Source: Thermoflexus hugenholtzii JAD2
GTDB lineage: Bacteria; Chloroflexota; Anaerolineae; Thermoflexales; Thermoflexaceae
DNA length: 64,000 nt
Direction: 5' to 3'
Assembly (NCBI RefSeq): GCF_900187885.1
Contig: NZ_FYEK01000002.1
Span: 62,001-126,000 of the forward strand
Position 1 is the stretch's first letter. Each line of letters starts with the position of its first letter. The notes below the pieces were generated by a model. The model did no database searches. It had not been told where the DNA came from and saw only the letters and a list, made by a program, of their open reading frames with translations. A program made the translations under genes and the position numbers. Shown here one piece after another: positions 1 through 64,000 of the stretch.

Positions 1-2
1 GC

Positions 3-236
3 AAGATCGTGGAGATGCGGGACCAGGGGGTGGCCGTGCTCCTGGTCTCCACGGAGCTGGACGAGATCTTCTCCCTATCCGATCGGATCGCGGTGATGTA
101 TCGGGGGCGCATTGTGGCCGTCCTGGAGGCGGCGGAGGCCACGCTGCAGCAGGTGGGCCTGCTGATGGCCGGGGTGCTCCCGGCCCCCGCGCGGACGGAC
201 GGGGAACGCCCCGCCGCCCAAACCCTTGCCGGATGA
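3..236 (+). CDS. ABC transporter ATP-binding protein, C-terminal fragment
   Basis: Only the last 77 codons lie in the window; the reading frame is open at the left edge. Visible is the end of an ABC nucleotide-binding domain: a beta strand followed by S-T-E-L-D-E, in which the D-loop/H-loop region is altered (a Ser/Thr-Glu replaces the usual switch His), then [12 protein letters not shown]. This wording is typical of the second ATPase half of sugar/nucleoside (Mgl/YufO-type) importers, which are double-length ATPases. Substrate cannot be told from this fragment. The ugd gene starts 42 bases downstream with its own ribosome binding site. Confidence 0.75.
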
Positions 237-278
237 GCGAGGGCACGCATCGATGTTCGATCCCGGCAGGAGGCGGAG

Positions 279-1607
279 ATGAAGCGGATTTGCGTGATCG
301 GAGCCGGCTACGTCGGATTGACCACCGCGGCTTGCCTGGCGGACCTGGGCAATCGGGTGGCGTGCGTGGATATCAATGAGGAAAAGATCGCCATGCTGCA
401 GGAAGGCCGGCTCCCCATCTTCGAGCCAGGGCTGGAAGAGATCGTCCGCCGCAACATGAAGGCGAGCCGCCTTTCCTTCACGACCTCATATGAGGAAGGC
501 ATCAACGGCCTGCCGGCGGAGTTCGTCTTCATCGCCGTGGGGACCCCCGAGGGGGTGGACGGAGAGGCAGATTTGCGGTATGTGCGCATGGCCGCGGAGC
601 GCATCGGGGAGGTGATGGACCATCCCCTCATCATCGTCAACAAGAGCACGGTGCCGGTGGGGACCGGAGATTGGGTGGCAGACATCGTGCGCAGCCGCCA
701 GCGCCAGCCCATTCCCTTCTGGGTGGTCTCCAACCCCGAGTTCCTGCGGGAGGGGTCAGCGGTTTACGACTTCATGAACCCCGATCGCATCGTCCTGGGC
801 TCGCTGGATCGGGAAGCAGCGGAGAAGGTAGCCCAGCTGTATCTGCCCCTGCGCAGCACCATCATGATCACCGACCTGCGCACCGCCGAGATGATCAAAT
901 ACGCCTCCAACGCCTTCCTGGCCACCAAAATCTCCTTCATCAACGAGATCGCCAACATCTGCGAGGCCCTGGGGGCCGATGTGAAGGAGGTGGCGGCCGG
1001 CATGGGCTATGACAAGCGCATCGGCCGCGCCTTCCTGGACGCCGGGGTGGGGTGGGGGGGCTCATGCTTCCCTAAGGACGTCAAGGCCCTCATTCACATG
1101 GCCGTCGTCCACGGGTGTCATCCGCAGCTGTTGCAGGCGGTGGTGGAGATCAACCGGGATCAGCGGCGGCGGGTGGTGTGGAAACTAAAGGAGATCCTGG
1201 AGGATCTGCGGGGCATGGTGATCGGGCTGCTGGGGCTGGCCTTTAAGCCGAACACCGATGACATCCGGGAGGCCCCGGCCCTGGAGATCGCGGGGCTGCT
1301 CCTCCGGGAGGGGGCTGTCGTGCGGGCCTACGATCCGGTCGCCATGCCCAACGCCGCGCGGGTCCTGCCCCAGGTGATCATGTGCGCCGATCCCTACGAG
1401 CTGGCCGAGGGCGCCGACGCCCTGGTGGTGGTGACGGACTGGAACGAGTTCAAGCATCTGGATCTCCCGCGCATCAAGCAGCTCATGCGGCGGCCGGTGA
1501 TCATCGACGGCCGTAACATCTATGAGCCCGAGATGATGCGCGAGCTGGGCTTCATCTACCGGGGGATCGGCCGGGGGTATAATCGGACAGGATCGGATCG
1601 CGAATAG
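279..1607 (+). CDS. ugd: UDP-glucose 6-dehydrogenase
   Basis: 442 residues, the usual length for the UDP-glucose/GDP-mannose dehydrogenase family. It oxidises UDP-glucose to UDP-glucuronate with two NAD+, supplying precursors for surface polysaccharide. The N-terminal Rossmann fold shows G-A-G-Y-V-G-L at residues 8-14. The catalytic cysteine is Cys263 in the family signature [10 protein letters not shown]. The C-terminal UDP-binding domain follows, with the motif [16 protein letters not shown]. An AGGAGG ribosome binding site lies just before the ATG. The gene heads a plus-strand set of exported or cell-surface proteins, which fits a cell-envelope role. Confidence 0.95.
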
Positions 1608-1668
1608 CCAGAGCAGGTCGTCTTCTTTCACGCTCGGCTGCGTTCCGAACAGGGCAAAAGGGGCGGTT

Positions 1669-2925
1669 ATGGCCTCAGCCCCCTCGCGCCGGGTTGATCC
1701 CTCGGGGACTCAGGATGATACAAGAGCCCGCCGATTGATCCGGCTGGCTGTTTCCTTCCTGTTTTCTATCCTCCTGAATTCTTACACGTGGACGCTTGAT
1801 CCTCAGCCAGCCTCTCCTTCATCCGAAGGGCCTGCCTCTCATCCTGCGGATCCGGCCCCGCCGCCGGGACGGTCCTTCGCTTCCCTGGCAGAGTTCTGGG
1901 CCGGTCAGGCGGAGTGGATCCTGGAGGTCCCGGATACGGGACTTCCGTTGGGGGAATCCGATACGGTCTGGCGCGGCGGCTTAGAATTCTGGTCCTATCT
2001 GCACGCCAGCTTTCCTTCCGCGGGGGTGGTGGATTCCTGCGGCCAGCCGGTCCCCTTCCCGGGGTGTGTCACCCTGTGGCGCAGCACCGATGGGGGCCGT
2101 CACTTCCGCCTGGAACGTCCGGTCTGCCTGATCCCATGCGCCCGCTGCCCTTGCGATCCCCAGCGGGATCAGGTCGATCAACAACAGTATCCCCGGGTCT
2201 TCTTCGAGAGAAGACGGGCCTATATGGTGTATGAATGGCGTGGAGCTGTTTACCTGCGGATCTCCCCGGATGGCCTTCGCTGGTCCCCGGCGCTGCGGAT
2301 CCCGGGCACCGGATGGTCCTCCCCGGCCCGTCGATGCCGGCCCGAGGAACGGGTGGGGAGGCATCCCCACATCCTTTCCGAGCGGGAGTATGGGGAGTGC
2401 CTGGCTGGAGGTCCGCCGGGCCTTTTCGTCACCGGAACGCGTCTGTATGTGTTCGTCAACCTGGGGCGGAGCCCCGGGCACATGGGATGCCTGGTAGGCC
2501 CGAAGGCCCTGACGGCCCGGGGCTGGCGGCGTTGCACCGCCAATCCCCTTTTCGGGCCGGAAGCCGATTACGGCCCTCTGGAGCTCACGGGCCCTGCAGC
2601 CAATCGTTACTTTGAGTTCCGCACCATCTCCGCCGCCGATGTGGTGCGGGAGGGTTCCCACTACTATATGGTCTATGAAGGCATCCGAGGTCCCAGCCGG
2701 CCCGGCGTGGGGGACGACCAGTTCGGGCTGGGGATGGCCCGCAGCCGGAGGCCCTTCATCGATGGCCCCTGGGAGAAATATCCGGGCAACCCGCTGTTGA
2801 TGGACCTGCCGGGCAACGTCGGCGTCGGCCATGCCGATCTCGTTCAGGTGGGCCCGGCAGTGTATCTTTACACCGCCACTCCCTTCGGCACGCGGGGTCG
2901 TTACGTGCTGGTGAAGAAACTTTGA
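1669..2925 (+). CDS. Exported protein, glycosidase-like beta-propeller (function unknown)
   Basis: 418 residues. A hydrophobic segment at about residues 25-45 suggests a signal peptide or N-terminal anchor, followed by a Pro/Ser-rich stretch at about 45-65. The remainder looks like repeated beta-propeller blades. S-T-D-G-G-R-H-F matches an Asp-box (BNR) motif, and there are repeated MVYEW / MVYEGI strands like those of five-bladed glycosidase folds (GH43/GH32 type). I could not identify catalytic residues, so enzymatic activity is not claimed. It sits between ugd and another exported propeller protein and is probably a secreted carbohydrate-active or binding protein. Confidence 0.6.
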   Translation: MASAPSRRVDPSGTQDDTRARRLIRLAVSFLFSILLNSYTWTLDPQPASPSSEGPASHPADPAPPPGRSFASLAEFWAGQAEWILEVPDTGLPLGESDTVWRGGLEFWSYLHASFPSAGVVDSCGQPVPFPGCVTLWRSTDGGRHFRLERPVCLIPCARCPCDPQRDQVDQQQYPRVFFERRRAYMVYEWRGAVYLRISPDGLRWSPALRIPGTGWSSPARRCRPEERVGRHPHILSEREYGECLAGGPPGLFVTGTRLYVFVNLGRSPGHMGCLVGPKALTARGWRRCTANPLFGPEADYGPLELTGPAANRYFEFRTISAADVVREGSHYYMVYEGIRGPSRPGVGDDQFGLGMARSRRPFIDGPWEKYPGNPLLMDLPGNVGVGHADLVQVGPAVYLYTATPFGTRGRYVLVKKL

Positions 2926-2962
2926 GGATCTCCCAAGCCCATGAGTTCCTGGGAGGTGCGCT

Positions 2963-3988
2963 ATGCGGAAGTTGCGCAGGCTCTGTGTGTTGGCCTTGAT
3001 CGGCCTGCTCGGCTGCGGCGGGCCTTCGACGGTCGCCCCCCTGCAGACCCCCTCACCGCTTCCGGCAACGGCGAACCCATCGCCCGCCTCTACCCCTACC
3101 CCGGCCATCACGCCTACCCCCACTCCAGCGCCGACCCCTACGTCGACCGCCACCCCCACACCCCTCCCGCTTTCCACGCTGCGCGGGCGGATCGTATTCA
3201 CGCTTTGCAGCCTCGACTACAGTCAGTGCGATCTCTCCTCGGTGCGACCGGATGGAAGCGATCGGATTGATCTGACCGCTACACCCCACGAGTCCGAATC
3301 CTCTCCCAGCGTTGCCCCGGACGGGACATGGCTTGTGTTTGACTGCATGCCCGGGATCTGTCGGATGAACGCGGATGGAAGCGGACGGCGCGTGCTCACT
3401 TCCCAAGGGTTTAGCCCGGCGATCTCCCCGGACGGGCAACGGATTGCCTACTCCAGGCCCGATGGCCTGTATGTGATGAACGCGGATGGAAGCGAGGCTC
3501 GAAAGCTGAGCGCGCGCTCGGCCGGCTCCCACACGTGGTCGCCGGATGGAATGTGGATCGCCTTCGAATGCTACGATGAGGCAGGCGGCGCCATATGCCT
3601 CATTCGTTCTGATGGGAGTGGGGAGCGCGTGCTGTTTTCTGTTCCTGGAGGAATCTGCTGCCCAGCCTGGTCCCCGGATGGTCGCTTCCTCGCTGTCTGG
3701 CAGGGGTCCGGCGTGCTGATGGTTCCAATGAGCTTGCCCAGCGGCCGACTAAGGGGCCAAGCCTTCTTTCCATCTTTTCCCTACGGCATGCCCGGAGGCC
3801 ACGCCTGGTCGCCGGACAGCCAGAGCTTGGTGATCTCCAGCAAGATGGATCCGATCACGTTTCAAGTTTTGCCGGGAAATGCCCTCTGGATTGTGAGAAA
3901 CATCCGGGCTCCGTTCCAGCAGGAAGAACCGCGGTTGCTCATCCAGTTGGAGGACGCGTCCTGCTTATTCCCTGTTTGGGTACCTTAG
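2963..3988 (+). CDS. TolB-like PD40 beta-propeller lipoprotein
   Basis: 341 residues. The N terminus is a lipoprotein signal: a charged start, a hydrophobic core and lipobox L-L-G-C with Cys18 as the lipidated residue. Residues about 20-75 are an almost pure Pro/Thr/Ala linker. From about residue 80 to the end there are repeated WD40-like (PD40) blades marked by SPDGTW, SPDGQRI, SPDGMW and SPDGRF, interleaved with MNADGS. This is the architecture of TolB-type propellers. It is probably a membrane-tethered binding or scaffold protein. It starts with a good GGGAGGTGCGC-type ribosome binding site and is followed 19 bases later by the LCP gene. Confidence 0.8.
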   Translation: MRKLRRLCVLALIGLLGCGGPSTVAPLQTPSPLPATANPSPASTPTPAITPTPTPAPTPTSTATPTPLPLSTLRGRIVFTLCSLDYSQCDLSSVRPDGSDRIDLTATPHESESSPSVAPDGTWLVFDCMPGICRMNADGSGRRVLTSQGFSPAISPDGQRIAYSRPDGLYVMNADGSEARKLSARSAGSHTWSPDGMWIAFECYDEAGGAICLIRSDGSGERVLFSVPGGICCPAWSPDGRFLAVWQGSGVLMVPMSLPSGRLRGQAFFPSFPYGMPGGHAWSPDSQSLVISSKMDPITFQVLPGNALWIVRNIRAPFQQEEPRLLIQLEDASCLFPVWVP

Positions 3989-4007
3989 TTGAGAGGAGGG
4001 GAGGTCC

Positions 4008-5372
4008 ATGAGACCCAAAGCCCTGCTGTACGCGCTGGGATTGCTGGCCCTGTTGTTCAGCCTGCCGGATCTCTCCTTCCGGGGGCGTTGGCGGCCGCTC
4101 CCTATGGCCGAACCCGTCGCCGAGACGCCGACGCCATCCCCCACCCCTCCGCCCACCCCCACCCCCAGCCCGACGCCCTCTCCTGTCCCGACGGCGACGG
4201 CGACCGCCACGCCCACGCCGGCACCGATGACGCCCATCGCCCCCGGCGGCTCTGCCGGGCTGGGGCTTCCGCCCAACCGGGTGAACCTCATCCTGCTCGG
4301 GATGGACCGCTGGAACATCGAGCGCCGGGGCCGAACGGACACCATGATCTTGATCTCGATTGATCCGGACGAGCCCTCCGTGCGAATGGTCAGCATCCCC
4401 CGGGATCTGTGGGTGCGTCTGCCATGGGGTGGGGAGCACAAACTGAACACGGCCTATCCCAGCGGAGGCTTTGAGGGGTTGCGATCCACCCTGCGGCTGA
4501 ACCTGGGGATCTCCGTGGATCGATTTGTGGCCATCGATTTCACGGGGATGCGCCGGCTGATCGACGCTCTGGGCGGGGTGGACGTGCTGGTGCGTTGCCC
4601 GCTGTATGATGTGTTCCCGGACCCGGACTATCCGACGCTGACCTACACGCTGGACCTGCGGACGCCGGGATGGTATCACCTGGACGGGAAGCTGGCGATG
4701 GCGTATATGCGGTCCCGCCTGACGACCAGCGATTACCACCGGGCGCGCCGGCAGCAGCAGGTGCTGCGCGCGATATTCCGGAAGCTGCGCTCTGAAAACC
4801 TGCTGCCCCGCATCCCGGAGCTCTGGCCGGCGATCCAGCAGATGGTCCACACCAATCTCTCCCTGGGGGAAGTGGTGTGGCTGGCATGGGTGGGGCGGCG
4901 GTTGCCGGAGGATCGGATCGCTCATGCGTATCTGCACGCCACCATGGTCTCCTCGCGAACCCTGTATCTGCCGCCGCCGACGACGGGGGTGACGCAGCCG
5001 CTGGAGCTGTGGATCTACGTGCAGACCGGGAACACTATCCCCTTCCTGCGGCGGTTCCTGACCGAGCCCATGCCGAACCCGGCGGAGCGGACGCCGGTGG
5101 AGTTGATCAACGCCACCGGAGAGAAAGCTCGCGGAGACATCGCGGAGGAGGTGCTGGCGGAGGCCGGGTTCCGCGTGACGCGGCGGGTGGAGCTGCGGCG
5201 GGAGGAGCAGCCCACGCGGGTGATGATGCTGAAAGAAGGAGGAGGAAGCGAAGCCGGAAGACTCCTGCGGGCGTTGCGGATTTCCTTCTCCCGCCTGGAA
5301 CGTGCTCCGGAGCCCGACGCGGCAGTTCCTTATCGGATTTGGTTAGGGCCTGATTTCAACCCATGCCCCTGA
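4008..5372 (+). CDS. LytR-CpsA-Psr (LCP) family protein with LytR_C domain
   Basis: 454 residues. There is one N-terminal transmembrane anchor (about residues 5-22), a Pro/Thr linker (about 40-80), then the LCP domain. Its signatures include ILLGMDR, the R-T-D-T-M-I-L motif and MVSIPRDLWV, which supply the Arg/Asp residues that bind the pyrophosphate of polyprenyl-linked glycans. A second conserved block reads HKLNTAY and ALGGVDV. A C-terminal LytR_C module (VELINATGEKARGDIAEEV) is present. LCP enzymes transfer undecaprenyl-linked glycopolymers onto cell-wall peptidoglycan or proteins. Location next to ugd and exported proteins supports a cell-envelope role. RBS is GAGAGGAGGGG. Confidence 0.9.
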   Translation: MRPKALLYALGLLALLFSLPDLSFRGRWRPLPMAEPVAETPTPSPTPPPTPTPSPTPSPVPTATATATPTPAPMTPIAPGGSAGLGLPPNRVNLILLGMDRWNIERRGRTDTMILISIDPDEPSVRMVSIPRDLWVRLPWGGEHKLNTAYPSGGFEGLRSTLRLNLGISVDRFVAIDFTGMRRLIDALGGVDVLVRCPLYDVFPDPDYPTLTYTLDLRTPGWYHLDGKLAMAYMRSRLTTSDYHRARRQQQVLRAIFRKLRSENLLPRIPELWPAIQQMVHTNLSLGEVVWLAWVGRRLPEDRIAHAYLHATMVSSRTLYLPPPTTGVTQPLELWIYVQTGNTIPFLRRFLTEPMPNPAERTPVELINATGEKARGDIAEEVLAEAGFRVTRRVELRREEQPTRVMMLKEGGGSEAGRLLRALRISFSRLERAPEPDAAVPYRIWLGPDFNPCP

Positions 5373-5382
5373 GGAGATTCGG

Positions 5383-5553
5383 AATGGCCCGGCTCGTGTC
5401 CCCCTGCCACCAATGCGCCGAGCCCGCTCTGGATGGGCGCGCAGCACCCAGCCCACGCAGAAGAACGCGGCCCGAGCGCCCACTGCCTCCAGATCCCGAA
5501 GAAGCGGCTCCACCAGATCCGGAAGGAAGCAGTCACCCGGAGGCGCTCAAGGG
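5383..5553 (-). pseudogene. Decayed fragment of a polysaccharide deacetylase gene
   Basis: On the minus strand this stretch repeats part of the intact deacetylase at 6485-7354. Aligning 5454-5534 with 6980-7060 by eye gives 75 of 81 identical positions; weaker similarity continues to about 5383. The translation begins like the catalytic-domain start (D-C-F-L-P-D-L-V-E-P-L-L) and keeps A-F-F-C-V-G. A one-base insertion near 5410 then throws it out of frame, and V-A-G-G-H-E is recovered only in another frame. No start, no TFDD motif partner and no C-terminal domain remain. It is a remnant of a partial duplication. Confidence 0.8.
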
Positions 5554-5627
5554 AGGCAGCTGAACGTCTCGAGTCTGCTACAGATAACTGAGCACAGCAT
5601 GACCAGGCCAGTCTGCTGCGCATAGAA

Positions 5628-6109
5628 TCAGGGGGCTTCGCCAGCTAAGCGTAAGATGCGACGACGCAGGTCCTCCGACAACCCCATGCCTGCCCCAACC
5701 AGTCTCTCCACATAAGGGGATACTTGCTCGATGACACCACGCTCCTTGGCTTCAAGAAGAATACGGAGTATTCCCCATACCTGCAATCCAGCCGCCTGCG
5801 CGATCCGCCGGGCCAAACGGTCATCAAGCAGAACCACTGCCTCTCTGTGCTCAAACGCCAAAGCCAGAGTCGCCAACTCCCCCCGACCTAAGTCCACCGA
5901 CAGCCATTCCTCAGGCGCATGACGTGGGTTTATCCTTTTGAGCCATGGATAATCTTCAACTTGGGGCACGTCATATCCACGAAACCGGCCGGCTTCTAAT
6001 TCCTCCACTACCGCATTAGGGGCCCACACCTCAACAAAGATGTTCCCCAACCACTCAATCCCACCAATTCGATATAAATAGGCGAAGTGTTGCTAATCGC
6101 CACTCTCAC
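5628..6109 (-). pseudogene. DUF3368/PIN-domain toxin, frameshifted
   Basis: The main frame (from about 6080 down to 5628) encodes Y-R-I-G-G-I-E-W-L-G-N-I-F-V-E-V-W and a PIN-like core with ELATLALAFEH and VVLLDDRLARRIA, typical of DUF3368 nucleases paired with UPF0175 antitoxins. The expected N terminus, V-A-I-S-N-T-S-P, is present immediately upstream but in another frame. It starts at a GTG (6109 or 6103) that overlaps the antitoxin stop codon. Joining the two frames needs one extra base at about 6078-6082. The toxin is therefore probably inactivated unless the shift is a sequencing error or a programmed slip. The catalytic Asp of the second half is kept. Confidence 0.75.
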
Positions 6110-6353
6110 CGGCGGCCTCCAGATCCTCCAGATCCGCTGCCAGCGGAAATACCCGATAGCGGTGCAGACTGAGAAGAAATTCGACGCGGGGCATACCTGC
6201 CAGCTCGGCCGCTCGACCAGAAGAAAGACGTCCCATCTCGTATAGCTTTACCGCAGCCAGCATCAGTAGCTCTCGAGCGAAGGTCTCCGGATCGCTCTTC
6301 TCGGCTAGAAGCACCTTCTCAGGGATGGTTAACACAACTTTTAATTCGCGCAT
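6093..6353 (-). CDS. UPF0175-family antitoxin
   Basis: 86 residues from the chosen ATG at 6353, which has an AAGGA upstream; an earlier in-frame ATG at 6371 is possible. The sequence shows the UPF0175 pattern: an N-terminal strand (KVVLTIPEKVL), then FARELLMLAAVKLYEMG, then S-S-G-R-A-A-E-L-A-G-M, a helix-turn-helix-like element, and a C-terminal toxin-binding tail. Its stop codon overlaps the start of the DUF3368 toxin frame, as in other toxin-antitoxin operons. A promoter is visible just upstream (6397-6425). With the toxin frameshifted, the antitoxin may be an orphan that still binds its operator. Confidence 0.8.
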   Translation of the reverse strand: MRELKVVLTIPEKVLLAEKSDPETFARELLMLAAVKLYEMGRLSSGRAAELAGMPRVEFLLSLHRYRVFPLAADLEDLEAAGESGD

Positions 6354-6396
6354 GGAACACCATCCTTCCATTCAGACGGATTACGGCCTTACCTCT

Positions 6397-6425
6397 AATG
6401 TAGCGCGTGGCTCGATGACCGTCAA
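6397..6425 (-). promoter_or_regulatory. Putative sigma70-type promoter of the UPF0175/DUF3368 operon
   Basis: On the minus strand TTGACG (6425-6420) is followed after 17 bases by TACATT (6402-6397). The antitoxin start lies about 45 bases further on. The match to the -35/-10 consensus with ideal spacing is read directly from the sequence; activity is inferred. Confidence 0.55.
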
Positions 6426-6484
6426 ACCCCATTCTCCGCTTCTCCAGTCGAGAAAGAGCGGGCTTCCTGGGCCTTCCTCACCCA

Positions 6485-7354
6485 TCACGGGGAGTCCGGT
6501 GGGAACATCTCGCTCAACGTCACCAGCCGGAAGCGGGCCGCCAGCTCCGGCAGCACCCGACGGGCTCCCTCCACGTTCGATGTGCTGACGTGCAGCAGGA
6601 CGACCTCCCCACCCCGCACCCGCTCCCGCAAAAAGGCCGCCACCTTCTCCGGATCCCGCACCCCCAGTCGATCCAGCGATCGATAAACGTCCAGGGTCCA
6701 GAGGGCCACCCGCATCCCCCGCCGCCGCACCGCCTCCAGGATCTTTGGATCCGCTTCCGTGGTGAAGCCCGCCATCCCCGGCGGACGAAACCAGCGGGTA
6801 GGATAGGGCCCGCCCAGGGCCTCCTCCACCGCCCGCTGCCAGCCGTCGATCTCGGTGTCGATCACCCTCCGATCCGGACGCGGGGCCAGCATCCGGTGAT
6901 GCAATGTATGGTTGCCCAGCTCGTGCCCTCCCGCCACCAGGCGCCGGGCTAGCTCGGGATGAGACCGAAACACCCGGCCCACGCAGAAGAACGTGGCCCG
7001 AGCGCCTACGGCCTCCAGATCCTGAAGAAGCGGCTCCACCAGATCTGGAAGGAAGCAATCATCGAAGGTCAAGGCCACCATCGGGGCGGATCCCCGGCAG
7101 ACCACGCCGGGTGTCGCGCAGGGGGGTGGTCCTCTGCGCCGGCGGGGCCTGGGCGTCTCCTTTCGAGCTTCCCGAAGGGACTGACGCAGCGCCTGAGGAT
7201 CTTCGTCCGAGGGGGATCCGCGGGGAGGCGGGGCCGGCTCCGGCCAGCGGGCCCCGAGGAGCAGAAGGAGAGCGCTCGCCCCGAAGAGCCAAGCAGATCT
7301 CCAATGGGAATGCAACCGACAGCGGGAAATCCCCGCACCTCTTCGGGAACCCAT
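6485..7354 (-). CDS. Polysaccharide deacetylase (NodB domain)
   Basis: 289 residues. There is an N-terminal hydrophobic segment (about residues 20-37, signal anchor), a charged Pro/Arg linker to about 80, then a NodB domain. Carbohydrate esterase family 4 motifs are visible: TFDD (motif 1, catalytic base and metal Asp), GNHTLHH (motif 2, metal-binding His residues), RPPG (motif 3) and VVLLHVS near the end (motif 5). It probably de-N-acetylates peptidoglycan or another exopolysaccharide outside the membrane, using a divalent metal. A decayed partial copy lies about 1 kb away at 5383-5553. It is followed on the same strand by the UPF0175 cassette, which is probably unrelated. Confidence 0.9.
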   Translation of the reverse strand: MGSRRGAGISRCRLHSHWRSAWLFGASALLLLLGARWPEPAPPPRGSPSDEDPQALRQSLREARKETPRPRRRRGPPPCATPGVVCRGSAPMVALTFDDCFLPDLVEPLLQDLEAVGARATFFCVGRVFRSHPELARRLVAGGHELGNHTLHHRMLAPRPDRRVIDTEIDGWQRAVEEALGGPYPTRWFRPPGMAGFTTEADPKILEAVRRRGMRVALWTLDVYRSLDRLGVRDPEKVAAFLRERVRGGEVVLLHVSTSNVEGARRVLPELAARFRLVTLSEMFPPDSP

Positions 7355-7455
7355 GGGCGGATCGCTCCCTCATCCAATGCACTGATCACTCCACCGCACT
7401 GCCTCTGGACCAGCGCTGCCCGGGCGGCGCATGGCCCTCGACACACGAAACGGGC

Positions 7456-9270
7456 TCACCCGCGAACGAGGCGATCCACCACCATCACGATGAAAAACAG
7501 GAAGAGATAAGTGTTGGAGGCGTGATACAGCCGGCGGGCATGGGCCTTAGAGGGGTCCTGCCAGAGGCGAAGGGCCAGCAGCAGCAGCCAAGCGTTCAGC
7601 AAGAGGGCGCCGGCCAGATACATCCAGCCCATTGCCCGGATCAGGAAAGGCACGAGCCCGAGGGCCATCAGGATCCCCGTGTAGATCAGCGCCTGGAGGG
7701 CCGCCGGGCGCGCGCCGGTGACCACCGGCAGCATCGGGATCCCCGCCTCCCGGTAATCCCGCTCGGTCAGGATGGCGAAGGCCCAGGTATGGGGCGGCGT
7801 CCAGAAGAAGATCAACGCGAAAAGGAAAAGGGCCATCGGATCCACGCGGCCGGTGATCGCCGCCCAGCCCACCAGCGGCGCGAACCCTCCCGCCGCCCCG
7901 CCGATCACGATGTTCTGAGAGGTCCACCGCTTGAGGATCATCGTGTAGATCCCCACATACCAGATCCAGCCGGCCAGGGCCAGCCCTGCCGCCGTGGCGT
8001 TGACGAAGGTCCACAGCAGGAGCAATCCGAGAGCGGAGAAGAGCAAGGCCACCGCCGCGGCCTCCCGTCGGCCGATGCGTCCCGCCGGGATCGGGCGACG
8101 GGCGGTGCGGTGCATCCGCTGGTCCAGGTCCGCATCCCACACGTTGTTCATGGCGTTGGCCCCGCCGGAGATCAGGAACCCTCCCAGCAGGGTGTAGATG
8201 AAGGTGAGGATGGGGGGCAATCCGCCCTGGGCAATCAGCATCGCCCCGGCCGTGGTCACCAGCAGCAGGGCCACGATCCCCGGCTTGGTGAGGGTGAAAT
8301 AAGGCTCCCAGATGTGACGCAGCCGCACGGTTTCCTGAAGCGTCGGCTCGGCCCACTGGGCTTCCCCCAGCGCCCAGGCCCAGGCGACTACGACAGCGGC
8401 CCAAATGGCCGTCGCCAGCCCGAGGTGCAGGGTGTTCAGCAGAGCGGGGAACCCCATCCACAGGTTGATGGCCCCCAGCCCCATCTGAAGCACATACAGG
8501 ACACCGGCCGCCAGCATCCAGCGGAAGATCCCGCGGGGGATCCCGGACCAGGCGGCCAAGCGCACCACAAGCCATGCGAAGGCCACCCCCACGCCCAGGG
8601 CGACCAGCCGGTGGAGCATGTGGACCCGGCCGAGCAGATCCCCGGGCCAGATCGTCCAGCCTTCACAGAAGGGCCAAGACGAACACGCCCAGGAGGCGCC
8701 GCTCCCCGTCACCGTGGCCCCCACCAGCGTCAGGGCGAACAACGCCAGTCCGATCATCCCAATGGCGCGCACCGCGGCGGCCGCAGGCTGGATCGCCGCG
8801 AGATCGCGATGGGGAGGGCGCGCCGCCCAGGGGGCGAAGGCGCGGGTGGCGGCCACGAGGGTGAGGGTGAGGATAATGAGGGCCATGGCCAGGTGCACGG
8901 CCACGATTGTGGGGGGAAGCTCCAGGATCACTGTCAGCCCGCCCAGAAGGGCCTGACCGAAAACCAGCCCCAGGGCCCAGAAGAGGGGCCGATACAGGGC
9001 CGGCTGGCGTTCCCGTCGCCAGGCGAGGAACGCCGAGAGGAAAAGCAACGGCGTGACGCTGGCGGCCAGCAACCGGTGGATCCATTCCAACCATGCGGCG
9101 ACGTCCTCAATCGGGGGGAAAAGCCGGCCGTAACACAACGGCCAGTCCGGGCAACCGAGGCCGGACCCCGTGCTGCGCACCAGAGCGCCCCAAGCCGTCA
9201 ACAGGCCGATAACCAGAGCCGTGAGGACCAGCAACACCCGCACGCCCTTACCGCTTTTCCCATTCGCCAT
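7456..9270 (-). CDS. Fused heme A synthase (CtaA/COX15) and heme O synthase (CtaB)
   Basis: 604 residues from the ATG at 9270, which follows GGAGG by a good spacing; a longer frame upstream lacks a ribosome binding site. The N-terminal half (about 1-310) is CtaA-like and multi-membrane-spanning, with two cysteine-pair loops, CPDWPLC and CSSWPFC, as in type heme A synthases. The C-terminal half (about 320-604) is a UbiA-type farnesyltransferase with the allylic-diphosphate site NNVWDADLDQRM (N-x3-D-x3-D type). CtaB farnesylates protoheme IX to heme O and CtaA oxidises heme O to heme A for cytochrome oxidase. Fusion would couple the two steps. No oxidase subunit genes are adjacent. Confidence 0.93.
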   Translation of the reverse strand: MANGKSGKGVRVLLVLTALVIGLLTAWGALVRSTGSGLGCPDWPLCYGRLFPPIEDVAAWLEWIHRLLAASVTPLLFLSAFLAWRRERQPALYRPLFWALGLVFGQALLGGLTVILELPPTIVAVHLAMALIILTLTLVAATRAFAPWAARPPHRDLAAIQPAAAAVRAIGMIGLALFALTLVGATVTGSGASWACSSWPFCEGWTIWPGDLLGRVHMLHRLVALGVGVAFAWLVVRLAAWSGIPRGIFRWMLAAGVLYVLQMGLGAINLWMGFPALLNTLHLGLATAIWAAVVVAWAWALGEAQWAEPTLQETVRLRHIWEPYFTLTKPGIVALLLVTTAGAMLIAQGGLPPILTFIYTLLGGFLISGGANAMNNVWDADLDQRMHRTARRPIPAGRIGRREAAAVALLFSALGLLLLWTFVNATAAGLALAGWIWYVGIYTMILKRWTSQNIVIGGAAGGFAPLVGWAAITGRVDPMALFLFALIFFWTPPHTWAFAILTERDYREAGIPMLPVVTGARPAALQALIYTGILMALGLVPFLIRAMGWMYLAGALLLNAWLLLLALRLWQDPSKAHARRLYHASNTYLFLFFIVMVVDRLVRG

Positions 9271-9440
9271 CTGAAGCCTCCACACGCATCCGGCCAGCGC
9301 GGGCCGGGATCCGTTCGAACGTTGGGGATGATGCTTATCTCCAATGATAGCCGGAGACCTACGGGCCCCCAAATCCGCACATCATGGATTATGAACCCTG
9401 GGCTCCACTTTCACGGGATGCAAAAGGAACATGTCGCTCC

Positions 9441-9511
9441 TGGTGGGAGGGGCTTTCACCCCAAATCCCAGTCTTTGACGACGTAAGGGTCGCGGCGGAA
9501 GCCGCTTCTAC
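9441..9511. repeat. Interspersed palindromic repeat, copy 1
   Basis: Two conserved blocks lie in the gap between the GT2 gene and the CtaA-CtaB gene. One is a GGTGGGAGGGGCTTTCACCC-type block (9441-9462). The other is GGTCGCGGCGGAAGCCGCT (9488 onward), which contains the hairpin GCGGC-GGAA-GCCGC. Both blocks recur, in the opposite order, at 48303-48360. The rest of the 250-base gap (9271-9524) holds nothing I recognise. Confidence 0.6.
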
Positions 9512-9524
9512 CGACAAGAGAGGA

Positions 9525-10520
9525 TCACTGGGAAAGGCCGGTGGAGCCCCGGAGGCGGCGGAGGCCGCGTCGGTGACGCCAGCGCCACCAGACCCCCACC
9601 GGATATCCGCACATCTTCGCGATGTCCCCCCAGACCCGGATCAGCGGTACCCACCCCAGCATCCGGATCCGATCCTCCCAAGGGTAGCCCTCCCAGAGCC
9701 GGAAAAGCCTCCGGTAAGGGGTTCGCAGATACAGCGCGCCCCCGAGGAGATACCCCAGGGCGAACAGTGGATGCACCCCCAGGCTGAGCCCGGCCAGCAA
9801 CGGGACCAGACCCAGATAAGTGCCGTAGCGGATGGCATGGCGCAGCCGCCACAGGTCCGCCTTCCCATCCCCCCGCGCATATCGGTAATACTGCACAAAG
9901 AAGGCCCGCATGGTCGGCCGGGGGCGGAAATAAACCACCGCCTCGGGGACGAAGGCGAAGGGACCGAAACGCTCATAGAGGGCGAAGTCAAAGATCAGAT
10001 CCTCGCAGTAATCCAGCCACTCGGGGTAGCCGCCCACCGCCTCCCAGGCGGACTTCCGGAAGGCCACGGAACGGCTGGAGGGCCAGAACCGCTCCGGCCG
10101 GATGTCCCGCAGCTCGGGCAGCACCGTGGCCGCCATGGCCACCTCAAAAGGCGTTCGGGGATCCGGCAGGAAGAAGCCGGCCGCGACCATGGTCTCCGGC
10201 CGCTCGCGGAAGGGGCGGAGCAGGTGACGCAGCCAGTCCGGGTGCAGGCGCACCCCCGCATCGGTCACGGCGATGATCTCCCCCCGGGCGGCGGCAATCG
10301 CCCGGTTGCGCCCCTGGGCGATGTTGGCCCCCGGGGCCTCGATCACCCGCAGGGGCAGCCGCCGCTCCGCCCGCAGGCGCTCCAGGGTTCCATCCGTGGA
10401 TCCTCCATCGGCGATGACCACCTCGTCGGGCAGATGGGATTGCGCCGCCAGGGAATCCAGGAGCTCCTGGATGGAAGCGACTTCGTTTTTGACCGTGGCG
10501 ATCACGGAGACCATCGCCAT
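9525..10520 (-). CDS. Glycosyltransferase family 2
   Basis: 331 residues from the ATG at 10520, just after the plsX stop. The frame extends further upstream inside plsX, but the family N terminus (V-S-V-I-A-T-V-K-N-E) begins here. GT-A fold markers are present: IADGGSTDGT and the later VTDAGVRLHPDWL, which carries the D-x-D-like metal/nucleotide site. It has a C-terminal hydrophobic region (about 230-300) with transmembrane character. Acceptor and donor are unknown. It is co-directional with plsX, meaB and the mutase subunit, 25 bases after plsX, so probably in the same transcript. Confidence 0.85.
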   Translation of the reverse strand: MAMVSVIATVKNEVASIQELLDSLAAQSHLPDEVVIADGGSTDGTLERLRAERRLPLRVIEAPGANIAQGRNRAIAAARGEIIAVTDAGVRLHPDWLRHLLRPFRERPETMVAAGFFLPDPRTPFEVAMAATVLPELRDIRPERFWPSSRSVAFRKSAWEAVGGYPEWLDYCEDLIFDFALYERFGPFAFVPEAVVYFRPRPTMRAFFVQYYRYARGDGKADLWRLRHAIRYGTYLGLVPLLAGLSLGVHPLFALGYLLGGALYLRTPYRRLFRLWEGYPWEDRIRMLGWVPLIRVWGDIAKMCGYPVGVWWRWRHRRGLRRLRGSTGLSQ

Positions 10521-10545
10521 GAACGACAACCCCACGGTCTTTCGT

Positions 10546-11613
10546 TCAGTGGACGGCTGCTTCCAGCGAGGCGGAAGCCTGAAGGGCGGTGAGGCCTTCC
10601 CGGATAGCGTCCAGCATCCGGCCGCGCACAGCCCGGACGGCAGCGTGAATCGCGTTCTTGACGGCTTTGGCGTCGGAGCGGCCATGCCCGATCACCACCA
10701 CGCCGTCCACCCCCAGGAGGGGCGCCCCCCCATACTCCCGGTAATCCAGACGGCGGAGGATCTCCCGAAGACTGGGGAGCAACAACAGCAGGCCGGGGGC
10801 GGCCAGAAGCAGCCCCGGCAACGCCATCGCCAGCCCCACGCGGTCCAGGGCGCCGTCGGTCAGCTGGGCCTTGAGGAAACGAACCAGGAAGGCGACGAAC
10901 CCCTCCGTGTGTTTGACCACCACGTTGCCGGTGAAGCCGTCCGTCACCACCACATCGGCCGCTCCCCGGGGGATGTCCTTCCCCTCGACGTTGCCGATGA
11001 AGTTCAGCCCGCTGGCCTCCAGACGGCGGTAGGCTTCCCGGACCAGGATGGAGCCCTTGCCCGGCTCCTCCCCGTTGGAGAGGATCCCTACCCGGGGGCG
11101 GGGCCACCCCAGCACCCGCTCGGCGTAGACCACGCCCATCATGGCGAACTGCACCAGGTGCTCCGGCTTCGGATCGGTGTTGGCGCCGATATCGAGCAGC
11201 AGGCAATGGCCGCGGAGGGTGGGATAGAGGGTGGCCAGCGCCGGCCGGTCGATGCCGGGGATCCGTCCCAGGTGGAAGAGAGCCGCCGCCATCACCGCCC
11301 CGGTGTTCCCCATCGAGACGAAGGCGTCCGCCTCCCCGGCGCGCACGAGCCGCATCCCCACTACCATGGAGGAGTCCCGTTTCGCTTTCACGGCGATGGT
11401 GTGTTCATGCATCTCCACAACCTGAGAGGCGTGGACGATGGAGAGCGGGAGGCCGGCTGCACGGCGGCCCAGCGCCGCCCGGAGGCGGTCCTCCGGGCCG
11501 ATCAGGAGGATGTGGAGATCCGGGATCTCCCGCAGCGCCCGCAGGGCACCTTCCACCGGAACCTGAGGGGCGTGATCACCCCCCATGGCATCCAGCGCGA
11601 TCCGCACGGTCAT
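10546..11613 (-). CDS. plsX: Phosphate acyltransferase PlsX
   Basis: 355 residues, typical for PlsX. It converts acyl-ACP and phosphate to acyl-phosphate, the first step of glycerolipid synthesis with PlsY. Family signatures: IALDAMGGDHAP at the N terminus, F-V-S-M-G-N-T-G-A-V in the middle, L-L-D-I-G-A-N-T-D, LSNGEEPGKG and VTDGFTGNVVVK. It is cytosolic or peripherally membrane-associated. The gene lies between meaB (18 bases upstream) and a GT2 gene (25 bases downstream). The usual neighbours rpmF/fabH/acpP are absent. Confidence 0.95.
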   Translation of the reverse strand: MTVRIALDAMGGDHAPQVPVEGALRALREIPDLHILLIGPEDRLRAALGRRAAGLPLSIVHASQVVEMHEHTIAVKAKRDSSMVVGMRLVRAGEADAFVSMGNTGAVMAAALFHLGRIPGIDRPALATLYPTLRGHCLLLDIGANTDPKPEHLVQFAMMGVVYAERVLGWPRPRVGILSNGEEPGKGSILVREAYRRLEASGLNFIGNVEGKDIPRGAADVVVTDGFTGNVVVKHTEGFVAFLVRFLKAQLTDGALDRVGLAMALPGLLLAAPGLLLLLPSLREILRRLDYREYGGAPLLGVDGVVVIGHGRSDAKAVKNAIHAAVRAVRGRMLDAIREGLTALQASASLEAAVH

Positions 11614-11631
11614 GGTTGGAGGCTACCTCCC

Positions 11632-12630
11632 TTATCCCAGGCCTTCCAGGAGTTGCTCGACAGCGGTGGAGAAATCGATCTCCCGGCGCACGAGCTGATC
11701 CACCAGACCATCCAGACGGGCACGGCCCACCCGCTGGGCGATGCGGGCCCATAACCGTTCGCGGACTCGGGCGGCCAGTTCCTCCGCTACGCGCCGCCGG
11801 CGCCGAGCCTCCCCTTCCCCACTCTGCTCCAGATACACGCGATGGCGCTCGATCGCCTCCACCAGCTCCGGGATCCCCTGGCCGGAGAGGGCGACGGTCT
11901 GCAGGATCGGAGGGGTCCAGCCCTCGGTGGCCGGCTCCACCCGCTGGATGGCCATCGTCTGTCCGTGGTGGCGGATGACGGCGGGCTGGCCCAGGGAGAG
12001 CATCGAGCGCAGGATGTGCAGGGTGGCGGCCGCGCCTTCCCGATCCGCCTTGTTGACCACTAGGATGTCCGCGATCTCCAAAATACCCGCTTTGATTGCC
12101 TGGATGTCATCCCCCAGGCCGGGAGCCTGCACCACGACCACCGTGTCGGCTGCACGGGCGATGTCCACTTCCACCTGGCCCGCCCCCACCGTCTCGACCA
12201 AGATCCGCTGGAAGCCCACCGCATCCAGGGCCCGGAGGACCTCTTGGGTCGCTCGAGCCAGCCCACCCAGGCTGCCCCGAGTGGCCATGCTCCGGATGAA
12301 AACCCCGGGGTCCATGGCCACATCCTGCATCCGGATACGGTCCCCCAGCAGGGCGCCGCCGGTGAAAGGGCTGGTGGGGTCCACGGCGATGATCCCCACC
12401 GTCTCTCCTCGGTCCCGATAGGCCCGGGCCAGGGCGTTCACCAGCGTGCTCTTCCCAGAGCCGGGGGGGCCGGTGATCCCAATCACATAGGCGTTCCCGG
12501 TGTAAGGGAAAAGATGGGCGCTCAGCCGGGCCGCCGCCTCCCCGCCTTCCTCCAGCAGGGAGAGCATCCGCGCCAGCGCCCGGCGGTCCCCCGCCCGGGC
12601 GCGTTCGAAGAGAGCGATCGGATCTCCCAT
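11632..12630 (-). CDS. meaB: Methylmalonyl-CoA mutase-associated GTPase MeaB (ArgK family)
   Basis: 332 residues. The G3E P-loop GTPase shows G-I-T-G-P-P-G-S-G-K-S-T (Walker A), AVDPTSPFTGGALLGDR (switch region), VETVGAGQ(S/V) and VVNKAD (the N-K-x-D base-recognition motif). MeaB protects and reloads B12-dependent methylmalonyl-CoA mutase. It sits directly downstream of the mutase B12-binding subunit (18 bases apart), which is the usual pairing. The catalytic large mutase subunit is not in this window. Confidence 0.95.
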   Translation of the reverse strand: MGDPIALFERARAGDRRALARMLSLLEEGGEAAARLSAHLFPYTGNAYVIGITGPPGSGKSTLVNALARAYRDRGETVGIIAVDPTSPFTGGALLGDRIRMQDVAMDPGVFIRSMATRGSLGGLARATQEVLRALDAVGFQRILVETVGAGQVEVDIARAADTVVVVQAPGLGDDIQAIKAGILEIADILVVNKADREGAAATLHILRSMLSLGQPAVIRHHGQTMAIQRVEPATEGWTPPILQTVALSGQGIPELVEAIERHRVYLEQSGEGEARRRRRVAEELAARVRERLWARIAQRVGRARLDGLVDQLVRREIDFSTAVEQLLEGLG

Positions 12631-12648
12631 GGAAGGCTTCGCTCCTGC

Positions 12649-13086
12649 TCAGGGTGCCACCGGCTCTCCGGCCGCCTTCAAATCCTCCGGCCGGATGCCG
12701 AAGTGATCGCAGATGAACCGCACGATGGCCTCGGTGCTGGTCCCCGGCCCGAATACCTCGTGGATGCCGGCAGCCTTGAGGGCCGGCACGTCTTCCTCCG
12801 GGATGATGCCCCCGGCGATGACCAGCACATCGTCCAGGCCGCGCTTGCGCAGCTCCTCCACCACACGGGGGAGCAACGTCATGTGGGCGCCGGAGAGGAT
12901 CGAGAGGCCGACCACATCCACGTCTTCCTGCAGAGCGGCCTCAGCGATCATCTCGGGGGTCTGGCGCAACCCGGTGTAAATGACCTCGAACCCTGCGTCC
13001 CGGAGGGCCCGGGCGACTACCTTGGCCCCCCGATCATGCCCGTCCAGCCCCGGCTTGGCGATCAACACGCGGATCTTGCGTCCCAT
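12649..13086 (-). CDS. Methylmalonyl-CoA mutase, B12-binding (small/C-terminal) subunit
   Basis: 145 residues from the ATG at 13086, with a GAGGCGG upstream; the frame can be extended 16 codons without support. It is a single cobalamin-binding domain: D-G-H-D-R-G supplies the His that ligates cobalt (D-x-H-x-x-G). S-I-L-S-G-A-H and AGGIIPEED complete the B12 site. In Archaea and many Chloroflexota and Actinobacteria the mutase is split into a catalytic subunit and this stand-alone B12 subunit. Together with MeaB it supports propionyl-CoA/succinyl-CoA interconversion. Confidence 0.92.
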
Positions 13087-13155
13087 GGTCCGCCTCGCCC
13101 GATGGGATGGATCCCCGTTTCCATTGTAACGCAAGGGGGAGCCGGGAGTTCACCG

Positions 13156-13887
13156 CTACGGAGCAAGCCGGACCCCGTGGGGCCCGGAGGAGGGGAAGGG
13201 ATGGGCGATGAGGATCAGGCGGTGGGAATTGCTCCAGGGTGGCCAGCAGGTGACGAGGGTCAGCCGCTCCTCGACCGTCGGCTGGATCCAGCGGGCGTTG
13301 GCCTCCCGGACGGCGAGTGGCTGGTCCCGCTCCGGGAGGATGTGGCGTTCGACGATCTCGTATTCCCACACGCCGCCGACCGCATCGATCCGGATGCGCG
13401 CCCCAAGGGGGAGCTCAGCCAGACGTCGGAAGACCGCGCCGGCGATGTTGTGGTGTCCGTTGAGCACCAGGTTCCCGATCTCCCCAACCCGGGCCGAGGT
13501 CGGGATCCAGCCGGCTGCTGGCGCGTCGGGAGCGAGCCATTCCCGGTAGCGGCGCCCCGCTATGACGACGATCCGCGACGGCGCAACTCGCACGGGCGCG
13601 TCCAGGCCGATGGCGGGGACCGTGATCCACAAGGGGACTCCACGGGCCGGCGTCTCCGGAGGCGAAAACGTCGGCGCTTGGGGCCACGCCGTCCACCAGG
13701 ATACCGAGGATGGAGCGGACCCGACCTCCGGCGCCGGCACGCCGGCAAGCGGTGCGGATCCCTCCTGGCTCGCCTTCGTCATCCCCGGCAGCACGCCCGA
13801 GCAACACGGATCCCGGATCGAGCCGGGCAACGGCCCGAGGATCAGCGTCAGCGCCAGGGCCCATGCGCCCCACTCCGGGCCGGGCAT
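13156..13887 (-). CDS. Sortase
   Basis: 243 residues from the ATG at 13887, with GGGGAGG seven bases upstream; a much longer frame upstream is only a shadow of the neighbouring gene. There is an N-terminal membrane anchor (about residues 8-20) and a Pro-rich linker (about 45-85), then the sortase beta barrel. Catalytic residues visible: His145/146 in N-G-H-H-N, Cys214 in T-L-V-T-C, and Arg223 in N-S-H-R-L-I-L. Sortases are extracytoplasmic transpeptidases that cut a sorting signal and attach the protein to an amino acceptor. The gene lies 32 bases after a protein that ends in a sorting-signal-like tail, its probable dedicated substrate. Confidence 0.9.
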   Translation of the reverse strand: MPGPEWGAWALALTLILGPLPGSIRDPCCSGVLPGMTKASQEGSAPLAGVPAPEVGSAPSSVSWWTAWPQAPTFSPPETPARGVPLWITVPAIGLDAPVRVAPSRIVVIAGRRYREWLAPDAPAAGWIPTSARVGEIGNLVLNGHHNIAGAVFRRLAELPLGARIRIDAVGGVWEYEIVERHILPERDQPLAVREANARWIQPTVEERLTLVTCWPPWSNSHRLILIAHPFPSSGPHGVRLAP

Positions 13888-13919
13888 CCGGCATCCTCCC
13901 CGGTGGCCGGATGAAGCGC

Positions 13920-14711
13920 CTATCGCCGGGCCCACGAGGGGGAGCGCAACCCAAGGATCAGAAGGCCGCCGGCGATCCCCAGGACGATGGCCGTCGGGAA
14001 CGGACGGGAAGGCTCCCCAGATCCCCCGGTGGGCCCCAGCAGCTCCCCATCCAGCGGCTCCGTGGGACGTGGAGTGGGGGAAAGCGGCATGGGCAAGGGA
14101 GGGACGGCTGTGGCGGGAACCGGATCGGTGGGCGTCGGAGTGGGAGTCTCCGTGGGAGATGGAGTCGGTGTCGCGGTGGCTGTGGGCGTGGGGGAGGGGG
14201 GCGGCTGCTCGGCGATGCAGAAGATGTCCCATGGATGGCCGGGGCCGATCACCCCCAGGAGGTTCGTCCCGGCCCGGGCGTCGGCTTCGGTGGGATAGAC
14301 CTCCAGGGCCAGATCCACATGCATCTCGAAGAACCCGGCGGGCCAGGTCTCCCACGCCGGGTAGATCACCTGGAGCGGATAATCTCCCCCCTGGAGGACC
14401 TCCCAGCGCTGGACCATCTGGCGGCCCCCGCCATCGGGGATCACGAAATCCAGCTGCACGAAGCCGCGGAGCCAGCGGCTGCCCACGTTGCTCACCGTGA
14501 TCGTATCGAGATCCGAGCCATCGGGGCAGAGCGCATAGGTCTGAGGCACCGTCAGGACGATATCACTGATATCGGGGTCGTCCTCATGGTCCGCCCGGGT
14601 CAGCAAGGCTCCCCCGCTCAGTGCAAGAAACACGAGGAAGAGCGGGAAGATCCCGCGCGCCAGCCCTCGGAAGCCCCGGAGCGCCCGGGCCCATCGGTGT
14701 AGATGAGGCAT
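13920..14711 (-). CDS. Exported protein with sortase-type C-terminal sorting signal
   Basis: 263 residues. A signal peptide occupies about residues 18-40. Residues 45-165 form an unrecognised mostly beta domain with two cysteines (62 and 165) that could pair. Residues 170-218 are a Pro/Thr stalk. The C terminus has the layout of a sortase substrate: L-L-G-P-T-G-G (224-230), a hydrophobic helix (about 241-255) and a basic tail ending A-R-R. The motif is a variant of LPxTG (LGPTG). It is followed on the same strand by the sortase gene. A strong GGAGGTGATC ribosome binding site precedes the ATG. Confidence 0.75.
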   Translation of the reverse strand: MPHLHRWARALRGFRGLARGIFPLFLVFLALSGGALLTRADHEDDPDISDIVLTVPQTYALCPDGSDLDTITVSNVGSRWLRGFVQLDFVIPDGGGRQMVQRWEVLQGGDYPLQVIYPAWETWPAGFFEMHVDLALEVYPTEADARAGTNLLGVIGPGHPWDIFCIAEQPPPSPTPTATATPTPSPTETPTPTPTDPVPATAVPPLPMPLSPTPRPTEPLDGELLGPTGGSGEPSRPFPTAIVLGIAGGLLILGLRSPSWARR

Positions 14712-15258
14712 AGATCACCTCCAAGTTCGGAAATCAAGAGGCCCGGCCGGAGACCATCCCACCGGTCAGGCGCTGGGCTTTCCCCAAAGCGCAAAGAGGC
14801 CACAAAGCGGGATGTCTCCCGGAGCGTTCCCACGGCCCTCGAAATGACATCCCCGGATCCCCCGGACCGAGGGCCGCACGCGGATCGATGCCGGAGGTGC
14901 CAAGGGGTAAGCCAGCTTGAGGCTAAGAGAAAGAAGTTGGAAAAAAGTAATGAGTTTGTTATCTGCCGGATCCACCGCTCGACAGGCTATGGACGCTCTG
15001 GGCGCGCGGTCTCCGGGGTCGATCGACCTCCACAGCCGTCCCGCCCGCCTCGTGAAACCCCTTCTGTCAGATCTGGGGGGCGCCATGCGGTCACCGGGGC
15101 GGCCGGGAGCGCTTCTCAGCAGCTCCCCACCCAACATTACCATCGCCCGAGACGAAAGCGAGTCGGGCACCCTCCGGATGAATCGCAAGATCTTGAATGC
15201 CACCTGGGATGGCGGCGAAGGCCGGCTGTGGCGCTTCCTCACAAATTTCAAGTCCAGA
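14712..15258. other. Non-coding or decayed region
   Basis: No convincing intact gene. Open frames exist on both strands but none shows a recognisable domain or a good ribosome binding site. The right part (from about 14917) is in frame with the pseudogene that follows and may be its degraded N-terminal part. An AT-rich tract at 14925-14960 stands out against the GC-rich surroundings. Confidence 0.5.
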
Positions 15259-15648
15259 GATCCTTCAGGATCCACCTACCTCCCTACGGGCCTTGGGCAT
15301 CCAGCTCGGGTTTACCTGCAGGACCTGGGCAGCCCGACGGTGATCCTGGTGTAGCAGGATCCCGCACGGCCGGGACGGGCCCGGCTGGCCCTGTTCCTGA
15401 TCGGCCGTGGGGCACTGGTGGAGAAGTTCGCCCCACGGGTCCTCACCGCCACGACGGTGCGCGGGCGGCCGGCCCTGTGGGCGGAAGGGCCCGATCTCCT
15501 GCAGACCCGCTCCGGGGGCTGAACGCTGCAGCGTTTGGTGGAAGGAAACGTGCTCCTCTGGACCGAAGGGGAGGTCACCTACCGACTGGAGACCGATCCA
15601 GGGATGGAAGAAGCGGTGCGGATCGCGGAGTCCCTCGCGCCGCCGTAA
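15259..15648 (+). pseudogene. Pseudogene with two in-frame stops (anti-sigma/DUF4367-like C-terminal domain)
   Basis: Read in one frame (15259 to the TAA at 15646-15648) the sequence makes a coherent protein interrupted by TAG at 15352-15354 and TGA at 15520-15522. The pieces are YLPTGLGHPARVYLQDLG, then R-L-A-L-F-L-I-G-R-G-A-L-V-E-K, T-T-V-R-G-R-P-A-L-W-A-E-G, then R-L-V-E-G-N-V-L-L-W-T-E-G-E and a final EEAVRIAESL. The strand pattern (hydrophobic segment, R-G-R-P-A-L-W, then E-x-x-x-x-Y-R-L) resembles domains found at the C terminus of anti-sigma-like proteins; the family name is my inference. The TGA stands where a Trp (TGG) would fit. Its function is lost. Confidence 0.7.
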
Positions 15649-15774
15649 GAGTGGACCGCCTTCGCCGCACGAATTAGAATGAGCCTTGTGAGCCGAAACC
15701 CGGGGGTCCCGGGATGGGTTCTGGACCCATCTGGGAGCGCCTGGGTCCATCCTGAACCCTCCAGGAGGTGGTGG

Positions 15775-16311
15775 ATGACGGTGGAACGCTTCGGGGCGGT
15801 GACCTTCCGCGGCAAGCCCTTAACGGTGATCGGGGAGCCCCTCCGGGTGGGCGACGTCGCCCCCGACGTGGAGCTGGTGGCCCCCGATCTGAGCCCCTTC
15901 CGCATCCGCAGCACGGACGGCAAGATCCGCATCCTCAGCGTGGTGCCCTCGCTGGACACCGGGGTGTGCGACGCCCAGACCCGCCGGTTCGACCAGGAGG
16001 TGGCCCGCTTCGGGGACGAGGTGGTGTTGATCACGGTCAGCGCCGATCTCCCCTTCGCCCAGCGCCGCTGGGCCGCCGAGGCCAACGCCCAGCACGTGAT
16101 CCTCGCCTCCGATCATCGGGAGATGGCCTTCGGCCAGGCCTACGGGACCTGGGTTAAGGAGCTCCGCCTGGAGCAGCGCGCGGTCTTCGTCCTGGACCGC
16201 GACGGGACGATCCGGTATGCGGAATATGTCCCCGAGATCGCCCAGCACCCCAACTACGACGCCGCCCTCGAGGCGGTCCGCGCGCTGCTGGGCCAGCCGG
16301 AGCCCCGCTGA
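15775..16311 (+). CDS. tpx: Thiol peroxidase (Tpx), one-cysteine variant
   Basis: 178 residues from the ATG at 15775, preceded by AGGAGGTGG. Tpx family thioredoxin fold: V-P-S-L-D-T-G-V-C with the peroxidatic Cys65, and the conserved [11 protein letters not shown]. In E. coli Tpx the resolving cysteine follows this block (R-F-C-G-A-E); here the sequence is R-W-A-A-E-A, and Cys65 is the only cysteine in the protein. The enzyme should therefore work as a 1-Cys peroxidase using an external thiol. It reduces hydroperoxides in the cytosol. It is followed by a strong terminator, so probably monocistronic. Confidence 0.92.
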
Positions 16312-16354
16312 GAGGAAAGCCTGCGTCTGTGGGGGCTATGCGCCCTTACACCCC

Positions 16355-16388
16355 GGGGGGACGACGAGGCGCGTCCCCCCTTTTCGTT
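16355..16388 (+). terminator. Rho-independent terminator after tpx
   Basis: A perfect nine-base stem, GGGGGGACG (16355-16363) pairing with CGTCCCCCC (16372-16380), is followed by TTTTCGTTT. Confidence 0.85.
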
Positions 16389-16406
16389 TCGCGATCCTAT
16401 TCGGAA

Positions 16407-16435
16407 TTGAAGGGAGCGGAGGGGCGTGCTATGCT
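16407..16435 (+). promoter_or_regulatory. Putative uvrA promoter
   Basis: TTGAAG (16407-16412), 17 bases, TATGCT (16430-16435), placed about 40 bases before the uvrA start and directly after the tpx terminator. No LexA-type palindrome was recognised beside it. Confidence 0.55.
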
Positions 16436-16474
16436 GAGAAATCGGCTCCAGATCTGAGGAAGCGATGGACGGCG

Positions 16475-19381
16475 ATGGCGAAGGGGAAGATCATCGTTCG
16501 GGGCGCCCGAGAGCACAACCTCAAGAACATCACCGTGGAGATCCCGCGGGAGAAGCTCGTGGTCATCACCGGCCTCTCCGGCTCCGGCAAATCCAGCCTG
16601 GCCTTCGACACCCTCTACGCCGAGGGCCAGCGACGCTACGTGGAGTCCCTCTCCGCCTACGCCCGCCAGTTCCTGGGGCTGATGGAGAAGCCGGATGTGG
16701 ACCAGATCGAGGGGCTCTCCCCGGCCATCTCCATCGACCAGCGGGGGGCCTCCCACAACCCCCGCTCTACCGTGGGGACGGTGACAGAGGTCTACGACTA
16801 TCTCCGCCTGCTCTTCGCCCGCGCCGGGATCCCCCACTGCCCCCGCTGCGGCCGGGAGGTCCAGAAGCAGAGCCCCGAGCAGATCGTCGAGGCCATCCTC
16901 TCCCTCCCCGAGGGCTCCCGCATCATGATCCTGGGCCCCGTGGTGCGGGGCCGCAAGGGCCATCACGGCCCGGTCTTTGAGGAGCTGCGCCGCCTGGGCT
17001 TCGTCCGCGCCCGGGTGGATGGGGTCATCCGAGACCTGGACGAGCCCATCGAGCTGGACCGCTACAAGATCCATCACATCGAGGCGGTGGTGGACCGCCT
17101 CATCGTGCGTCGGGACGGGGCGGATCGTTCGCGGCTGCAGGACTCGGTGGAGACGGCCCTGCGGCTGGGGGACGGCCTGGTGATCGTGCACCACGCCTCG
17201 GCGGAGCCACCGGAGGATCTGCTGTTCAGCGAGCACTTCGCCTGCCCCTACTGCAGCATCAGCCTGCCCGAGCTGGAGCCCCGCCTGTTCTCCTTCAACA
17301 GCCCCAAGGGCGCCTGCCCGACCTGCGAGGGCCTGGGGGTGCAGCTGGAGCTGGACCCCGACTTGCTGATCCCGAACAAGGACCTCTCCCTGGCCGAGGG
17401 GGCTATCATAGCCTGGGGCGGGGCGGAGGAGGGCGGCTACTACTGGCAGCTGCTGGAGGCCGCATGCCGGGCCTTCGGCATCCCCACCGACATCCCGGTG
17501 CGCGCCCTCTCCCCTGAGCAGCTGCATCTGCTCCTCTACGGGGCCGGGGAGGACGTGCGGATCCCCGTTCGCTATCAGGCCCGGGACGGAAGCTGGCGGG
17601 TCTACGAGGCGCCCTTCGAAGGAGTGATCCCCAACCTGCGCCGACGCTACGAGGAGAGCACGTCGGACTACTTCCGGGCGCGGGTGGAGGGATGGATGAG
17701 CGAGCGGCCGTGCCCGGCGTGCGGTGGGGCGCGGCTACGGCCGGAGGCGCTGGCGGTGACGGTGGCCGGTAAGAACATCTACGAGGTCACCCGCATGTCG
17801 GTGGCCGAGGCCATGCGCTGGGTCGAAGCCCTGCGAGGGGAGGACGGGCAACCGCCCTTGCTCTCCGAACGGCAGCGGACCATCGTCGCCCAGGTCCTGC
17901 AGGAGCTGCACAACCGGCTGCGCTTCATGGTGGACGTGGGCCTGGACTACCTGACCCTGGATCGGCCGACGGCCACCCTGTCGGGAGGGGAGGCCCAGCG
18001 CATCCGGCTGGCCACGCAGATCGGCAGCCAGCTCACCGGCGTGCTCTACGTGCTGGACGAGCCGAGCATCGGCCTGCACCCGCGGGACAACGAGCGGTTG
18101 ATCCGAACCCTGAAGCGGCTGCGGGATCTGGGGAACACGGTGCTGGTGGTGGAGCACGACGAGGCGATGATCCGGGCCGCCGACTGGGTGATCGACCTGG
18201 GCCCGGGGGCGGGGGAGCACGGGGGCTACGTGGTGGCCGAGGGTCCGGTGGAGGCCATCATGCGCAACCGCCGCTCCCTCACCGGAGCCTACCTGGCCGG
18301 ACGGCTGACCATCCCGGTCCCGGCCCGCCGGCGTCCCGGGAACGGGCGCTTCCTGGTCGTCCGCGGGGCTCGGGAGCACAACCTCAAAAACATCGACGTC
18401 CGCTTCCCCCTGGGCTGCTTCATCTGCGTGACAGGGGTCTCGGGCTCGGGCAAGAGCACTCTGGTGGTGGAGATCCTCTACAAGCGCCTGGCCCAGATCC
18501 TCCACGGGGCCCGCGAGCCGGCGGGCGCTCACGAGGCCATCGAGGGAGTTGAATTCGTCGACAAGGTCATCCACATCGATCAATCCCCTATCGGTCGGAC
18601 GCCCCGCTCGAACCCGGCCACCTACACCGGGGTTTTCACGGATATCCGGGACCTTTTCGCCAGCCTGCCCGAGAGCAAGCTGCGCGGGTATGGGCCGGGC
18701 CGCTTCTCCTTCAACGTGAAGGGCGGCCGCTGCGAGGCATGCGAGGGCCAGGGCCAGATCCAGATCGAGATGCAGTTCCTCCCGGACGTCTTCGTGACCT
18801 GCGAGGTCTGCAAGGGGGCTCGCTTCAATAAGGAGACGCTGCAGATCCGCTATAGGGGGAAGAGCATCGCGGACGTGCTGAACATGACCGTCGATGAGGC
18901 CCATGAGTTCTTCGAGGCCTTCCCGGCCATCCAGCGCAAGCTCCAGACGCTGCGAGACGTGGGGCTGGGCTACATCCGGCTGGGCCAGCCGGCGCCGACC
19001 CTCTCGGGGGGCGAGGCCCAGCGGGTGAAGCTGGCCAAGGAGCTCTCCCGTCGCCCTTCCGGGCACACCCTCTACATCCTGGACGAGCCCACGGTGGGGC
19101 TGCATGCCGCCGATGTGCACCGGCTCATCGAGGTGCTCCAGCGCTTCGTCGACCAGGGCCACACCGTCATCGTCATCGAGCATCACCTGGATGTCATCAA
19201 GGTGGCGGACTGGATCATCGACCTGGGCCCGGAGGGCGGCGAGGGAGGAGGCTACATTGTGGCCGAGGGGACACCGGAGGATGTGGCCCGTGTAGAGGCT
19301 TCTTACACCGGCCAGTTCCTGCGCCGGGTCCTGCGCGGGAACGCCGCTTCCCCCAACGGGCGACGTCGGAGGGAGCACTGA
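16475..19381 (+). CDS. uvrA: Excinuclease ABC subunit A
   Basis: 968 residues from the ATG at 16475; the frame is open further upstream but [11 protein letters not shown] matches the family start. UvrA is the damage-recognition ATPase of nucleotide excision repair, working with UvrB and UvrC. Two ABC ATPase halves are present: Walker A motifs G-L-S-G-S-G-K-S-S (N half) and G-V-S-G-S-G-K-S-T (C half), and L-S-G-G-E-A-Q-R signatures in both. Cys pairs for zinc modules are visible: CPYC with CPTC, and CEAC with CEVC. Length is normal. It lies between the tpx terminator and the ilv leader region, so is probably transcribed alone. Confidence 0.97.
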
Positions 19382-19568
19382 TCCGCGCGGAGGGAGCGAT
19401 GGTTTCGAGTCACGCTGAACCAAGGTCAAGCCGTCAAGCCTTGCCAAGGTGAATTCCGAATTTGATGCAGGAGTCGCAGGCCATCGTGGGCGCGGCGCGG
19501 GACACCTTCTATGTCCTCCTCTTCCCCACCGTCCCCACCCAGGTCAGAACCTCCGGCCTCAGGGGGAC

Positions 19569-19597
19569 TTGACAGGATGCGGGATCTGTGCTATAAA
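19569..19597 (+). promoter_or_regulatory. Promoter of the ilv-leu operon
   Basis: TTGACA (19569-19574), exactly 17 bases, TATAAA (19592-19597): a near-perfect sigma70 promoter. Transcription would begin near 19604, giving a roughly 240-base leader before ilvB that contains the leader peptide and attenuator. The stretch 19382-19568 upstream holds only a 35-codon frame (19465-19572) with no recognised product. Confidence 0.8.
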
Positions 19598-19633
19598 AGG
19601 CGGCAAATCCCGGATCAGTGGAGCCAGTCGCGC

Positions 19634-19744
19634 ATGGCCTTCGGTTCGGTGGTTCTCTCCCTTATCGTCATCGTCCTTATCCTTCGGGGCCTCCTTCGCC
19701 TCGGAGGGGCGAACCCCGTTTGGGAGGGAACCACCCTCAGGTAG
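19634..19744 (+). CDS. ilv leader peptide (attenuation peptide)
   Basis: A 36-codon reading frame, ATG at 19634 to TAG at 19742-19744, with GGAG ten bases before the start. Residues 6-23 read V-V-L-S-L-I-V-I-V-L-I-L-R-G-L-L-R-L: 14 of 18 are Val, Leu or Ile, including eight in a row. This is the composition of the leader peptides that control ilv operons by ribosome stalling in enterobacteria. It lies between a strong promoter and a terminator hairpin directly upstream of ilvB. The product is expected to have no function beyond sensing charged Leu/Ile/Val tRNA. Confidence 0.85.
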   Translation: MAFGSVVLSLIVIVLILRGLLRLGGANPVWEGTTLR

Positions 19745-19818
19745 CCCGGAGCATCTTCTATATCTGCACCGACCGGTCGGAGGGGGCCTCCCAAACGGGA
19801 GGCCCCCTCCCGTTTTAT
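19715..19818 (+). promoter_or_regulatory. Transcription attenuator: competing antiterminator and terminator
   Basis: CCCGTTTGGGAGG at 19715-19727, inside the end of the leader peptide, is perfectly complementary over 13 bases to CCTCCCAAACGGG at 19787-19799. That second segment is also part of the terminator hairpin (19779-19810). The two pairings cannot coexist. A ribosome stalled on the Leu/Ile/Val codons (19649-19702) would leave 19715-19727 free to form the antiterminator. A ribosome moving on to the stop codon would hide part of it and let the terminator form. The pairing is seen in the sequence; the mechanism is inferred from known ilv/leu attenuators. Confidence 0.8.
19779..19818 (+). 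terminator. Attenuator terminator hairpin before ilvB
   Basis: Perfect 14-base stem: GGAGGGGGCCTCCC (19779-19792), loop AAAC, GGGAGGCCCCCTCC (19797-19810), then CGTTTTAT. It stands 35 bases before the ilvB start codon, so it must be regulated rather than constitutive. Confidence 0.85.
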
Positions 19819-19844
19819 CTCCCAGCCTGCGAAAGGAGGTCGCG

Positions 19845-21602
19845 ATGGCCGCGCCAGCGATGATCCAGACATCAGCTCCTCCGCGCACCGCCCGCCGGGA
19901 GCGTCGCCGGATGAAGACAGCCTGGGCGGTGATGGAAGCCCTGTATCGGGAAGGCGTCGAGGTGATCTTCGGGGTCCCCGGCGGTGCCTCCCTACCCCTC
20001 TACGATGCGCTCTATGACTACCCCCACATCCGTCACGTCCTGGTTCGCCACGAGCAGTGCGCCGTCCACATGGCCGAGGGCTACGCCCGGGCCACCGGTA
20101 AACCCGGGGTGTGCTTCACCACTTCCGGCCCCGGCGCCACCAACCTGGTCACCGGCCTCACCGACGCCATGATGGACTCCACCCCCGTGGTGGCCATCAC
20201 CGGCCAAGTCCCCACGTTCTTCATGGGCGGGGACGCCTTCCAGGAGGCCGATGTGATCGGCCTCACCATGTCCATCACCAAGCACAACTGGCTGGTGAGG
20301 AAGCCCGCCCAGGCCCCGGAGGCCGTCCACGCCGCCTTCCGGCTGGCAACTGAGGGCCGCCCCGGTCCGACCCTGGTGGACCTCCCCCGCGATGTCCTGC
20401 TCGCGGAGGCGGAGTTCACCTTTGAGGATCCGGAGGCCTCCCGGCCCGCCCGTTCCCCTCGCCCGTTCCCGGACGAGGCGTTGCTGCGCCAGGCGGCTGA
20501 TATGATCGCGCAGTCCCAGCGGCCGATCCTTTACGTGGGAGGAGGAGCCATCCATTCGGGCGCTGCCCCTGAGATCCGCGCGCTGGCCGAGAAGGCGCGC
20601 ATCCCGGTGGCCACCACCCTGATGGGCCTGGGCGCCTTCCCGGAGGATCACCCTTATTCCCTGAAGATGCTGGGGATGCACGGCACGGTCTACGCCAACT
20701 TCGCCATCAACTTCTCCGACCTGATCATCGCCGTCGGCGCCCGCTTCGACGATCGGGTGACGGGGAAGCTTTCGGCCTTCGCCCCCCACGCCAAGGTGAT
20801 CCACATCGACATCGACCCGGCGGAGATCAACAAGAACCGCAAGGCCGACATCGCCCTGATCGGGGATGCCAAGCAGGTGCTCCGCGCCCTGCTCCCCTTC
20901 GTTCGCCCGCCGGACACCGAGGCCTGGTGGCGTCAGATCCAGGACTGGAAGGCCCGCTACCCGCTGCGCTATCGGCAGGGCGACGACGTCATCAAGCCCC
21001 AGTTCGCCATCCAGATGATCTACGAGCTGACCCGGGAGCACCGGCCCATCGTCACCCTGGATGTGGGCCAGCACCAGATGTGGGCGGCCCAATTCTTCAC
21101 CTGGACGGAACCACGAACCTGCATCACCTCCGGAGGGCTGGGGACCATGGGTTTCGGCCTGCCGGCGGCCGTGGGGGCTCAATTCGGTTGCCCCGACCGG
21201 CTGGTGATCAACATCAACGGCGACGGATCCTTCCAGATGACCTTCCAGGCGCTGATCACGGCGGTGGAGTGGCGTCTGCCCATCAAAGTCTTCATCATCA
21301 ACAACCAGTATCTGGGCATGGTGCGGCAGTGGCAGGAGCTGTTCTACAACCGGCGCTACTCCGCCGTCTACCTGGCCAACCCGGACTTCGCCCGGCTGGC
21401 CGAGGCCGTGGGCGCGGCGGGGATCCGTGTGGAGCGCCCCGATCAGGTGGAGCCGGCCATCCGCCAGGCCCTGGCGGTCACCGATCGCCCGGTCGTAGTG
21501 GATCTCCTGGTGGATCCCGAGGAGAACTGCTTCCCGATGATCCCCTCGGGCATGACCGTGTTCGATATGATGATCGAGCCCGGCGTGAAGGCGGTGCCAT
21601 GA
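19845..21602 (+). CDS. ilvB: Acetolactate synthase, large (catalytic) subunit
   Basis: 585 residues from the ATG at 19845, seven bases after AAAGGAGGT; the frame is open further upstream through the leader but has no support there. It condenses pyruvate with pyruvate or 2-oxobutyrate (ThDP, FAD, Mg), the first common step of Val/Leu/Ile synthesis. Features: the ThDP-activating Glu in V-R-H-E-Q-C-A-V-H-M-A-E-G, T-S-G-P-G-A-T-N, FAD-domain R-F-D-D-R-V-T-G, and the ThDP-binding motif G-D-G-S-F-Q-M ending I-I-N-N. First gene of the operon; the regulatory subunit follows 30 bases later. Confidence 0.97.
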   Translation: MAAPAMIQTSAPPRTARRERRRMKTAWAVMEALYREGVEVIFGVPGGASLPLYDALYDYPHIRHVLVRHEQCAVHMAEGYARATGKPGVCFTTSGPGATNLVTGLTDAMMDSTPVVAITGQVPTFFMGGDAFQEADVIGLTMSITKHNWLVRKPAQAPEAVHAAFRLATEGRPGPTLVDLPRDVLLAEAEFTFEDPEASRPARSPRPFPDEALLRQAADMIAQSQRPILYVGGGAIHSGAAPEIRALAEKARIPVATTLMGLGAFPEDHPYSLKMLGMHGTVYANFAINFSDLIIAVGARFDDRVTGKLSAFAPHAKVIHIDIDPAEINKNRKADIALIGDAKQVLRALLPFVRPPDTEAWWRQIQDWKARYPLRYRQGDDVIKPQFAIQMIYELTREHRPIVTLDVGQHQMWAAQFFTWTEPRTCITSGGLGTMGFGLPAAVGAQFGCPDRLVININGDGSFQMTFQALITAVEWRLPIKVFIINNQYLGMVRQWQELFYNRRYSAVYLANPDFARLAEAVGAAGIRVERPDQVEPAIRQALAVTDRPVVVDLLVDPEENCFPMIPSGMTVFDMMIEPGVKAVP

Positions 21603-21632
21603 GCGATCCTTGACGGCGAGAAGGAGGCGAGG

Positions 21633-22148
21633 ATGCCCCATTGGCTGGCGGTGACGGTTGAGAACTCCGTGGAGAGCCTGAACCGGGTCTTCCATCTGCT
21701 GCGCCGGCGTCACCTGCCGGTGGGTGACATCTCGGTGTGCCGCACCGAGGACCCGGAGACGCTGCGCCTGCTGATCCCGGTGGACCCTGACCGGGTGGAC
21801 CCCCAGCGGGTGAGCGCCAACCTGGAGAAGCTGCTCTGCGTCCGGGCGATCGAGGATTGGGGGGAACGCCCCATCGTCGTCCGCGACATGGCGCTGGTCA
21901 AGGTGCGGGCCCCCACGGAGACCTGGGTGGAGATCGCCCAGCTCGCTGAGTTCTACCGGGCCCGCATCGTGGACGTCGGCCCCGAGACCCTTATCGTGGA
22001 GGTCACCGGATCGACGGAGAAGGTGGATTCCTGCATCGCCCGCCTCCAGCGATTCGGCGTGGTCGAGGTGATCCGGGCCGGCCCCATGGCGATGGTCCGG
22101 GGCCAGGCGGAGGCTGCACCTGCCGCTCGCATGGCGGAAGCGGCTTGA
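21633..22148 (+). CDS. ilvN: Acetolactate synthase, small (regulatory) subunit
   Basis: 171 residues, usual for IlvN/IlvH. The N-terminal ACT domain (about residues 4-75) is followed by the ALS small-subunit C-terminal domain (about 80-160), with A-L-V-K-V-R-A and I-V-D-V-G-P-E-T-L-I-V-E-V-T-G. It binds IlvB and confers valine feedback inhibition. The ACT start is divergent: H-W-L-A-V-T-V-E-N-S-V-E-S-L-N-R instead of the common N-x-P-G-V-L-x-R. Start supported by GAAGGAGGCGAGG. Confidence 0.95.
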   Translation: MPHWLAVTVENSVESLNRVFHLLRRRHLPVGDISVCRTEDPETLRLLIPVDPDRVDPQRVSANLEKLLCVRAIEDWGERPIVVRDMALVKVRAPTETWVEIAQLAEFYRARIVDVGPETLIVEVTGSTEKVDSCIARLQRFGVVEVIRAGPMAMVRGQAEAAPAARMAEAA

Positions 22149-22189
22149 TGTCTTAAGATCCCTGATCCCGATTCAGGAGGAGGCGTTCC

Positions 22190-23200
22190 ATGGCGCGGAT
22201 CTATTACGATGCGGATGCCGATCTGAGCCGGCTACATGGCAAGCGGATCGCGATCCTCGGCTACGGCAGCCAGGGCCACGCCCACGCCCAGAACCTGCGG
22301 GACAGCGGCTGCGATGTCTGCGTGGGCCTCTACCGGGGCAGCAAGTCCTGGGAGAAGGCCCAGGCGGACGGCTTCCCGGTTTATGAGGTTCCGGAGGCGG
22401 TGCGTCGGTCGGACGTCATCATGATGCTGGTGCCGGACCCCGCCCAGCCGGCCCTCTACCGGGAGGCGGTGGCACCGCATCTCTCCCCGGGCAAGACGTT
22501 GATGTTCGCCCACGGCTTCAACATCCGCTTCGGCCAGATCATCCCCCCGCCCGACATCGACGTGAGCATGGTGGCCCCCAAAGCCCCCGGCCACCGCATG
22601 CGGGAGGTCTTCCGGGAGGGCGGCGGGGTGCCGGCCCTGGTGGCGGTGCACCAGGACGCGACGGGCCAGGCGCTGGCCAACGCCCTGGCCTACGCGAAGG
22701 GCCTTGGATGCACCCGGGCCGGGGTGATCGAAACCACCTTCACCGAGGAGACGGAGACCGATCTCTTCGGCGAACAGGTGGTGCTATGCGGCGGGGTCAG
22801 CCACCTGATCAAAGCCGCCTTCGAGACCCTGATCGAGGCTGGCTACCAGCCGGAGATCGCCTACTTCGAATGTCTACACGAGCTCAAGCTGATCGTGGAC
22901 CTCATGTATCAGGGCGGCCTTTCGTATATGCGTTACTCGGTGAGCGACACCGCGGAATATGGAGACTACCGAAGCGGCCCCCGCGTGATCGACGACCACG
23001 TGCGGGCCACCATGAAGCAGATCCTGGAGGAGATCCGCAGCGGGGCCTTCGCCGAGGAGTGGATCGAGGAGAACGCTAAAGGCCGCCCCTGGTTTAACGC
23101 CAAGCGCGCGGAGGAGCGCAAGCATCCCATCGAGGAAGTGGGCCGTCAATTGCGGGCGATGATGCCCTGGCTCAACCCTAAGGAAGTCCCTGCGGGATAA
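22190..23200 (+). CDS. ilvC: Ketol-acid reductoisomerase
   Basis: 336 residues, a class I (short) enzyme. It isomerises and reduces acetolactate or acetohydroxybutyrate with NAD(P)H and Mg. The Rossmann motif is [12 protein letters not shown]. The cofactor-specificity loop reads Y-R-G-S-K-S-W, with the Ser residues that favour NADPH. Metal-binding acids lie in the helical domain ([12 protein letters not shown] and H-E-L-K-L-I-V-D). AGGAGGAGGCG precedes the start. leuA begins 10 bases after its stop, so translation is probably coupled. Confidence 0.97.
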
Positions 23201-23210
23201 GGAGGGGCCT

Positions 23211-24794
23211 ATGGAGCCGGATGTCGTTCGGATCTTCGATACCACCCTGCGGGATGGGGAGCAATCCCCCGGCGCCACCCTCACGGTGGAGGAGAAGCTG
23301 GAGATCGCCCGCCAGCTGGTTCGCCTGGGGGTGGACATCATCGAGGCCGGCTTCCCCATCGCCTCGCCGGGGGATTTCGAGGCGGTGCGCCGCATCGCCC
23401 GGGAGATCGGGCCGCTGGGGAAGGACCGCCCCAACGGCCCGCCGGTGATCGCCGGGCTGGCCCGCGCCAACAAAGAAGACATCGACGCCTGCTGGGAGGC
23501 GGTGCGGGAGGCTCCTCGCCCTCGCATCCACGTCTTCCTGGCCACCTCCGACATCCACCTGCAATACAAGCTCCGCATGACGCGGGAGGAGTGCCTGGCC
23601 CGGATCCGGGAGATGGTCGCCTACGCCCGCCGCTTCTGTGAGGACGTGGAGTTCTCCCCGGAGGATGCGGGGCGCACCGACCGCGATTTCCTGATGCAGG
23701 CCCTGACGGTGGCGGTGGAGGCGGGGGCTACCACCCTGAACATCCCCGACACGGTCGGCTACACCACCCCCGAGGAGTTCGGGAGTCTCTTCGCCGAGAT
23801 CCGCCGGCGGGTCCCCGGGGTGGAGCGGGTGATCCTTTCCGCCCACTGCCACAACGACCTGGGCCTGGCCACGGCCAACACCCTGGCCGCCATTCGCAAC
23901 GGCGCCCGCCAGGTGGAGGTCACCGTCAACGGCATCGGCGAGCGGGCCGGCAACACCGCCCTGGAAGAGGTGGTCATGGCCCTGCACACCCGGCGCGACC
24001 TCTTCGGGGTGCGCACCTATATCGACACCACTCAGATCTACCGCACCAGCCGCCTGGTGAGCGCCCTCACCGGCATCCCCGTCCAGCCCAACAAGGCCAT
24101 CGTGGGGGCCAACGCCTTCGCCCACGAGGCCGGCATCCACCAGGACGGGATGCTCAAGAATCCGCTGACCTACGAGATCATGCGGCCCGAGACCGTGGGC
24201 GTGCCGGAGTCCCGGCTGGTCCTGGGCAAGCACTCCGGCCGGCACGCCTTCCGGGTCCGCCTGGAGCAGATGGGCTACCACCTCTCCCCCGAGGCCTTCG
24301 AGGAGGCCTTCCGCCGCTTCAAGGCCCTCTGCGACCGCAAGAAATACGTCACGGACTTCGACCTGGAAGCGCTGATGGCGGATTTCACCCAGAGCAGCGG
24401 CCAGACCTGGCGGCTGGACACGCTGCAGGTGATGTGCGGCACGCCGGCCATCGCCACCGCCACCGTGCGCCTGATCGGGCCCGACGGCGAGGTCCGCCTG
24501 GGCACGGGGACGGGGAACGGGCCGGTGGATGCGGCCTACCGGGCTATCGAGACGGCCCTGGGCGTGCAGGCCCGGCTGCTGGAGTTCAACGTCCACGCGG
24601 TGACCCCCGGGCGCGACGCCATGGGCCGGGTGTTCGTGCAGGCCGAGGATCCCCAGAGCGGGGAGCTGGCCGGGGGCTTCGGGGCGGACACGGATATCGT
24701 GGTGGCGGCGGCCAAGGCCTACCTCAACGCCCTGCTTCGGCTGGCGCGCGCCCCCCAGGGCGCCCGCGTGGAGCTCTCCGTCCCTGTGCCATGA
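23211..24794 (+). CDS. leuA: 2-isopropylmalate synthase
   Basis: 527 residues. It condenses 2-oxoisovalerate with acetyl-CoA, the committed step to leucine. The N-terminal DRE-TIM barrel starts with [13 protein letters not shown] and carries the metal site S-A-H-C-H-N-D. The C-terminal LeuA dimer/allosteric domain (about residues 395-525) is present, so leucine feedback inhibition is likely. It is distinct from the CimA-type paralogue later in the operon, which begins [12 protein letters not shown]. Confidence 0.96.
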
Positions 24795-24837
24795 GGGCCT
24801 CAACGATCTTCACACTTCCACAAACGGAGGGGTCGCG

Positions 24838-26118
24838 ATGGGCATGACCATGGCCGAGAAGATCATCGCTGCCCACGCCGGGGTGGACCGCGTGGAGCCT
24901 GGGGAGCTGGTGGAGGTGCGGGTGGACTTCGTGATGGCCAACGACATCACGGCGGCCCTGGCCATCCGGGAGTTCGAGAAGCTGGAGGTCGAGGGGGTCT
25001 TTGACCGGGAGCGGGTGGCCTTCGTGGCCGATCACTTCGTGCCTCCCCCGAACATCAAAGCGGCCGAGCAGTGTCAAGCGGTCCGCACCTGGGCCCGCCG
25101 CAAGGGGATCCTCTATTTCGAAGGAGGACGCGACGGAGGCATCGAGCACATCGTGCTCCCGGAGCAGGGTTTGGTCCTCCCGGGAGAGATCATCATCGGA
25201 GCCGACTCCCACACCTGCACCTACGGAGCTCTGGGCGCCTTCGCCACCGGGGTGGGCTCCACCGACGCCGCCGTCGCCATGGCGACGGGGCGGCTGTGGC
25301 TGAAGGTTCCTCCCACCATGAGGCTGTTCTACCACGGGACCCTGCGCCCATGGGTGACGGCCAAGGACCTCATCCTCCACACCATCGGCCGCATCGGGGT
25401 GGATGGGGCGCTTTATATGGCGATGTATTTCACCGGCCCTGTCATCTCGCAGCTCAGCATGGATGCCCGCTTCACCATCACCAACATGGCCATCGAGGCC
25501 GGGGCGAAGACGGGGCTGATGGACGTCGACGAGAAGACCTTGGAGTTCGTGCGGCCGCGGGCCCGGCGTCCCTTCACGGTTTACCGGGACGATCCAGACG
25601 CCCGTTATGAGGTGGAGCTGGACTTCAACGTCAGCGATTGGGAGCCGGCGGTGGCCGCGCCCCATCTGCCCTCCAACGTGCGGCCGGTGGGGGAGCTGTC
25701 CCACATCCGCATCGATCAGGTGTTCATCGGCTCCTGCACCAACGGCCGCATCGAGGACCTGCGCCTGGCGGCCCGCATCCTCCAGGGCCAGCGGGTGCAT
25801 CCCGAGGTCCGCTGCATCATCATCCCGGGCAGCGGGGCCGTCTACCGCCAGGCCCTGGCGGAGGGCCTGATCGACATCTTCGTGGAGGCCGGGGCGGTAG
25901 TCGGGCTGCCCTCCTGCGGCCCCTGCATGGGGGGCTACTCGGGCGTGCTGGGGCCCGGGGAGCGCTGTGTCTCGACCACCAACCGCAACTTCGTCGGCCG
26001 CATGGGGCATCCGACCAGCGAGGTGTATCTGGCGAACCCGGCTGTGGCGGCCGCCAGCGCCATCCTGGGGCGCATCGCCAGCCCGGAGGAAGTCCCCACG
26101 ATGGCCGTGGCGGCATAA
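24838..26118 (+). CDS. leuC: 3-isopropylmalate dehydratase, large subunit
   Basis: 426 residues, the length of the archaeal/thermophile-type LeuC rather than the 465-residue enterobacterial form. Aconitase-family [4Fe-4S] enzyme that isomerises 2- to 3-isopropylmalate with LeuD. Cluster cysteines are visible in I-G-S-C-T-N-G-R and S-C-G-P-C-M-G-G-Y. G-A-D-S-H-T-C-T-Y-G and T-N-R-N-F-V-G-R-M-G-H are conserved substrate-site blocks. A GGAGGGGTCGCG precedes the ATG. A 52-codon frame with its own ribosome binding site separates it from leuD. Confidence 0.95.
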   Translation: MGMTMAEKIIAAHAGVDRVEPGELVEVRVDFVMANDITAALAIREFEKLEVEGVFDRERVAFVADHFVPPPNIKAAEQCQAVRTWARRKGILYFEGGRDGGIEHIVLPEQGLVLPGEIIIGADSHTCTYGALGAFATGVGSTDAAVAMATGRLWLKVPPTMRLFYHGTLRPWVTAKDLILHTIGRIGVDGALYMAMYFTGPVISQLSMDARFTITNMAIEAGAKTGLMDVDEKTLEFVRPRARRPFTVYRDDPDARYEVELDFNVSDWEPAVAAPHLPSNVRPVGELSHIRIDQVFIGSCTNGRIEDLRLAARILQGQRVHPEVRCIIIPGSGAVYRQALAEGLIDIFVEAGAVVGLPSCGPCMGGYSGVLGPGERCVSTTNRNFVGRMGHPTSEVYLANPAVAAASAILGRIASPEEVPTMAVAA

Positions 26119-26199
26119 GGCAGCGCCGAAGCCGCCGGATGGGCAGAGCCGGAGAGGCCTCGGGAGAATCGAACGGAAACCGGCTGAGGAGGAGAAACC

Positions 26200-26358
26200 A
26201 TGGAGGACCGCCGCTGGGCTTGGGAGGACGTCCTGGAGGAGGTCATCGCCTCGTGGGAGGCCTCCCATGAGGACGATGGGAAACGCGTCCACGAAGCGGA
26301 TTGGGTCGTGGACTGCATGATGGGTTGCTACAACTTCACCGAGCCGGAGGAGGACTGA
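26200..26358 (+). CDS. Small acidic 52-residue protein between leuC and leuD (function unknown)
   Basis: ATG at 26200, TGA at 26356-26358, two bases before the leuD start. GGAGGAG lies six to seven bases before the ATG, as strong as those of the known operon genes. The product is acidic and Trp-rich, with a possible helix at about residues 8-22 ([13 protein letters not shown]). A C-x-x-x-C pair (Cys39 and Cys43 in D-C-M-M-G-C-Y) sits near the end, and the tail is F-T-E-P-E-E-D. I do not recognise it. Position and coupling to leuD suggest a small partner of the LeuCD iron-sulfur isomerase or a translational-coupling ORF; both are inferences. Confidence 0.6.
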
Positions 26359-26360
26359 CG

Positions 26361-26870
26361 ATGCGTTTCCAGGGGCGCGCCTGGGTGTTCGGCGACAACA
26401 TCGACACGGACGTGATCATCCCCGGGCGGTATCTCAACACGACGGACCCGCAGGAGCTGGCCGCCCACTGCATGGAGGGCGTGGACCCGGAGTTCCCCCG
26501 CAAGGTGCAGCCGGGCGACATCGTGGTGGCGGGGCGGAACTTCGGCAGCGGCTCCTCCCGGGAGCATGCCCCCCTCAGCCTGAAGGCGGCCGGGGTCTCC
26601 TGCGTCGTCGCCAAATCCTTCGCCCGCATCTTCTTCCGCAACGCCATCAACATCGGGCTGCCGGTGCTGGAATGTCCGGAGGCCGTGGAGGCGATCCAGC
26701 CCGGGGATGAGCTGGAGGTTCGCCTGGACAGCGGGGAGATCCTCCACCGCCGGACCGGGCAGGTCTTCCGGGCCAAGCCCTATCCGCCGTTCATGCTCGA
26801 GCTGATTCGCGCCGGAGGGCTCATCCCCTACACGAAGGCGCGGCTCCGTCAGGGATCCGTTGTGGCCTGA
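26361..26870 (+). CDS. leuD: 3-isopropylmalate dehydratase, small subunit
   Basis: 169 residues from the ATG at 26361. The swivel domain of the aconitase family: [15 protein letters not shown] at the start, then [14 protein letters not shown], then [16 protein letters not shown]. The short archaeal-type form matches the short LeuC. It works as a LeuC-LeuD heterodimer. It starts two bases after the 52-codon ORF, so its translation is probably coupled to it. Confidence 0.95.
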
Positions 26871-26892
26871 ATCCACTCGATGGAGGAAAGCG

Positions 26893-27117
26893 ATGGGGCG
26901 TCGAGAAAGGAGGTGGACCCGGGTTGCCCCGGGCCGGGAGCTCGTTCGTCGGTTCCTGGCCGGGGCCGCCCGCGCCATCGCCGCCGCTTTCGGCCGGCCG
27001 ATGATCTTCGCATGGCATCCCATACCGGTCGAGGAGGTGCGCGATGGAACGCGTCTGGCTTTACGATACCACGTTGCGCGACGGCAGCCAGCGGGAAGGG
27101 ATCTCCTTCACCGTTGA
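26893..27117 (+). CDS. Possible small basic ORF between leuD and cimA (doubtful)
   Basis: An ATG at 26893 preceded by GGAGGAAAGCG opens a 74-codon, Arg-rich frame that runs 74 bases into cimA in a different frame. No domain is recognised, and the overlap with cimA includes the cimA ribosome binding site. The good ribosome binding site is the only support. It could equally be intergenic sequence. Confidence 0.25.
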   Translation: MGRRERRWTRVAPGRELVRRFLAGAARAIAAAFGRPMIFAWHPIPVEEVRDGTRLALRYHVARRQPAGRDLLHR

Positions 27118-28615
27118 GGACAAGCTGCGCATCACCGAGAAGCTGGACCAGCTCGGCATCCACTACGTCGAAGGAGGATGGCCGGGCTCCAACCCCAAGG
27201 ACGCGGAATACTTCCGCCGGGTGCGGCGGATGAGCCTCCGCCACGCCCGTATCGCCGCCTTCGGCATGACCCGGCGGCCGGGGCGCCGGGCTGAGGACGA
27301 TGAGAACCTGCGGGCGCTGCTGGAGGCGGGGACGCCGGCCGTCACCGTGGTGGGCAAGTCCTGGGACCTCCACGTCCACCGGGTGCTGGAGACCACGCTG
27401 GAGGAGAACCTGGCCATGATCCGGGAGAGCGTGGCCCTCCTCAAGGCCCATGGGCGGGAGGTGATCTACGACGCCGAGCATTTCTTCGACGGCTGGAAGC
27501 GCAACCCGGACTACGCCCTGGCCACCCTCCGGGCCGCCCAGGAAGGCGGAGCCGACTGGATCGTCCTGTGCGACACCAACGGCGGCTCGATGCCGTGGGA
27601 GATCGAGGAAGGGGTGGAGGCCGCGAAGCGAGCGGTCTCCGTCCCCCTGGGGATCCACACCCATAACGACTGCGAGCTGGCGGTGGCCAACTCCCTGGCC
27701 GCCGTCCGCCGGGGTGTCCGGCAGGTGCAGGGGACGATCAACGGCTACGGGGAGCGGGTGGGCAACGCCAACCTGATCTCCATCATCGCTAACCTGAAGC
27801 TCAAGATGGGGATCGATTGCGTGACGGACGAGCAGCTGGCCCGCCTGACGGAGGTCTCCCGCTTCGTAGCCGAGGTGGCTAACCTCCCCCACGATTCCCA
27901 TCAGCCTTACGTGGGGGCCAGCGCCTTCGCCCACAAGGGCGGCATCCACGTGGCCGCTATCCTGAAGACCGAGGAAAGCTACCAGCACATCGATCCCGCC
28001 CGCGTGGGCAACGTCAAGCGGGTGCTGGTCTCCGAGCTCTCCGGGCGGGGGAACATCGTCGCCAAGGCCCTGGAGTTCGGCCTCCGCCTGAACCCCGAGG
28101 ATCCGGCGGTGCAGGCAGTGGTGCGCCGGATCAAGGAGCTGGAGAACGAAGGGTTCTATTTCGAGGACGCCGAGGCCTCGGTGATCCTGATGCTCCGGCG
28201 CGCCCATCCCGACTACATCCCACCCTTCCAGGTGCTGGATTACGTGGTGATGGTGGAGCGGCGGGAGGGCCGCCCGCCGGTGGCCGAGGCCGCCGTCAAA
28301 GTCCGGCTGGATGGGGAGATCGTGCACACCGCCGCGGAGGGCAACGGGCCGGTGAACGCCCTGGACGCGGCGCTGCGCAAGGCCCTCCTCCCTCGCTACC
28401 CGGCCCTCTCCCGGGTGCACCTGACCAACTATCGGGTGCACATCCTCAACGGCGACGCCGGGACGGCGGCCCGGGTGCGGGTGTGGATCGAGAGCACCGA
28501 CGGCCAGCGGGTCTGGCGCACCGTCGGAGCCTCCACTAACATCCTGGAGGCCAGCCGCCTCGCCTTAGAGGACAGCCTGGAGTTTGGGATCGATCCCACG
28601 GTGGATCATCGCTGA
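27044..28615 (+). CDS. cimA: (R)-citramalate synthase
   Basis: 523 residues. It condenses pyruvate and acetyl-CoA to citramalate, giving 2-oxobutyrate for isoleucine without threonine deaminase; LeuCD and LeuB carry out the later steps. CimA-type LeuA homologue: [15 protein letters not shown] at the start, [19 protein letters not shown], and the metal site I-H-T-H-N-D. The E-G-G-W-P-G-S-N-P and A-E-H-F-F-D-G blocks separate it from LeuA. The C-terminal allosteric domain is present. GAGGAGGTGCGCG precedes the ATG. Confidence 0.93.
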
Positions 28616-28646
28616 AATTCAAAACCCCTGCCCGGGAAGGAAAACG

Positions 28647-29732
28647 ATGGGACGCTTCGTGATCGCCGTGCTGCCCGGAGATGGGATCGGACCGGAGGTG
28701 ACCGCGGAGGCCGTTCGGGTCCTGGAGGCGGTGGGGCGCCGGTTCGGCCATACCTTCGAGTTCCACGAGGCCCTCATCGGGGGGGCGGCCATCGACGCCA
28801 CCGGATCGCCGCTCCCTCCCGAGACCCTGGAGCGGTGTCGTCGCTCGGACGCGATCCTGCTGGGGGCGGTGGGCGGGCCCAAATGGGACGACCCCACCGC
28901 CCCCGTCCGTCCAGAGCAGGGGTTGCTGGGCCTGCGCAAAGCCTTCGACCTCTTCGCCAACCTGCGCCCCGTGCGGGTCTTCCCCGCCCTGGTGGGCGCG
29001 ACGCCGCTCAAGGAGCGGGTGGTGCGGGGCGTGGACCTCCTGTTCGTCCGCGAGCTCACCGGCGGCCTCTACTTCGGTCCCCGCCAGGAGGCCGGTCCGG
29101 ACGGCGAGGAGGCCTACGACACGATGCGCTACACCCGATGGGAGATCGAGCGGGTGGTGCGGCTGGCCGCCCGGCTGGCCCGGGGCCGCCGAAAGCAGCT
29201 CACCTCGGTGGACAAGGCCAACGTGCTGGCTGCCTCCCGCCTGTGGCGCCGGGTGACCGAGGAGGTGGTCCGCCGGGAGTTCCCGGACCTCGCCCTGGAG
29301 CACGTGCTGGTGGACGCCTTCGCCATGCATCTCATCCGGCGTCCGGCGGCCTTCGACGTGGTGGTGACGGAGAACATGTTCGGGGACATCCTCACCGATG
29401 AAGCATCGGTGTTGGCGGGATCCATGGGGATGCTCCCCTCGGCCTCGCTGGGGGAGAGCCCGCCGGGGCTCTTCGAGCCGGTGCACGGCTCGGCCCCCGA
29501 CATCGCCGGGCGCAACCTGGCCAACCCCATCGGGGCGATCCTGAGCGCGGCGCTCATGCTGCGCTACGCCTTCAGCCTGGAGGCGGAGGCCCGAGCGGTG
29601 GAGCAGGCCGTGGAGGCCATTCTCGAAGCCGGCTACCGCACCCGGGACATCGCCGATGGGGAGACCTGCATTGTGGGGACCCGGGAGATGGGGGAGGCCA
29701 TTGCGCAGCGCATCCTTCACTGCGCCTCATAG
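28647..29732 (+). CDS. leuB: 3-isopropylmalate dehydrogenase
   Basis: 361 residues from the ATG at 28647 (GGGAAGG upstream). It oxidatively decarboxylates 3-isopropylmalate with NAD+, and the citramalate-derived analogue. Signatures: [44 protein letters not shown] and [11 protein letters not shown]. It is placed after cimA and before ilvD in the operon. Confidence 0.96.
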
Positions 29733-29828
29733 CCCCAGGATGGGCGCCGCTGAAGTATCCTTGAGATCCGTTGAAGGCCACAGGGCTTCCCTTCAGATCC
29801 CTGGAACATGAACGGAGGAGGCACAGCC

Positions 29829-31514
29829 ATGAGCATCTCCGGGAACGGGCGCAAACACCGCAGCGCGCGGGTGACGGAGGGCGTGGAACGGGCTCCCCAC
29901 CGGGCGATGTTCCGGGCGGTGGGCTTGCGGGATGAGGATCTCCGCCGGCCTTTCATCGGCGTCGCCAACACCTGGTTCGAGGCCCAGCCCTGCAACCACC
30001 ACCTCCAACGCCTGGCCGAGCTCGTCAAGCAGGGGATCCGCGACGCCGGGGGTACCCCCATCGAGTTCAACGCCGTCCCGGCCAACGACGCCATCGGCAT
30101 GGGCCATGAAGGGATGAAGGCCTCTTTGGTCAGCCGGGAGCTGATCGCCGACTCCATCGAGCTGGCGGCGGTGGCTTACCAGCTGGACGCCCTGGTGGCC
30201 ATCGGGGGCTGCGACAAGACCCAGCCGGCCTGCGTGATGGCCATGGCCCGCCTGAACCTGCCCTCCATTTATCTTTACGGAGGAAGCGTCCCCCCCGGGA
30301 GCTGGCGCGGACGTGCGGTGACCATCCAGGATGTCTTCGAGGCGGTGGGGGCGGTCTCCCGCGGGCGGATGACCGTGGAGGAGCTGCGGGAGCTGGAGGA
30401 GGTCGCCGTCCCCACCTACGGCGCCTGCGGAGGGATGTTCACCGCCAACACCATGGCCTCCGCCTTCGAGGCCATGGGGCTGACCCTCCCCAACGCTGCC
30501 GCCCCGGTGGCCCCCAGCCGGGCCCGGGAGGAGCTGGCCTACGAGACCGGACGGGCCATCGTTCGCATCCTGGAGGCTGGGATCCGGCCCCGCGACGTCA
30601 TGACCCGGGAGGCTTTCGAGAACGCCATCGCCGTGGCAGCCGCCATGGGCGGCTCCACCAATCTCATCCTTCACCTTCTGGCCATCGCCTACGAAGCCGG
30701 CGTCCCCCTCACCCTGGACGACTTCGAACGGGTCAGCGAGCGGACGCCCCACCTGGCGGACCTGAAGCCGGCGGGCCGATATGTGATGGCGGACATCGAC
30801 CGCATCGGCGGCGTGCCGGTGGTGATGAAAGCCCTCCTGGACGCCGGGCTCCTGCACGGCGACTGCCGCACCGTCACCGGGGAGACCATCGCGGAGCGCC
30901 TGGCCGGCGTGACCTTCCCGGAGAATCAGGATGTGGTCCGCCCGGTGAGCCAGCCCCTCCATCCCACCGGCGGCTACGTGATCCTGCGGGGGAACCTCGC
31001 CCCGGAGGGCGGGGTGTTGAAGATCACAGGGACCACGAAACGCTACCATCGGGGGCCCGCTCGGGTCTTCGACCGGGAGGAGGACGCCTTCCAGGCGGTC
31101 AACAGCGGGCAGATCCGACCGGGGGATGTGGTGGTGGTGCGCTATGAAGGGCCGAAGGGCGGGCCCGGGATGCGGGAGATGCTGGTGGTGACCGCCGCCC
31201 TGGTGGGCCAGGGCTTGAAGGACGAGGTGGCCTTGCTCACGGATGGCCGGTTCTCCGGAGCCACCCATGGCCTCATGATCGGCCATATCTCCCCGGAGGC
31301 CGCCGTTGGCGGACCCCTGGCCCTGTTGCAAGACGGGGATATCATCGTGATCGACGTAGATCGTCGGACCGTGGACGTAGAACTCTCCGAAGAGGAACTG
31401 GCCCGACGCCGGGCGGCCTGGACCCCGCCGCCGCCCAAGTATTCCCACGGCCTCTTCGCCAAATACGCCCGGCTGGTCTCCTCAGCCGCTCAGGGCGCGG
31501 TGTGCATCCCATAG
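29829..31514 (+). CDS. ilvD: Dihydroxy-acid dehydratase
   Basis: 561 residues from the ATG at 29829, preceded by GGAGGAGGC. Iron-sulfur dehydratase giving 2-oxo acids for Val, Ile and Leu. Cluster cysteines: [16 protein letters not shown] and [13 protein letters not shown]. The C-terminal block [10 protein letters not shown] and G-H-I-S-P-E-A are conserved. Length is standard. It completes the common Val/Leu/Ile pathway in this operon apart from the aminotransferase. Confidence 0.96.
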
Positions 31515-31632
31515 TCGCATTTCCTCAATCTTTGGATAAAAAAGTGGTGCGCGCGTGGGGGATCCAAAAACGAGGGCGGGTGGAGAGCAGCCCGGCCCTG
31601 CTTTCTCGATCTGAACAAGGGAGTGCGAACCG

Positions 31633-32688
31633 ATGAGCCGCCAGCCTTCGTTCCGTGTCGCCGTCCTGGGGGCCACCGGGATGGTGGGCCAGTGGCTGGT
31701 CCATCTGCTGGATCGCCACCCGTGGTTCCGGGTGGTGGCCCTCACCGGGTCCGATCGCTCAGTGGGACGGCCTTACGGCGAGGCGTGCCGCTGGCTGCTC
31801 GGCGCGCCGATGCCTGACTGGGCGGCCCGAATGCCCGTCCTTCCCACGGAGCCGGGCTTCGAGGCCGAGCTGGTGATCTCCGCGCTCCCCTCGGAGGTCG
31901 CCCGGGAGGCCGAACCCCGTTTCGCCGCCGCCGGCTACCTGGTGGCGAGCAACGCCTCCGCCTACCGCATGGCCCCGGATGTCCCCCTGTTGATGCCCGA
32001 TGTGAACTTCGACCATCTCGCCCTGCTCTCCCGCCAGCGAGACGAGCGGGGCTGGACCGGCGCCCTTCTCACCAACCCGAACTGCACCACCACCGCGGCC
32101 GTCCTCCCCCTGAAGGCCCTGATGCCCTACGGCGTCCGGCGGGTCCATCTGGTCAGCCTCCAGGCCCTCTCCGGCGCCGGCTACCCCGGGGTCTCCGCGA
32201 TGGAGATCGTCGACAACATCCTCCCCTATATCCCCGGGGAAGAGGAAAAGCTCGAAAAGGAGCCCCGGAAGCTCCTGGGCCGGCTGACGGACGAAGCTGT
32301 GGAGGAAGCGCCCATCCTCCTCAGCGCCCAGACCAACCGCGTCCCGACCCTGGATGGCCATCTGGTGTGTCTCTCCGTGGAGCTGGAGGAGCGGATCTCG
32401 CCGGAGCAGGCGATGGCGGCCATGGCCACCTACCGTCCGCCAGAGGAGGTCGCCGATCTCCCCACCGCGGTCCCGATGCCCATCGTGGTGCGCAGGGAGC
32501 CGGACCGGCCGCAACCGCGCCTGGATCGGATGGCGGGCGGGGGGATGAGCGTGGTCGTGGGCCGGGTGCAGCCCTGCCCCGTCTTCACCCTCAAGTTCGT
32601 CGCCCTGACCCACAACACCATCCGGGGGGCGGCCGGCGCCGCCCTCTTCAACGCCGAAGCCCTCCTGCGCTGGCTCGGGCGGGTGTAG
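31633..32688 (+). CDS. asd: Aspartate-semialdehyde dehydrogenase (archaeal/fungal type)
   Basis: 351 residues. It reduces beta-aspartyl phosphate with NADPH, leading to Thr, Met, Lys and diaminopimelate. The N-terminal motif is V-L-G-A-T-G-M-V-G-Q. The catalytic cysteine is in N-P-N-C-T-T, and the spacing and S-G-A-G-Y-P-G-V block match the archaeal/yeast-like subgroup rather than the E. coli type. The 118-base gap after ilvD shows no terminator, so it may be the last gene of the ilv-leu transcript. Confidence 0.9.
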   Translation: MSRQPSFRVAVLGATGMVGQWLVHLLDRHPWFRVVALTGSDRSVGRPYGEACRWLLGAPMPDWAARMPVLPTEPGFEAELVISALPSEVAREAEPRFAAAGYLVASNASAYRMAPDVPLLMPDVNFDHLALLSRQRDERGWTGALLTNPNCTTTAAVLPLKALMPYGVRRVHLVSLQALSGAGYPGVSAMEIVDNILPYIPGEEEKLEKEPRKLLGRLTDEAVEEAPILLSAQTNRVPTLDGHLVCLSVELEERISPEQAMAAMATYRPPEEVADLPTAVPMPIVVRREPDRPQPRLDRMAGGGMSVVVGRVQPCPVFTLKFVALTHNTIRGAAGAALFNAEALLRWLGRV

Positions 32689-32908
32689 CCCGGGGCCTCG
32701 AACCGACCGGCATCCCGGAAACCTCAACCCAACCGGCGGATCTCTTGGCGCTCCGCAACGGATGGTTCCTCGTTTCGCCGCCCGGGTGGAACACCGGACC
32801 GCGGGAGGTCAATTTCCTCCGCGCGCTTCCTCTCCGTAACGTATAATGTCCGCGGAGCGGCTTTCCCGAGCCGCAGGAACCTTTAAGTGCGCTTCGGGAG
32901 GAAACCCC
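32689..32908 (+). promoter_or_regulatory. Intergenic gap with a possible -10 element
   Basis: 220 bases between asd and the acyl-CoA dehydrogenase. TATAAT occurs at 32842-32847, about 60 bases before the next start codon, but I see no -35 match at 16-18 bases. Nothing else is recognised. Confidence 0.3.
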
Positions 32909-34126
32909 ATGGACTTCCGTCTGAGCGATGAGCACCGGATGGTCCAGCAGATGGTCCGCGAGTTCGCCGAGCGGGAGGTCCGCCCCGTCATCAAGGAACA
33001 TGACCGCGCTCAGAAGCCCATCCCCTGGCTCTTCGAACGTATGGCCACCCTGGGGCTGCTGGGGATCTGCATCCCGGTGAAATACGGCGGCGCGGGCATG
33101 GACTACATCTCCCTGGGGTTAGCTTGCGAGGAGCTGGAGCGCATCGACAGCTCCCTGCGTGTGGTGATGTCCGTCCACGTGGCCCTGAACTCCCTCTCCC
33201 TGTTGCAGTGGGGGACGGAGGAGCAGAAGCAGCGCTATCTGGTCCCCCAGGCGAAGGGGGAGAAGATCGCCGCCTACGCCCTGACGGAGCCCGGCGCCGG
33301 CTCGGACGCGGCGGCCATCCGCACCACCGCAAAACGCCAGGGGGATGTCTACATCTTGAACGGGGAGAAGACCTGGATCAGCTTGGCCGACCTGGCCGAT
33401 CACTTCCTGGTGATCGCCAAGACCGATCCGGAGAAGGGCCACCGCGGCATGTCGGCCTTCATCGTGGAGCGCTCCTTCCCGGGGGTGAAGACCGGGACGA
33501 TCCACGGCAAGCTGGGGGTGCGGGCCGGGAACACCGGGTGGATCGTCTTCGAGAACACGCCAGTGCCTGTGGAGAACCGCCTGGGGGAGGAGGGGGAGGG
33601 CTTCTACATCGCCATGGCAGCCCTGGACAACGGGCGCTACACCGTGGCGGCGGGGGCCACCGGCCTGATCCGGGCCTGCCTGGAGGCCTCGGTGAAATAC
33701 GCCAACGAGCGGATGACCTTCGGCCGGCGCATCGGGGAGCACCAGCTGGTCCAGGAGATGATCGCGAAGATGGCCACCAACTATGAGATCGCCCGCCTCC
33801 TTTACCTGCGGGCGGGCTGGATGAAGAACATGGGCCTGCGGAACACCCGGGAGACCAGCCTGGCCAAATGGTTCGCCACCGAGGCCGCCGTCCAGGCGGC
33901 CCTGGACGCCATCCAGATCCACGGGGCTTACGGCTACAGCGATGAATACGATGTGGAGCGCTACCTGCGCAACGCCAAGGGCGAGGTGATCTACGAGGGC
34001 ACCAGCCAGATCCACACCATCCTGCAGGCGGAATACGCCCTGGGCTACCGGAAGGACCGCCCGCTGCGCTGTGAGCTGCCCGCCTACGACCCCGAGGTTT
34101 GGCGTGCGGAGCCGGCGGTGGCCTGA
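32909..34126 (+). CDS. Acyl-CoA dehydrogenase
   Basis: 405 residues from the ATG at 32909 (GGGAGGAAACCCC upstream). FAD-dependent alpha-beta dehydrogenation of acyl-CoA. Motifs: [11 protein letters not shown] (FAD/substrate block), N-G-E-K-T-W-I-S, and near the C terminus [10 protein letters not shown] with the catalytic-base Glu. Chain-length specificity is not determinable by eye. It passes electrons to ETF, whose two subunits are encoded directly downstream, so the three genes form an obvious functional set. Confidence 0.93.
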
Positions 34127-34241
34127 ACACGCTCTGAACACATCCATGCCATGTTCTCCCGGGGTGCTGTGGGTTCGAGGGCCTGAGGCCCTGAGAAGCG
34201 GGGAAGGCTCTCTCATCCTCCGGGCGCACAGGAGGGCTTCC

Positions 34242-35036
34242 ATGCACATCGTGGTGCCAATCAAGCAAACCCCGGATACCACCGCGACCCTCACGGTGGA
34301 TGCGTCCGGGCGTATCTCGTGGGGGGATGCGCCGCTGATCGTGAACCCCTGGGACGAGTTCGCTATTGAGGAGTCCCTGCGGTTGAAGGAGAAGTTCGGC
34401 GGCAAGGTCACTGTGATCACCATGGGGCCGGAATCCGCCAAGGAGGCCCTCAAGCAAGCGGTGGCCATGGGGTGCGATGAAGCCATCCTCCTTCATGACC
34501 CCGCCTTCGAGGGTTCGGATACGGTGGTCACAGCTACCATCCTGGCCGCCGCCATCCGCAAGCTGGGAGCGGTGGACCTGGTCTTCATGGGCAAGGAAAG
34601 CGTGGATGGGAACTCCGCCCAGGTCCCGCCCGCCCTCGCCCGCCGCCTCGGCTGGCCGCTGCTGGCCTATGTGGGGAAGATCCGCGAGATCGATCCTGCC
34701 GGGCGGACCATCGTGGTGGAGCGGATCCTGGAGGAGGGCCGTCAGGTGGTGCGGGCGCCTCTTCCGGCTGTCCTCAGCGCGATGCAGATGAACGAACCCC
34801 GCTATCCTTCCTTTATGGGCATCCGCAAGGCCGCCCGGATGCAGATCCCGGTCTGGACGGCCGCGGATCTGGGGCTGACGCCGGAACAGGTTGGCGCGGC
34901 CGCCTCCGCCGCCCGCTGGCCCTCCGTTTTCGCGCCCCCCAAGCAGGAGATCCAGTGTGAGTTCATCCAGGGCGAGTCCCCCGAGGAGATCGCCCGGATC
35001 CTGGTGGATCGCCTGCTCGCGGAGAAGGTGCTGTAA
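34242..35036 (+). CDS. etfB: Electron transfer flavoprotein, beta subunit
   Basis: 264 residues from the ATG at 34242 (AGGAGGG upstream). ETF domain with the N terminus H-I-V-V-P-I-K-Q-T-P-D and the later G-K-E-S-V-D-G-N-S-A-Q-V-P-P-A-L-A and V-L-S-A-M-Q-M-N-E-P-R-Y-P-S blocks. It binds AMP in ordinary ETFs and forms the heterodimer with EtfA. It follows the acyl-CoA dehydrogenase and precedes etfA by 57 bases. Confidence 0.94.
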   Translation: MHIVVPIKQTPDTTATLTVDASGRISWGDAPLIVNPWDEFAIEESLRLKEKFGGKVTVITMGPESAKEALKQAVAMGCDEAILLHDPAFEGSDTVVTATILAAAIRKLGAVDLVFMGKESVDGNSAQVPPALARRLGWPLLAYVGKIREIDPAGRTIVVERILEEGRQVVRAPLPAVLSAMQMNEPRYPSFMGIRKAARMQIPVWTAADLGLTPEQVGAAASAARWPSVFAPPKQEIQCEFIQGESPEEIARILVDRLLAEKVL

Positions 35037-35093
35037 AGGAACAGGCGCTGTGGCAGGCCACGCTTCCGGAACGAACCCGCTGGGAGGATCCGC

Positions 35094-36083
35094 ATGAGCG
35101 GCATCTGGGTCTGGCTGGAGCAGTTCCAGGGGAAGATCCCCTCGGTCGCCTGGGAGACCCTCGGGGTCGCCCGGCGCCTGGCAGACGCGCAGGGGACGGC
35201 GGTGACCGCCGTGTTGATGGGGGACGGGATCGCCGCCCTAGCTGAGGAAGCCATCGCCATGGGCGCGGATGAAGTGCGGGTGATGGAGCACGCCGCCCTG
35301 GCGGACTTCCGCCTAGAGCCTTACCTCGCCGCCTTCGTCCCCCACATCCGGGAAGGGGCTCCCCAGGCGGTCTTGCTCCCCTCCACCGCCCGGGGGCGGG
35401 AGCTGGCGGGAGGGCTGGCCGCGGAGCTGGGCACCGCCGCCCTGGTGGATGTGATCGAGGTCTCGGTGGAAGACCAGCGGATCACAGCGGTCCGCCCGAT
35501 CTATGAGGGCAAGCTGTTCGCCCGGACCTACGTCGAGCGCACGCCGGCCATCCTCACGGTTCGGGGACGGGCGTTCCCTCGGCCGGACCCGGATCCGAAC
35601 CGGAAGGGGGAGATCCGGTCGGTCGCCGTGGCGCTGGACCCCTCTGCTTTCCCCACACAGGTCCTGGAGTGGATCCAAGAGGCGGAGGGGGAGATCAGCC
35701 TGAACGAGGCCCGCATCGTGGTGGGGGGCGGGCGGGGCGTGGGCAGCCCGGAAGGCTTCGAGCCGCTGCGGGAGCTGGCCCGCGCCCTGGGGGCGGCCCT
35801 GGGGGCGACCCGCGCGGTGGTGGACGCCGGGTGGATCCCCTATAAGTATCAGGTGGGCCAGACCGGAAAGACCATCAGCCCCGATCTCTACATCGCCTGC
35901 GGGGTCTCCGGGGCCATCCAGCACCTCTCCGGCCTGCGGGGGGTGAAGGTCATCGTGGCCATCAACAAGGACCCAGAGGCCCCGATCTTCAAGGTCGCCC
36001 GTTACGGCGTGGTGGACGATCTGTTCAAGATCGTCCCCGCCCTCACCGCCGAGCTCCGTCGCCGCGGGTTAGCCCGGGGCTGA
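35094..36083 (+). CDS. etfA: Electron transfer flavoprotein, alpha subunit
   Basis: 329 residues. The N-terminal domain resembles EtfB. The C-terminal FAD-binding domain shows [32 protein letters not shown] as separate blocks, and [10 protein letters not shown]. It accepts electrons from acyl-CoA dehydrogenases and delivers them to an ETF:quinone oxidoreductase, not seen here. A terminator follows 30 bases after its stop. Confidence 0.95.
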
Positions 36084-36113
36084 GCGATCGATCCATCCCG
36101 ACTTTCTTCAAAT

Positions 36114-36150
36114 GGGAGACGGGCAGCAAAGCCGTCCGTCTCCCGTTTCA
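36114..36150. terminator. Terminator between etfA and the convergent exported glycosidase gene
   Basis: Stem GGGAGACGG (36114-36122) with CCGTCTCCC (36136-36144), loop of 13 bases, then GTTTCA. Because it lies between convergent genes it may serve both strands, though the U tract is short. Confidence 0.6.
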
Positions 36151-36154
36151 TCGG

Positions 36155-37864
36155 TTACGGCCCTTCCACCAGGAAGAGCGGCAGGCCGCCGACGGCGGCC
36201 TCTCCCTGCTTCCGGCGGTCCGGGTTGCACCAGGTGGGCGTGTTGTAGTTGGTGGCGCCCGGCAGTGAGAAGGTGTAAACTCCATCCACCGGCGTCACCG
36301 AGGTGGCCACCCCGGTCCGGACGTCGTAAACCACGCCCCGGGGAGCCGTCGCCGTCACCGTAATGGTTGCCGGGATCTCCATCCGGGTCCAGGCCAGCAG
36401 CACCCGCGCGCCGTCCGGTCGCTGGAAGGCGAACCATTCCACCTGCCCGCTGCACGCCCCCCAGTCGGTCCGGCCGTTCGTGGAGCGCCAGCGCCAGAGG
36501 GGCTTTGCGTCCCGCAGATGGGTGCTCACCAGCCGGTAAGCGGCTGCGGCCGGTCGCGCTCCGGCGTCCGATGGATAACACGGCGCCGGCGTGGGATTGC
36601 GATACAGGCCGAAGGCGTCGTGCGCCTCTGGCCCGTTTCCACAGTCATCGTGCAGCATGAAGTGAAAGATCACCCGCGCCCCGCTCCAGATCGCGTAGGC
36701 CGCGCTCTGCACCACATACGCCGCGGCCTCCTCCTTCGTCCCGCGATAGGCGCTGTCCGGATCCCACGTCGGACCCGGGTGATCGTCCCATACCGGCAAC
36801 CCGCTCTCGTTGACCCAAAGCGCTTTGGTGAGGCCGAAGGCCCCGAGGGTCCCCTTCACTTGATTGAGATAGCGGAACGTCTGCCAGGCGTAGCTGTAGC
36901 TGTGGACCGGCAGGATGTCGAAATACCAGCCGAAGGCGTCCCGCAGCTGGGGATCCGGATCGTTCTGGAGGATCGTGAGGACCTCGCGCAGCCAGTTGGG
37001 CTTCTCGAAGATCGCCAGCCCGCCGAACAGGATGCGGGCCTGGGGATCCGCCTGGCGGGCGGCGATGGCGGCCACCCGGAGCAGGCGGGCGTAATCCGCC
37101 GCGCTTCCACTCCAGAAGAACGAAAGATCGGGCTCGTTCCAGATCTCCCAGTCACGCACCCCGCGCCCGGCCGGCCACCCGGGCACCTCCCGACTCGCCA
37201 CCCCGCCCGGCCGGTAGCGGGCGACGGCCTGATAGACAAAGGCGGCCCATCGGTTCTCCGGGTTGATGATCTTGCTCGGGCCGGGCCGGTCCGTGCCGTC
37301 GGTGAAGATGGGAGCGTAGAGGCCGGCCGGGGGGCTCGCCGCGGCAATGGCGATGGGTGCCCCGGGTGTGCGCGCCTCCGAACGGCGCAGGATGGAGCCG
37401 CCCACAGGCGGTCGAAGAGGGAGGCCTCCGGTCGCGTAGAAGCCCGGGGTGCCGAGGAGGATGAGGGAAACCTCGAAGCCCTGGGCCAGAGCGTCCCGGA
37501 GGGCGGTGTCGACGGAAGCCCACTGATAGACGCCCGGCGAGGTCTCCACCCCGCTCCAGTAGAGCGGCCAGCGGTCCCACCGGGCGCCCAGCTGCCGCGC
37601 GCGATCGAACCGGGCGGCGTCAGCCGGCCACTCCGCTGAGGTGATGAAGACCAGCCCGAACTCCACCCGGGGAGGAGCCTCCGGCCCCTGACGAGCGACG
37701 AGGGGCAGATACACGCGGAATGAAAGGGTCTGAGGACTCCCCCACCAGTCTCCGCTGGGCGGAGGAGCCGCCCCGCCGGAGGGGAGGGTGGGGATCGCCT
37801 CCCCCCAGGCTCCGCCTCTCAGCAACAGGAGGATCAGGATCCAGATCCCACGGCGCGCCCACAC
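36155..37864 (-). CDS. Exported TIM-barrel glycoside hydrolase-like protein (clan A type)
   Basis: 569 residues. A signal peptide lies at residues 1-22 (basic start, I-L-I-L-L-L-L-R core). From about 65 to 420 there is a TIM-barrel pattern of clan GH-A (GH5/GH39-like). The likely acid/base Glu is in W-E-I-W-N-E-P-D and the likely nucleophile Glu is in L-W-V-N-E-S-G. The C-terminal 100 residues form a beta domain (V-L-L-A-W-T-R; T-I-T-V-T-A). The protein is probably secreted and acts on a polysaccharide; substrate unknown. It converges with etfA. Confidence 0.8.
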   Translation of the reverse strand: MWARRGIWILILLLLRGGAWGEAIPTLPSGGAAPPPSGDWWGSPQTLSFRVYLPLVARQGPEAPPRVEFGLVFITSAEWPADAARFDRARQLGARWDRWPLYWSGVETSPGVYQWASVDTALRDALAQGFEVSLILLGTPGFYATGGLPLRPPVGGSILRRSEARTPGAPIAIAAASPPAGLYAPIFTDGTDRPGPSKIINPENRWAAFVYQAVARYRPGGVASREVPGWPAGRGVRDWEIWNEPDLSFFWSGSAADYARLLRVAAIAARQADPQARILFGGLAIFEKPNWLREVLTILQNDPDPQLRDAFGWYFDILPVHSYSYAWQTFRYLNQVKGTLGAFGLTKALWVNESGLPVWDDHPGPTWDPDSAYRGTKEEAAAYVVQSAAYAIWSGARVIFHFMLHDDCGNGPEAHDAFGLYRNPTPAPCYPSDAGARPAAAAYRLVSTHLRDAKPLWRWRSTNGRTDWGACSGQVEWFAFQRPDGARVLLAWTRMEIPATITVTATAPRGVVYDVRTGVATSVTPVDGVYTFSLPGATNYNTPTWCNPDRRKQGEAAVGGLPLFLVEGP

Positions 37865-37897
37865 GGAGTTCCTTCCATCGCCTGGGTTGAGGCCGTC

Positions 37898-38314
37898 TCA
37901 GGAGCCACCCGCGGCGAGGGCGGCCAGAACCTGAGCGGGGGTCCGACGGCCCCGGGGCGTGCGGTCGAAGTCCGCATCGAAGCTCACCAGGATAAGCCCA
38001 TGCTTCTCCGCCGCCACATATTGATACGCATCATCGAAATCCAGCCGGAATGCACGTGCGGCTTCCACTACGGTAGGCATATCCTCGACATCTAACTTCA
38101 CCAGGCCGAATCCGGACCGGAATACATCTTCGATGAGACGCAGGAAGGCATCATGGCGCTGAAAACGGAAGAGGATGATCCCGAGGGAGTAGAGGGTAAA
38201 CTGGCTCATGAAACCACGGCTGGGCTCGATCTGGCGGAGCAAACGCTCAGCCTCATCCGCTCTCTCCTGAGCCAGGAGCATCTCCAGCCATATGCTGGTA
38301 TCCAGGAGGAACAT
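37898..38314 (-). CDS. PIN-domain toxin (VapC-like)
   Basis: 138 residues from the ATG at 38314, which shares its first base with the stop of the antitoxin (TAATG). PIN nuclease fold: L-L-D-T-S-I-W-L-E at the start (first metal Asp), F-D-D-A-Y-Q-Y-V-A-A-E in the C-terminal half, and I-L-V-S-F-D-A-D-F-D-R near the end (further acidic residues). VapC-type toxins are Mg-dependent RNases. The gene is in an operon with the DUF2281-type antitoxin and a clear promoter. Confidence 0.85.
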   Translation of the reverse strand: MFLLDTSIWLEMLLAQERADEAERLLRQIEPSRGFMSQFTLYSLGIILFRFQRHDAFLRLIEDVFRSGFGLVKLDVEDMPTVVEAARAFRLDFDDAYQYVAAEKHGLILVSFDADFDRTPRGRRTPAQVLAALAAGGS

Positions 38315-38520
38315 TAATCCCCCCACCACTCCTGGGCTTTGTGCTGGAGTTCCACCGCAGTGAAGTGGGCCCGCAGATCCTGGAGCGCGCCCTTCCAGTC
38401 CAGGCGAAGCGGCTCCAGGCTGCGCTTTGCTCGCTTCTGCAGGAGGAACTCAACGAAATCCTCCACCTCCTGCCGCAGCTCCGGGGGCAGCTCCCGGATC
38501 ATCTCCTCCAGGGTCTTCAC
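38314..38520 (-). CDS. Antitoxin of the VapB/DUF2281 type
   Basis: 68 residues, GTG start at 38520 with GGGAGGCGG upstream. The sequence L-P-P-E-L-R-Q-E-V-E-D-F-V-E-F-L-L followed by a basic patch is the DUF2281 pattern of short antitoxins. The C-terminal part (K-A-Q-E-W-W-G-D) would bind the toxin. The stop overlaps the toxin start, giving translational coupling. Confidence 0.8.
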   Translation of the reverse strand: MKTLEEMIRELPPELRQEVEDFVEFLLQKRAKRSLEPLRLDWKGALQDLRAHFTAVELQHKAQEWWGD

Positions 38521-38549
38521 GGCCGCCTCCCCCTTGAAGGCTCCAGGTC

Positions 38550-38578
38550 ATCATAACCGGAAGGCATCGGCGTGCCAA
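38550..38578 (-). promoter_or_regulatory. Putative promoter of the VapBC-like operon
   Basis: On the minus strand TTGGCA (38578-38573), 17 bases, TATGAT (38555-38550), about 30 bases before the antitoxin GTG. Confidence 0.55.
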
Positions 38579-38636
38579 GGGGGCGCCCGGGAACGCAGGA
38601 GGCCGGGCAGCCGGCAGGCTCGAACCCCGGGGTAAA

Positions 38637-39908
38637 ATGAACCCGGAACTCAAAGAGCACCCCGGGATGGCATCCGGCATGCCGGAGAAGCCTTGCGTGG
38701 CCCTGATCCACTACACGGCCCCGCCGGTAGTCGGTGGGGTGGAGGCCGTGCTTGCCCGCCAGGCCCGCGCCCTGGCGGCGGCCGGCTACCCTGTCCGGAT
38801 CATCGCCGGCGTCGCGGCCGTGGATGCGCCCGGGGTGGAAGCGGTGGCCATCCCGCCGATGTATGGGGCCCATTCAGACATTGCCCCTCTCCAGGCGGCG
38901 CTGATGGAGGGCCGCCTCCCGGACGCTTTCCCTCAATGGCGGGAGCGGCTGCGTCGCGCCCTCCGGGAGGCCCTGCACGGGGTCGACGTGGCCATCCTTC
39001 ACAACGTCTGCACCATGGACAAAAACCTCGTCCTCTCTGCGGCCCTCTATGATCTGGTCACCGAGGAGCCCCGGCGCTGGATCGGATGGCATCACGATGC
39101 GGTGATCCTGCGGGCGGGCGCTCCGCGTTTCCCGGGCGAGCCGTGGGAGCTGCTCGTTCGGCCCTGGCCGGTGATCCACGTGACGGTCTCCGAGGCCCGC
39201 CGGCAGGCCCTGGCCGCCGCCTGGGGGATCCCGGCCGCGCGCATCCACGTGATCCCGAACGGGGTGGACCTCGGGGAGTTCTTCCGCTGGGGCGCCCGCA
39301 CGCGATCCCTGGTGGAACGCCTGAGCCTGATGGCCGCCGATGCCATCCTCCTGACCCCGGTCCGCATCACCCGCCGCAAGCGACTGGAGGAGGCCCTGGC
39401 GGTCCTCCGGTGTCTGCGGGCGCAAACGGGATGGGACGCCCGGCTGGTGGTGACCGGCCCGCCGGGCGCCCACACACCGGCCAACCGGGCATATCTGGAA
39501 GCGCTGCGCGCCCAGCGGGCCGCGTGGGGGCTGGAGGGGGCAGCGCACTTCCTGTATGAACATCTGGGGGAGGGTCTGCCAGAGGAGGCGGTGGCGGATT
39601 TCTACACGTTGGCGGACGCGGTGCTGCTCACCAGCGAAGAGGAGGGGTTCGGGCTGCCGGTCCTGGAGGCGGGGCTGGCGCGTCTGCCGGTGTTCGCCCG
39701 GGAGCTCCCCCCCTTGCGGGAGCTGGGCCGAGAGGATGTGTTCCTGTTTCCCACGGAGGCCGCCCCGGAGGCCCTCGCCGCGGCCATCGCCCGCTTCCTG
39801 GAGACGGACCCGGTGGCCCGGCTGCGCCGCCGCGTCCGCCAGCAATTCGACGCCGATCGCCTGATCCGGGAGCGCTTGATTCCCCTGCTGGAAGAGACGC
39901 CCTCCTGA
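38637..39908 (+). CDS. Glycosyltransferase family 4 (GT-B fold)
   Basis: 423 residues; an ATG at 38667 (M-A-S-G-M) is an alternative start, since neither has a strong ribosome binding site. GT-B fold: N-terminal P-V-V-G-G-V-E (glycine-rich acceptor loop), central V-S-E-A-R-R and H-V-I-P-N-G-V-D, then the nucleotide-sugar-binding region with S-E-E-E-G-F-G-L-P-V-L-E-A (E-x7-E motif). It probably adds a hexose to a lipid-linked or surface glycan. It stands alone on the plus strand between minus-strand genes. Confidence 0.85.
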   Translation: MNPELKEHPGMASGMPEKPCVALIHYTAPPVVGGVEAVLARQARALAAAGYPVRIIAGVAAVDAPGVEAVAIPPMYGAHSDIAPLQAALMEGRLPDAFPQWRERLRRALREALHGVDVAILHNVCTMDKNLVLSAALYDLVTEEPRRWIGWHHDAVILRAGAPRFPGEPWELLVRPWPVIHVTVSEARRQALAAAWGIPAARIHVIPNGVDLGEFFRWGARTRSLVERLSLMAADAILLTPVRITRRKRLEEALAVLRCLRAQTGWDARLVVTGPPGAHTPANRAYLEALRAQRAAWGLEGAAHFLYEHLGEGLPEEAVADFYTLADAVLLTSEEEGFGLPVLEAGLARLPVFARELPPLRELGREDVFLFPTEAAPEALAAAIARFLETDPVARLRRRVRQQFDADRLIRERLIPLLEETPS

Positions 39909-39918
39909 GGTTCCCTCC

Positions 39919-40689
39919 TCACCAGAGATAAAAACCCCTCCCGGTCTTCCGGCCGAGGAGGCCGGCCCGGACCATCTGGCGAAGCACGGGGGCAGCCCGA
40001 TAGGCGCCGCTTCGATGCTCCGCCTCCAGGGCATCCAAGATGGCCACCACCAGGTCCAGGCCGATGAGGTCCCCCCACTCCAGGGGCCCCCGAGGGTAGT
40101 TCGTGCCCAGCTTCATCGCCGTGTCGATGTCCTCAGGGGCTGCTACTCCTTCCATCACCGCGAAGGCCGCCTCGTTGATCAGGGCACACAGGATGCGCGG
40201 GTGCACCATCCCCACCGCGTCCTGAACCACCACGGGGGAGAGGCCCAGCGCCTGCCACCAGGCCCTTGCCCGCTCCAGCGCTCCGGTATCCCCTGGAAGG
40301 GAACGGGCCAGCTCCACCGGAAGCCCGAGGCTCAGGGGCGGCAGGAGTGCGAACCCTACTACACGGCCCGGATGACGGGTCCAGCCCGCCACCTGGGTCG
40401 CGGAGACGGTGAGACAGAGGCTCAGCAACAGTGTCTCGGGGGGCAGGGCCGCATCCAGGATCTCCACCAGAGCCTGCTTGGCCTCCGGGGGGTAGGGCAG
40501 GGCCTCCACCGCCAGGGCGCTCCGCCGCGCCTCCGCCTCCAAGGTGGGGCGCAGCTCCGGCGCGGGCCACCCCTCCAGAGTCAACACGGAAGCCGGATAG
40601 CCTTTCTCCAGGCACCACGCGCCGATCTCCTCCGCGAAGATGCTCGCTCCCACGATCAGCACGCGCTCCTTCAGCGGTTGGGTTCCCAT
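39919..40689 (-). CDS. 3-hydroxyacyl-CoA dehydrogenase-like protein with degenerate NAD site
   Basis: 256 residues, in tandem with the canonical enzyme upstream (40731-41588). The C-terminal 3HCDH domain is well kept (A-L-I-N-E-A-A-F-A-V-M-E-G, Y-P-R-G-P-L-E-W, L-G-R-K-T-G-R-G-F-Y-L-W). In the N-terminal half the dinucleotide motif G-x-G-x-x-G is replaced by V-G-A-S-I-F-A-E-E-I-G, and the family N-P block is not recognisable. The domain is also shorter. It may be a non-catalytic paralogue or an enzyme with changed cofactor use. Codon use is like its neighbours. Confidence 0.7.
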   Translation of the reverse strand: MGTQPLKERVLIVGASIFAEEIGAWCLEKGYPASVLTLEGWPAPELRPTLEAEARRSALAVEALPYPPEAKQALVEILDAALPPETLLLSLCLTVSATQVAGWTRHPGRVVGFALLPPLSLGLPVELARSLPGDTGALERARAWWQALGLSPVVVQDAVGMVHPRILCALINEAAFAVMEGVAAPEDIDTAMKLGTNYPRGPLEWGDLIGLDLVVAILDALEAEHRSGAYRAAPVLRQMVRAGLLGRKTGRGFYLW

Positions 40690-40730
40690 CCCCCCTTCCT
40701 CCCAAACCGTGATCCGGGGATCTCGCGGGC

Positions 40731-41588
40731 TTAGGCCGGTGAGGCCTCGTAGTTATACCATCCTTTCCCGGTTTTGCGGCCCAGACGGCCGGCCTGGACC
40801 ATCTGGCGCTGCAAGGGGTGTGGGCGAAAGCGGGGCTCCTCGAAGAAGGCCCGATAGACGCTCTCGCTGACCGCCAGGTTGACATCCAGCCCGATGAGAT
40901 CCATCAGCTCGAAGGGCCCCATGCGGAACCCCAGGGTCCGCATGATCCGGTCCACCGTGGGTGGATCGGCGACGCCCTCCCCCACCAGGCGCAGGGCCTC
41001 CAGGTAGAAGGGCCGGGCCACCCGGTTCACGATGAACCCCGGCGTGTCCTTCACCACCACGGGGGTTTTGCCCCAGCGCCGGGCGAGATCGACCAGCGCC
41101 CGCACGGTTTCCTCGGACGTAGCCAGGCCTCGCACCACTTCCACCAGGCGCATGACCGGGGCCGGGTTGAAGAAGTGCATGCCGGCCACTCGCTCCGGCC
41201 GACGGGTGGCGGCCCCCAGGGCCGTGATGGAGAGAGAGGAGGTGTTGGAAGCGAGGATGGCGGTGGGAGCGCAGAGGTCATCGAGCCGGCGGAAGACCTC
41301 CTGCTTAAGATTCAGATCCTCCGGGGCCGCCTCGATGACGACCTCGACCGCCGCGAGGGCCTCCAGGTGATCGCTGAGGCGCAGCCGCTCCAGGGCGTTC
41401 CGGGCCTCCGCCTCGGCGAGTCGCCCTTTCGCCAAAGCCTCCTGCAGCCATCCTTCGATCTGGGCGCGGGCGCGTTCCAGCGCTTCCTCCACGACATCGT
41501 AAAGGACGACCTCGGCGCCGTGGGTCAGCGCCACATACGCGATCCCTCGCCCCATCGTCCCCGCCCCGATGATCCCCACGCGCTCCAT
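40731..41588 (-). CDS. 3-hydroxybutyryl-CoA / 3-hydroxyacyl-CoA dehydrogenase
   Basis: 285 residues, the usual stand-alone length. It oxidises 3-hydroxyacyl-CoA with NAD+. N-terminal Rossmann motif G-I-I-G-A-G-T-M-G-R-G-I-A. The catalytic His is in M-H-F-F-N-P-A-P-V-M with the partner Glu a few residues on (V-E-V-V-R-G). C-terminal dimerisation domain with G-P-F-E-L-M-D-L-I-G-L-D. GGTGGAGAACA precedes the ATG. Co-directional with the PaaG-like isomerase upstream, although a tandem repeat lies between them. Confidence 0.93.
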   Translation of the reverse strand: MERVGIIGAGTMGRGIAYVALTHGAEVVLYDVVEEALERARAQIEGWLQEALAKGRLAEAEARNALERLRLSDHLEALAAVEVVIEAAPEDLNLKQEVFRRLDDLCAPTAILASNTSSLSITALGAATRRPERVAGMHFFNPAPVMRLVEVVRGLATSEETVRALVDLARRWGKTPVVVKDTPGFIVNRVARPFYLEALRLVGEGVADPPTVDRIMRTLGFRMGPFELMDLIGLDVNLAVSESVYRAFFEEPRFRPHPLQRQMVQAGRLGRKTGKGWYNYEASPA

Positions 41589-41610
41589 TGTTCTCCACCT
41601 CGAATGACAT

Positions 41611-41911
41611 CTTTCACGCCGATTGAAATCGGCCTTCGTAGGCGCTCCGCGCCAAGCGTCGGCCTTCGCCGACGCAACAGATGCTTTCCGGTCGGCGCAG
41701 GCCGACCGCTGGCCAAAGGCCTCCCGAGGTCGAATTCATTCGACGCCCCAAGCCGGCCATCGGCCGCAGGCTTTCACGCCGATTGAAATCAGCCTTCCAG
41801 GGCGCTTCGCGCCAGGCCTCGGCCTCCGCCGACGCAAAGAACGCTCTTCCGGTCGGCGCAGGCCGACCATCGGCCGCAGGCCTCCCGAGGTCGAATTCAA
41901 TTCGACATCAT
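41611..41911. repeat. Two tandem copies of an approximately 150-base unit
   Basis: Copy 1 runs 41611-41770 and copy 2 from 41771 to about 41911. Both begin CTTTCACGCCGATTGAAATC and share, in order, a GCGC(T/C)(T/C)CGCGCCA block, CGCCGACGCAA, CGGTCGGCGCAGGCCGACC and CCTCCCGAGGTCGAATTC. Copy 2 is shorter by a block near the end of copy 1. Several short palindromes lie in each unit (for example GTCGGC-GCAG-GCCGAC). It fills the whole gap between the dehydrogenase and isomerase genes and encodes no plausible protein. Confidence 0.9.
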
Positions 41912-41916
41912 TCCCG

Positions 41917-42699
41917 TCATCCCCGTCGGCGGAGGAAGGCCTCCACGCGCTCCCGGTGCTCCGGCGTGCGGGCGGCCACCTCCTGGAGATAGGCCTCGTA
42001 ATCGAGGGACTGCTCCAGCGTGAAGGCCAGCGCCCGGTTGAGGGCCCGCTTCAGGAACCCCACCGCCCGGGCCGGCAGCTCCCGCAGCCGGGCCGCCCAC
42101 TCCTGGGCCGTCAGCATCACCTGGTCCGGCGGGACCACCGCGTTGACCAGCCCCCAGGCCAGGGCTCGGGAAGCGTCCAGCCGATCGATGAGGGTGGCCG
42201 CCTCGAAGGCCCGGGCGTATCCGGCCAGATGGGGCAGGAACCAGGTGGAGCCCGAATCGGGGATCAGGGCGATCTTGGCGAAGGCATTGAAGACGAAGGA
42301 GGCCGTCTCCGCCATCACCCGCAGGTCGCAGGCCAGGGCCAGGCTGCAGCCCGCGCCCGCCGCCACCCCGTTGATGGCGGCGATGAAAGGCTTCTCCGTG
42401 TTGCGGATGCGCAGGATCAGGGGATTGTAGCGGCTACGCAGGTGCTCGCCGATGGACATCGCCTCTTCCGGCCGCTCGTAGCGCGCCCGCATCTCCGCCA
42501 GGTCCTGCCCGGCGCAGAACCCCCGCCCGGCCCCGGTCACGATCACCACGCGGACCGCCTCGTCCCGCTCCACCGCCCGCAGGACGTCCTGTAATTCCCG
42601 GAACATCTGCTCGTTGAAGGCGTTGAGGACATCCGGTCGGTTCAGGGTGATGGTGGCGATCCCCTCCTGAACCTCATACTGCAGCGTCTCATAGGCCAT
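41917..42699 (-). CDS. Enoyl-CoA hydratase/isomerase family protein, PaaG-like
   Basis: 260 residues, crotonase fold. The oxyanion-hole blocks are G-R-G-F-C-A-G-Q-D-L and I-N-G-V-A-A-G-A-G-C-S-L-A. The signature L-I-P-D-S-G-S-T-W-F-L-P is that of PaaG-type isomerases of phenylacetate degradation, where a single Asp serves and the hydratase Glu pair is absent. This makes isomerisation more likely than hydration, but other paa genes are not seen here. GAGGTCGCGCC precedes the ATG. It lies with 3-hydroxyacyl-CoA dehydrogenase genes, which fits a beta-oxidation-like branch. Confidence 0.85.
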   Translation of the reverse strand: MAYETLQYEVQEGIATITLNRPDVLNAFNEQMFRELQDVLRAVERDEAVRVVIVTGAGRGFCAGQDLAEMRARYERPEEAMSIGEHLRSRYNPLILRIRNTEKPFIAAINGVAAGAGCSLALACDLRVMAETASFVFNAFAKIALIPDSGSTWFLPHLAGYARAFEAATLIDRLDASRALAWGLVNAVVPPDQVMLTAQEWAARLRELPARAVGFLKRALNRALAFTLEQSLDYEAYLQEVAARTPEHRERVEAFLRRRG

Positions 42700-42747
42700 G
42701 GCGCGACCTCCTCTACAGGGTCTGTTCTTGGCGAACCCGAGGAATCC

Positions 42748-45414
42748 TCAGCGTTCTCCCCAAGGGACGAGGGCTGCAAGCCCTCCGATCAAGAGGGCCG
42801 TCGCTCCGGCCGTTAGCGGGAGGATCCTGGGGAGCTCCGGGATGGGCAGCGTCGTGGATCCGAGGAGCAGCAAGGAGTAGGCGGACCAACCGGCGATGAA
42901 GCCGAGCAGGGCGGCCCGCCACGCGCGATCCAGATCCCGGCGTCGGCCCAGCCGGAAGGATAGGCCGCTGATCCCCAGGATGGCCAGCGCGCTCCATCCG
43001 AAGATCGACCACCCGGCCAGGCCCGGCCCCAGACCCCGGCCCGGGCGCGACGGGGCCGCAGGCGTGGGCATGGGCGAGGGGACCGGCGTCCGGGTCGGCT
43101 CCGGGGAGGGTGTCGGCGTGGGCGGCACCACCGTGGCGATGCGGCCCACCCGGTTCCGCTCGATCTGGAGTTGCAATCGATAAGAGAGCCGCGCCGGCTC
43201 GCTCACCGCCCGGATCTCCAGCATCCCCTCCCGATCCAGCGGGATGTCCACTTCCGCGAACCCATCCCGGGTTCCCACGACGAAGGGCCCGATGCTCCCC
43301 TGACCGGAATAAACGCCGGTGAAGGCAACCGGCGTGCCATCCGGAACCAGGTATCCATCCCGGTCGCGGATCGGTCCGGCCCAGACGCGTAACGTCTCCC
43401 CAACCCGGACGGTCACGGGGGCCGGGGTTCCAGAGACGGTCCCCTCCCGTGGGCCTGCCCCCAGGGGGATCACCTGATTGGGATCCGGCCGCAGGCGATC
43501 TGCCAGGTTATAGCCGAGGGCCGCGATGGAAAGGGGCGCGCGACTCCGGGGGTTCAAGGCGCCGAAGAGGGCCTGGGCCATGATCTCTATCGCCGGGGGC
43601 ACGTGCGTCCAGAGCGCTTCATAGCGGCTCAGCCGGCTCACCTCCCGGGCGGTCAACGGATACAGCGGCCCGAGGCTCCAGAAGACTACCTGCTTGCCGG
43701 CCAGCAGATCCGTCCGCTCGCTGAGCAGGAGATGCGGCAGGCTGGAGGCCGGATCCTCCGGGCGCTCATCCAGGGCGACGATCAGCACCCAGGTTGCCCG
43801 ATCGAACTCCGGCTGCAGGTCCGGTCCCTCAGGCGCTCGAGAAAGGAAAGCGAGGGCCTCTGCGAACGTGCGCACCGTGATCCGGGTGGCGTCGAGGGTC
43901 CCTCCGCTGGCCGTCACCATGGCCTGGGTGAGCACCTCTGTGGGTAACAGCCGCTGCTCCGGGCACGCGGCGCAGGCCCGGGCCGTCCGTCCGTCCACCA
44001 GCACCAGGAAGGTCTCCCCGGGCTGCGGGATGGGCACCGGACCGGTTTCGCGGGGGTGCAGGCGGACGAGGGCCTCCTCTAAGGCCTGGCGAACGACCCG
44101 GAGGTGGGCGGAGGTCACAACGGTCTGAGGAGGTTTCAATGGGGTAGGGAACACCATGGAGGCGCTGAAGCCCGGATAGAGGCTATACTTCAGACGCAGG
44201 ATGCGAGCCACAGCGCTATTGACCAGGTTCTGGAACGCCAGATCCGTGGAGTATTTCTCCTGGAAGAGGGCGATGACCGCTGCTGCCTGACGGGCCGACT
44301 CTTGGGGGTCGGGGTGGAGCGCCCCCAGCCAGATCAGATCGTTCCCGGCTAAGAAGGCCTCCAGCGCCGCGCGCCGGAAATCCACCTCTCCCCGCTCATC
44401 GGCATACAGATTGCGGATCACCGGGTGCCCCAAGGGAGGAGAGACCAGGACACCCCCGCCTTCCCGCCAGGCCTTGATCTCCGGCAACGTTAGCAGGGCG
44501 CCCAGCGCCGCCCCATCCACCGTTAGGGGACGGGTCCATTCCTGAGCGCTTCCCCCGAAGCCTCGCACCCGCATCGTGGAGACCTGGACGGCGCGCAGCA
44601 GCGGACGGCCGGATTCGGTGGACGTGCGCATCAGCGTGATGAAGGGGACCAGATCAAAGGCGGCCAGATCCTCCCGGGTGAGGATCGCCACCCGTTCCTC
44701 CCGTCCGTAGGCGCGTCCTTCGCCGGGGAACGCGCCGGGGACGACGAGGAGCCGGCCCTCGCTTCCTTCCGCGAGGCCGCTCAGATATGCCCGGGCCATG
44801 CGGCTCACCCAGTGGGGATCCCCCCCGAAGGTCTGCACCCCCGCATCCCCGAGGTCCGGCCGGGGCTCCAGCAACACTTCCAGGGGAGGGCCCAGGAGCA
44901 AATTGATGCCGACCGCGCGGAGCTCCTCCCCCAGGGCCCGCCCCACCGCCTGCGCCCGGTCCGGATTCCACGTGGCGCCGAGGGCCAGGGGGGAGGGAAG
45001 CGGCATCGCCCCGGCGGTCCAGGCGGAGCCGGGAGGGCCATCCCCCTGCTGCCGCAGGCCGATGAACAGCGGGATGAATGGGGTGAGCCCGGCGGCCTGT
45101 TGTTGCAGGGAAACGGTGATGGAGAACAGCTCCGAAGGGGTGGCTCCCACGTTGGAGAAGTTTCCCTGCTCGGGGCTTAGGATCACCCCGCCGATGCGCT
45201 GCGTCTCCAGCAGCGACCGCAGCGGATGATCCGGGCGGGCCACCGGGCCGGGGAGGGTGATCAGGAAGAGCTGCCCTACTTTGGCCTCCGGCGGCATCTG
45301 AGCCAGCAGGCGGGCGATGAACTCATCCTCGCCCCCCTGTGCAGCGGCCGGAGCCGCGCCCAACGGCCCCAGGGCCAGGCTCACGAGAAGAAGCCACCGG
45401 ATCCCTCGCGCCAC
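42748..45414 (-). CDS. Large exported GH3-like membrane protein with altered active site
   Basis: 888 residues, GTG start at 45414. There is a signal peptide (residues about 5-25), then a GH3 N-terminal TIM barrel: K-V-G-Q-L-F-L-I-T near 40, I-G-G-V-I-L, G-A-T-W-N-P-D, E-E-L-R-A-V-G-I-N-L-L-L. Where beta-N-acetylglucosaminidases have K-H-F-P-G-H-G, this protein has V-P-G-A-F-P-G-E-G, losing the Lys and both His. A C-terminal domain (about 450-620), a beta domain (about 660-760), a Pro/Thr linker and two to three C-terminal membrane helices follow. It is probably a binding or structural wall protein rather than a hydrolase. Confidence 0.75.
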   Translation of the reverse strand: MARGIRWLLLVSLALGPLGAAPAAAQGGEDEFIARLLAQMPPEAKVGQLFLITLPGPVARPDHPLRSLLETQRIGGVILSPEQGNFSNVGATPSELFSITVSLQQQAAGLTPFIPLFIGLRQQGDGPPGSAWTAGAMPLPSPLALGATWNPDRAQAVGRALGEELRAVGINLLLGPPLEVLLEPRPDLGDAGVQTFGGDPHWVSRMARAYLSGLAEGSEGRLLVVPGAFPGEGRAYGREERVAILTREDLAAFDLVPFITLMRTSTESGRPLLRAVQVSTMRVRGFGGSAQEWTRPLTVDGAALGALLTLPEIKAWREGGGVLVSPPLGHPVIRNLYADERGEVDFRRAALEAFLAGNDLIWLGALHPDPQESARQAAAVIALFQEKYSTDLAFQNLVNSAVARILRLKYSLYPGFSASMVFPTPLKPPQTVVTSAHLRVVRQALEEALVRLHPRETGPVPIPQPGETFLVLVDGRTARACAACPEQRLLPTEVLTQAMVTASGGTLDATRITVRTFAEALAFLSRAPEGPDLQPEFDRATWVLIVALDERPEDPASSLPHLLLSERTDLLAGKQVVFWSLGPLYPLTAREVSRLSRYEALWTHVPPAIEIMAQALFGALNPRSRAPLSIAALGYNLADRLRPDPNQVIPLGAGPREGTVSGTPAPVTVRVGETLRVWAGPIRDRDGYLVPDGTPVAFTGVYSGQGSIGPFVVGTRDGFAEVDIPLDREGMLEIRAVSEPARLSYRLQLQIERNRVGRIATVVPPTPTPSPEPTRTPVPSPMPTPAAPSRPGRGLGPGLAGWSIFGWSALAILGISGLSFRLGRRRDLDRAWRAALLGFIAGWSAYSLLLLGSTTLPIPELPRILPLTAGATALLIGGLAALVPWGER

Positions 45415-45418
45415 CGGC

Positions 45419-46162
45419 TCACGCTCCCGTCCGCAACAGGCGCTGATGCTCGATCTTCATACAGCGGTCCATCACCACCAGCAGGCCTGCCTCCCGGGCG
45501 CGCTGGGCGGCCTCGAAATGGATCACCCCCAGCTGCATCCAGATCACCTTCGCCCCTTTCGCGATGGCTTGCTCCACGATCTCCGGGACGTAACGGGCCG
45601 GCCGGAAAACGTCCACCACGTCCACCGGTTCGGGGACGGAGAGGAGATCCGGGTAGGAGGGCTCCCCCAGGACCTCCGGGATCGTGGGGTTCACGGGGAT
45701 GATCCGATAGCCCTGGCGTTGGAGATACGAAGCCACCTGATGGCTGGGCCGTTCGGGATCCGCGGAGAGGCCCACCACGGCGATCACGCGCGCCTCCCGG
45801 AGGATGCGGCGCAGGGTCTCGTCGTCCTGAACGGTGATCGGCTCCGGGATGCGCACCGTCGTTTCCTGGCGATCCAGCACGCGATCCCCGGCGAGGAGCC
45901 GGGCTTCCACCTGGTAAGGCGCCCCGGGATCCGGTTGCCGCAGGTGCAGCACATACGCCGGCCGGAGCTCCATCACCTCCATGACCGCCAGGGAGTGGAC
46001 CTCCTCTCCCCGGGCGTTGTAAAGGATGAGCTCCAGATCCGGGCGTTGAGGGGAGGGCGCGAACTCCAGCTCCAGCTCCACCACCACCCGGCGCCCGTCT
46101 GGCATCGGGGTGGCCTGCAGGGAACGAATGCGCGGCGTCCCTTCCTGCATCACGTGTTCCAT
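45419..46162 (-). CDS. CoA-binding (YccU-like) protein with N-terminal beta domain
   Basis: 247 residues from the ATG at 46162, which has GGAGG five bases upstream; an in-frame ATG at 46189 is also possible. The C-terminal half (about 110-245) is a CoA_binding Rossmann domain: I-A-V-V-G-L-S-A-D-P-E-R-P-S-H-Q-V, I-I-P-V-N-P, V-W-M-Q-L-G-V and a final V-M-D-R-C-M-K-I-E-H. The first 100 residues are a beta-rich segment (V-V-V-E-L-E-L-E-F; E-L-I-L-Y-N-A-R-G-E-E) that is not part of stand-alone YccU proteins. Function unknown. It overlaps no neighbour; the GH3-like gene follows four bases later. Confidence 0.7.
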   Translation of the reverse strand: MEHVMQEGTPRIRSLQATPMPDGRRVVVELELEFAPSPQRPDLELILYNARGEEVHSLAVMEVMELRPAYVLHLRQPDPGAPYQVEARLLAGDRVLDRQETTVRIPEPITVQDDETLRRILREARVIAVVGLSADPERPSHQVASYLQRQGYRIIPVNPTIPEVLGEPSYPDLLSVPEPVDVVDVFRPARYVPEIVEQAIAKGAKVIWMQLGVIHFEAAQRAREAGLLVVMDRCMKIEHQRLLRTGA

Positions 46163-46317
46163 GGGCGCCTCCATCGCCGGGTCGATCATCCGCAGCCGGG
46201 GCCTCTCTGGAGGGCGCAGGCGATTCCGGGAAACACCTTTCTCAATTTTATCACCTTCCTGCGCAGTCCCTCCCGGGGATTCGAGGAGACCTCAGCGTTT
46301 CCCGGGCTCGCTTTCGG

Positions 46318-47223
46318 CTACATCAGGTAGAGGATCAGGATCGCCGTCACCCCCCAGAGGATCACGGTGAGCAGAAGGGGGAGGTCTTTCAAAACCAGCT
46401 CGTCCGGCGGCGCGGTCTCCCCTCGGACGTGGATGAGATAAAGATAGCGGAAGATCCCATACAGCACGAAGGGGATGGTCAACATCATGGCGTGGTTGGA
46501 AGGAAGGTTGGGGGCGGAGAACGTGTAAAGGGAATAGGCCACGATGGTGGCGGCCATCACCACGCCCATCATCTCGTCCAGGAAGCGGACGGTATATTCC
46601 TCCAGGATCGCTCGGTGGTTGCGGGCGTTCTCGCCGAGCAGGATGATCTCCTGGCGCCGCTTGGCGAAACCGATGAAGAGGGCCAGAAGCAGCGTGCACA
46701 GGTAAAGCCAGGGCGAGAACCGCTCCACCTGAACCAGGGGCACGCCCGCGGCGACCCGCAGCACGTAGCCGCTGGCCAGGGCCAGCACATCCAGGATCAC
46801 CTGATGCTTCAGCCAGAGGGAGTAGGCCAGGTTAAGACCCCAGTAGACATAGGCGAGGAGGGCGAACAGAGGATCCAGGGCAAAGGCGGGATAAGCCAGC
46901 CCGAGGGGGATGAGCCAGATCGTCCCCCACGCCACCCGAGGATCCAGCTCCCCGGCGGCCAGGGGGCGGTTCCGCTTGCGCGGGTGCTGCCGGTCTCTTT
47001 CCAGATCCTGGAGGTCGTTAAAGAGGTAAACCGCGCCGGAGAGCAGACAAAGGATCAGGAAGCCGGCGACGGTGCGCCCCAGCGGCTCCGGGCGGAGCAG
47101 TTTCTCGTCGAACACCAGCGGGGCGAAGATGAACACATTCTTGATCCACTGGCGCGGCCGCATGGAACGCACCAGCGCGGTCAGCGTCCGGCCCTGCGGC
47201 AAGACGAGTGCCTTCACGACCAC
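46318..47223 (-). CDS. UbiA-family prenyltransferase (decaprenyl-phosphate phosphoribosyltransferase-like)
   Basis: 301 residues with about eight or nine membrane helices. The first Asp-rich motif is N-D-L-Q-D-L-E-R-D-R-Q-H-P. The following K-R-N-R-P-L-A-A-G-E-L and the N-terminal R-P-R-Q-W-I-K-N block match the subgroup that adds 5-phosphoribose to polyprenyl phosphate (DPPR synthase type). Such enzymes start arabinan-type or other pentose lipid precursors. The specific substrate is inferred from the subgroup. A GTG at 47217 is an alternative start with better ribosome-binding-site spacing. Confidence 0.8.
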   Translation of the reverse strand: MVVKALVLPQGRTLTALVRSMRPRQWIKNVFIFAPLVFDEKLLRPEPLGRTVAGFLILCLLSGAVYLFNDLQDLERDRQHPRKRNRPLAAGELDPRVAWGTIWLIPLGLAYPAFALDPLFALLAYVYWGLNLAYSLWLKHQVILDVLALASGYVLRVAAGVPLVQVERFSPWLYLCTLLLALFIGFAKRRQEIILLGENARNHRAILEEYTVRFLDEMMGVVMAATIVAYSLYTFSAPNLPSNHAMMLTIPFVLYGIFRYLYLIHVRGETAPPDELVLKDLPLLLTVILWGVTAILILYLM

Positions 47224-47332
47224 CCCTCTCCACGTTTTCTCCGAAGCCGGGCAACCCAGCCCGGCGTCCTTTCCCCATTATAATAGTGGACAGTTGAGCG
47301 GAACGGCCGCCTCATAGCGGAACTGGTGGAGA

Positions 47333-48043
47333 GTGTCCTACGAGCTCACAGAGGATCGCCTGCCGATGGACGAACAGGAACGCCTGGCGTTGCGCCGGAA
47401 GATCGTGGGGATCGCCCTGCGGCAGGCCCGGGAGCGGGCCGGCCGCACGGTCCAGGCCTGCGCTGCCCTGCTGGGGATCTCATCGGCCCGCTATCGGGCC
47501 TACGAGGCCGGGCGACAGGACCCCACCCTGCCCGAACTGGAGCTCCTGGCCTGGTTTTTCCAGACGCCCCTCTCCGCCCTCCTGGATCCGGATCAGCGGA
47601 ACGCATCGTCGGAGGAGGAGATGGCGCAGGCAGCTCCGGAGTTCATCGCCCTCCGACACCGGGTCATCGGGCTGATCCTGCGCCAGGCCCGGGAGGCCGC
47701 GGGGAAGAGCCTGCGGGAGGTGGCCGCCGCCCTGGGATACACCCCCCGGCGGCTCCGCGCCTATGAATCCGGGGAGCGCCCGATCCCCCTCACGGAACTG
47801 GAACGTCTGGCGGCCCATCTGGGGCTTTCCCTGGCTGACTTGCGGGACACCGAGAGCCCCATCGGCCAGGCCGCCATCCTGCTGGATCAGATCGAAGGGT
47901 TCCGCGCGCTCCCGCCGGAGGTGCGGGCCTTCGTGACCGCCCCTGTGCACCTGCCTTACCTGCGCCTGGCTATGCGCCTGTCGGAGCTGCCCGCCGATCG
48001 GCTCCGGCACATCGCGGAGGACCTGCTGGAGATCACCCTGTGA
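47333..48043 (+). CDS. Regulator with two helix-turn-helix (XRE-type) domains
   Basis: 236 residues, GTG start at 47333 behind GGTGGAGA. Two XRE domains occur in tandem. The first (about residues 22-80) has L-R-Q-A-R-E-R-A-G-R-T-V-Q-A-C-A-A-L-L-G-I and Y-E-A-G-R-Q-D-P-T. The second (about 108-165) has L-R-Q-A-R-E-A-A-G-K-S-L-R-E-V-A-A-A-L-G-Y and Y-E-S-G-E-R-P-I-P. They look like an internal duplication. The C-terminal 70 residues have no recognised domain. It is probably a DNA-binding regulator contacting a paired or long operator. Its stop overlaps the next gene start. Confidence 0.8.
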   Translation: MSYELTEDRLPMDEQERLALRRKIVGIALRQARERAGRTVQACAALLGISSARYRAYEAGRQDPTLPELELLAWFFQTPLSALLDPDQRNASSEEEMAQAAPEFIALRHRVIGLILRQAREAAGKSLREVAAALGYTPRRLRAYESGERPIPLTELERLAAHLGLSLADLRDTESPIGQAAILLDQIEGFRALPPEVRAFVTAPVHLPYLRLAMRLSELPADRLRHIAEDLLEITL

Positions 48044-48297
48044 TGTGGACCACCCCTGTTCTGCTCCTCTTCCTTGGCGTAGGGGCCGGGCTGATCCGAC
48101 ACGCCCTGGCCGGCGGCGGGGCCCGCCGTCTGGCCTGGGATCTGAGCCTCGGATGTCTGGGGATGGTCCTGGGCCACGCCGCCGGGCGTCTCCTGGTCCC
48201 AGGGTTCGGTCAGATCGGGACCACGGCGGTCCTCCCCGGGCTCCTGGGGGCGCTTCTCCTGCTGGGGCTCACTTCCCTTCCCCTCCCCCGCCGCTGA
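48043..48297 (+). CDS. Small membrane protein, 84 residues
   Basis: ATG at 48043 inside the overlap TGATG with the stop of the HTH regulator, so translation is coupled. About three hydrophobic helices (residues about 4-24, 32-52, 58-78), rich in Gly and Leu, with a basic C-terminal end P-R-R. No family recognised. It may be a membrane sensor or partner of the regulator; this is inferred only from the overlap. Confidence 0.6.
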   Translation: MWTTPVLLLFLGVGAGLIRHALAGGGARRLAWDLSLGCLGMVLGHAAGRLLVPGFGQIGTTAVLPGLLGALLLLGLTSLPLPRR

Positions 48298-48302
48298 GCG
48301 AA

Positions 48303-48360
48303 GGTCGCGGCGGAAGCCGCTCCTACAAAAATCGATCTTTGGTAGGAAGGGCTTTCGCCC
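48303..48360. repeat. Interspersed palindromic repeat, copy 2
   Basis: GGTCGCGGCGGAAGCCGCT-CCTAC (48303-48326) and GGTAGGAAGGGCTTTCGCCC (48341-48360) correspond to the two blocks at 9441-9511, in reversed order. The outer parts form an imperfect inverted repeat (CTCCTAC against GTAGGAAG) around an ATCGAT centre. The gap continues to 48503 with no recognised element. Confidence 0.6.
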
Positions 48361-48503
48361 AGGACCTCGGCTCCTGCAGATCCGTTGAATCCCGAGGATC
48401 CCGGGACAGATGTCCCCAGAAAATTGGGACACCCGCCTCTACCAGGCCTCCGCCCTTTCGCTTAGAGTGAGAAGCGGAAAGATCCTTGATAAGGAGGCCT
48501 GCG

Positions 48504-49019
48504 ATGGAGCGCATGGCGCGCATCTGGCTGCTGCTCATCCAGATCGTCCTGGGCTATGAGTGGCTGCGCGGCGGTCTGGAGAAGCTAGAGACCGGCGGCG
48601 GGTTTGTGAAGGCGCTGCCCCAGACCCTGGCCCGCTTCGCCGAGAAGAACCCGTATCCCTGGATGAAGTCCTTCCTCACTGGCCCGGCCACGGCCAATGC
48701 GACGCTGTTCGGCAACTTGGTCCAGTGGGGCGAGCTGCTGGCTGGCCTGGGCCTGATCGCCGGCGCCCTCTACCTGCTCTTCCTGGCCCATCGCCTGAAC
48801 GGCGTCCTGCGCCGGGTGGCCGGGATCCTGGTGGCCATCGCCCTGCTGGGCGGGATGATCATGAACGCCGCCTTCGGCCTGGCCGCCGGCCACACCAGCC
48901 CCTCCACCTCGGGGATCAACCTGGTGATGTTCTTCTCGCAACTGATGCTGCTGGGCTTCTGGATCGGCGTCATCCTCCAGCCGGTGGAGGAGCGGATCCT
49001 GGAGCGGCGGCCGGCCTGA
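48504..49019 (+). CDS. DoxX/DoxD-type membrane protein
   Basis: 171 residues from the ATG at 48504 with AAGGAGG upstream. Four predicted membrane helices, starting with R-I-W-L-L-L-I-Q-I-V-L-G-Y-E-W-L-R-G-G in the first and N-L-V-Q-W-G-E-L-L-A-G-L-G-L-I-A-G in the second. This matches the DoxX / thiosulfate:quinone oxidoreductase small-subunit (DoxD) fold. The actual electron donor is unknown. No partner gene is adjacent. A terminator follows. Confidence 0.75.
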   Translation: MERMARIWLLLIQIVLGYEWLRGGLEKLETGGGFVKALPQTLARFAEKNPYPWMKSFLTGPATANATLFGNLVQWGELLAGLGLIAGALYLLFLAHRLNGVLRRVAGILVAIALLGGMIMNAAFGLAAGHTSPSTSGINLVMFFSQLMLLGFWIGVILQPVEERILERRPA

Positions 49020-49039
49020 GCGATCCCATCCAGCCCGAT

Positions 49040-49072
49040 GAGGGGGACGCTACCTGCGTCCCCCTCTTGGTT
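49040..49072. terminator. Terminator between doxX-like gene and convergent GT39-like gene
   Basis: Stem of 11 bases: GAGGGGGACGC (49040-49050), loop TACCT, GCGTCCCCCTC (49056-49066), then TTGG. Lies between convergent stops; only a weak U tract on the plus strand. Confidence 0.7.
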
Positions 49073-51036
49073 CATGAATCGGGTGGGACATGGAAAACCC
49101 AGATCCCCAAGCCGTCGCAGTGGGAGCGCGGCCGCCACGCCCACCACCCCCGGGGATACGCCGCCTGCAGGACGGCTCGGGTGGCCTCGTCCTCCGGATG
49201 CACCAGATACAGCTTGGGGCCCGGCACCCGGCGATGCCGGGCCACCCCATGGGGCAGATCCTCATACCAGACCGTATAGGGCCAGTCCAGATCCCCCAGC
49301 CACATCCCGATCAGCCGGGAATCGAACCAGTAAGGATAAGCCACATAGAAGGCGTTCGTAGGCGGTCCGCCCCCCGCATAGAAGCCGCGCAGGATCTCCG
49401 CGGCGTCGGAAGCGTTCAGGACATGGCGGCAGTAAGACTGGGCATATGTCTCAAAAACGCGCACGGCATTCAGGCGGATCAATGTAAGAACCAGCAGCCC
49501 GGCGATCCCCCACCCCAGCCATCGCCGCGCGCCCGCGCGGCCCCACCATGCGGTCCACATCGCCGGGACCAGCGCGGCGAGGGTGAGGACGGAAGGCAGG
49601 GCGCCGGCCGCCCGCACCGTGCTGGGATTCTCCCGCGGGAATGAGAGGTTATACGCCGAGGGGAAGAGCATCACGAAACCGGCCGCCAGCGCCGCCAGGG
49701 GGACGGGATCCCGTCGGCGGATCATCCACCCGAATGCAGCCACCCCACCCAGGACCAGTAGAGCCCCCATTACGGGATCCAGCATCGGCCGCAGGGGAAT
49801 CGTCGCCACATATACCTCGTCGCCCGTCCAGTGGAACATCAACAGCGCCCGCCGCAGGTTGTTGGCCAGGATCCACAGCGGGTTCCCCTCGATGGGCTTC
49901 TCCCAGGTGGAGACCCGGGTCATCAGGCGATAGAAGAACATCTCCGGGGACTCCACAATGAAGCGGAGCATGGGGGCCAGGACCGGGAGGGCCGTGAGCA
50001 TGCCGAGGATGAAATCCCGCATCTGGCGCCACCCTTCGGCGGTCCGCCAGCCCCGACGGATCCCCCACACGAGCAGGAAGGCGGCCGGGAGCGCAGCGAT
50101 CATCCCCCGAAAGGGGGAGTAGCCATACAGGCCGATCCCCAGGAACAATCCCATCCCCAGGAAGTCCGCCCGACGACCGGAGCGCAGCCCCCGGATGAGG
50201 AAGGCCAGGGACCAGGCGGCGAAGGTGGGCAGGAAGGGGTAGCGCAACCCCACCCGGGACGGGATCACCGCCCAGGAGGCCACCGCCCCCAGGAACATCG
50301 TCCATAGCCCCCCATGCCGCCCCCACAGGGCCGCGCCGAGCAGATAGAGGGCGGGCAGGAGCAGGACCCCGATGAAGGCCGTCCCCACCTGGAGGGTGAA
50401 CTTGTGCAGCGGCATCCCGAAGAGCCGGATCGTCGCCGCCGCCAGATAAAACTGGAAGGCCTCCCGCCCGGTGTTCCGGGGGAAAAAGATCCGATACTCC
50501 CCGTTCAGGACGTCCCGCACGTCGAGGAGCTTCTCGGCGTGGTCGCTGTTCACATCCAGGGGGAGGTTCCAGAGATCCCAGTAGCGGAAGCTGATCCCGA
50601 GCCCCAGGACGAGCAGGAGCACCAGATGCCACCCCCGCACCCGCCATCCCTCCCGGGGCCATCGTGGGAGCGGCGCGTCCCACCACGCGGCCAGCCATGC
50701 GGCCACCGCCAGCCCCCAGGCGATCACCCCGAGAAGCCGGAAGCGGTTGCCGCCGGACTCCAGGAAGGCCAGGGCGCTGAACCCCAGGCTCAAGACCGCC
50801 CAGAGAGGACGTCCGGGGATCGATGGGCTGGCGGATGGGGCGATGGGGCGTTCCCCCTCCAGCCAGGCTGGCTCCTGCCGCAGGGCCCAGAGGAACAGGG
50901 CCAGCGCCCCTGCGTAAACCCCAAACGCCCGCGGGTCCGGGGCCTCCCGGGGGCTGGCATCCAGCAGCCCCTGCGCGAACACCGCCAGAAGGCCCGCGAG
51001 GGAGAAGGCCAGCGCGCTCGCGATCCGCCGGGCCAT
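49072..51036 (-). CDS. Integral-membrane glycosyltransferase, GT39/ArnT-like
   Basis: 654 residues with about 12 membrane helices. The first periplasmic-type loop contains P-L-D-V-N-S-D-H-A-E-K, an acidic motif where GT-C enzymes bind polyprenyl-phosphate sugar. Hydrophobic blocks such as F-Y-L-A-A-A-T-I-R-L-F-G and G-L-Y-G-Y-S-P-F-R-G are typical of the PMT/ArnT (PF13231-like) family. A soluble C-terminal domain follows the helices. It probably transfers a sugar from polyprenyl phosphate to a surface acceptor. It begins four bases after the methyltransferase stop, in the polysaccharide locus. Confidence 0.8.
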   Translation of the reverse strand: MARRIASALAFSLAGLLAVFAQGLLDASPREAPDPRAFGVYAGALALFLWALRQEPAWLEGERPIAPSASPSIPGRPLWAVLSLGFSALAFLESGGNRFRLLGVIAWGLAVAAWLAAWWDAPLPRWPREGWRVRGWHLVLLLVLGLGISFRYWDLWNLPLDVNSDHAEKLLDVRDVLNGEYRIFFPRNTGREAFQFYLAAATIRLFGMPLHKFTLQVGTAFIGVLLLPALYLLGAALWGRHGGLWTMFLGAVASWAVIPSRVGLRYPFLPTFAAWSLAFLIRGLRSGRRADFLGMGLFLGIGLYGYSPFRGMIAALPAAFLLVWGIRRGWRTAEGWRQMRDFILGMLTALPVLAPMLRFIVESPEMFFYRLMTRVSTWEKPIEGNPLWILANNLRRALLMFHWTGDEVYVATIPLRPMLDPVMGALLVLGGVAAFGWMIRRRDPVPLAALAAGFVMLFPSAYNLSFPRENPSTVRAAGALPSVLTLAALVPAMWTAWWGRAGARRWLGWGIAGLLVLTLIRLNAVRVFETYAQSYCRHVLNASDAAEILRGFYAGGGPPTNAFYVAYPYWFDSRLIGMWLGDLDWPYTVWYEDLPHGVARHRRVPGPKLYLVHPEDEATRAVLQAAYPRGWWAWRPRSHCDGLGIWVFHVPPDS

Positions 51037-51040
51037 GGGG

Positions 51041-51832
51041 TTATCCGCCTCCCTCCTTTCGCGCGATCATAAAGAAATACGCGCCCTCCGGGCCTGGAGG
51101 CTCCTCGTAGAACGGCCGCAGGATCCGCTCCACCGGCCAAAGGCTCCACCGCCACGGGGCGAGGATCCAGCGACCGAGGAGCTTTTTGTAGATCAGGGAA
51201 GGCAGCCCATACGGGTGGCCCCACTCCAACAAGGCCGTGGCGCCCGGGGAGAAATAGAACCACCAGCGGAGGGGGCGCAGGCCGGCCCGCTCCAGCCGGG
51301 CCACCCAGATCTCCGGAGCATCGCAGTGATGATGGCGGGAGATGTGGTTGAAGAGCCGGCCGTAGGCCTCCGCAGCGCGCCGCAGCCGCAGCCGGCGCAG
51401 CAGCCGATAGAGCGAGAGGAACTCGACGAAGCGATGGCTGGGCGAGCAAAACAGGAAGAGGCCTCCCGGCCGCAGCACCCGGGCCACCTCCGCCAGGACG
51501 GCCTCCACCGGAGGGATATGCTCCAGGACCGAGTTGCTGAGCACGGTCCCGAAGAAGGACGAGGGGAAGGGCATGCGGGCGCCATCGGCCTGCACCACCC
51601 ACCGGTAGGCCCGGCGGGCGGCGGCCTCCTTCAGAGGCTCCCATTCGGGGTCCAGCCCGACCCATGCCTTCCCCGGGAAGGCCACGGAGGCGAAGTGTCC
51701 ATCCCCGCAGCCCAGATCCAGGACCGGCTCCGGCATTTCCAGGCCCTGGTAGAATCGGGCCTCCACCGCCCGCAGCAGCGCCCGGAAGGCAGGCACCTCC
51801 TTCAAATGAAGCCAGAGGAAATCAGGAGCCAT
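51041..51832 (-). CDS. Class I SAM-dependent methyltransferase
   Basis: 263 residues. Motif I is V-L-D-L-G-C-G-D-G-H-F, followed by V-G-L-D-P (motif II acid) and V-L-S-N-S-V-L-E-H-I-P (post-II). A Methyltransf_11 core is followed by a basic and hydrophobic C-terminal part seen in sugar or lipid-linked glycan methyltransferases. Position between glycosyltransferases suggests methylation of a surface glycan. The 5' end overlaps the preceding PIN-like gene by 31 bases in another frame. Confidence 0.85.
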   Translation of the reverse strand: MAPDFLWLHLKEVPAFRALLRAVEARFYQGLEMPEPVLDLGCGDGHFASVAFPGKAWVGLDPEWEPLKEAAARRAYRWVVQADGARMPFPSSFFGTVLSNSVLEHIPPVEAVLAEVARVLRPGGLFLFCSPSHRFVEFLSLYRLLRRLRLRRAAEAYGRLFNHISRHHHCDAPEIWVARLERAGLRPLRWWFYFSPGATALLEWGHPYGLPSLIYKKLLGRWILAPWRWSLWPVERILRPFYEEPPGPEGAYFFMIARKEGGG

Positions 51833-52308
51833 CCCGATCTGTCCAGGCGGGTGAGATACGAGCGGACGAACTCCTCGAGCTCCTGCGCTCGAACTTCCGG
51901 GAAGGATCTCTTGAGTTGATCCAGCAACTTCTGATCCGTGCTCACCAGAAGCTCCGCGCCCGCATCGATATAGATCTCCAGCAAATATCGGTCCTCCTCA
52001 GAGATGGAGGACCATGCTTCCGGAGAGCGCGCCGCCGAGCCCGCCGACGAGGAGGGAATGACTCCTTTTTGGGGATCCCGCAGCAAGCGTTGGAGCAGAC
52101 GGTTGGCTGCCCGGACCGCTGGCCGTTGATCTTTCATGAGCTTGTAGGCTTTACGCGCCCAGGGCGTGTCGGGCCGCCACGCGATCCGATCACAGCGCCT
52201 CTCGATTTCCTCAAGGATCCGATAGGCCTGTCGCTGGCGCTCGCTTCCCTCCTCGCCCTGGAGATGAGAGAACAGCCACTCGTCCAGGAGGATGAGGCGG
52301 GAGGACAT
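51802..52308 (-). CDS. PIN-like protein (possible nuclease, family not recognised)
   Basis: 168 residues from the ATG at 52308. The N-terminal strand L-I-L-L-D-E-W-L-F and the C-terminal S-E-E-D-R-Y-L-L-E-I-Y-I-D-A-G-A-E-L-L-V, then S-T-D-Q-K-L-L, have the order of acidic residues of PIN nucleases. The middle (R-Q-R-Q-A-Y-R-I-L-E-E-I-E-R-R-C-D-R-I-A) is unlike VapC. With the small gene upstream it resembles a two-gene toxin-antitoxin-like cassette. It sits between glycan genes, and its 3' end overlaps the methyltransferase start. Confidence 0.6.
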   Translation of the reverse strand: MSSRLILLDEWLFSHLQGEEGSERQRQAYRILEEIERRCDRIAWRPDTPWARKAYKLMKDQRPAVRAANRLLQRLLRDPQKGVIPSSSAGSAARSPEAWSSISEEDRYLLEIYIDAGAELLVSTDQKLLDQLKRSFPEVRAQELEEFVRSYLTRLDRSGWLLISSGFI

Positions 52309-52333
52309 CGCGGCTTCTCCTGACAGGTCGTTC

Positions 52334-52618
52334 TCATTCGGAAGCCTCGGGCACACCGAGGAAGACCCGGAGGTCCTCCAGCTCCGCCTCCACAAACGTC
52401 CGCAACCCCCCTTCGATCTGGCCGCGCTCATTCACCTGCTGACGCGTGAAGACCGAAACGCCGTCCTTTCGTTCCACGAAATAACACGCCAGATCCGCGG
52501 GCCGGAGCGCGCCCCGTGCCACCTGAGCCAGAAGGGCGCTCAGAAATGCCATGCCGTGGTAGGTGCGAGCTCCAGATCTACAATCTACACACTCGATCGA
52601 GCGAAAAATTCCGAACAA
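52334..52618 (-). CDS. Small protein upstream of the PIN-like gene (unknown)
   Basis: 94 residues if it starts at the TTG at 52618; an ATG at 52552 gives 72 residues. N-terminal Cys pair E-C-V-D-C, then a helical region (F-L-S-A-L-L-A-Q-V-A-R-G-A-L) and a C-terminal F-V-E-A-E-L-E-D-L-R-V-F-L. No family recognised. Size, position (26 bases before the PIN-like start) and pairing are those of an antitoxin; this is inference. Confidence 0.5.
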   Translation of the reverse strand: MFGIFRSIECVDCRSGARTYHGMAFLSALLAQVARGALRPADLACYFVERKDGVSVFTRQQVNERGQIEGGLRTFVEAELEDLRVFLGVPEASE

Positions 52619-52639
52619 ACAGTCCGCGGGTCGCCATTT

Positions 52640-53812
52640 TCAAGCTCCTTTCTTCCTCCGATCCCGGGACGCCCGCAGCTCCTCGAAAAGCGCCTCATAA
52701 GCGGCAGCGGTTCGCTCCGTATTATAGTGCTGGGCCACCCACTCCCGGGGCCGGCAGAAGGCCGGGCGCTCCGCCAGCACCCGCAGGATCGCCTGGGCCA
52801 GCGCCCGGCTGTCCCGCGGGGGGAAGGTCAACCCCATCCCCGTCGTCTGCGTCGGCACCCGCACCCCCGGCAGATCGCTGGCCACCACCGGGGTCCCGCA
52901 CAGCATCGCCTCCACCTGCACCAAGCCGAAGGACTCGGTGGCGTTCCAGCTGGGAAGCACCACCACGTCGCAGCTGGCGTAGAAGGCTGCCATCTCCTCC
53001 GGCTCCAGCACCCCCACGAAGGTCCAGTGGTCCCGGTAGCGCTCGAAGAGGGGCGCCAGCCGGCGGGCGTAGGCCTCCTCCCCCAGGACGTTTCGGTAAG
53101 GCCCGGCGAAGAGCACGCGGGCGTTCGGATAAACCGCCAGGATATGGGGGAGGGCTTCCAGGAGATACTCCACCCCCTTCTCCGCCGCCAGGCGGGCGGC
53201 CATCCCGATGACCACCTGGCCCTCCAGCCCCCAGCGGGCCCGGAAGGCCGCCACCCGCTCCGGATCCGGAACCGGGATCTCCACCGGCGGAGGGATCACC
53301 CGCACCTTGGTGAGATAACGGGAAAGATAGGGGGAATGGCGGGCGTAATCCTCCGTATAGCTCACGATGACATCAGCGAGACGAGCCGCCAGATGATCCA
53401 TAAGGTGGACCGCCTGGTTGGCCACCCGGTTCAGCCATCCCGGGGGAAGGGTCACGTCGCAGTGATAGGTCAGGACGACGGGCTTGCGGAACAGGCGCCC
53501 GCGCAGGGCGATGCCGGCGGCGTCGAACTGGGGCAGATGCAGCCAGAGGACGTCCGCCCAGCGGGCCAGGCGGGTCGCCCACCATCCGATGGTGGGCATG
53601 ATCACCCCCTTGCTCACCCGCATCAGCACCGGCACCCGCCGGATCCGCACGCCGTCCCGCACCTCCTCAAGAGGAAGACGGCGGTCATACTGGGAGGTCA
53701 ACACCAGAACTTCGTGACCCCGGGCCGCCAGGGCTCGGGCCGCCCGCTCCACATAGATCGTCAGACCGCTGATATGGGGACGGTAATATGTGAGCGCGAC
53801 CAGGATCTTCAT
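52640..53812 (-). CDS. Glycosyltransferase family 4
   Basis: 390 residues from the ATG at 53812, which overlaps the upstream epimerase stop (ATGA). GT-B: N-terminal acceptor loop H-I-S-G-L-T-I-Y-V, linker V-I-P-P-P-V-E, and donor-binding block L-P-S-W-N-A-T-E-S-F-G-L-V-Q-V-E-A (E-x7-E). Likely a hexosyl/mannosyl transferase using a nucleotide sugar; overlap with the epimerase gene suggests they serve the same glycan. Confidence 0.88.
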   Translation of the reverse strand: MKILVALTYYRPHISGLTIYVERAARALAARGHEVLVLTSQYDRRLPLEEVRDGVRIRRVPVLMRVSKGVIMPTIGWWATRLARWADVLWLHLPQFDAAGIALRGRLFRKPVVLTYHCDVTLPPGWLNRVANQAVHLMDHLAARLADVIVSYTEDYARHSPYLSRYLTKVRVIPPPVEIPVPDPERVAAFRARWGLEGQVVIGMAARLAAEKGVEYLLEALPHILAVYPNARVLFAGPYRNVLGEEAYARRLAPLFERYRDHWTFVGVLEPEEMAAFYASCDVVVLPSWNATESFGLVQVEAMLCGTPVVASDLPGVRVPTQTTGMGLTFPPRDSRALAQAILRVLAERPAFCRPREWVAQHYNTERTAAAYEALFEELRASRDRRKKGA

Positions 53813-54828
53813 CGAAGGTTCTCCCGCACCCACTCCGCCAGCCGGGTCAGCCCCTCCCGCACCCCCACCTGAGGCCGCCAGTCCAAGTCCCGCATCGCCT
53901 TGCGGATGTCGCTGACATACACCTTCTGATCCCCCGGCCTCCAGGGCCCAAAGGCGGGAGGATCCAGGGGACGGTCCAGGATCTCCCCGAGCAGGGGGGC
54001 GAACTCATGCCAGACCGAGAGGGTGTGCTCGGGACCACCTCCGATGTTGTAAACCTGCCCCGCCGTCCGATCGATCCGCTCCACCGCCGCCCGCATGGCC
54101 GCCACCAGGTCCGTGACGAAGAGGAGGTCCCGCACCTGCTTCCCATCCCCGTAGATCGTGATCGGCCGCCCGGTCATGGCGGAGATCACGAAGTGGGCCA
54201 CCCACCCCTGATCCTCCGTTCCGAACTGCCGGGGGCCGTAGATGCAGGACATGCGGAACACCACGGTGGGGAGGCCGTAGATGCGGGCGTAATCCCGCAC
54301 GTACTGATCGGCCGCCCCCTTGGAGCAGCCGTAAGGGGAGTGGAAGTCCAGGGGCTGACCCTCATCGATCCCGAAGGGGCGATCGGCATATCGGTAACGG
54401 GTGGCCTCCTCCACCACCGGCACCTCCTCCATGGCCCCGTAGACCTTGTTGGTGGAGGTGTACAGCACGATGGGGCGATGGCGGGCCTGGCGGGCGGCCT
54501 CCAGGACGTTGAGGGTGCCCAGGGCGTTGATCTCGAAATCCGTGCGGGGATCGATCAGGGAGGTGGTGACCGCCACCTGGGCGGCCAGATGGAAGACGAC
54601 CTCCGCCTGCCGCACCGCCTCCGCCACCGCCGGGAAGTCCCGGACGTCTCCCCGGATGAAGCGGATGCGCCCGCCGTGCCGTTCCTGGAGCCAGGCCAAG
54701 TTCCGCTCCACGCCGGGCCGGGCCAGCAGGTCGAAGATCCAGACCACCCAGCCGTCCGAGGCCAGGGCGTCCGCCAAGTTCGATCCGATGAAGCCCGCGC
54801 CGCCGGTGATCAGGGCCGAGGGGGGCAT
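53809..54828 (-). CDS. NAD-dependent sugar epimerase/dehydratase (CDP-paratose 2-epimerase-like)
   Basis: 339 residues, extended SDR family. NAD motif T-G-G-A-G-F-I-G-S-N-L. Active site: S-T-N-K-V-Y-G and Y-G-C-S-K-G (Tyr-x3-Lys). Several blocks (L-A-R-P-G-V-E-R-N-L-A-W-L; R-M-S-C-I-Y-G-P-R-Q-F-G-T-E-D-Q-G-W) are those of the CDP-paratose/CDP-tyvelose epimerase group. The other CDP-deoxysugar genes are not in view, so a UDP- or GDP-sugar is also possible. AGGAGGCCGGAA precedes the ATG. Confidence 0.85.
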   Translation of the reverse strand: MPPSALITGGAGFIGSNLADALASDGWVVWIFDLLARPGVERNLAWLQERHGGRIRFIRGDVRDFPAVAEAVRQAEVVFHLAAQVAVTTSLIDPRTDFEINALGTLNVLEAARQARHRPIVLYTSTNKVYGAMEEVPVVEEATRYRYADRPFGIDEGQPLDFHSPYGCSKGAADQYVRDYARIYGLPTVVFRMSCIYGPRQFGTEDQGWVAHFVISAMTGRPITIYGDGKQVRDLLFVTDLVAAMRAAVERIDRTAGQVYNIGGGPEHTLSVWHEFAPLLGEILDRPLDPPAFGPWRPGDQKVYVSDIRKAMRDLDWRPQVGVREGLTRLAEWVRENLR

Positions 54829-54965
54829 TTCCGGCCTCCTGAGCGCGTTGAGAATCCAGGAGCACGCCCGAAGTTGCGCATGCCGCGGGATATTTTAGTC
54901 TTTAGCCTTTAAACCGGAAGGGGCCGTGAGAGGCCGGGCCCCTGCCGCCTTCGAGCATGCCCTCC

Positions 54966-55961
54966 TTAGCGGTCTGCCTTCTCCACCTGCGTCCGCCGCA
55001 GGAACCCAAGCCCTACCTGCCCGGTCTCCAGCCACAGGCCGAGGGCCCCGAGGGTGGAGAGGACCCCATACATCAGTCCGTGGGAGGCGACCGAGATGCT
55101 GAAGGCCGTGGCCTGCGGGATCCCGAATTCCCCCATCACCCACACCGTGATCCCCTGCACCACCCCGATGTAGCCGGGGGTGGAGGGCACCAGCATCCCG
55201 AAGGTCAGGGCGCTCATCGTCAGCAAAGCCACCCACCCATCCGGGGTCTCCAGGAAAACCCCCATGACCGCGTAGAGATGAGCGGCCGTCGCCAGCCACG
55301 CCACCAGGGACCAGCCTAAGGCGGCGGCCAGAGCCCGAGGGGTCCGAAGAACCTCCAGTCCCCGCAGGGCCGCCTCCGCCTCCCGGCGCAGCCGGCCCTG
55401 AAGCGGCCGAGGAAGCGGCCGGGTGAGAGCGTCCGTGAGCCACCAGGCCCACTGGGGCCGGAAGGCCCCGAGGAGGAGCCCTCCCAGCGCGCCCAGGGTG
55501 AGCACCGGCCCGGCGTGGCTCAGGAGCCCCAGCCCGCGGGCTCCCGGCTGGAGGGCCAGGGCCACCCCGGTCAGGGCCAGCACCACCGCCAGATCCAGCG
55601 CGTGCTCCACCACGATGGACATCGCCACCAGGCCGGCCGGGGTCTGGGGGAAGCGGGCCAGCAGGAGGACCCGCGCGAGCTCCCCCATCCGGAAGGGGAG
55701 AACGTGGGTGACCAGGTAGCCGGCGTTCAGGACGTTCCAGAGGCGGAGGAAGGACACCCCCGGAGGCGCGTTCAACAGGATCCGCCAGCGGGCGGTCCGG
55801 GCCGCCACGCTCAGGATCAGGGCGAGCAGGGCCGGGAGCATCCATCCGTAGTTCCCGGCGCGCAGCGTGGCCCAGAGCGTGGGGAGATCCAGCCCCCGCA
55901 CCGCCCCATAGAGCGCGAGGGCCCCGATCATCAGCCCCAGCACCCATCGCCAGCGACCCAT
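54966..55961 (-). CDS. UPF0104 / flippase-like membrane protein
   Basis: 331 residues from the ATG at 55961 (GGAGGTGTTCCG upstream); longer frames upstream are unsupported. About eight membrane helices in the lysylphosphatidylglycerol-synthase transmembrane-domain (UPF0104) pattern, with the hallmarks H-V-L-P-F-R-M-G-E-L-A-R and V-P-S-T-P-G-Y-I-G-V-V-Q-G. It has no aminoacyl transferase domain. Such proteins may flip or modify lipid-linked intermediates; here it starts the polysaccharide gene run on this strand. Confidence 0.82.
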   Translation of the reverse strand: MGRWRWVLGLMIGALALYGAVRGLDLPTLWATLRAGNYGWMLPALLALILSVAARTARWRILLNAPPGVSFLRLWNVLNAGYLVTHVLPFRMGELARVLLLARFPQTPAGLVAMSIVVEHALDLAVVLALTGVALALQPGARGLGLLSHAGPVLTLGALGGLLLGAFRPQWAWWLTDALTRPLPRPLQGRLRREAEAALRGLEVLRTPRALAAALGWSLVAWLATAAHLYAVMGVFLETPDGWVALLTMSALTFGMLVPSTPGYIGVVQGITVWVMGEFGIPQATAFSISVASHGLMYGVLSTLGALGLWLETGQVGLGFLRRTQVEKADR

Positions 55962-56154
55962 CGGAACACCTCCGAACCCCCAAGATCCGCCGGCCGTCAG
56001 GGAGCGAGCCAGCCGGGGCAGCCCTCCGATCCCGTGGCTCCCAATGATAAACCGGGAGGGCCCGTTCCGCGATCTCCTCCACTCACCGGAAGGGCGCGGA
56101 CGCCCTGATCCGTCCTTCGTCAGCGTGTCCATCGCACTCGAATTGAATTTAGTC

Positions 56155-56184
56155 TTGCCTAAATTTGCATCGCTCTCCTACAAT
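56155..56184 (+). promoter_or_regulatory. Putative promoter of the Lys/Ala-rich protein gene
   Basis: TTGCCT (56155-56160), 18 bases, TACAAT (56179-56184), in a noticeably AT-richer stretch, about 58 bases before the start codon. Confidence 0.55.
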
Positions 56185-56242
56185 GGGCGTGAGGGCAGAT
56201 CCATCGGCTTCCGTCCCAAATTCTTGCAGAAAGGAGCGAGCG

Positions 56243-56524
56243 ATGGTCGGCAAATGGGTCTACTACCAGGAGATGGAAGGCGCGGCGGCGCCTGCCCCCG
56301 AGGCGCCTGCGGAGGAGATGGTCCCGCCTCCGGCCCCCGCTCCGGCCAAGCCGGCCCGCAAGCCTGTGGCCAAGAAGACGGCCAAGAAGGCCGCGGCCAA
56401 GAAGACGGCCAAGAAGGCGGTGGCCAAGAAGCCTGCGAAGAAGGCCGCAGCCAAGAAACCCGCGAAGAAGGCCGCAGCCAAGAAGACGGCCAAGAAGACC
56501 ACCAAGAAGACGGCCCGGAAGTAG
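56243..56524 (+). CDS. Histone H1-like Lys/Ala/Pro-rich protein
   Basis: 93 residues from the ATG at 56243 (AAGGAG upstream). The first 20 residues are M-V-G-K-W-V-Y-Y-Q-E-M-E-G and an Ala/Pro/Glu segment. Residues about 38-93 are repeats of the form A-K-K-(T/P)-A-K-K-A, like the C-terminal tails of eukaryotic H1 and of bacterial AlgP/HctB-type proteins. It very probably binds DNA or RNA through charge. It has its own promoter and terminator, so is a single-gene unit likely to be highly expressed. Confidence 0.75.
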   Translation: MVGKWVYYQEMEGAAAPAPEAPAEEMVPPPAPAPAKPARKPVAKKTAKKAAAKKTAKKAVAKKPAKKAAAKKPAKKAAAKKTAKKTTKKTARK

Positions 56525-56556
56525 CCGGAGCCTGCGTTCCCATCCTCCCTTCAGGT

Positions 56557-56592
56557 GGGCATGCCGGCTCCCGGCATGCCCGCCTGTCTTTT
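56557..56592 (+). terminator. Terminator after the Lys/Ala-rich protein gene
   Basis: Perfect 11-base stem GGGCATGCCGG (56557-56567) and CCGGCATGCCC (56571-56581) with a CTC loop, then GCCTGTCTTTT. Confidence 0.85.
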
Positions 56593-56613
56593 CCCCGGAA
56601 GTCGGTCAGGTCC

Positions 56614-57345
56614 TCAGGGGGCCGTGGGGGTGGGAGAGGGCGCAGGGGTGACATCCGGCGTCCCGGTCGGCGTCGGCGAGGGAGGGACGTAGAGGCGTTG
56701 CCCGGCGCTCAAGGACAGCGTGGTCAGGCAGTTCGCCTGCATCAGGTCGGAGAGGGAAACCCCGAAGCGCACGGACAGCCGGTAGAGGGTCTCCCCGGGT
56801 TGCACGGTGTAGAGCACCCAATCCGCAGGCGGCCCGCAGGGCGTAGGGTTCGGCGTCGGGGTGGGCAGGCGAACCGGCAGATAAACCCGCTGCCCGATGA
56901 AGAGGGCCGGATGTCGCAGGCAGTTGGCCTCCAGGAGGCGCGAGACGGAGATTCCCGCCAGGGTCGCCAGCCGGTAGGCCGTGTCCCCCGGCTGCACCCG
57001 ATAGGGGATCCAGTCCGCCGGCGGCCGGCACGGAGCTCTCAGCGTCCCGGTCCCCGTGGGGGTTGCGGAGAGGGTCGGCATAGGGGCCTCCCCCGGCGTC
57101 CCGGACGGCGTTGGGGAGGGGGAGGCCGGGACGGGGAAGAACGCGGGCGAGGGGGGCGGCGTCTCCACCGTCTCCACCAGCCCCTCCTCGGCCGGGGTGG
57201 CGGTTCTCCCCTCTGGGAGAGAAGGCGCAGCGGGACGGGTGGCCCGGGGAACGGCCGCCGGGCGCGGCCGGCCCTCCACCACCGCCATCCCCAGGGCCCC
57301 CAGGATCAGAATCCCCAGCCCGAGCAGCGCCAGCAACGTCCGCAT
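56614..57345 (-). CDS. Exported protein with two LysM domains
   Basis: 243 residues from the ATG at 57345. N-terminal membrane segment (residues about 3-22), Pro/Thr-rich linker to about 105, then LysM repeats at about 110-155 (Y-R-V-Q-P-G-D-T-A-Y-R-L-A; I-G-Q-R-V-Y-L-P) and about 172-218 (Y-T-V-Q-P-G-E-T-L-Y-R-L-S; A-G-Q-R-L-Y-V-P), each preceded by a C-x-P-P-A-D-W block. It binds peptidoglycan or chitin-like GlcNAc polymers. It lies just downstream of the sensor-kinase-like gene (24 bases). Confidence 0.85.
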   Translation of the reverse strand: MRTLLALLGLGILILGALGMAVVEGRPRPAAVPRATRPAAPSLPEGRTATPAEEGLVETVETPPPSPAFFPVPASPSPTPSGTPGEAPMPTLSATPTGTGTLRAPCRPPADWIPYRVQPGDTAYRLATLAGISVSRLLEANCLRHPALFIGQRVYLPVRLPTPTPNPTPCGPPADWVLYTVQPGETLYRLSVRFGVSLSDLMQANCLTTLSLSAGQRLYVPPSPTPTGTPDVTPAPSPTPTAP

Positions 57346-57369
57346 TGTTTCTTTCCTTAACACCAGTCC

Positions 57370-59538
57370 TCAGGAGACAGCCAGGGGCAGCACGACGGTG
57401 AAGGTGCTTCCCACCCCCGGCTCGCTTTCCACCCAGATCCGCCCCCCGCTGGCCTCCACCAGGGCCCGCGCGATGGAGAGGCCGATGCTATCCCCCACCC
57501 CGGGGATCAGCGGCGTCGTCGCCCGATAGCGCGGGACGAAAACCCGGGGAATCTCCTCCACCGGGATCCCTCCCCCCGTATCCCGCACGCTCAGGAAGAG
57601 CACGTCGGGGATGCTGGGATTGCGGCGGGCCCGCAGGACGATGGCCGTGCCTGGACGGCTGCAGAGGGCCGCATTGTTCAAGAGGTGATAGAGGATCTGT
57701 TGCCCCGCATCCCGGTCCAGCCGCACCGGAGGCAGGTCCTCCGGCCACTCCATCTCCACCCGGAGGCCCCGCTCCTGGAGCACCGGCTGCAACTGCTGGA
57801 GGGCCTCGTCTCGGACCTCCTCCAAGCGCAGCGGGCCGGGCTCCAGCCGGTAGGATCCGGCCTCCAGGGCGGCGATCTGCAGGGTCTCCCGGATCAGCCC
57901 CGCCATACGCTCGATGTTGGCCCGGATCCGCAGCAGGAACTGCCGCTGGGTGGCGCCCAGGATCCCCACTGCCTCCCCTAGGAGCAGATCTGTATAGCCC
58001 AGGATGGCGGTGAGCGGCGTGCGCAGCTCCTGGAGGAGGGCCAGGACCAGCCCATCTCGCTCCTCCCCGGATCCAGAGGGAGTTTCCTTAACCGAGGCGG
58101 CCGCCACCGGCAGGGCGGCCTGAGCCTCCAGCAGCTGGGCCAGCTCCTCCGCCCGGCGTCGCCAGCGCTCCCACTCCTCTTCCGCCTCCGCCGCCCGGGT
58201 GGCCCAGCGATGGATTTCCCGCTGCAGCGACCGGCGCTCCTCTTCCAGCCGGGCCTCCAGCTGCCGGATGGTCTCCTGGCGCTCCTGCTCCAGGGCCTGT
58301 AGCGCCGCCTCCAGGCGCGTCAGGCGCTCCCGCTCCCGGAACAGGCACAACGTCCGGGCCAGCGCTCCGGCCATCTCCCGGGCCAGCCCGGGATCCGGGG
58401 GGCAGCTTTTCCCGGCCTCCGGGGGATAGCCGATCAGCCAGAGGCCCAGAACCTGATCCGAAACGACAAGGGGCTCCACCTGCAGGGAGCCGATGCGCTC
58501 CATCCCGAAGGCCTGCCAGAGGCGGAGGAAGGCCTCTCCGGCCTGATCCGCCGGGGTCATGAAGTCCCCCCGACGTTGATCGATCGCCTCCTGACAGCGC
58601 GGGTATTCCGACAGCGTCAGGACGAGGTCCGAGCCGGCGCGGGGCAGGTTTTCCCCCTCCCGGGCGATGAAGACCAGGTGGTCCTCCTGCAAGAGCCCGA
58701 TCCCCGTCCAGCGCGCGCCGAGCCATTCCCGCGCCATCCGGAGGGCTTCCCGGAAAGGATCCGAGACCTCCCGATCCTGAAGGGCCTGGAGCAGGCTCGC
58801 CGTCCAGGCCAGCCACGCGGATGCGGCCTGCCGCATCGCCGAAGGGCGCCCCCACGCCCCATCCAAGGCGAGCTGATAGGTCCCCGCCAGCCAGAGCGGA
58901 TACGCGGCGAGGGCGCCCAGGCGGATCCATGGGGAAAGATGGGTTCCCAGGAGCGGGGCGTTCAGCTGCAGCAGCGCCCCCAGGGCGAGGAGGGAGAAGC
59001 CCAGGGCCCCGGAGGTGGGGAACCTCCGCGGGCGCTGGGAGAGCAGCAGCCCTCCGATGGCCAGGTTGAGCCCCAGCGCCCACAGGGTCCATGCCCGCTC
59101 CGGAGGGGTGGTGACGTAGACGGCCGTGGGATCCTGGAGGGCGATGCTCCACCAAGCCGGCGCCGTTGCCCCATAAGCGCCCAGGACCAGCACCGTATGG
59201 AGGGCCGGCGCCCAGAGCCCGGGCCCCGCGCCGGCCATGGCCCAGCCCAGCCATCCCCACGTCGCCAGATCCACCGCCCGCTCCAGCGGCGGCAGGAGCG
59301 TCCCCGGAGGCAACCCCCGCGTCTCCCCGAAGGCCGCCCCGAACAGGATCAGGCGGCCCATCAGGCCCAGGCCAGCGGCCACCATCAGGCGATCCGCGAG
59401 CCCGCCCCTGCCGGACCGGCGCCGGAGGTCGAGGGCCATCAGGAGCAGGCCCTCCAGAGCCAGGCCCACGAGGAGATGGTAGAACAGGGAGGCGGAGGCC
59501 TCCGTCAGCCCGCGCATCAGCGCCTGGATCCCTTCCAT
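57370..59538 (-). CDS. Sensor histidine kinase-like protein lacking the phospho-acceptor His
   Basis: 722 residues. About seven N-terminal membrane helices (15-245), a GAF-like domain (about 255-395), a coiled coil (about 398-485, Glu/Arg/Gln-rich) and a HisKA-like dimerisation region with H-box reading A-L-L-Q-E-L-R-T-P-L-T-A-I. Residue 503 is Gln (codon CAG, plus-strand bases 58030-58032) where the phosphorylated His belongs. The ATPase domain has N-box L-L-N-N-A, G1 D-T-G-G-G-I and a G2-like I-G-L-S-I-A. ATP binding may persist but autophosphorylation at the normal site cannot. It probably acts as a pseudokinase. No response regulator is adjacent. Confidence 0.85.
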   Translation of the reverse strand: MEGIQALMRGLTEASASLFYHLLVGLALEGLLLMALDLRRRSGRGGLADRLMVAAGLGLMGRLILFGAAFGETRGLPPGTLLPPLERAVDLATWGWLGWAMAGAGPGLWAPALHTVLVLGAYGATAPAWWSIALQDPTAVYVTTPPERAWTLWALGLNLAIGGLLLSQRPRRFPTSGALGFSLLALGALLQLNAPLLGTHLSPWIRLGALAAYPLWLAGTYQLALDGAWGRPSAMRQAASAWLAWTASLLQALQDREVSDPFREALRMAREWLGARWTGIGLLQEDHLVFIAREGENLPRAGSDLVLTLSEYPRCQEAIDQRRGDFMTPADQAGEAFLRLWQAFGMERIGSLQVEPLVVSDQVLGLWLIGYPPEAGKSCPPDPGLAREMAGALARTLCLFRERERLTRLEAALQALEQERQETIRQLEARLEEERRSLQREIHRWATRAAEAEEEWERWRRRAEELAQLLEAQAALPVAAASVKETPSGSGEERDGLVLALLQELRTPLTAILGYTDLLLGEAVGILGATQRQFLLRIRANIERMAGLIRETLQIAALEAGSYRLEPGPLRLEEVRDEALQQLQPVLQERGLRVEMEWPEDLPPVRLDRDAGQQILYHLLNNAALCSRPGTAIVLRARRNPSIPDVLFLSVRDTGGGIPVEEIPRVFVPRYRATTPLIPGVGDSIGLSIARALVEASGGRIWVESEPGVGSTFTVVLPLAVS

Positions 59539-59541
59539 TCG

Positions 59542-61008
59542 CTATCCCCCGGAGGATGCTCCGGATCCTTCGCCCGGAGGGCTCCCTCCGGCTTCTTGCT
59601 GGACCATCCGGGTGGCGGCCATGGCGAGGCCGATCATCAGCCAGAACCACTGCACCATGTGATGGAAATCGAAGTTCACGAAGTGATGATCGAAGATCCC
59701 GCTGACCAGCGCGGCGAGCACCGCCCCGTGGAGGCCCAGCCAGAGCGGCTCCAGCTCGGGCCGACGCCGGACCCCCCGCCGAGCCCTCCAGGCGGCGATG
59801 AACAGCACCCCGATGACCAGCAGGAAAATCCCCAGCCCGACCAGCCCCATCTGCACCGCCACCAGCAGGTAGATGCTGGCCACCTTGATGTAGAGATCCA
59901 CATCCGGCACCCCGGCGAACCCGACGCCGAACAGCGGATAGCGGGAGATCAGGGTAAGGGCATCCCGATACTCTCCGAACCGCATGCGGGTGGCCAGGTC
60001 TTCCCCTCGCAACCCGGCCAGAAGATGCAGCGTGTAGCTCCGGGTCGCGGGGAGCAACAGCACCCCTACAAGGAGGATCAGCAGGAACGGGAGCGCACGG
60101 CGGTAGCGCAGAAGGCTGAGGGCCAGGAGGGCCGCCGCCGCCCCGATGAACGAGCCCCGGGAGAACGTCAGCAACAGCGCCACCACCATCATCCCCAGGA
60201 ACATCAAGAGGAGCGGCCGGGGCCACACCGGATGCCGGGCGAAGGCCTGCGGGAAGGCCAGGGCGATCAGGGTGGACAGCGTCGCCCCCAGCAGGTTGGG
60301 GTCCACCGCCGTCCCGATGGCCCGCTCCGGCTGCTGCGGATCATCCAGGATGTAGCGCAGGACCGGGCCGCCCTCCGGGTAGTAGCCCAGGGACCGCAGC
60401 CGCAGCAGCCATTCCTCCGCCCGGGCGTCGGGGAGCGCATAGAGGACGACCGCCACGAGGGCCGCCAGGAATCCCAGCCCGAGGATCCATCGGACCAGCC
60501 GGGCCAGCCGCGTCGGATCCCGAACGAGGGTGACCACCCAGAAGAACGAGGCGATGGAGAGCAGGAACTCGGCGAACCGCCGGGCCACCGTCTGGGTCAG
60601 GGAGGCATGGCCCAGCCCTGCCAGGAAGGTCACCAGCGTGGTCCCCATGAAGGCCAGCACCGGGAAGGCCAGGGCCGTCCCCTCCAGGGCCGCCGTCCGC
60701 CCAGCGGCCCACCAGGCCAGCCCGCTCAGCAACCAGCCCATGACCGCCAGGTCCAGCCAGGTGGGGGTGAAGCCCAGGCGGACCGGGAAGGTGGCGAAGG
60801 GAAGCAGGAAGATCACCGCGAAAACCAGGAAGAAAGCCAGGTCGACAGAGCTGAGGACACCCAGGACCAGGAAGGCGCCGATCAGCCCTCCCAGCGCCAG
60901 GATCGGCCCCCCGGTGGCGATCCCCCATCCCAGCCCCCAGGCCATCACCAGGCCCAGGGCCAGCACCCCCATGCTCGGTATCGGGAAAGAACAAAGCCGC
61001 GCCTGCAA
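59542..61008 (-). CDS. O-antigen ligase/polymerase-like membrane protein (Wzy_C family)
   Basis: 488 residues with about 11-12 membrane helices. The hallmark region has a large loop, then L-L-T-F-S-R-G-S-F-I-G (the conserved R/S-R-G-x-x-x block of Wzy_C), followed by R-Y-P-L-F-G-V-G-F-A-G-V and H-H-F-V-N-F-D-F-H-H-M-V. It ligates or polymerises lipid-linked glycans at the outer face of the membrane. Its stop is three bases before the pseudokinase start, so both may be in one transcript. Confidence 0.85.
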   Translation of the reverse strand: MQARLCSFPIPSMGVLALGLVMAWGLGWGIATGGPILALGGLIGAFLVLGVLSSVDLAFFLVFAVIFLLPFATFPVRLGFTPTWLDLAVMGWLLSGLAWWAAGRTAALEGTALAFPVLAFMGTTLVTFLAGLGHASLTQTVARRFAEFLLSIASFFWVVTLVRDPTRLARLVRWILGLGFLAALVAVVLYALPDARAEEWLLRLRSLGYYPEGGPVLRYILDDPQQPERAIGTAVDPNLLGATLSTLIALAFPQAFARHPVWPRPLLLMFLGMMVVALLLTFSRGSFIGAAAALLALSLLRYRRALPFLLILLVGVLLLPATRSYTLHLLAGLRGEDLATRMRFGEYRDALTLISRYPLFGVGFAGVPDVDLYIKVASIYLLVAVQMGLVGLGIFLLVIGVLFIAAWRARRGVRRRPELEPLWLGLHGAVLAALVSGIFDHHFVNFDFHHMVQWFWLMIGLAMAATRMVQQEAGGSPPGEGSGASSGG

Positions 61009-61210
61009 CCGATCCTCCCTTCCTCAGCGCCCCCATGCCAGGGAGCCTGAACCACTGGTCTCCCAGAACCCGTTTCCATCCCTCGACCCCGGCGAAGATC
61101 CTGATGGCGGGGCTGAGTCTGATTATAATCCTCGTGGGCTCCTTCACAGGGAACGCGAAGAGGGCTCCCTCGGGCCTTGAACGGAAGGACATTCCCGGAA
61201 GGAGGCGCAC
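61009..61210. other. Intergenic region between divergent genes
   Basis: 202 bases. A palindromic ATTATAAT at 61122-61129 could supply -10 elements in both directions, but no -35 match at suitable distance is seen on either strand. Nothing else is recognised. Confidence 0.35.
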
Positions 61211-62017
61211 ATGGACGCCTTCGCTGCCACCCTTCATCATGCCTATCGAGTGGCCGTGGAGGCCGCCGTGGAGGCCGGCCGGGTCCTCCGCTGGCACTTC
61301 CGGCGCGGCCTGGAGATCCATTACAAAGGGGAGATCGATCTCGTGACCGAAGCGGATCTCGCCGCCGAGCAGGTCCTGATCTCCCGCATCCGCGAGGCGT
61401 TCCCGGACCATCAGCTGCTATCAGAGGAAAGCGGGGAGATCCTCCAGCGCTCTCCCTGGCTCTGGGTGGTGGATCCGCTGGATGGGACCACGAACTTCGC
61501 CCACGGGTTCCCGGTTTTCTCGGTTTCCATCGCGTTGCTCCATGAAGGGCAGCGGGTTCTGGGCGTGGTTTACGACGTGATGCGGGACGAGCTGTTCGCC
61601 GCCCGGCGAGGAGAGGGGGCCTTCCTGAACGGACGGCCCATCCGGGTCAGCCGGACCTCCCGGCTGGAGGCGGCGCTGCTGGTGACCGGATTCCCCTATG
61701 ACCGGCAGGAGTCCCCCTTCGACAACACTCGGGAGTTCGTCGCCCTGCTCAAACGCTGCCATGGGGTGTTGCGCGTCGGCTCCGCCGCCCTGGATCTGGC
61801 GGCCGTGGCGGCCGGGCGACTGGACGGATACTGGGAGTTCCGGCTGAGCCCGTGGGACCTGGCCGCGGGGGCCCTCCTGGTCGAGGAGGCAGGTGGACGG
61901 GTCACCACCCCTGCGGGGGATCCGCTGCCTCCCCTGGGGACAGACATCGTAGCCACCAACGGCTGCATTCACGAGGAGCTCCTGGAGGCCCTGGCTGCTG
62001 CGCGCGCCGGCGCTTGA
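61211..62017 (+). CDS. suhB: Inositol-1-monophosphatase family protein
   Basis: 268 residues, GGAGGCGCAC before the ATG. Li-sensitive Mg-phosphatase fold: D-L-V-T-E-A-D, then L-L-S-E-E-S-G (metal Glu), W-V-V-D-P-L-D-G-T-T-N-F (metal Asp cluster) and the second motif W-D-L-A-A-G-A-L-L-V-E-E-A-G-G. It removes phosphate from myo-inositol 1-phosphate or related sugar phosphates or fructose bisphosphate; the exact substrate is not fixed by sequence. Followed by tRNA-Gln. Confidence 0.9.
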   Translation: MDAFAATLHHAYRVAVEAAVEAGRVLRWHFRRGLEIHYKGEIDLVTEADLAAEQVLISRIREAFPDHQLLSEESGEILQRSPWLWVVDPLDGTTNFAHGFPVFSVSIALLHEGQRVLGVVYDVMRDELFAARRGEGAFLNGRPIRVSRTSRLEAALLVTGFPYDRQESPFDNTREFVALLKRCHGVLRVGSAALDLAAVAAGRLDGYWEFRLSPWDLAAGALLVEEAGGRVTTPAGDPLPPLGTDIVATNGCIHEELLEALAAARAGA

Positions 62018-62055
62018 CCGAAGGGGAAGGCTCCGTGTAAAATGAAGGACGGCCC

Positions 62056-62130
62056 TGCGGGGTGGTGTAAGGGGCAACACACCGGACTCTGGATCCGGGT
62101 ATGGAGGTTCGAGTCCTCCCCCCGCAGCCA
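62056..62130 (+). tRNA. tRNA-Gln (anticodon CUG)
   Basis: A full cloverleaf can be folded. Acceptor stem TGCGGGG/CCCCGCA (62056-62062 with 62120-62126). D stem GTGT/ACAC. Anticodon stem CCGGA/TCCGG with loop CTCTGGA giving anticodon CTG at 62089-62091. T arm GGAGG-TTCGAGT-CCTCC. Discriminator G at 62127 and an encoded CCA at 62128-62130. Confidence 0.95.
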
Positions 62131-62140
62131 GTCCGGCAGG

Positions 62141-62170
62141 AAAGGGCCGCTCCGTGCGGCCCTTTCTTCA
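62141..62170 (+). terminator. Terminator after tRNA-Gln
   Basis: Stem AAAGGGCCGC (62141-62150), loop TCCGT, GCGGCCCTTT (62156-62165), then CTTCA. It separates the tRNA from the ribosomal protein genes. Confidence 0.75.
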
Positions 62171-62200
62171 TCCGTTGCCAGACCACGCGGGAGGCGCTCC

Positions 62201-62533
62201 GTGTTCGCAGTCATTGAGATCGGCGGACATCAGTATCGCGTGAAGGCCGGCGATCGGATCCAGGTGGAAAAGCTCGACCTCCCTCCGGGCGCATCCCTGG
62301 AGATCGACCGCGTTCTCATGGTCGGGGAGGGCGAGGGGGTGCAGATCGGCCGTCCGGTCGTCCCCCAGGCTCGGGTCCGGGCGACCGTGCTGGGCCACGT
62401 GAAGGGGGAGAAGATCATTGTGTTCAAGTATCGCCCGGGGGCCAAGCGCTATCGGCGCAAGCAGGGCCACCGGCAGACCTACACCCTTTTGCAGATCGAC
62501 GCGGTAGAGGCTGGTGTTCCGGCCTCGGCGTGA
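62201..62533 (+). CDS. rplU: 50S ribosomal protein L21
   Basis: 110 residues from a GTG at 62201 with CGGGAGG seven to eight bases upstream; the longer frame through the tRNA is not real. L21 start V-F-A-V-I-E-I-G-G-H-Q-Y-R-V-K-A-G-D, and the conserved K-G-E-K-I-I-V-F-K-Y-R-P-G-A-K-R-Y-R-R-K-Q-G-H-R blocks. It binds 23S rRNA. It leads the L21-L27 pair, followed here by L31 and thymidine kinase. Confidence 0.97.
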   Translation: MFAVIEIGGHQYRVKAGDRIQVEKLDLPPGASLEIDRVLMVGEGEGVQIGRPVVPQARVRATVLGHVKGEKIIVFKYRPGAKRYRRKQGHRQTYTLLQIDAVEAGVPASA

Positions 62534-62545
62534 AAGGAGGCGACG

Positions 62546-62842
62546 ATGGCGCACAAGAAGGGCGGCGGTGCCAGCCGCAACGGCCGTGACAGCGAATCCA
62601 AGCGCCGCGGGGTCAAGCGGTTCGACGGTCAGTTCGTGCGGGCCGGCAACATCCTGGTCCGCCAGTGCGGCACCCGCATCTATCCCGGCAAGAACGTGGG
62701 GATGGGCCGGGATTACACCCTCTTCGCGCTCATCGACGGTTACGTGCGGTTCGAGATAGGGCGCGGAGGGCGCAAGCGGGTGAGCGTGTATCCCCATCCG
62801 GTCCGACCCGACGGCGCGTCCCCGAACGGAGGTGACGGATGA
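62546..62842 (+). CDS. rpmA: 50S ribosomal protein L27
   Basis: 98 residues, AAAGGAGGCGACG before the [19 protein letters not shown] start and [13 protein letters not shown] block. The N terminus reaches the peptidyl transferase centre; it begins directly with A-H-K-K, so no Firmicutes-type cleavable extension. The C-terminal tail ([11 protein letters not shown]) is longer than usual. Stop overlaps the rpmE start (ATGA). Confidence 0.97.
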
Positions 62843-63168
62843 AGCCGGGCATTCACCCGACCTGGTATCCCAACGCCCAGGTGATCTGCGCCTGCGGCAA
62901 CACCTGGACCACCGGGGCCACCGTGCCGGTGATCCGGACGGACGTGTGCTCCAAGTGCCATCCCTTCTTCACCGGGGAGCAGCGGATCGTCGACAAAGAG
63001 GGGCAGGTGGACCGCTTCATGCGGCGCCTGAGCGCCCGGGACGAGGCCTACCTGAAGGCCCGGGCGGAGCGCGCCCAGCGCCGCAAGCGCAAACAGGCGG
63101 TGATCGAGGTGGTCGAGGAGCCAGAGGAGATCCTCGAGCGCCTCGAGGGAGAAGAGGAAGCATTCTGA
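62839..63168 (+). CDS. rpmE: 50S ribosomal protein L31, zinc (C+) type
   Basis: 109 residues. The core (1-70) has the four zinc-ligand cysteines I-C-A-C-G and [26 protein letters not shown] is the conserved end. Residues 71-109 form an extra tail: first basic (R-A-Q-R-R-K-R-K), then strongly acidic ([18 protein letters not shown]). The start overlaps rpmA, indicating translational coupling. Confidence 0.96.
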
Positions 63169-63303
63169 ACGAGCGTGCGGGCGGGTCCTTCAGACCCGCT
63201 CGCATCGCTTTTTGGTAAGCTGAACTTCATTATCGGCTTAGGCCTGACACCGTCGCCTACGGGAGCAGAGGCGGCATCCCGTCTGATCCCAAGGAGGCAA
63301 AGG

Positions 63304-63894
63304 ATGGAGAAGGCCCGCGCGGGCTGGGTGGAGGTGATCAGCGGGTGTATGTTCAGCGGCAAGACCGAGGAGCTCATCCGCCGGCTCCGCCGCGCCCAGA
63401 TCGCCCGCCAGCAGGTCCAGGTTTTCAAACCCCTGATCGACACCCGCTACGGATTGGAGAGAGTCCGCTCCCACAACGGCCTGGACATCGAGGCCATCCC
63501 AGTGCCACATGCCCGGGCGATCCTGGACCATCTTCAACCCGGGACGACGGTGGTGGGGATCGATGAGGCGCAGTTCTTCGATTGGGAGATCGCCGATGTG
63601 GTTCAGGCCCTGGCGGAGCGGGGGATCCGGGTGATCGTGGCCGGGCTGGATATGGATTTCCGCGGGGAGCCCTTCGGGCCGATGCCGCTGCTCATGGCTC
63701 AGGCGGATCAGGTGGACAAGCTGCACGCCATCTGTGTGGTGTGCGGGGCGCCGGCGACGCGCACCCAGCGGCTGATCAACGGGCGGCCTGCCCGCTACGA
63801 CGACCCGGTGATCCTGGTGGGTGGCAGCGAGACCTATGAGGCCCGCTGCCGGCGTTGCCATGTGGTCCCCCGGGAGGCGACGGAAACCCCGTAA
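63304..63894 (+). CDS. tdk: Thymidine kinase (type II, zinc-containing)
   Basis: 196 residues from the ATG at 63304 (AAGGAGGCAAAGG upstream). P-loop [20 protein letters not shown] (Walker B and catalytic Glu), [11 protein letters not shown], the zinc ligands C-V-V-C and C-R-R-C, and the lasso [10 protein letters not shown]. It phosphorylates thymidine for salvage. Placement after rpmE is common in bacteria. Confidence 0.96.
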
Positions 63895-63924
63895 GGCTCG
63901 AACGGGACGGGGGAGGCGGGAGGG

Positions 63925-64000
63925 ATGGAGACGCCGGTGGAGTCCCCCTCGAGCTGGGGATGTGAGCACCTGATCGACCGCATCCTGATCCCGGCGGATG
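63925..64000 (+). CDS. Start of an unidentified gene, truncated by the window edge
   Basis: ATG at 63925 after GGAGGCGGGAGGG; 25 codons are visible (M-E-T-P-V-E-S-P-S-S-W-G-C-E-H-L-I-D-R-I-L-I-P). Too little remains to name it. Confidence 0.5.
   Translation, partial: METPVESPSSWGCEHLIDRILIPAD

Follow-up and report, generated by a model that had tools for sequence, protein, structure and literature searches.

We analysed a 64,000-nucleotide stretch of the Thermoflexus hugenholtzii JAD2 genome (hereafter the window), focusing on a 722-aa open reading frame at positions 57370-59538, which starts with ATG and contains no internal stop codon. This gene and its surroundings comprise the following features.

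52640..53833, minus strand: GT4-type glycosyltransferase, context only (Pfam)
53809..54828, minus strand: NAD-dependent sugar epimerase/dehydratase, context only (Pfam)
54966..56132, minus strand: LPG_synthase_TM-type membrane protein, downstream, context only (Pfam)
56614..57363, minus strand: LysM protein, 249 aa, with an N-terminal membrane helix, a Pro/Thr-rich linker and two LysM domains (Pfam, hydropathy)
57370..59538, minus strand: putative pseudo-histidine-kinase gene, 722 aa (ORF, Pfam, AlphaFold2)
57382..57837, minus strand: HATPase_c/CA domain, residues 568-719, keeping Asn622 (N-box) and Asp653/Gly655/Gly657 (G1) (Pfam, AlphaFold2, alignment)
57478..57501, minus strand: G2 box shortened to GVGDSIGL, lacking one glycine that class relatives have (alignment)
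57862..58065, minus strand: HisKA/DHp hairpin, residues 492-559 (Pfam HisKA, AlphaFold2)
58030..58032, minus strand: Gln503 codon CAG at the phospho-acceptor position (the plus strand reads ctg)
58126..58392, minus strand: long coiled-coil helix, residues 383-471 (AlphaFold2 helix)
58408..58752, minus strand: GAF-fold domain, residues 263-377 (separate AlphaFold2 model, Foldseek, Pfam GAF in relatives)
58852..59499, minus strand: seven predicted membrane helices, residues 14-229 (AlphaFold2, hydropathy)
59542..61008, minus strand: O-antigen ligase / Wzy_C gene, directly upstream (Pfam Wzy_C, E 9.5e-14)

The anatomy that a preliminary description had assigned to this protein (membrane helices, a GAF-like domain, a coiled coil, HisKA and an ATPase domain) was recovered by Pfam, AlphaFold2 and Foldseek, with the exception of the G2 box. 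Pfam detected HisKA at residues 498-561 (E 1.8e-11) followed by HATPase_c at 609-720 (E 4.8e-20), both above the curated cut-offs, which is the arrangement of a HisKA-type sensor histidine kinase. In the AlphaFold2 model (pLDDT 83; all structure models are single-chain), the N-terminal helices span residues 14-42, 45-74, 82-102, 109-135, 145-167, 172-193 and 203-229. As Pfam found no GAF domain in the 722-aa Thermoflexus protein, while finding it in several relatives, the alpha/beta domain at residues 263-377 was modelled alone, and matched GAF domains in Foldseek with E about 1e-5. The full-length VIA search mostly covers residues 488-722, and no fold is claimed for the 7TM part. On the opposite strand, an 824-aa open frame (58576-61050, plus strand) runs antisense to the kinase-like and O-antigen-ligase genes, and is probably a GC-rich antisense artefact.

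The H-box of the protein reads L-L-Q-E-L-R-T-P-L, and codon CAG confirms that Gln503 takes the place of the phospho-acceptor histidine. Every other kinase of this genome whose box could be read (18 in all) carries His, and a scan of the genome's contigs with one protein returned one locus only. Orthologues were found in seven of the eight congener genomes searched (the eighth being 84% complete), all of them with Gln, and the acceptor codon was CAG in 8/8 congener sequences compared. The possibility that close orthologues carry His, leaving Gln to this genome alone, was looked for and not observed: Gln proved to be present in every Thermoflexus orthologue examined. This conservation excludes chance as the source of Gln503. 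One Thermoflexus assembly (G001) contains two copies of the gene, L061 and L062, each at a contig end, which may be a real duplicate or an assembly artefact.

The loss in Thermoflexus of both the histidine and one G2 glycine could be taken as the mark of a decaying gene on its way out. However, the reading frame is open in 8/8 congener sequences, and comparison with the more distant congeners gives dN/dS values of 0.05-0.07 (HisKA) and about 0.10 (HATPase domain), or about 0.05-0.11 over both domains, which agrees with the earlier view of the substitution as selected rather than decayed in that the gene is under purifying selection. Moreover, the gene persists throughout the class together with a linked partner, and we consider decay highly improbable. 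With the kinase fold kept, the acceptor lost and the gene under selection, the protein can be regarded as a putative pseudo-histidine-kinase.

Concerning the ATP site, the N and G1 motifs reported before are intact, but the G2-like motif is incomplete: Thermoflexus orthologues share a one-residue deletion (GVGDS-IGLS versus GLGDTGVGLS) of a glycine that is kept by the other Q-clade families. In a 60-row clade alignment, Asn622, Asp653, Gly655, Gly657 and Gly680 are invariant. Overall, the ATP-site residues are invariant in most of the family, while ATP binding by the Thermoflexus protein itself is uncertain because its G2 box lacks one glycine.

We then considered the distribution of the protein in the class, used here as the GTDB grouping, which for Thermoflexus we take to be Anaerolineae (NCBI places the genus in class Thermoflexia). 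A first search, with a cut-off of E <= 1e-48 that favoured Q-like relatives, gave a match in 126 of 396 class genomes, some of which are incomplete assemblies. Among 101 family loci, the window included, the acceptor position is occupied by Gln in 74, Asn in 15, Ser in 5, Glu in 1 and His in 6 (in the 60-row part of the family, Gln was found in 56). Two trees recovered the family as a clade with support of 99-100, the ordinary kinases outside it carrying His, and required five or six changes between His and non-His inside the family, which parsimony cannot separate into gains and losses. Gln is a clade-wide feature, present throughout Thermoflexus, but the family does not use it exclusively; since the residue varies among Gln, Asn, Ser and Glu, with few His, what is conserved across the class is mostly the absence of His, and not Gln as such. 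Six members carry His (L072, L081, L083, L107, L118 and L155), and five of these have the LysM gene close by; in places within the family, phosphotransfer may therefore have been retained or regained. Among the best kinase matches examined from outside the class, all carried His and none had a LysM neighbour.

To offset the bias of the first search towards Gln-like relatives, two further searches were added, one from the His-bearing, LysM-linked L032 and one from the LysM protein. The former uncovered a clade of His-bearing paralogues in f10, f12, f50 and f54 (f-numbers are family codes). It also brought in an f8 relative (L219, also L281:3474-5909) with Arg at the acceptor in the box S-R-E-L-R-E-P, otherwise canonical ATP boxes and a LysM gene downstream, whose tree neighbour L032, also of f8, carries His; the change from His to Arg is a second, independent loss of the histidine. 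The LysM-first search returned 30 loci, in 22 of which a family-like kinase gene adjoins the LysM gene. Three of these 22, from one f35 genus (G042, G073 and G118; L277:3803-5836, L278:1012-3060 and L279:3230-5320), encode proteins of 678-697 aa with a 7TM-GAF-ATPase arrangement and the G2 sequence GDNSANLAV; in these LysM-linked proteins Pfam found HATPase_c and no HisKA. Since three such proteins do without it, the acceptor hairpin is dispensable in LysM-linked relatives, and may be so in Thermoflexus too.

These data bear on whether the protein could still be a kinase, acting through another residue or an unusual acceptor. To our knowledge, neither Gln nor Asn is a phospho-acceptor, and the residue varies among Q, N, S, E and H, with R in f8. 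The mostly invariant ATP-site residues would suit such activity, as would the chloroplast sensor kinase CSK, for which the same idea has been considered: there the acceptor His has given way to Tyr or Gln in green algae and to Glu in plants, and ATP is bound (PMC5054060). CSK resembles the Thermoflexus protein in its non-His acceptor and its altered G1/G2 boxes (PMC5054060), and shows that ATP binding is compatible with a residue other than His at the acceptor position; it differs in being a chloroplast redox sensor with no wall partner. Nevertheless, autokinase activity of CSK has not been demonstrated (PMC5054060), HisKA is missing from three relatives, and G2 is shortened in Thermoflexus, making an unusual acceptor very unlikely.

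It is also conceivable that the protein works only as a phosphatase, in which case, phosphorylation being precluded by the lack of His, Glu504 and Thr507 of HisKA would dephosphorylate a partner response regulator. The E-L-R-T sequence is kept in Thermoflexus (with Asn in L064), and the Thr is kept in many families. In CrdS (PMC3510030), the H371A variant mostly retained phosphatase activity (regulator half-life of 2.6 versus 0.7 min). What this activity requires is the T/N residue, N375Q having no measurable phosphatase activity. It is precisely this Thr, at acceptor +4, that reads Gln in 25/25 f27 members; both f53 members (one Gln, one Arg), f59, f60 and L135 have likewise replaced it. Moreover, a response regulator gene occurred in the fetched region of only 9 of 101 family loci, so that a nearby cognate regulator is not characteristic of the family; such proximity is common, yet not obligatory, for sensor histidine kinases. 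Given the replaced Thr, the HisKA-less relatives and the few nearby regulators, phosphatase activity alone cannot account for the family as a whole; it may still apply to Thermoflexus, and as an overall explanation we find it unlikely. At L143 (f59, Ser-type), a response regulator gene lies close downstream and a LysM gene was not found.

The LysM gene of the window (two LysM stretches in Pfam, E 2.4e-25) lies downstream on the same strand and begins 6 bp past the stop codon of the kinase-like gene. The LysM linkage suggested from this one locus turned out to be conserved class-wide: a LysM gene follows immediately, on the same strand, in 92 of 101 loci and 20 of 22 families, where one counted match (L118) is weak and distant, and several of the nine loci without a match are near a contig end. 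Spacing is tight, with 70 of these 92 genes within 25 bp and 28 overlapping the kinase-like gene by 1 or 4 bp. In a control set of 41 loci, mainly ordinary kinases, LysM matches occurred only at L031, L032 and L033; in the tree, L032 belongs to the f8 sister clade and the other two fall with the family. At L117:7710-9507, a tandem pair of LysM genes lies downstream of the kinase-like gene.

Analogues of the protein are already known in DivL, CSK and RocA. DivL from Caulobacter, with Tyr550 at the acceptor position, likewise combines HisKA and HATPase without the His, and was the second-best PDB sequence match (E 2.7e-24; VIA Z 21.2, 211 residues, rmsd 4.7), a likeness that covers only the DHp-CA region common to ordinary kinases. 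It has neither kinase nor phosphatase activity and acts via binding (PMC4211667), which makes it a well-studied precedent for a mechanism based on protein contact. In contrast to the Thermoflexus protein, DivL has PAS sensor domains, acts on DivK/CckA and has no known LysM partner. RocA, a membrane pseudokinase, interacts with CovS, and the kinase region of RetS has a similar structure (VIA Z 21.0, rmsd 2.6, 209 residues), but neither has a known LysM/LCP linkage, and RocA keeps a dispensable His. Within the class, His-bearing membrane sensor kinases (L032, followed by a LysM gene, and L220-L239) form sister clades that differ from the family in their canonical H-box and ATP boxes.

A pseudokinase that specifically heterodimerises with a canonical sensor kinase, as in RocA/CovS or RetS/GacS, might find its counterpart in the His-bearing paralogues present in f10, f12, f50 and f54 genomes, sometimes in tandem just upstream of the family member, as in L083 and L072. 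However, the tandem copies seen adjoin members that still bear His, and the sole Thermoflexus match to the f8 query (E <= 1e-90) is a partial one to a long kinase on contig C27, with no full-length paralogue. We therefore view such specific pairing as rather unlikely. Both L083 and L072 have the canonical His kinase paralogue on the same strand.

Overall, we lean, with slightly better than even confidence, towards a class-wide pseudo-histidine-kinase under purifying selection, with a functional tie to a membrane-anchored, wall-binding LysM protein and acting by conformation and contact instead of phosphotransfer. The LysM protein would hold or read peptidoglycan outside the cell, and the 7TM-GAF part would receive the LysM or wall state together with a cytosolic ligand. 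The dimeric HisKA/ATPase part would then change conformation and act by binding a partner, with no His-to-Asp phosphotransfer; candidate partners are a canonical sensor kinase, a response regulator or the envelope-polymer machinery, and no kinase or regulator emerged as a conserved partner. What the data show is the acceptor loss with its evolutionary depth, the selection on the gene, the LysM linkage and the frequent LytR-CpsA-Psr linkage, and the disappearance of the HisKA hairpin from one sub-lineage. Adjacency of the genes does not prove contact between the kinase-like and LysM proteins, and it is by inference that we propose their physical interaction, as well as nucleotide dependence, partner, signal and output.

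More tentatively, and at somewhat less than even confidence, this 7TM-GAF kinase scaffold could have left the two-component phosphorelay gradually, and could now report or control the state of peptidoglycan or wall polymers via its dedicated LysM partner. The order of steps that we would sketch, equally provisional, runs from His to Gln, Asn, Ser or Glu (or independently to Arg), through replacement of the phosphatase Thr, to loss of the HisKA hairpin. No description of a LysM-linked pseudo-histidine-kinase family was found in the open-access literature, where the pseudo-histidine-kinases that turned up stand as isolated examples. The class studied here offers a natural series, in which the membrane part, GAF, ATPase and LysM partner are kept as the acceptor, the phosphatase residue and the HisKA hairpin are lost, and the role of kinase scaffolds without phosphotransfer therefore becomes directly testable. 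The family also offers an entry point to wall sensing in Chloroflexota, a phylum with unusual envelopes.

Regarding the remaining neighbours, a gene for a LytR-CpsA-Psr (LCP) wall-polymer ligase frequently comes next after the LysM gene, being the third gene in f19, f27, f46, f48, f53, f54 and f56. The initial proposal of a pseudokinase sensor linked to LysM and O-antigen-ligase genes holds in part, namely for the acceptor loss, the selection and the LysM gene, but the O-antigen-ligase linkage is not general, being found only within Thermoflexus. The linkage to the LPG_synthase_TM-type gene is likewise seen within the genus.
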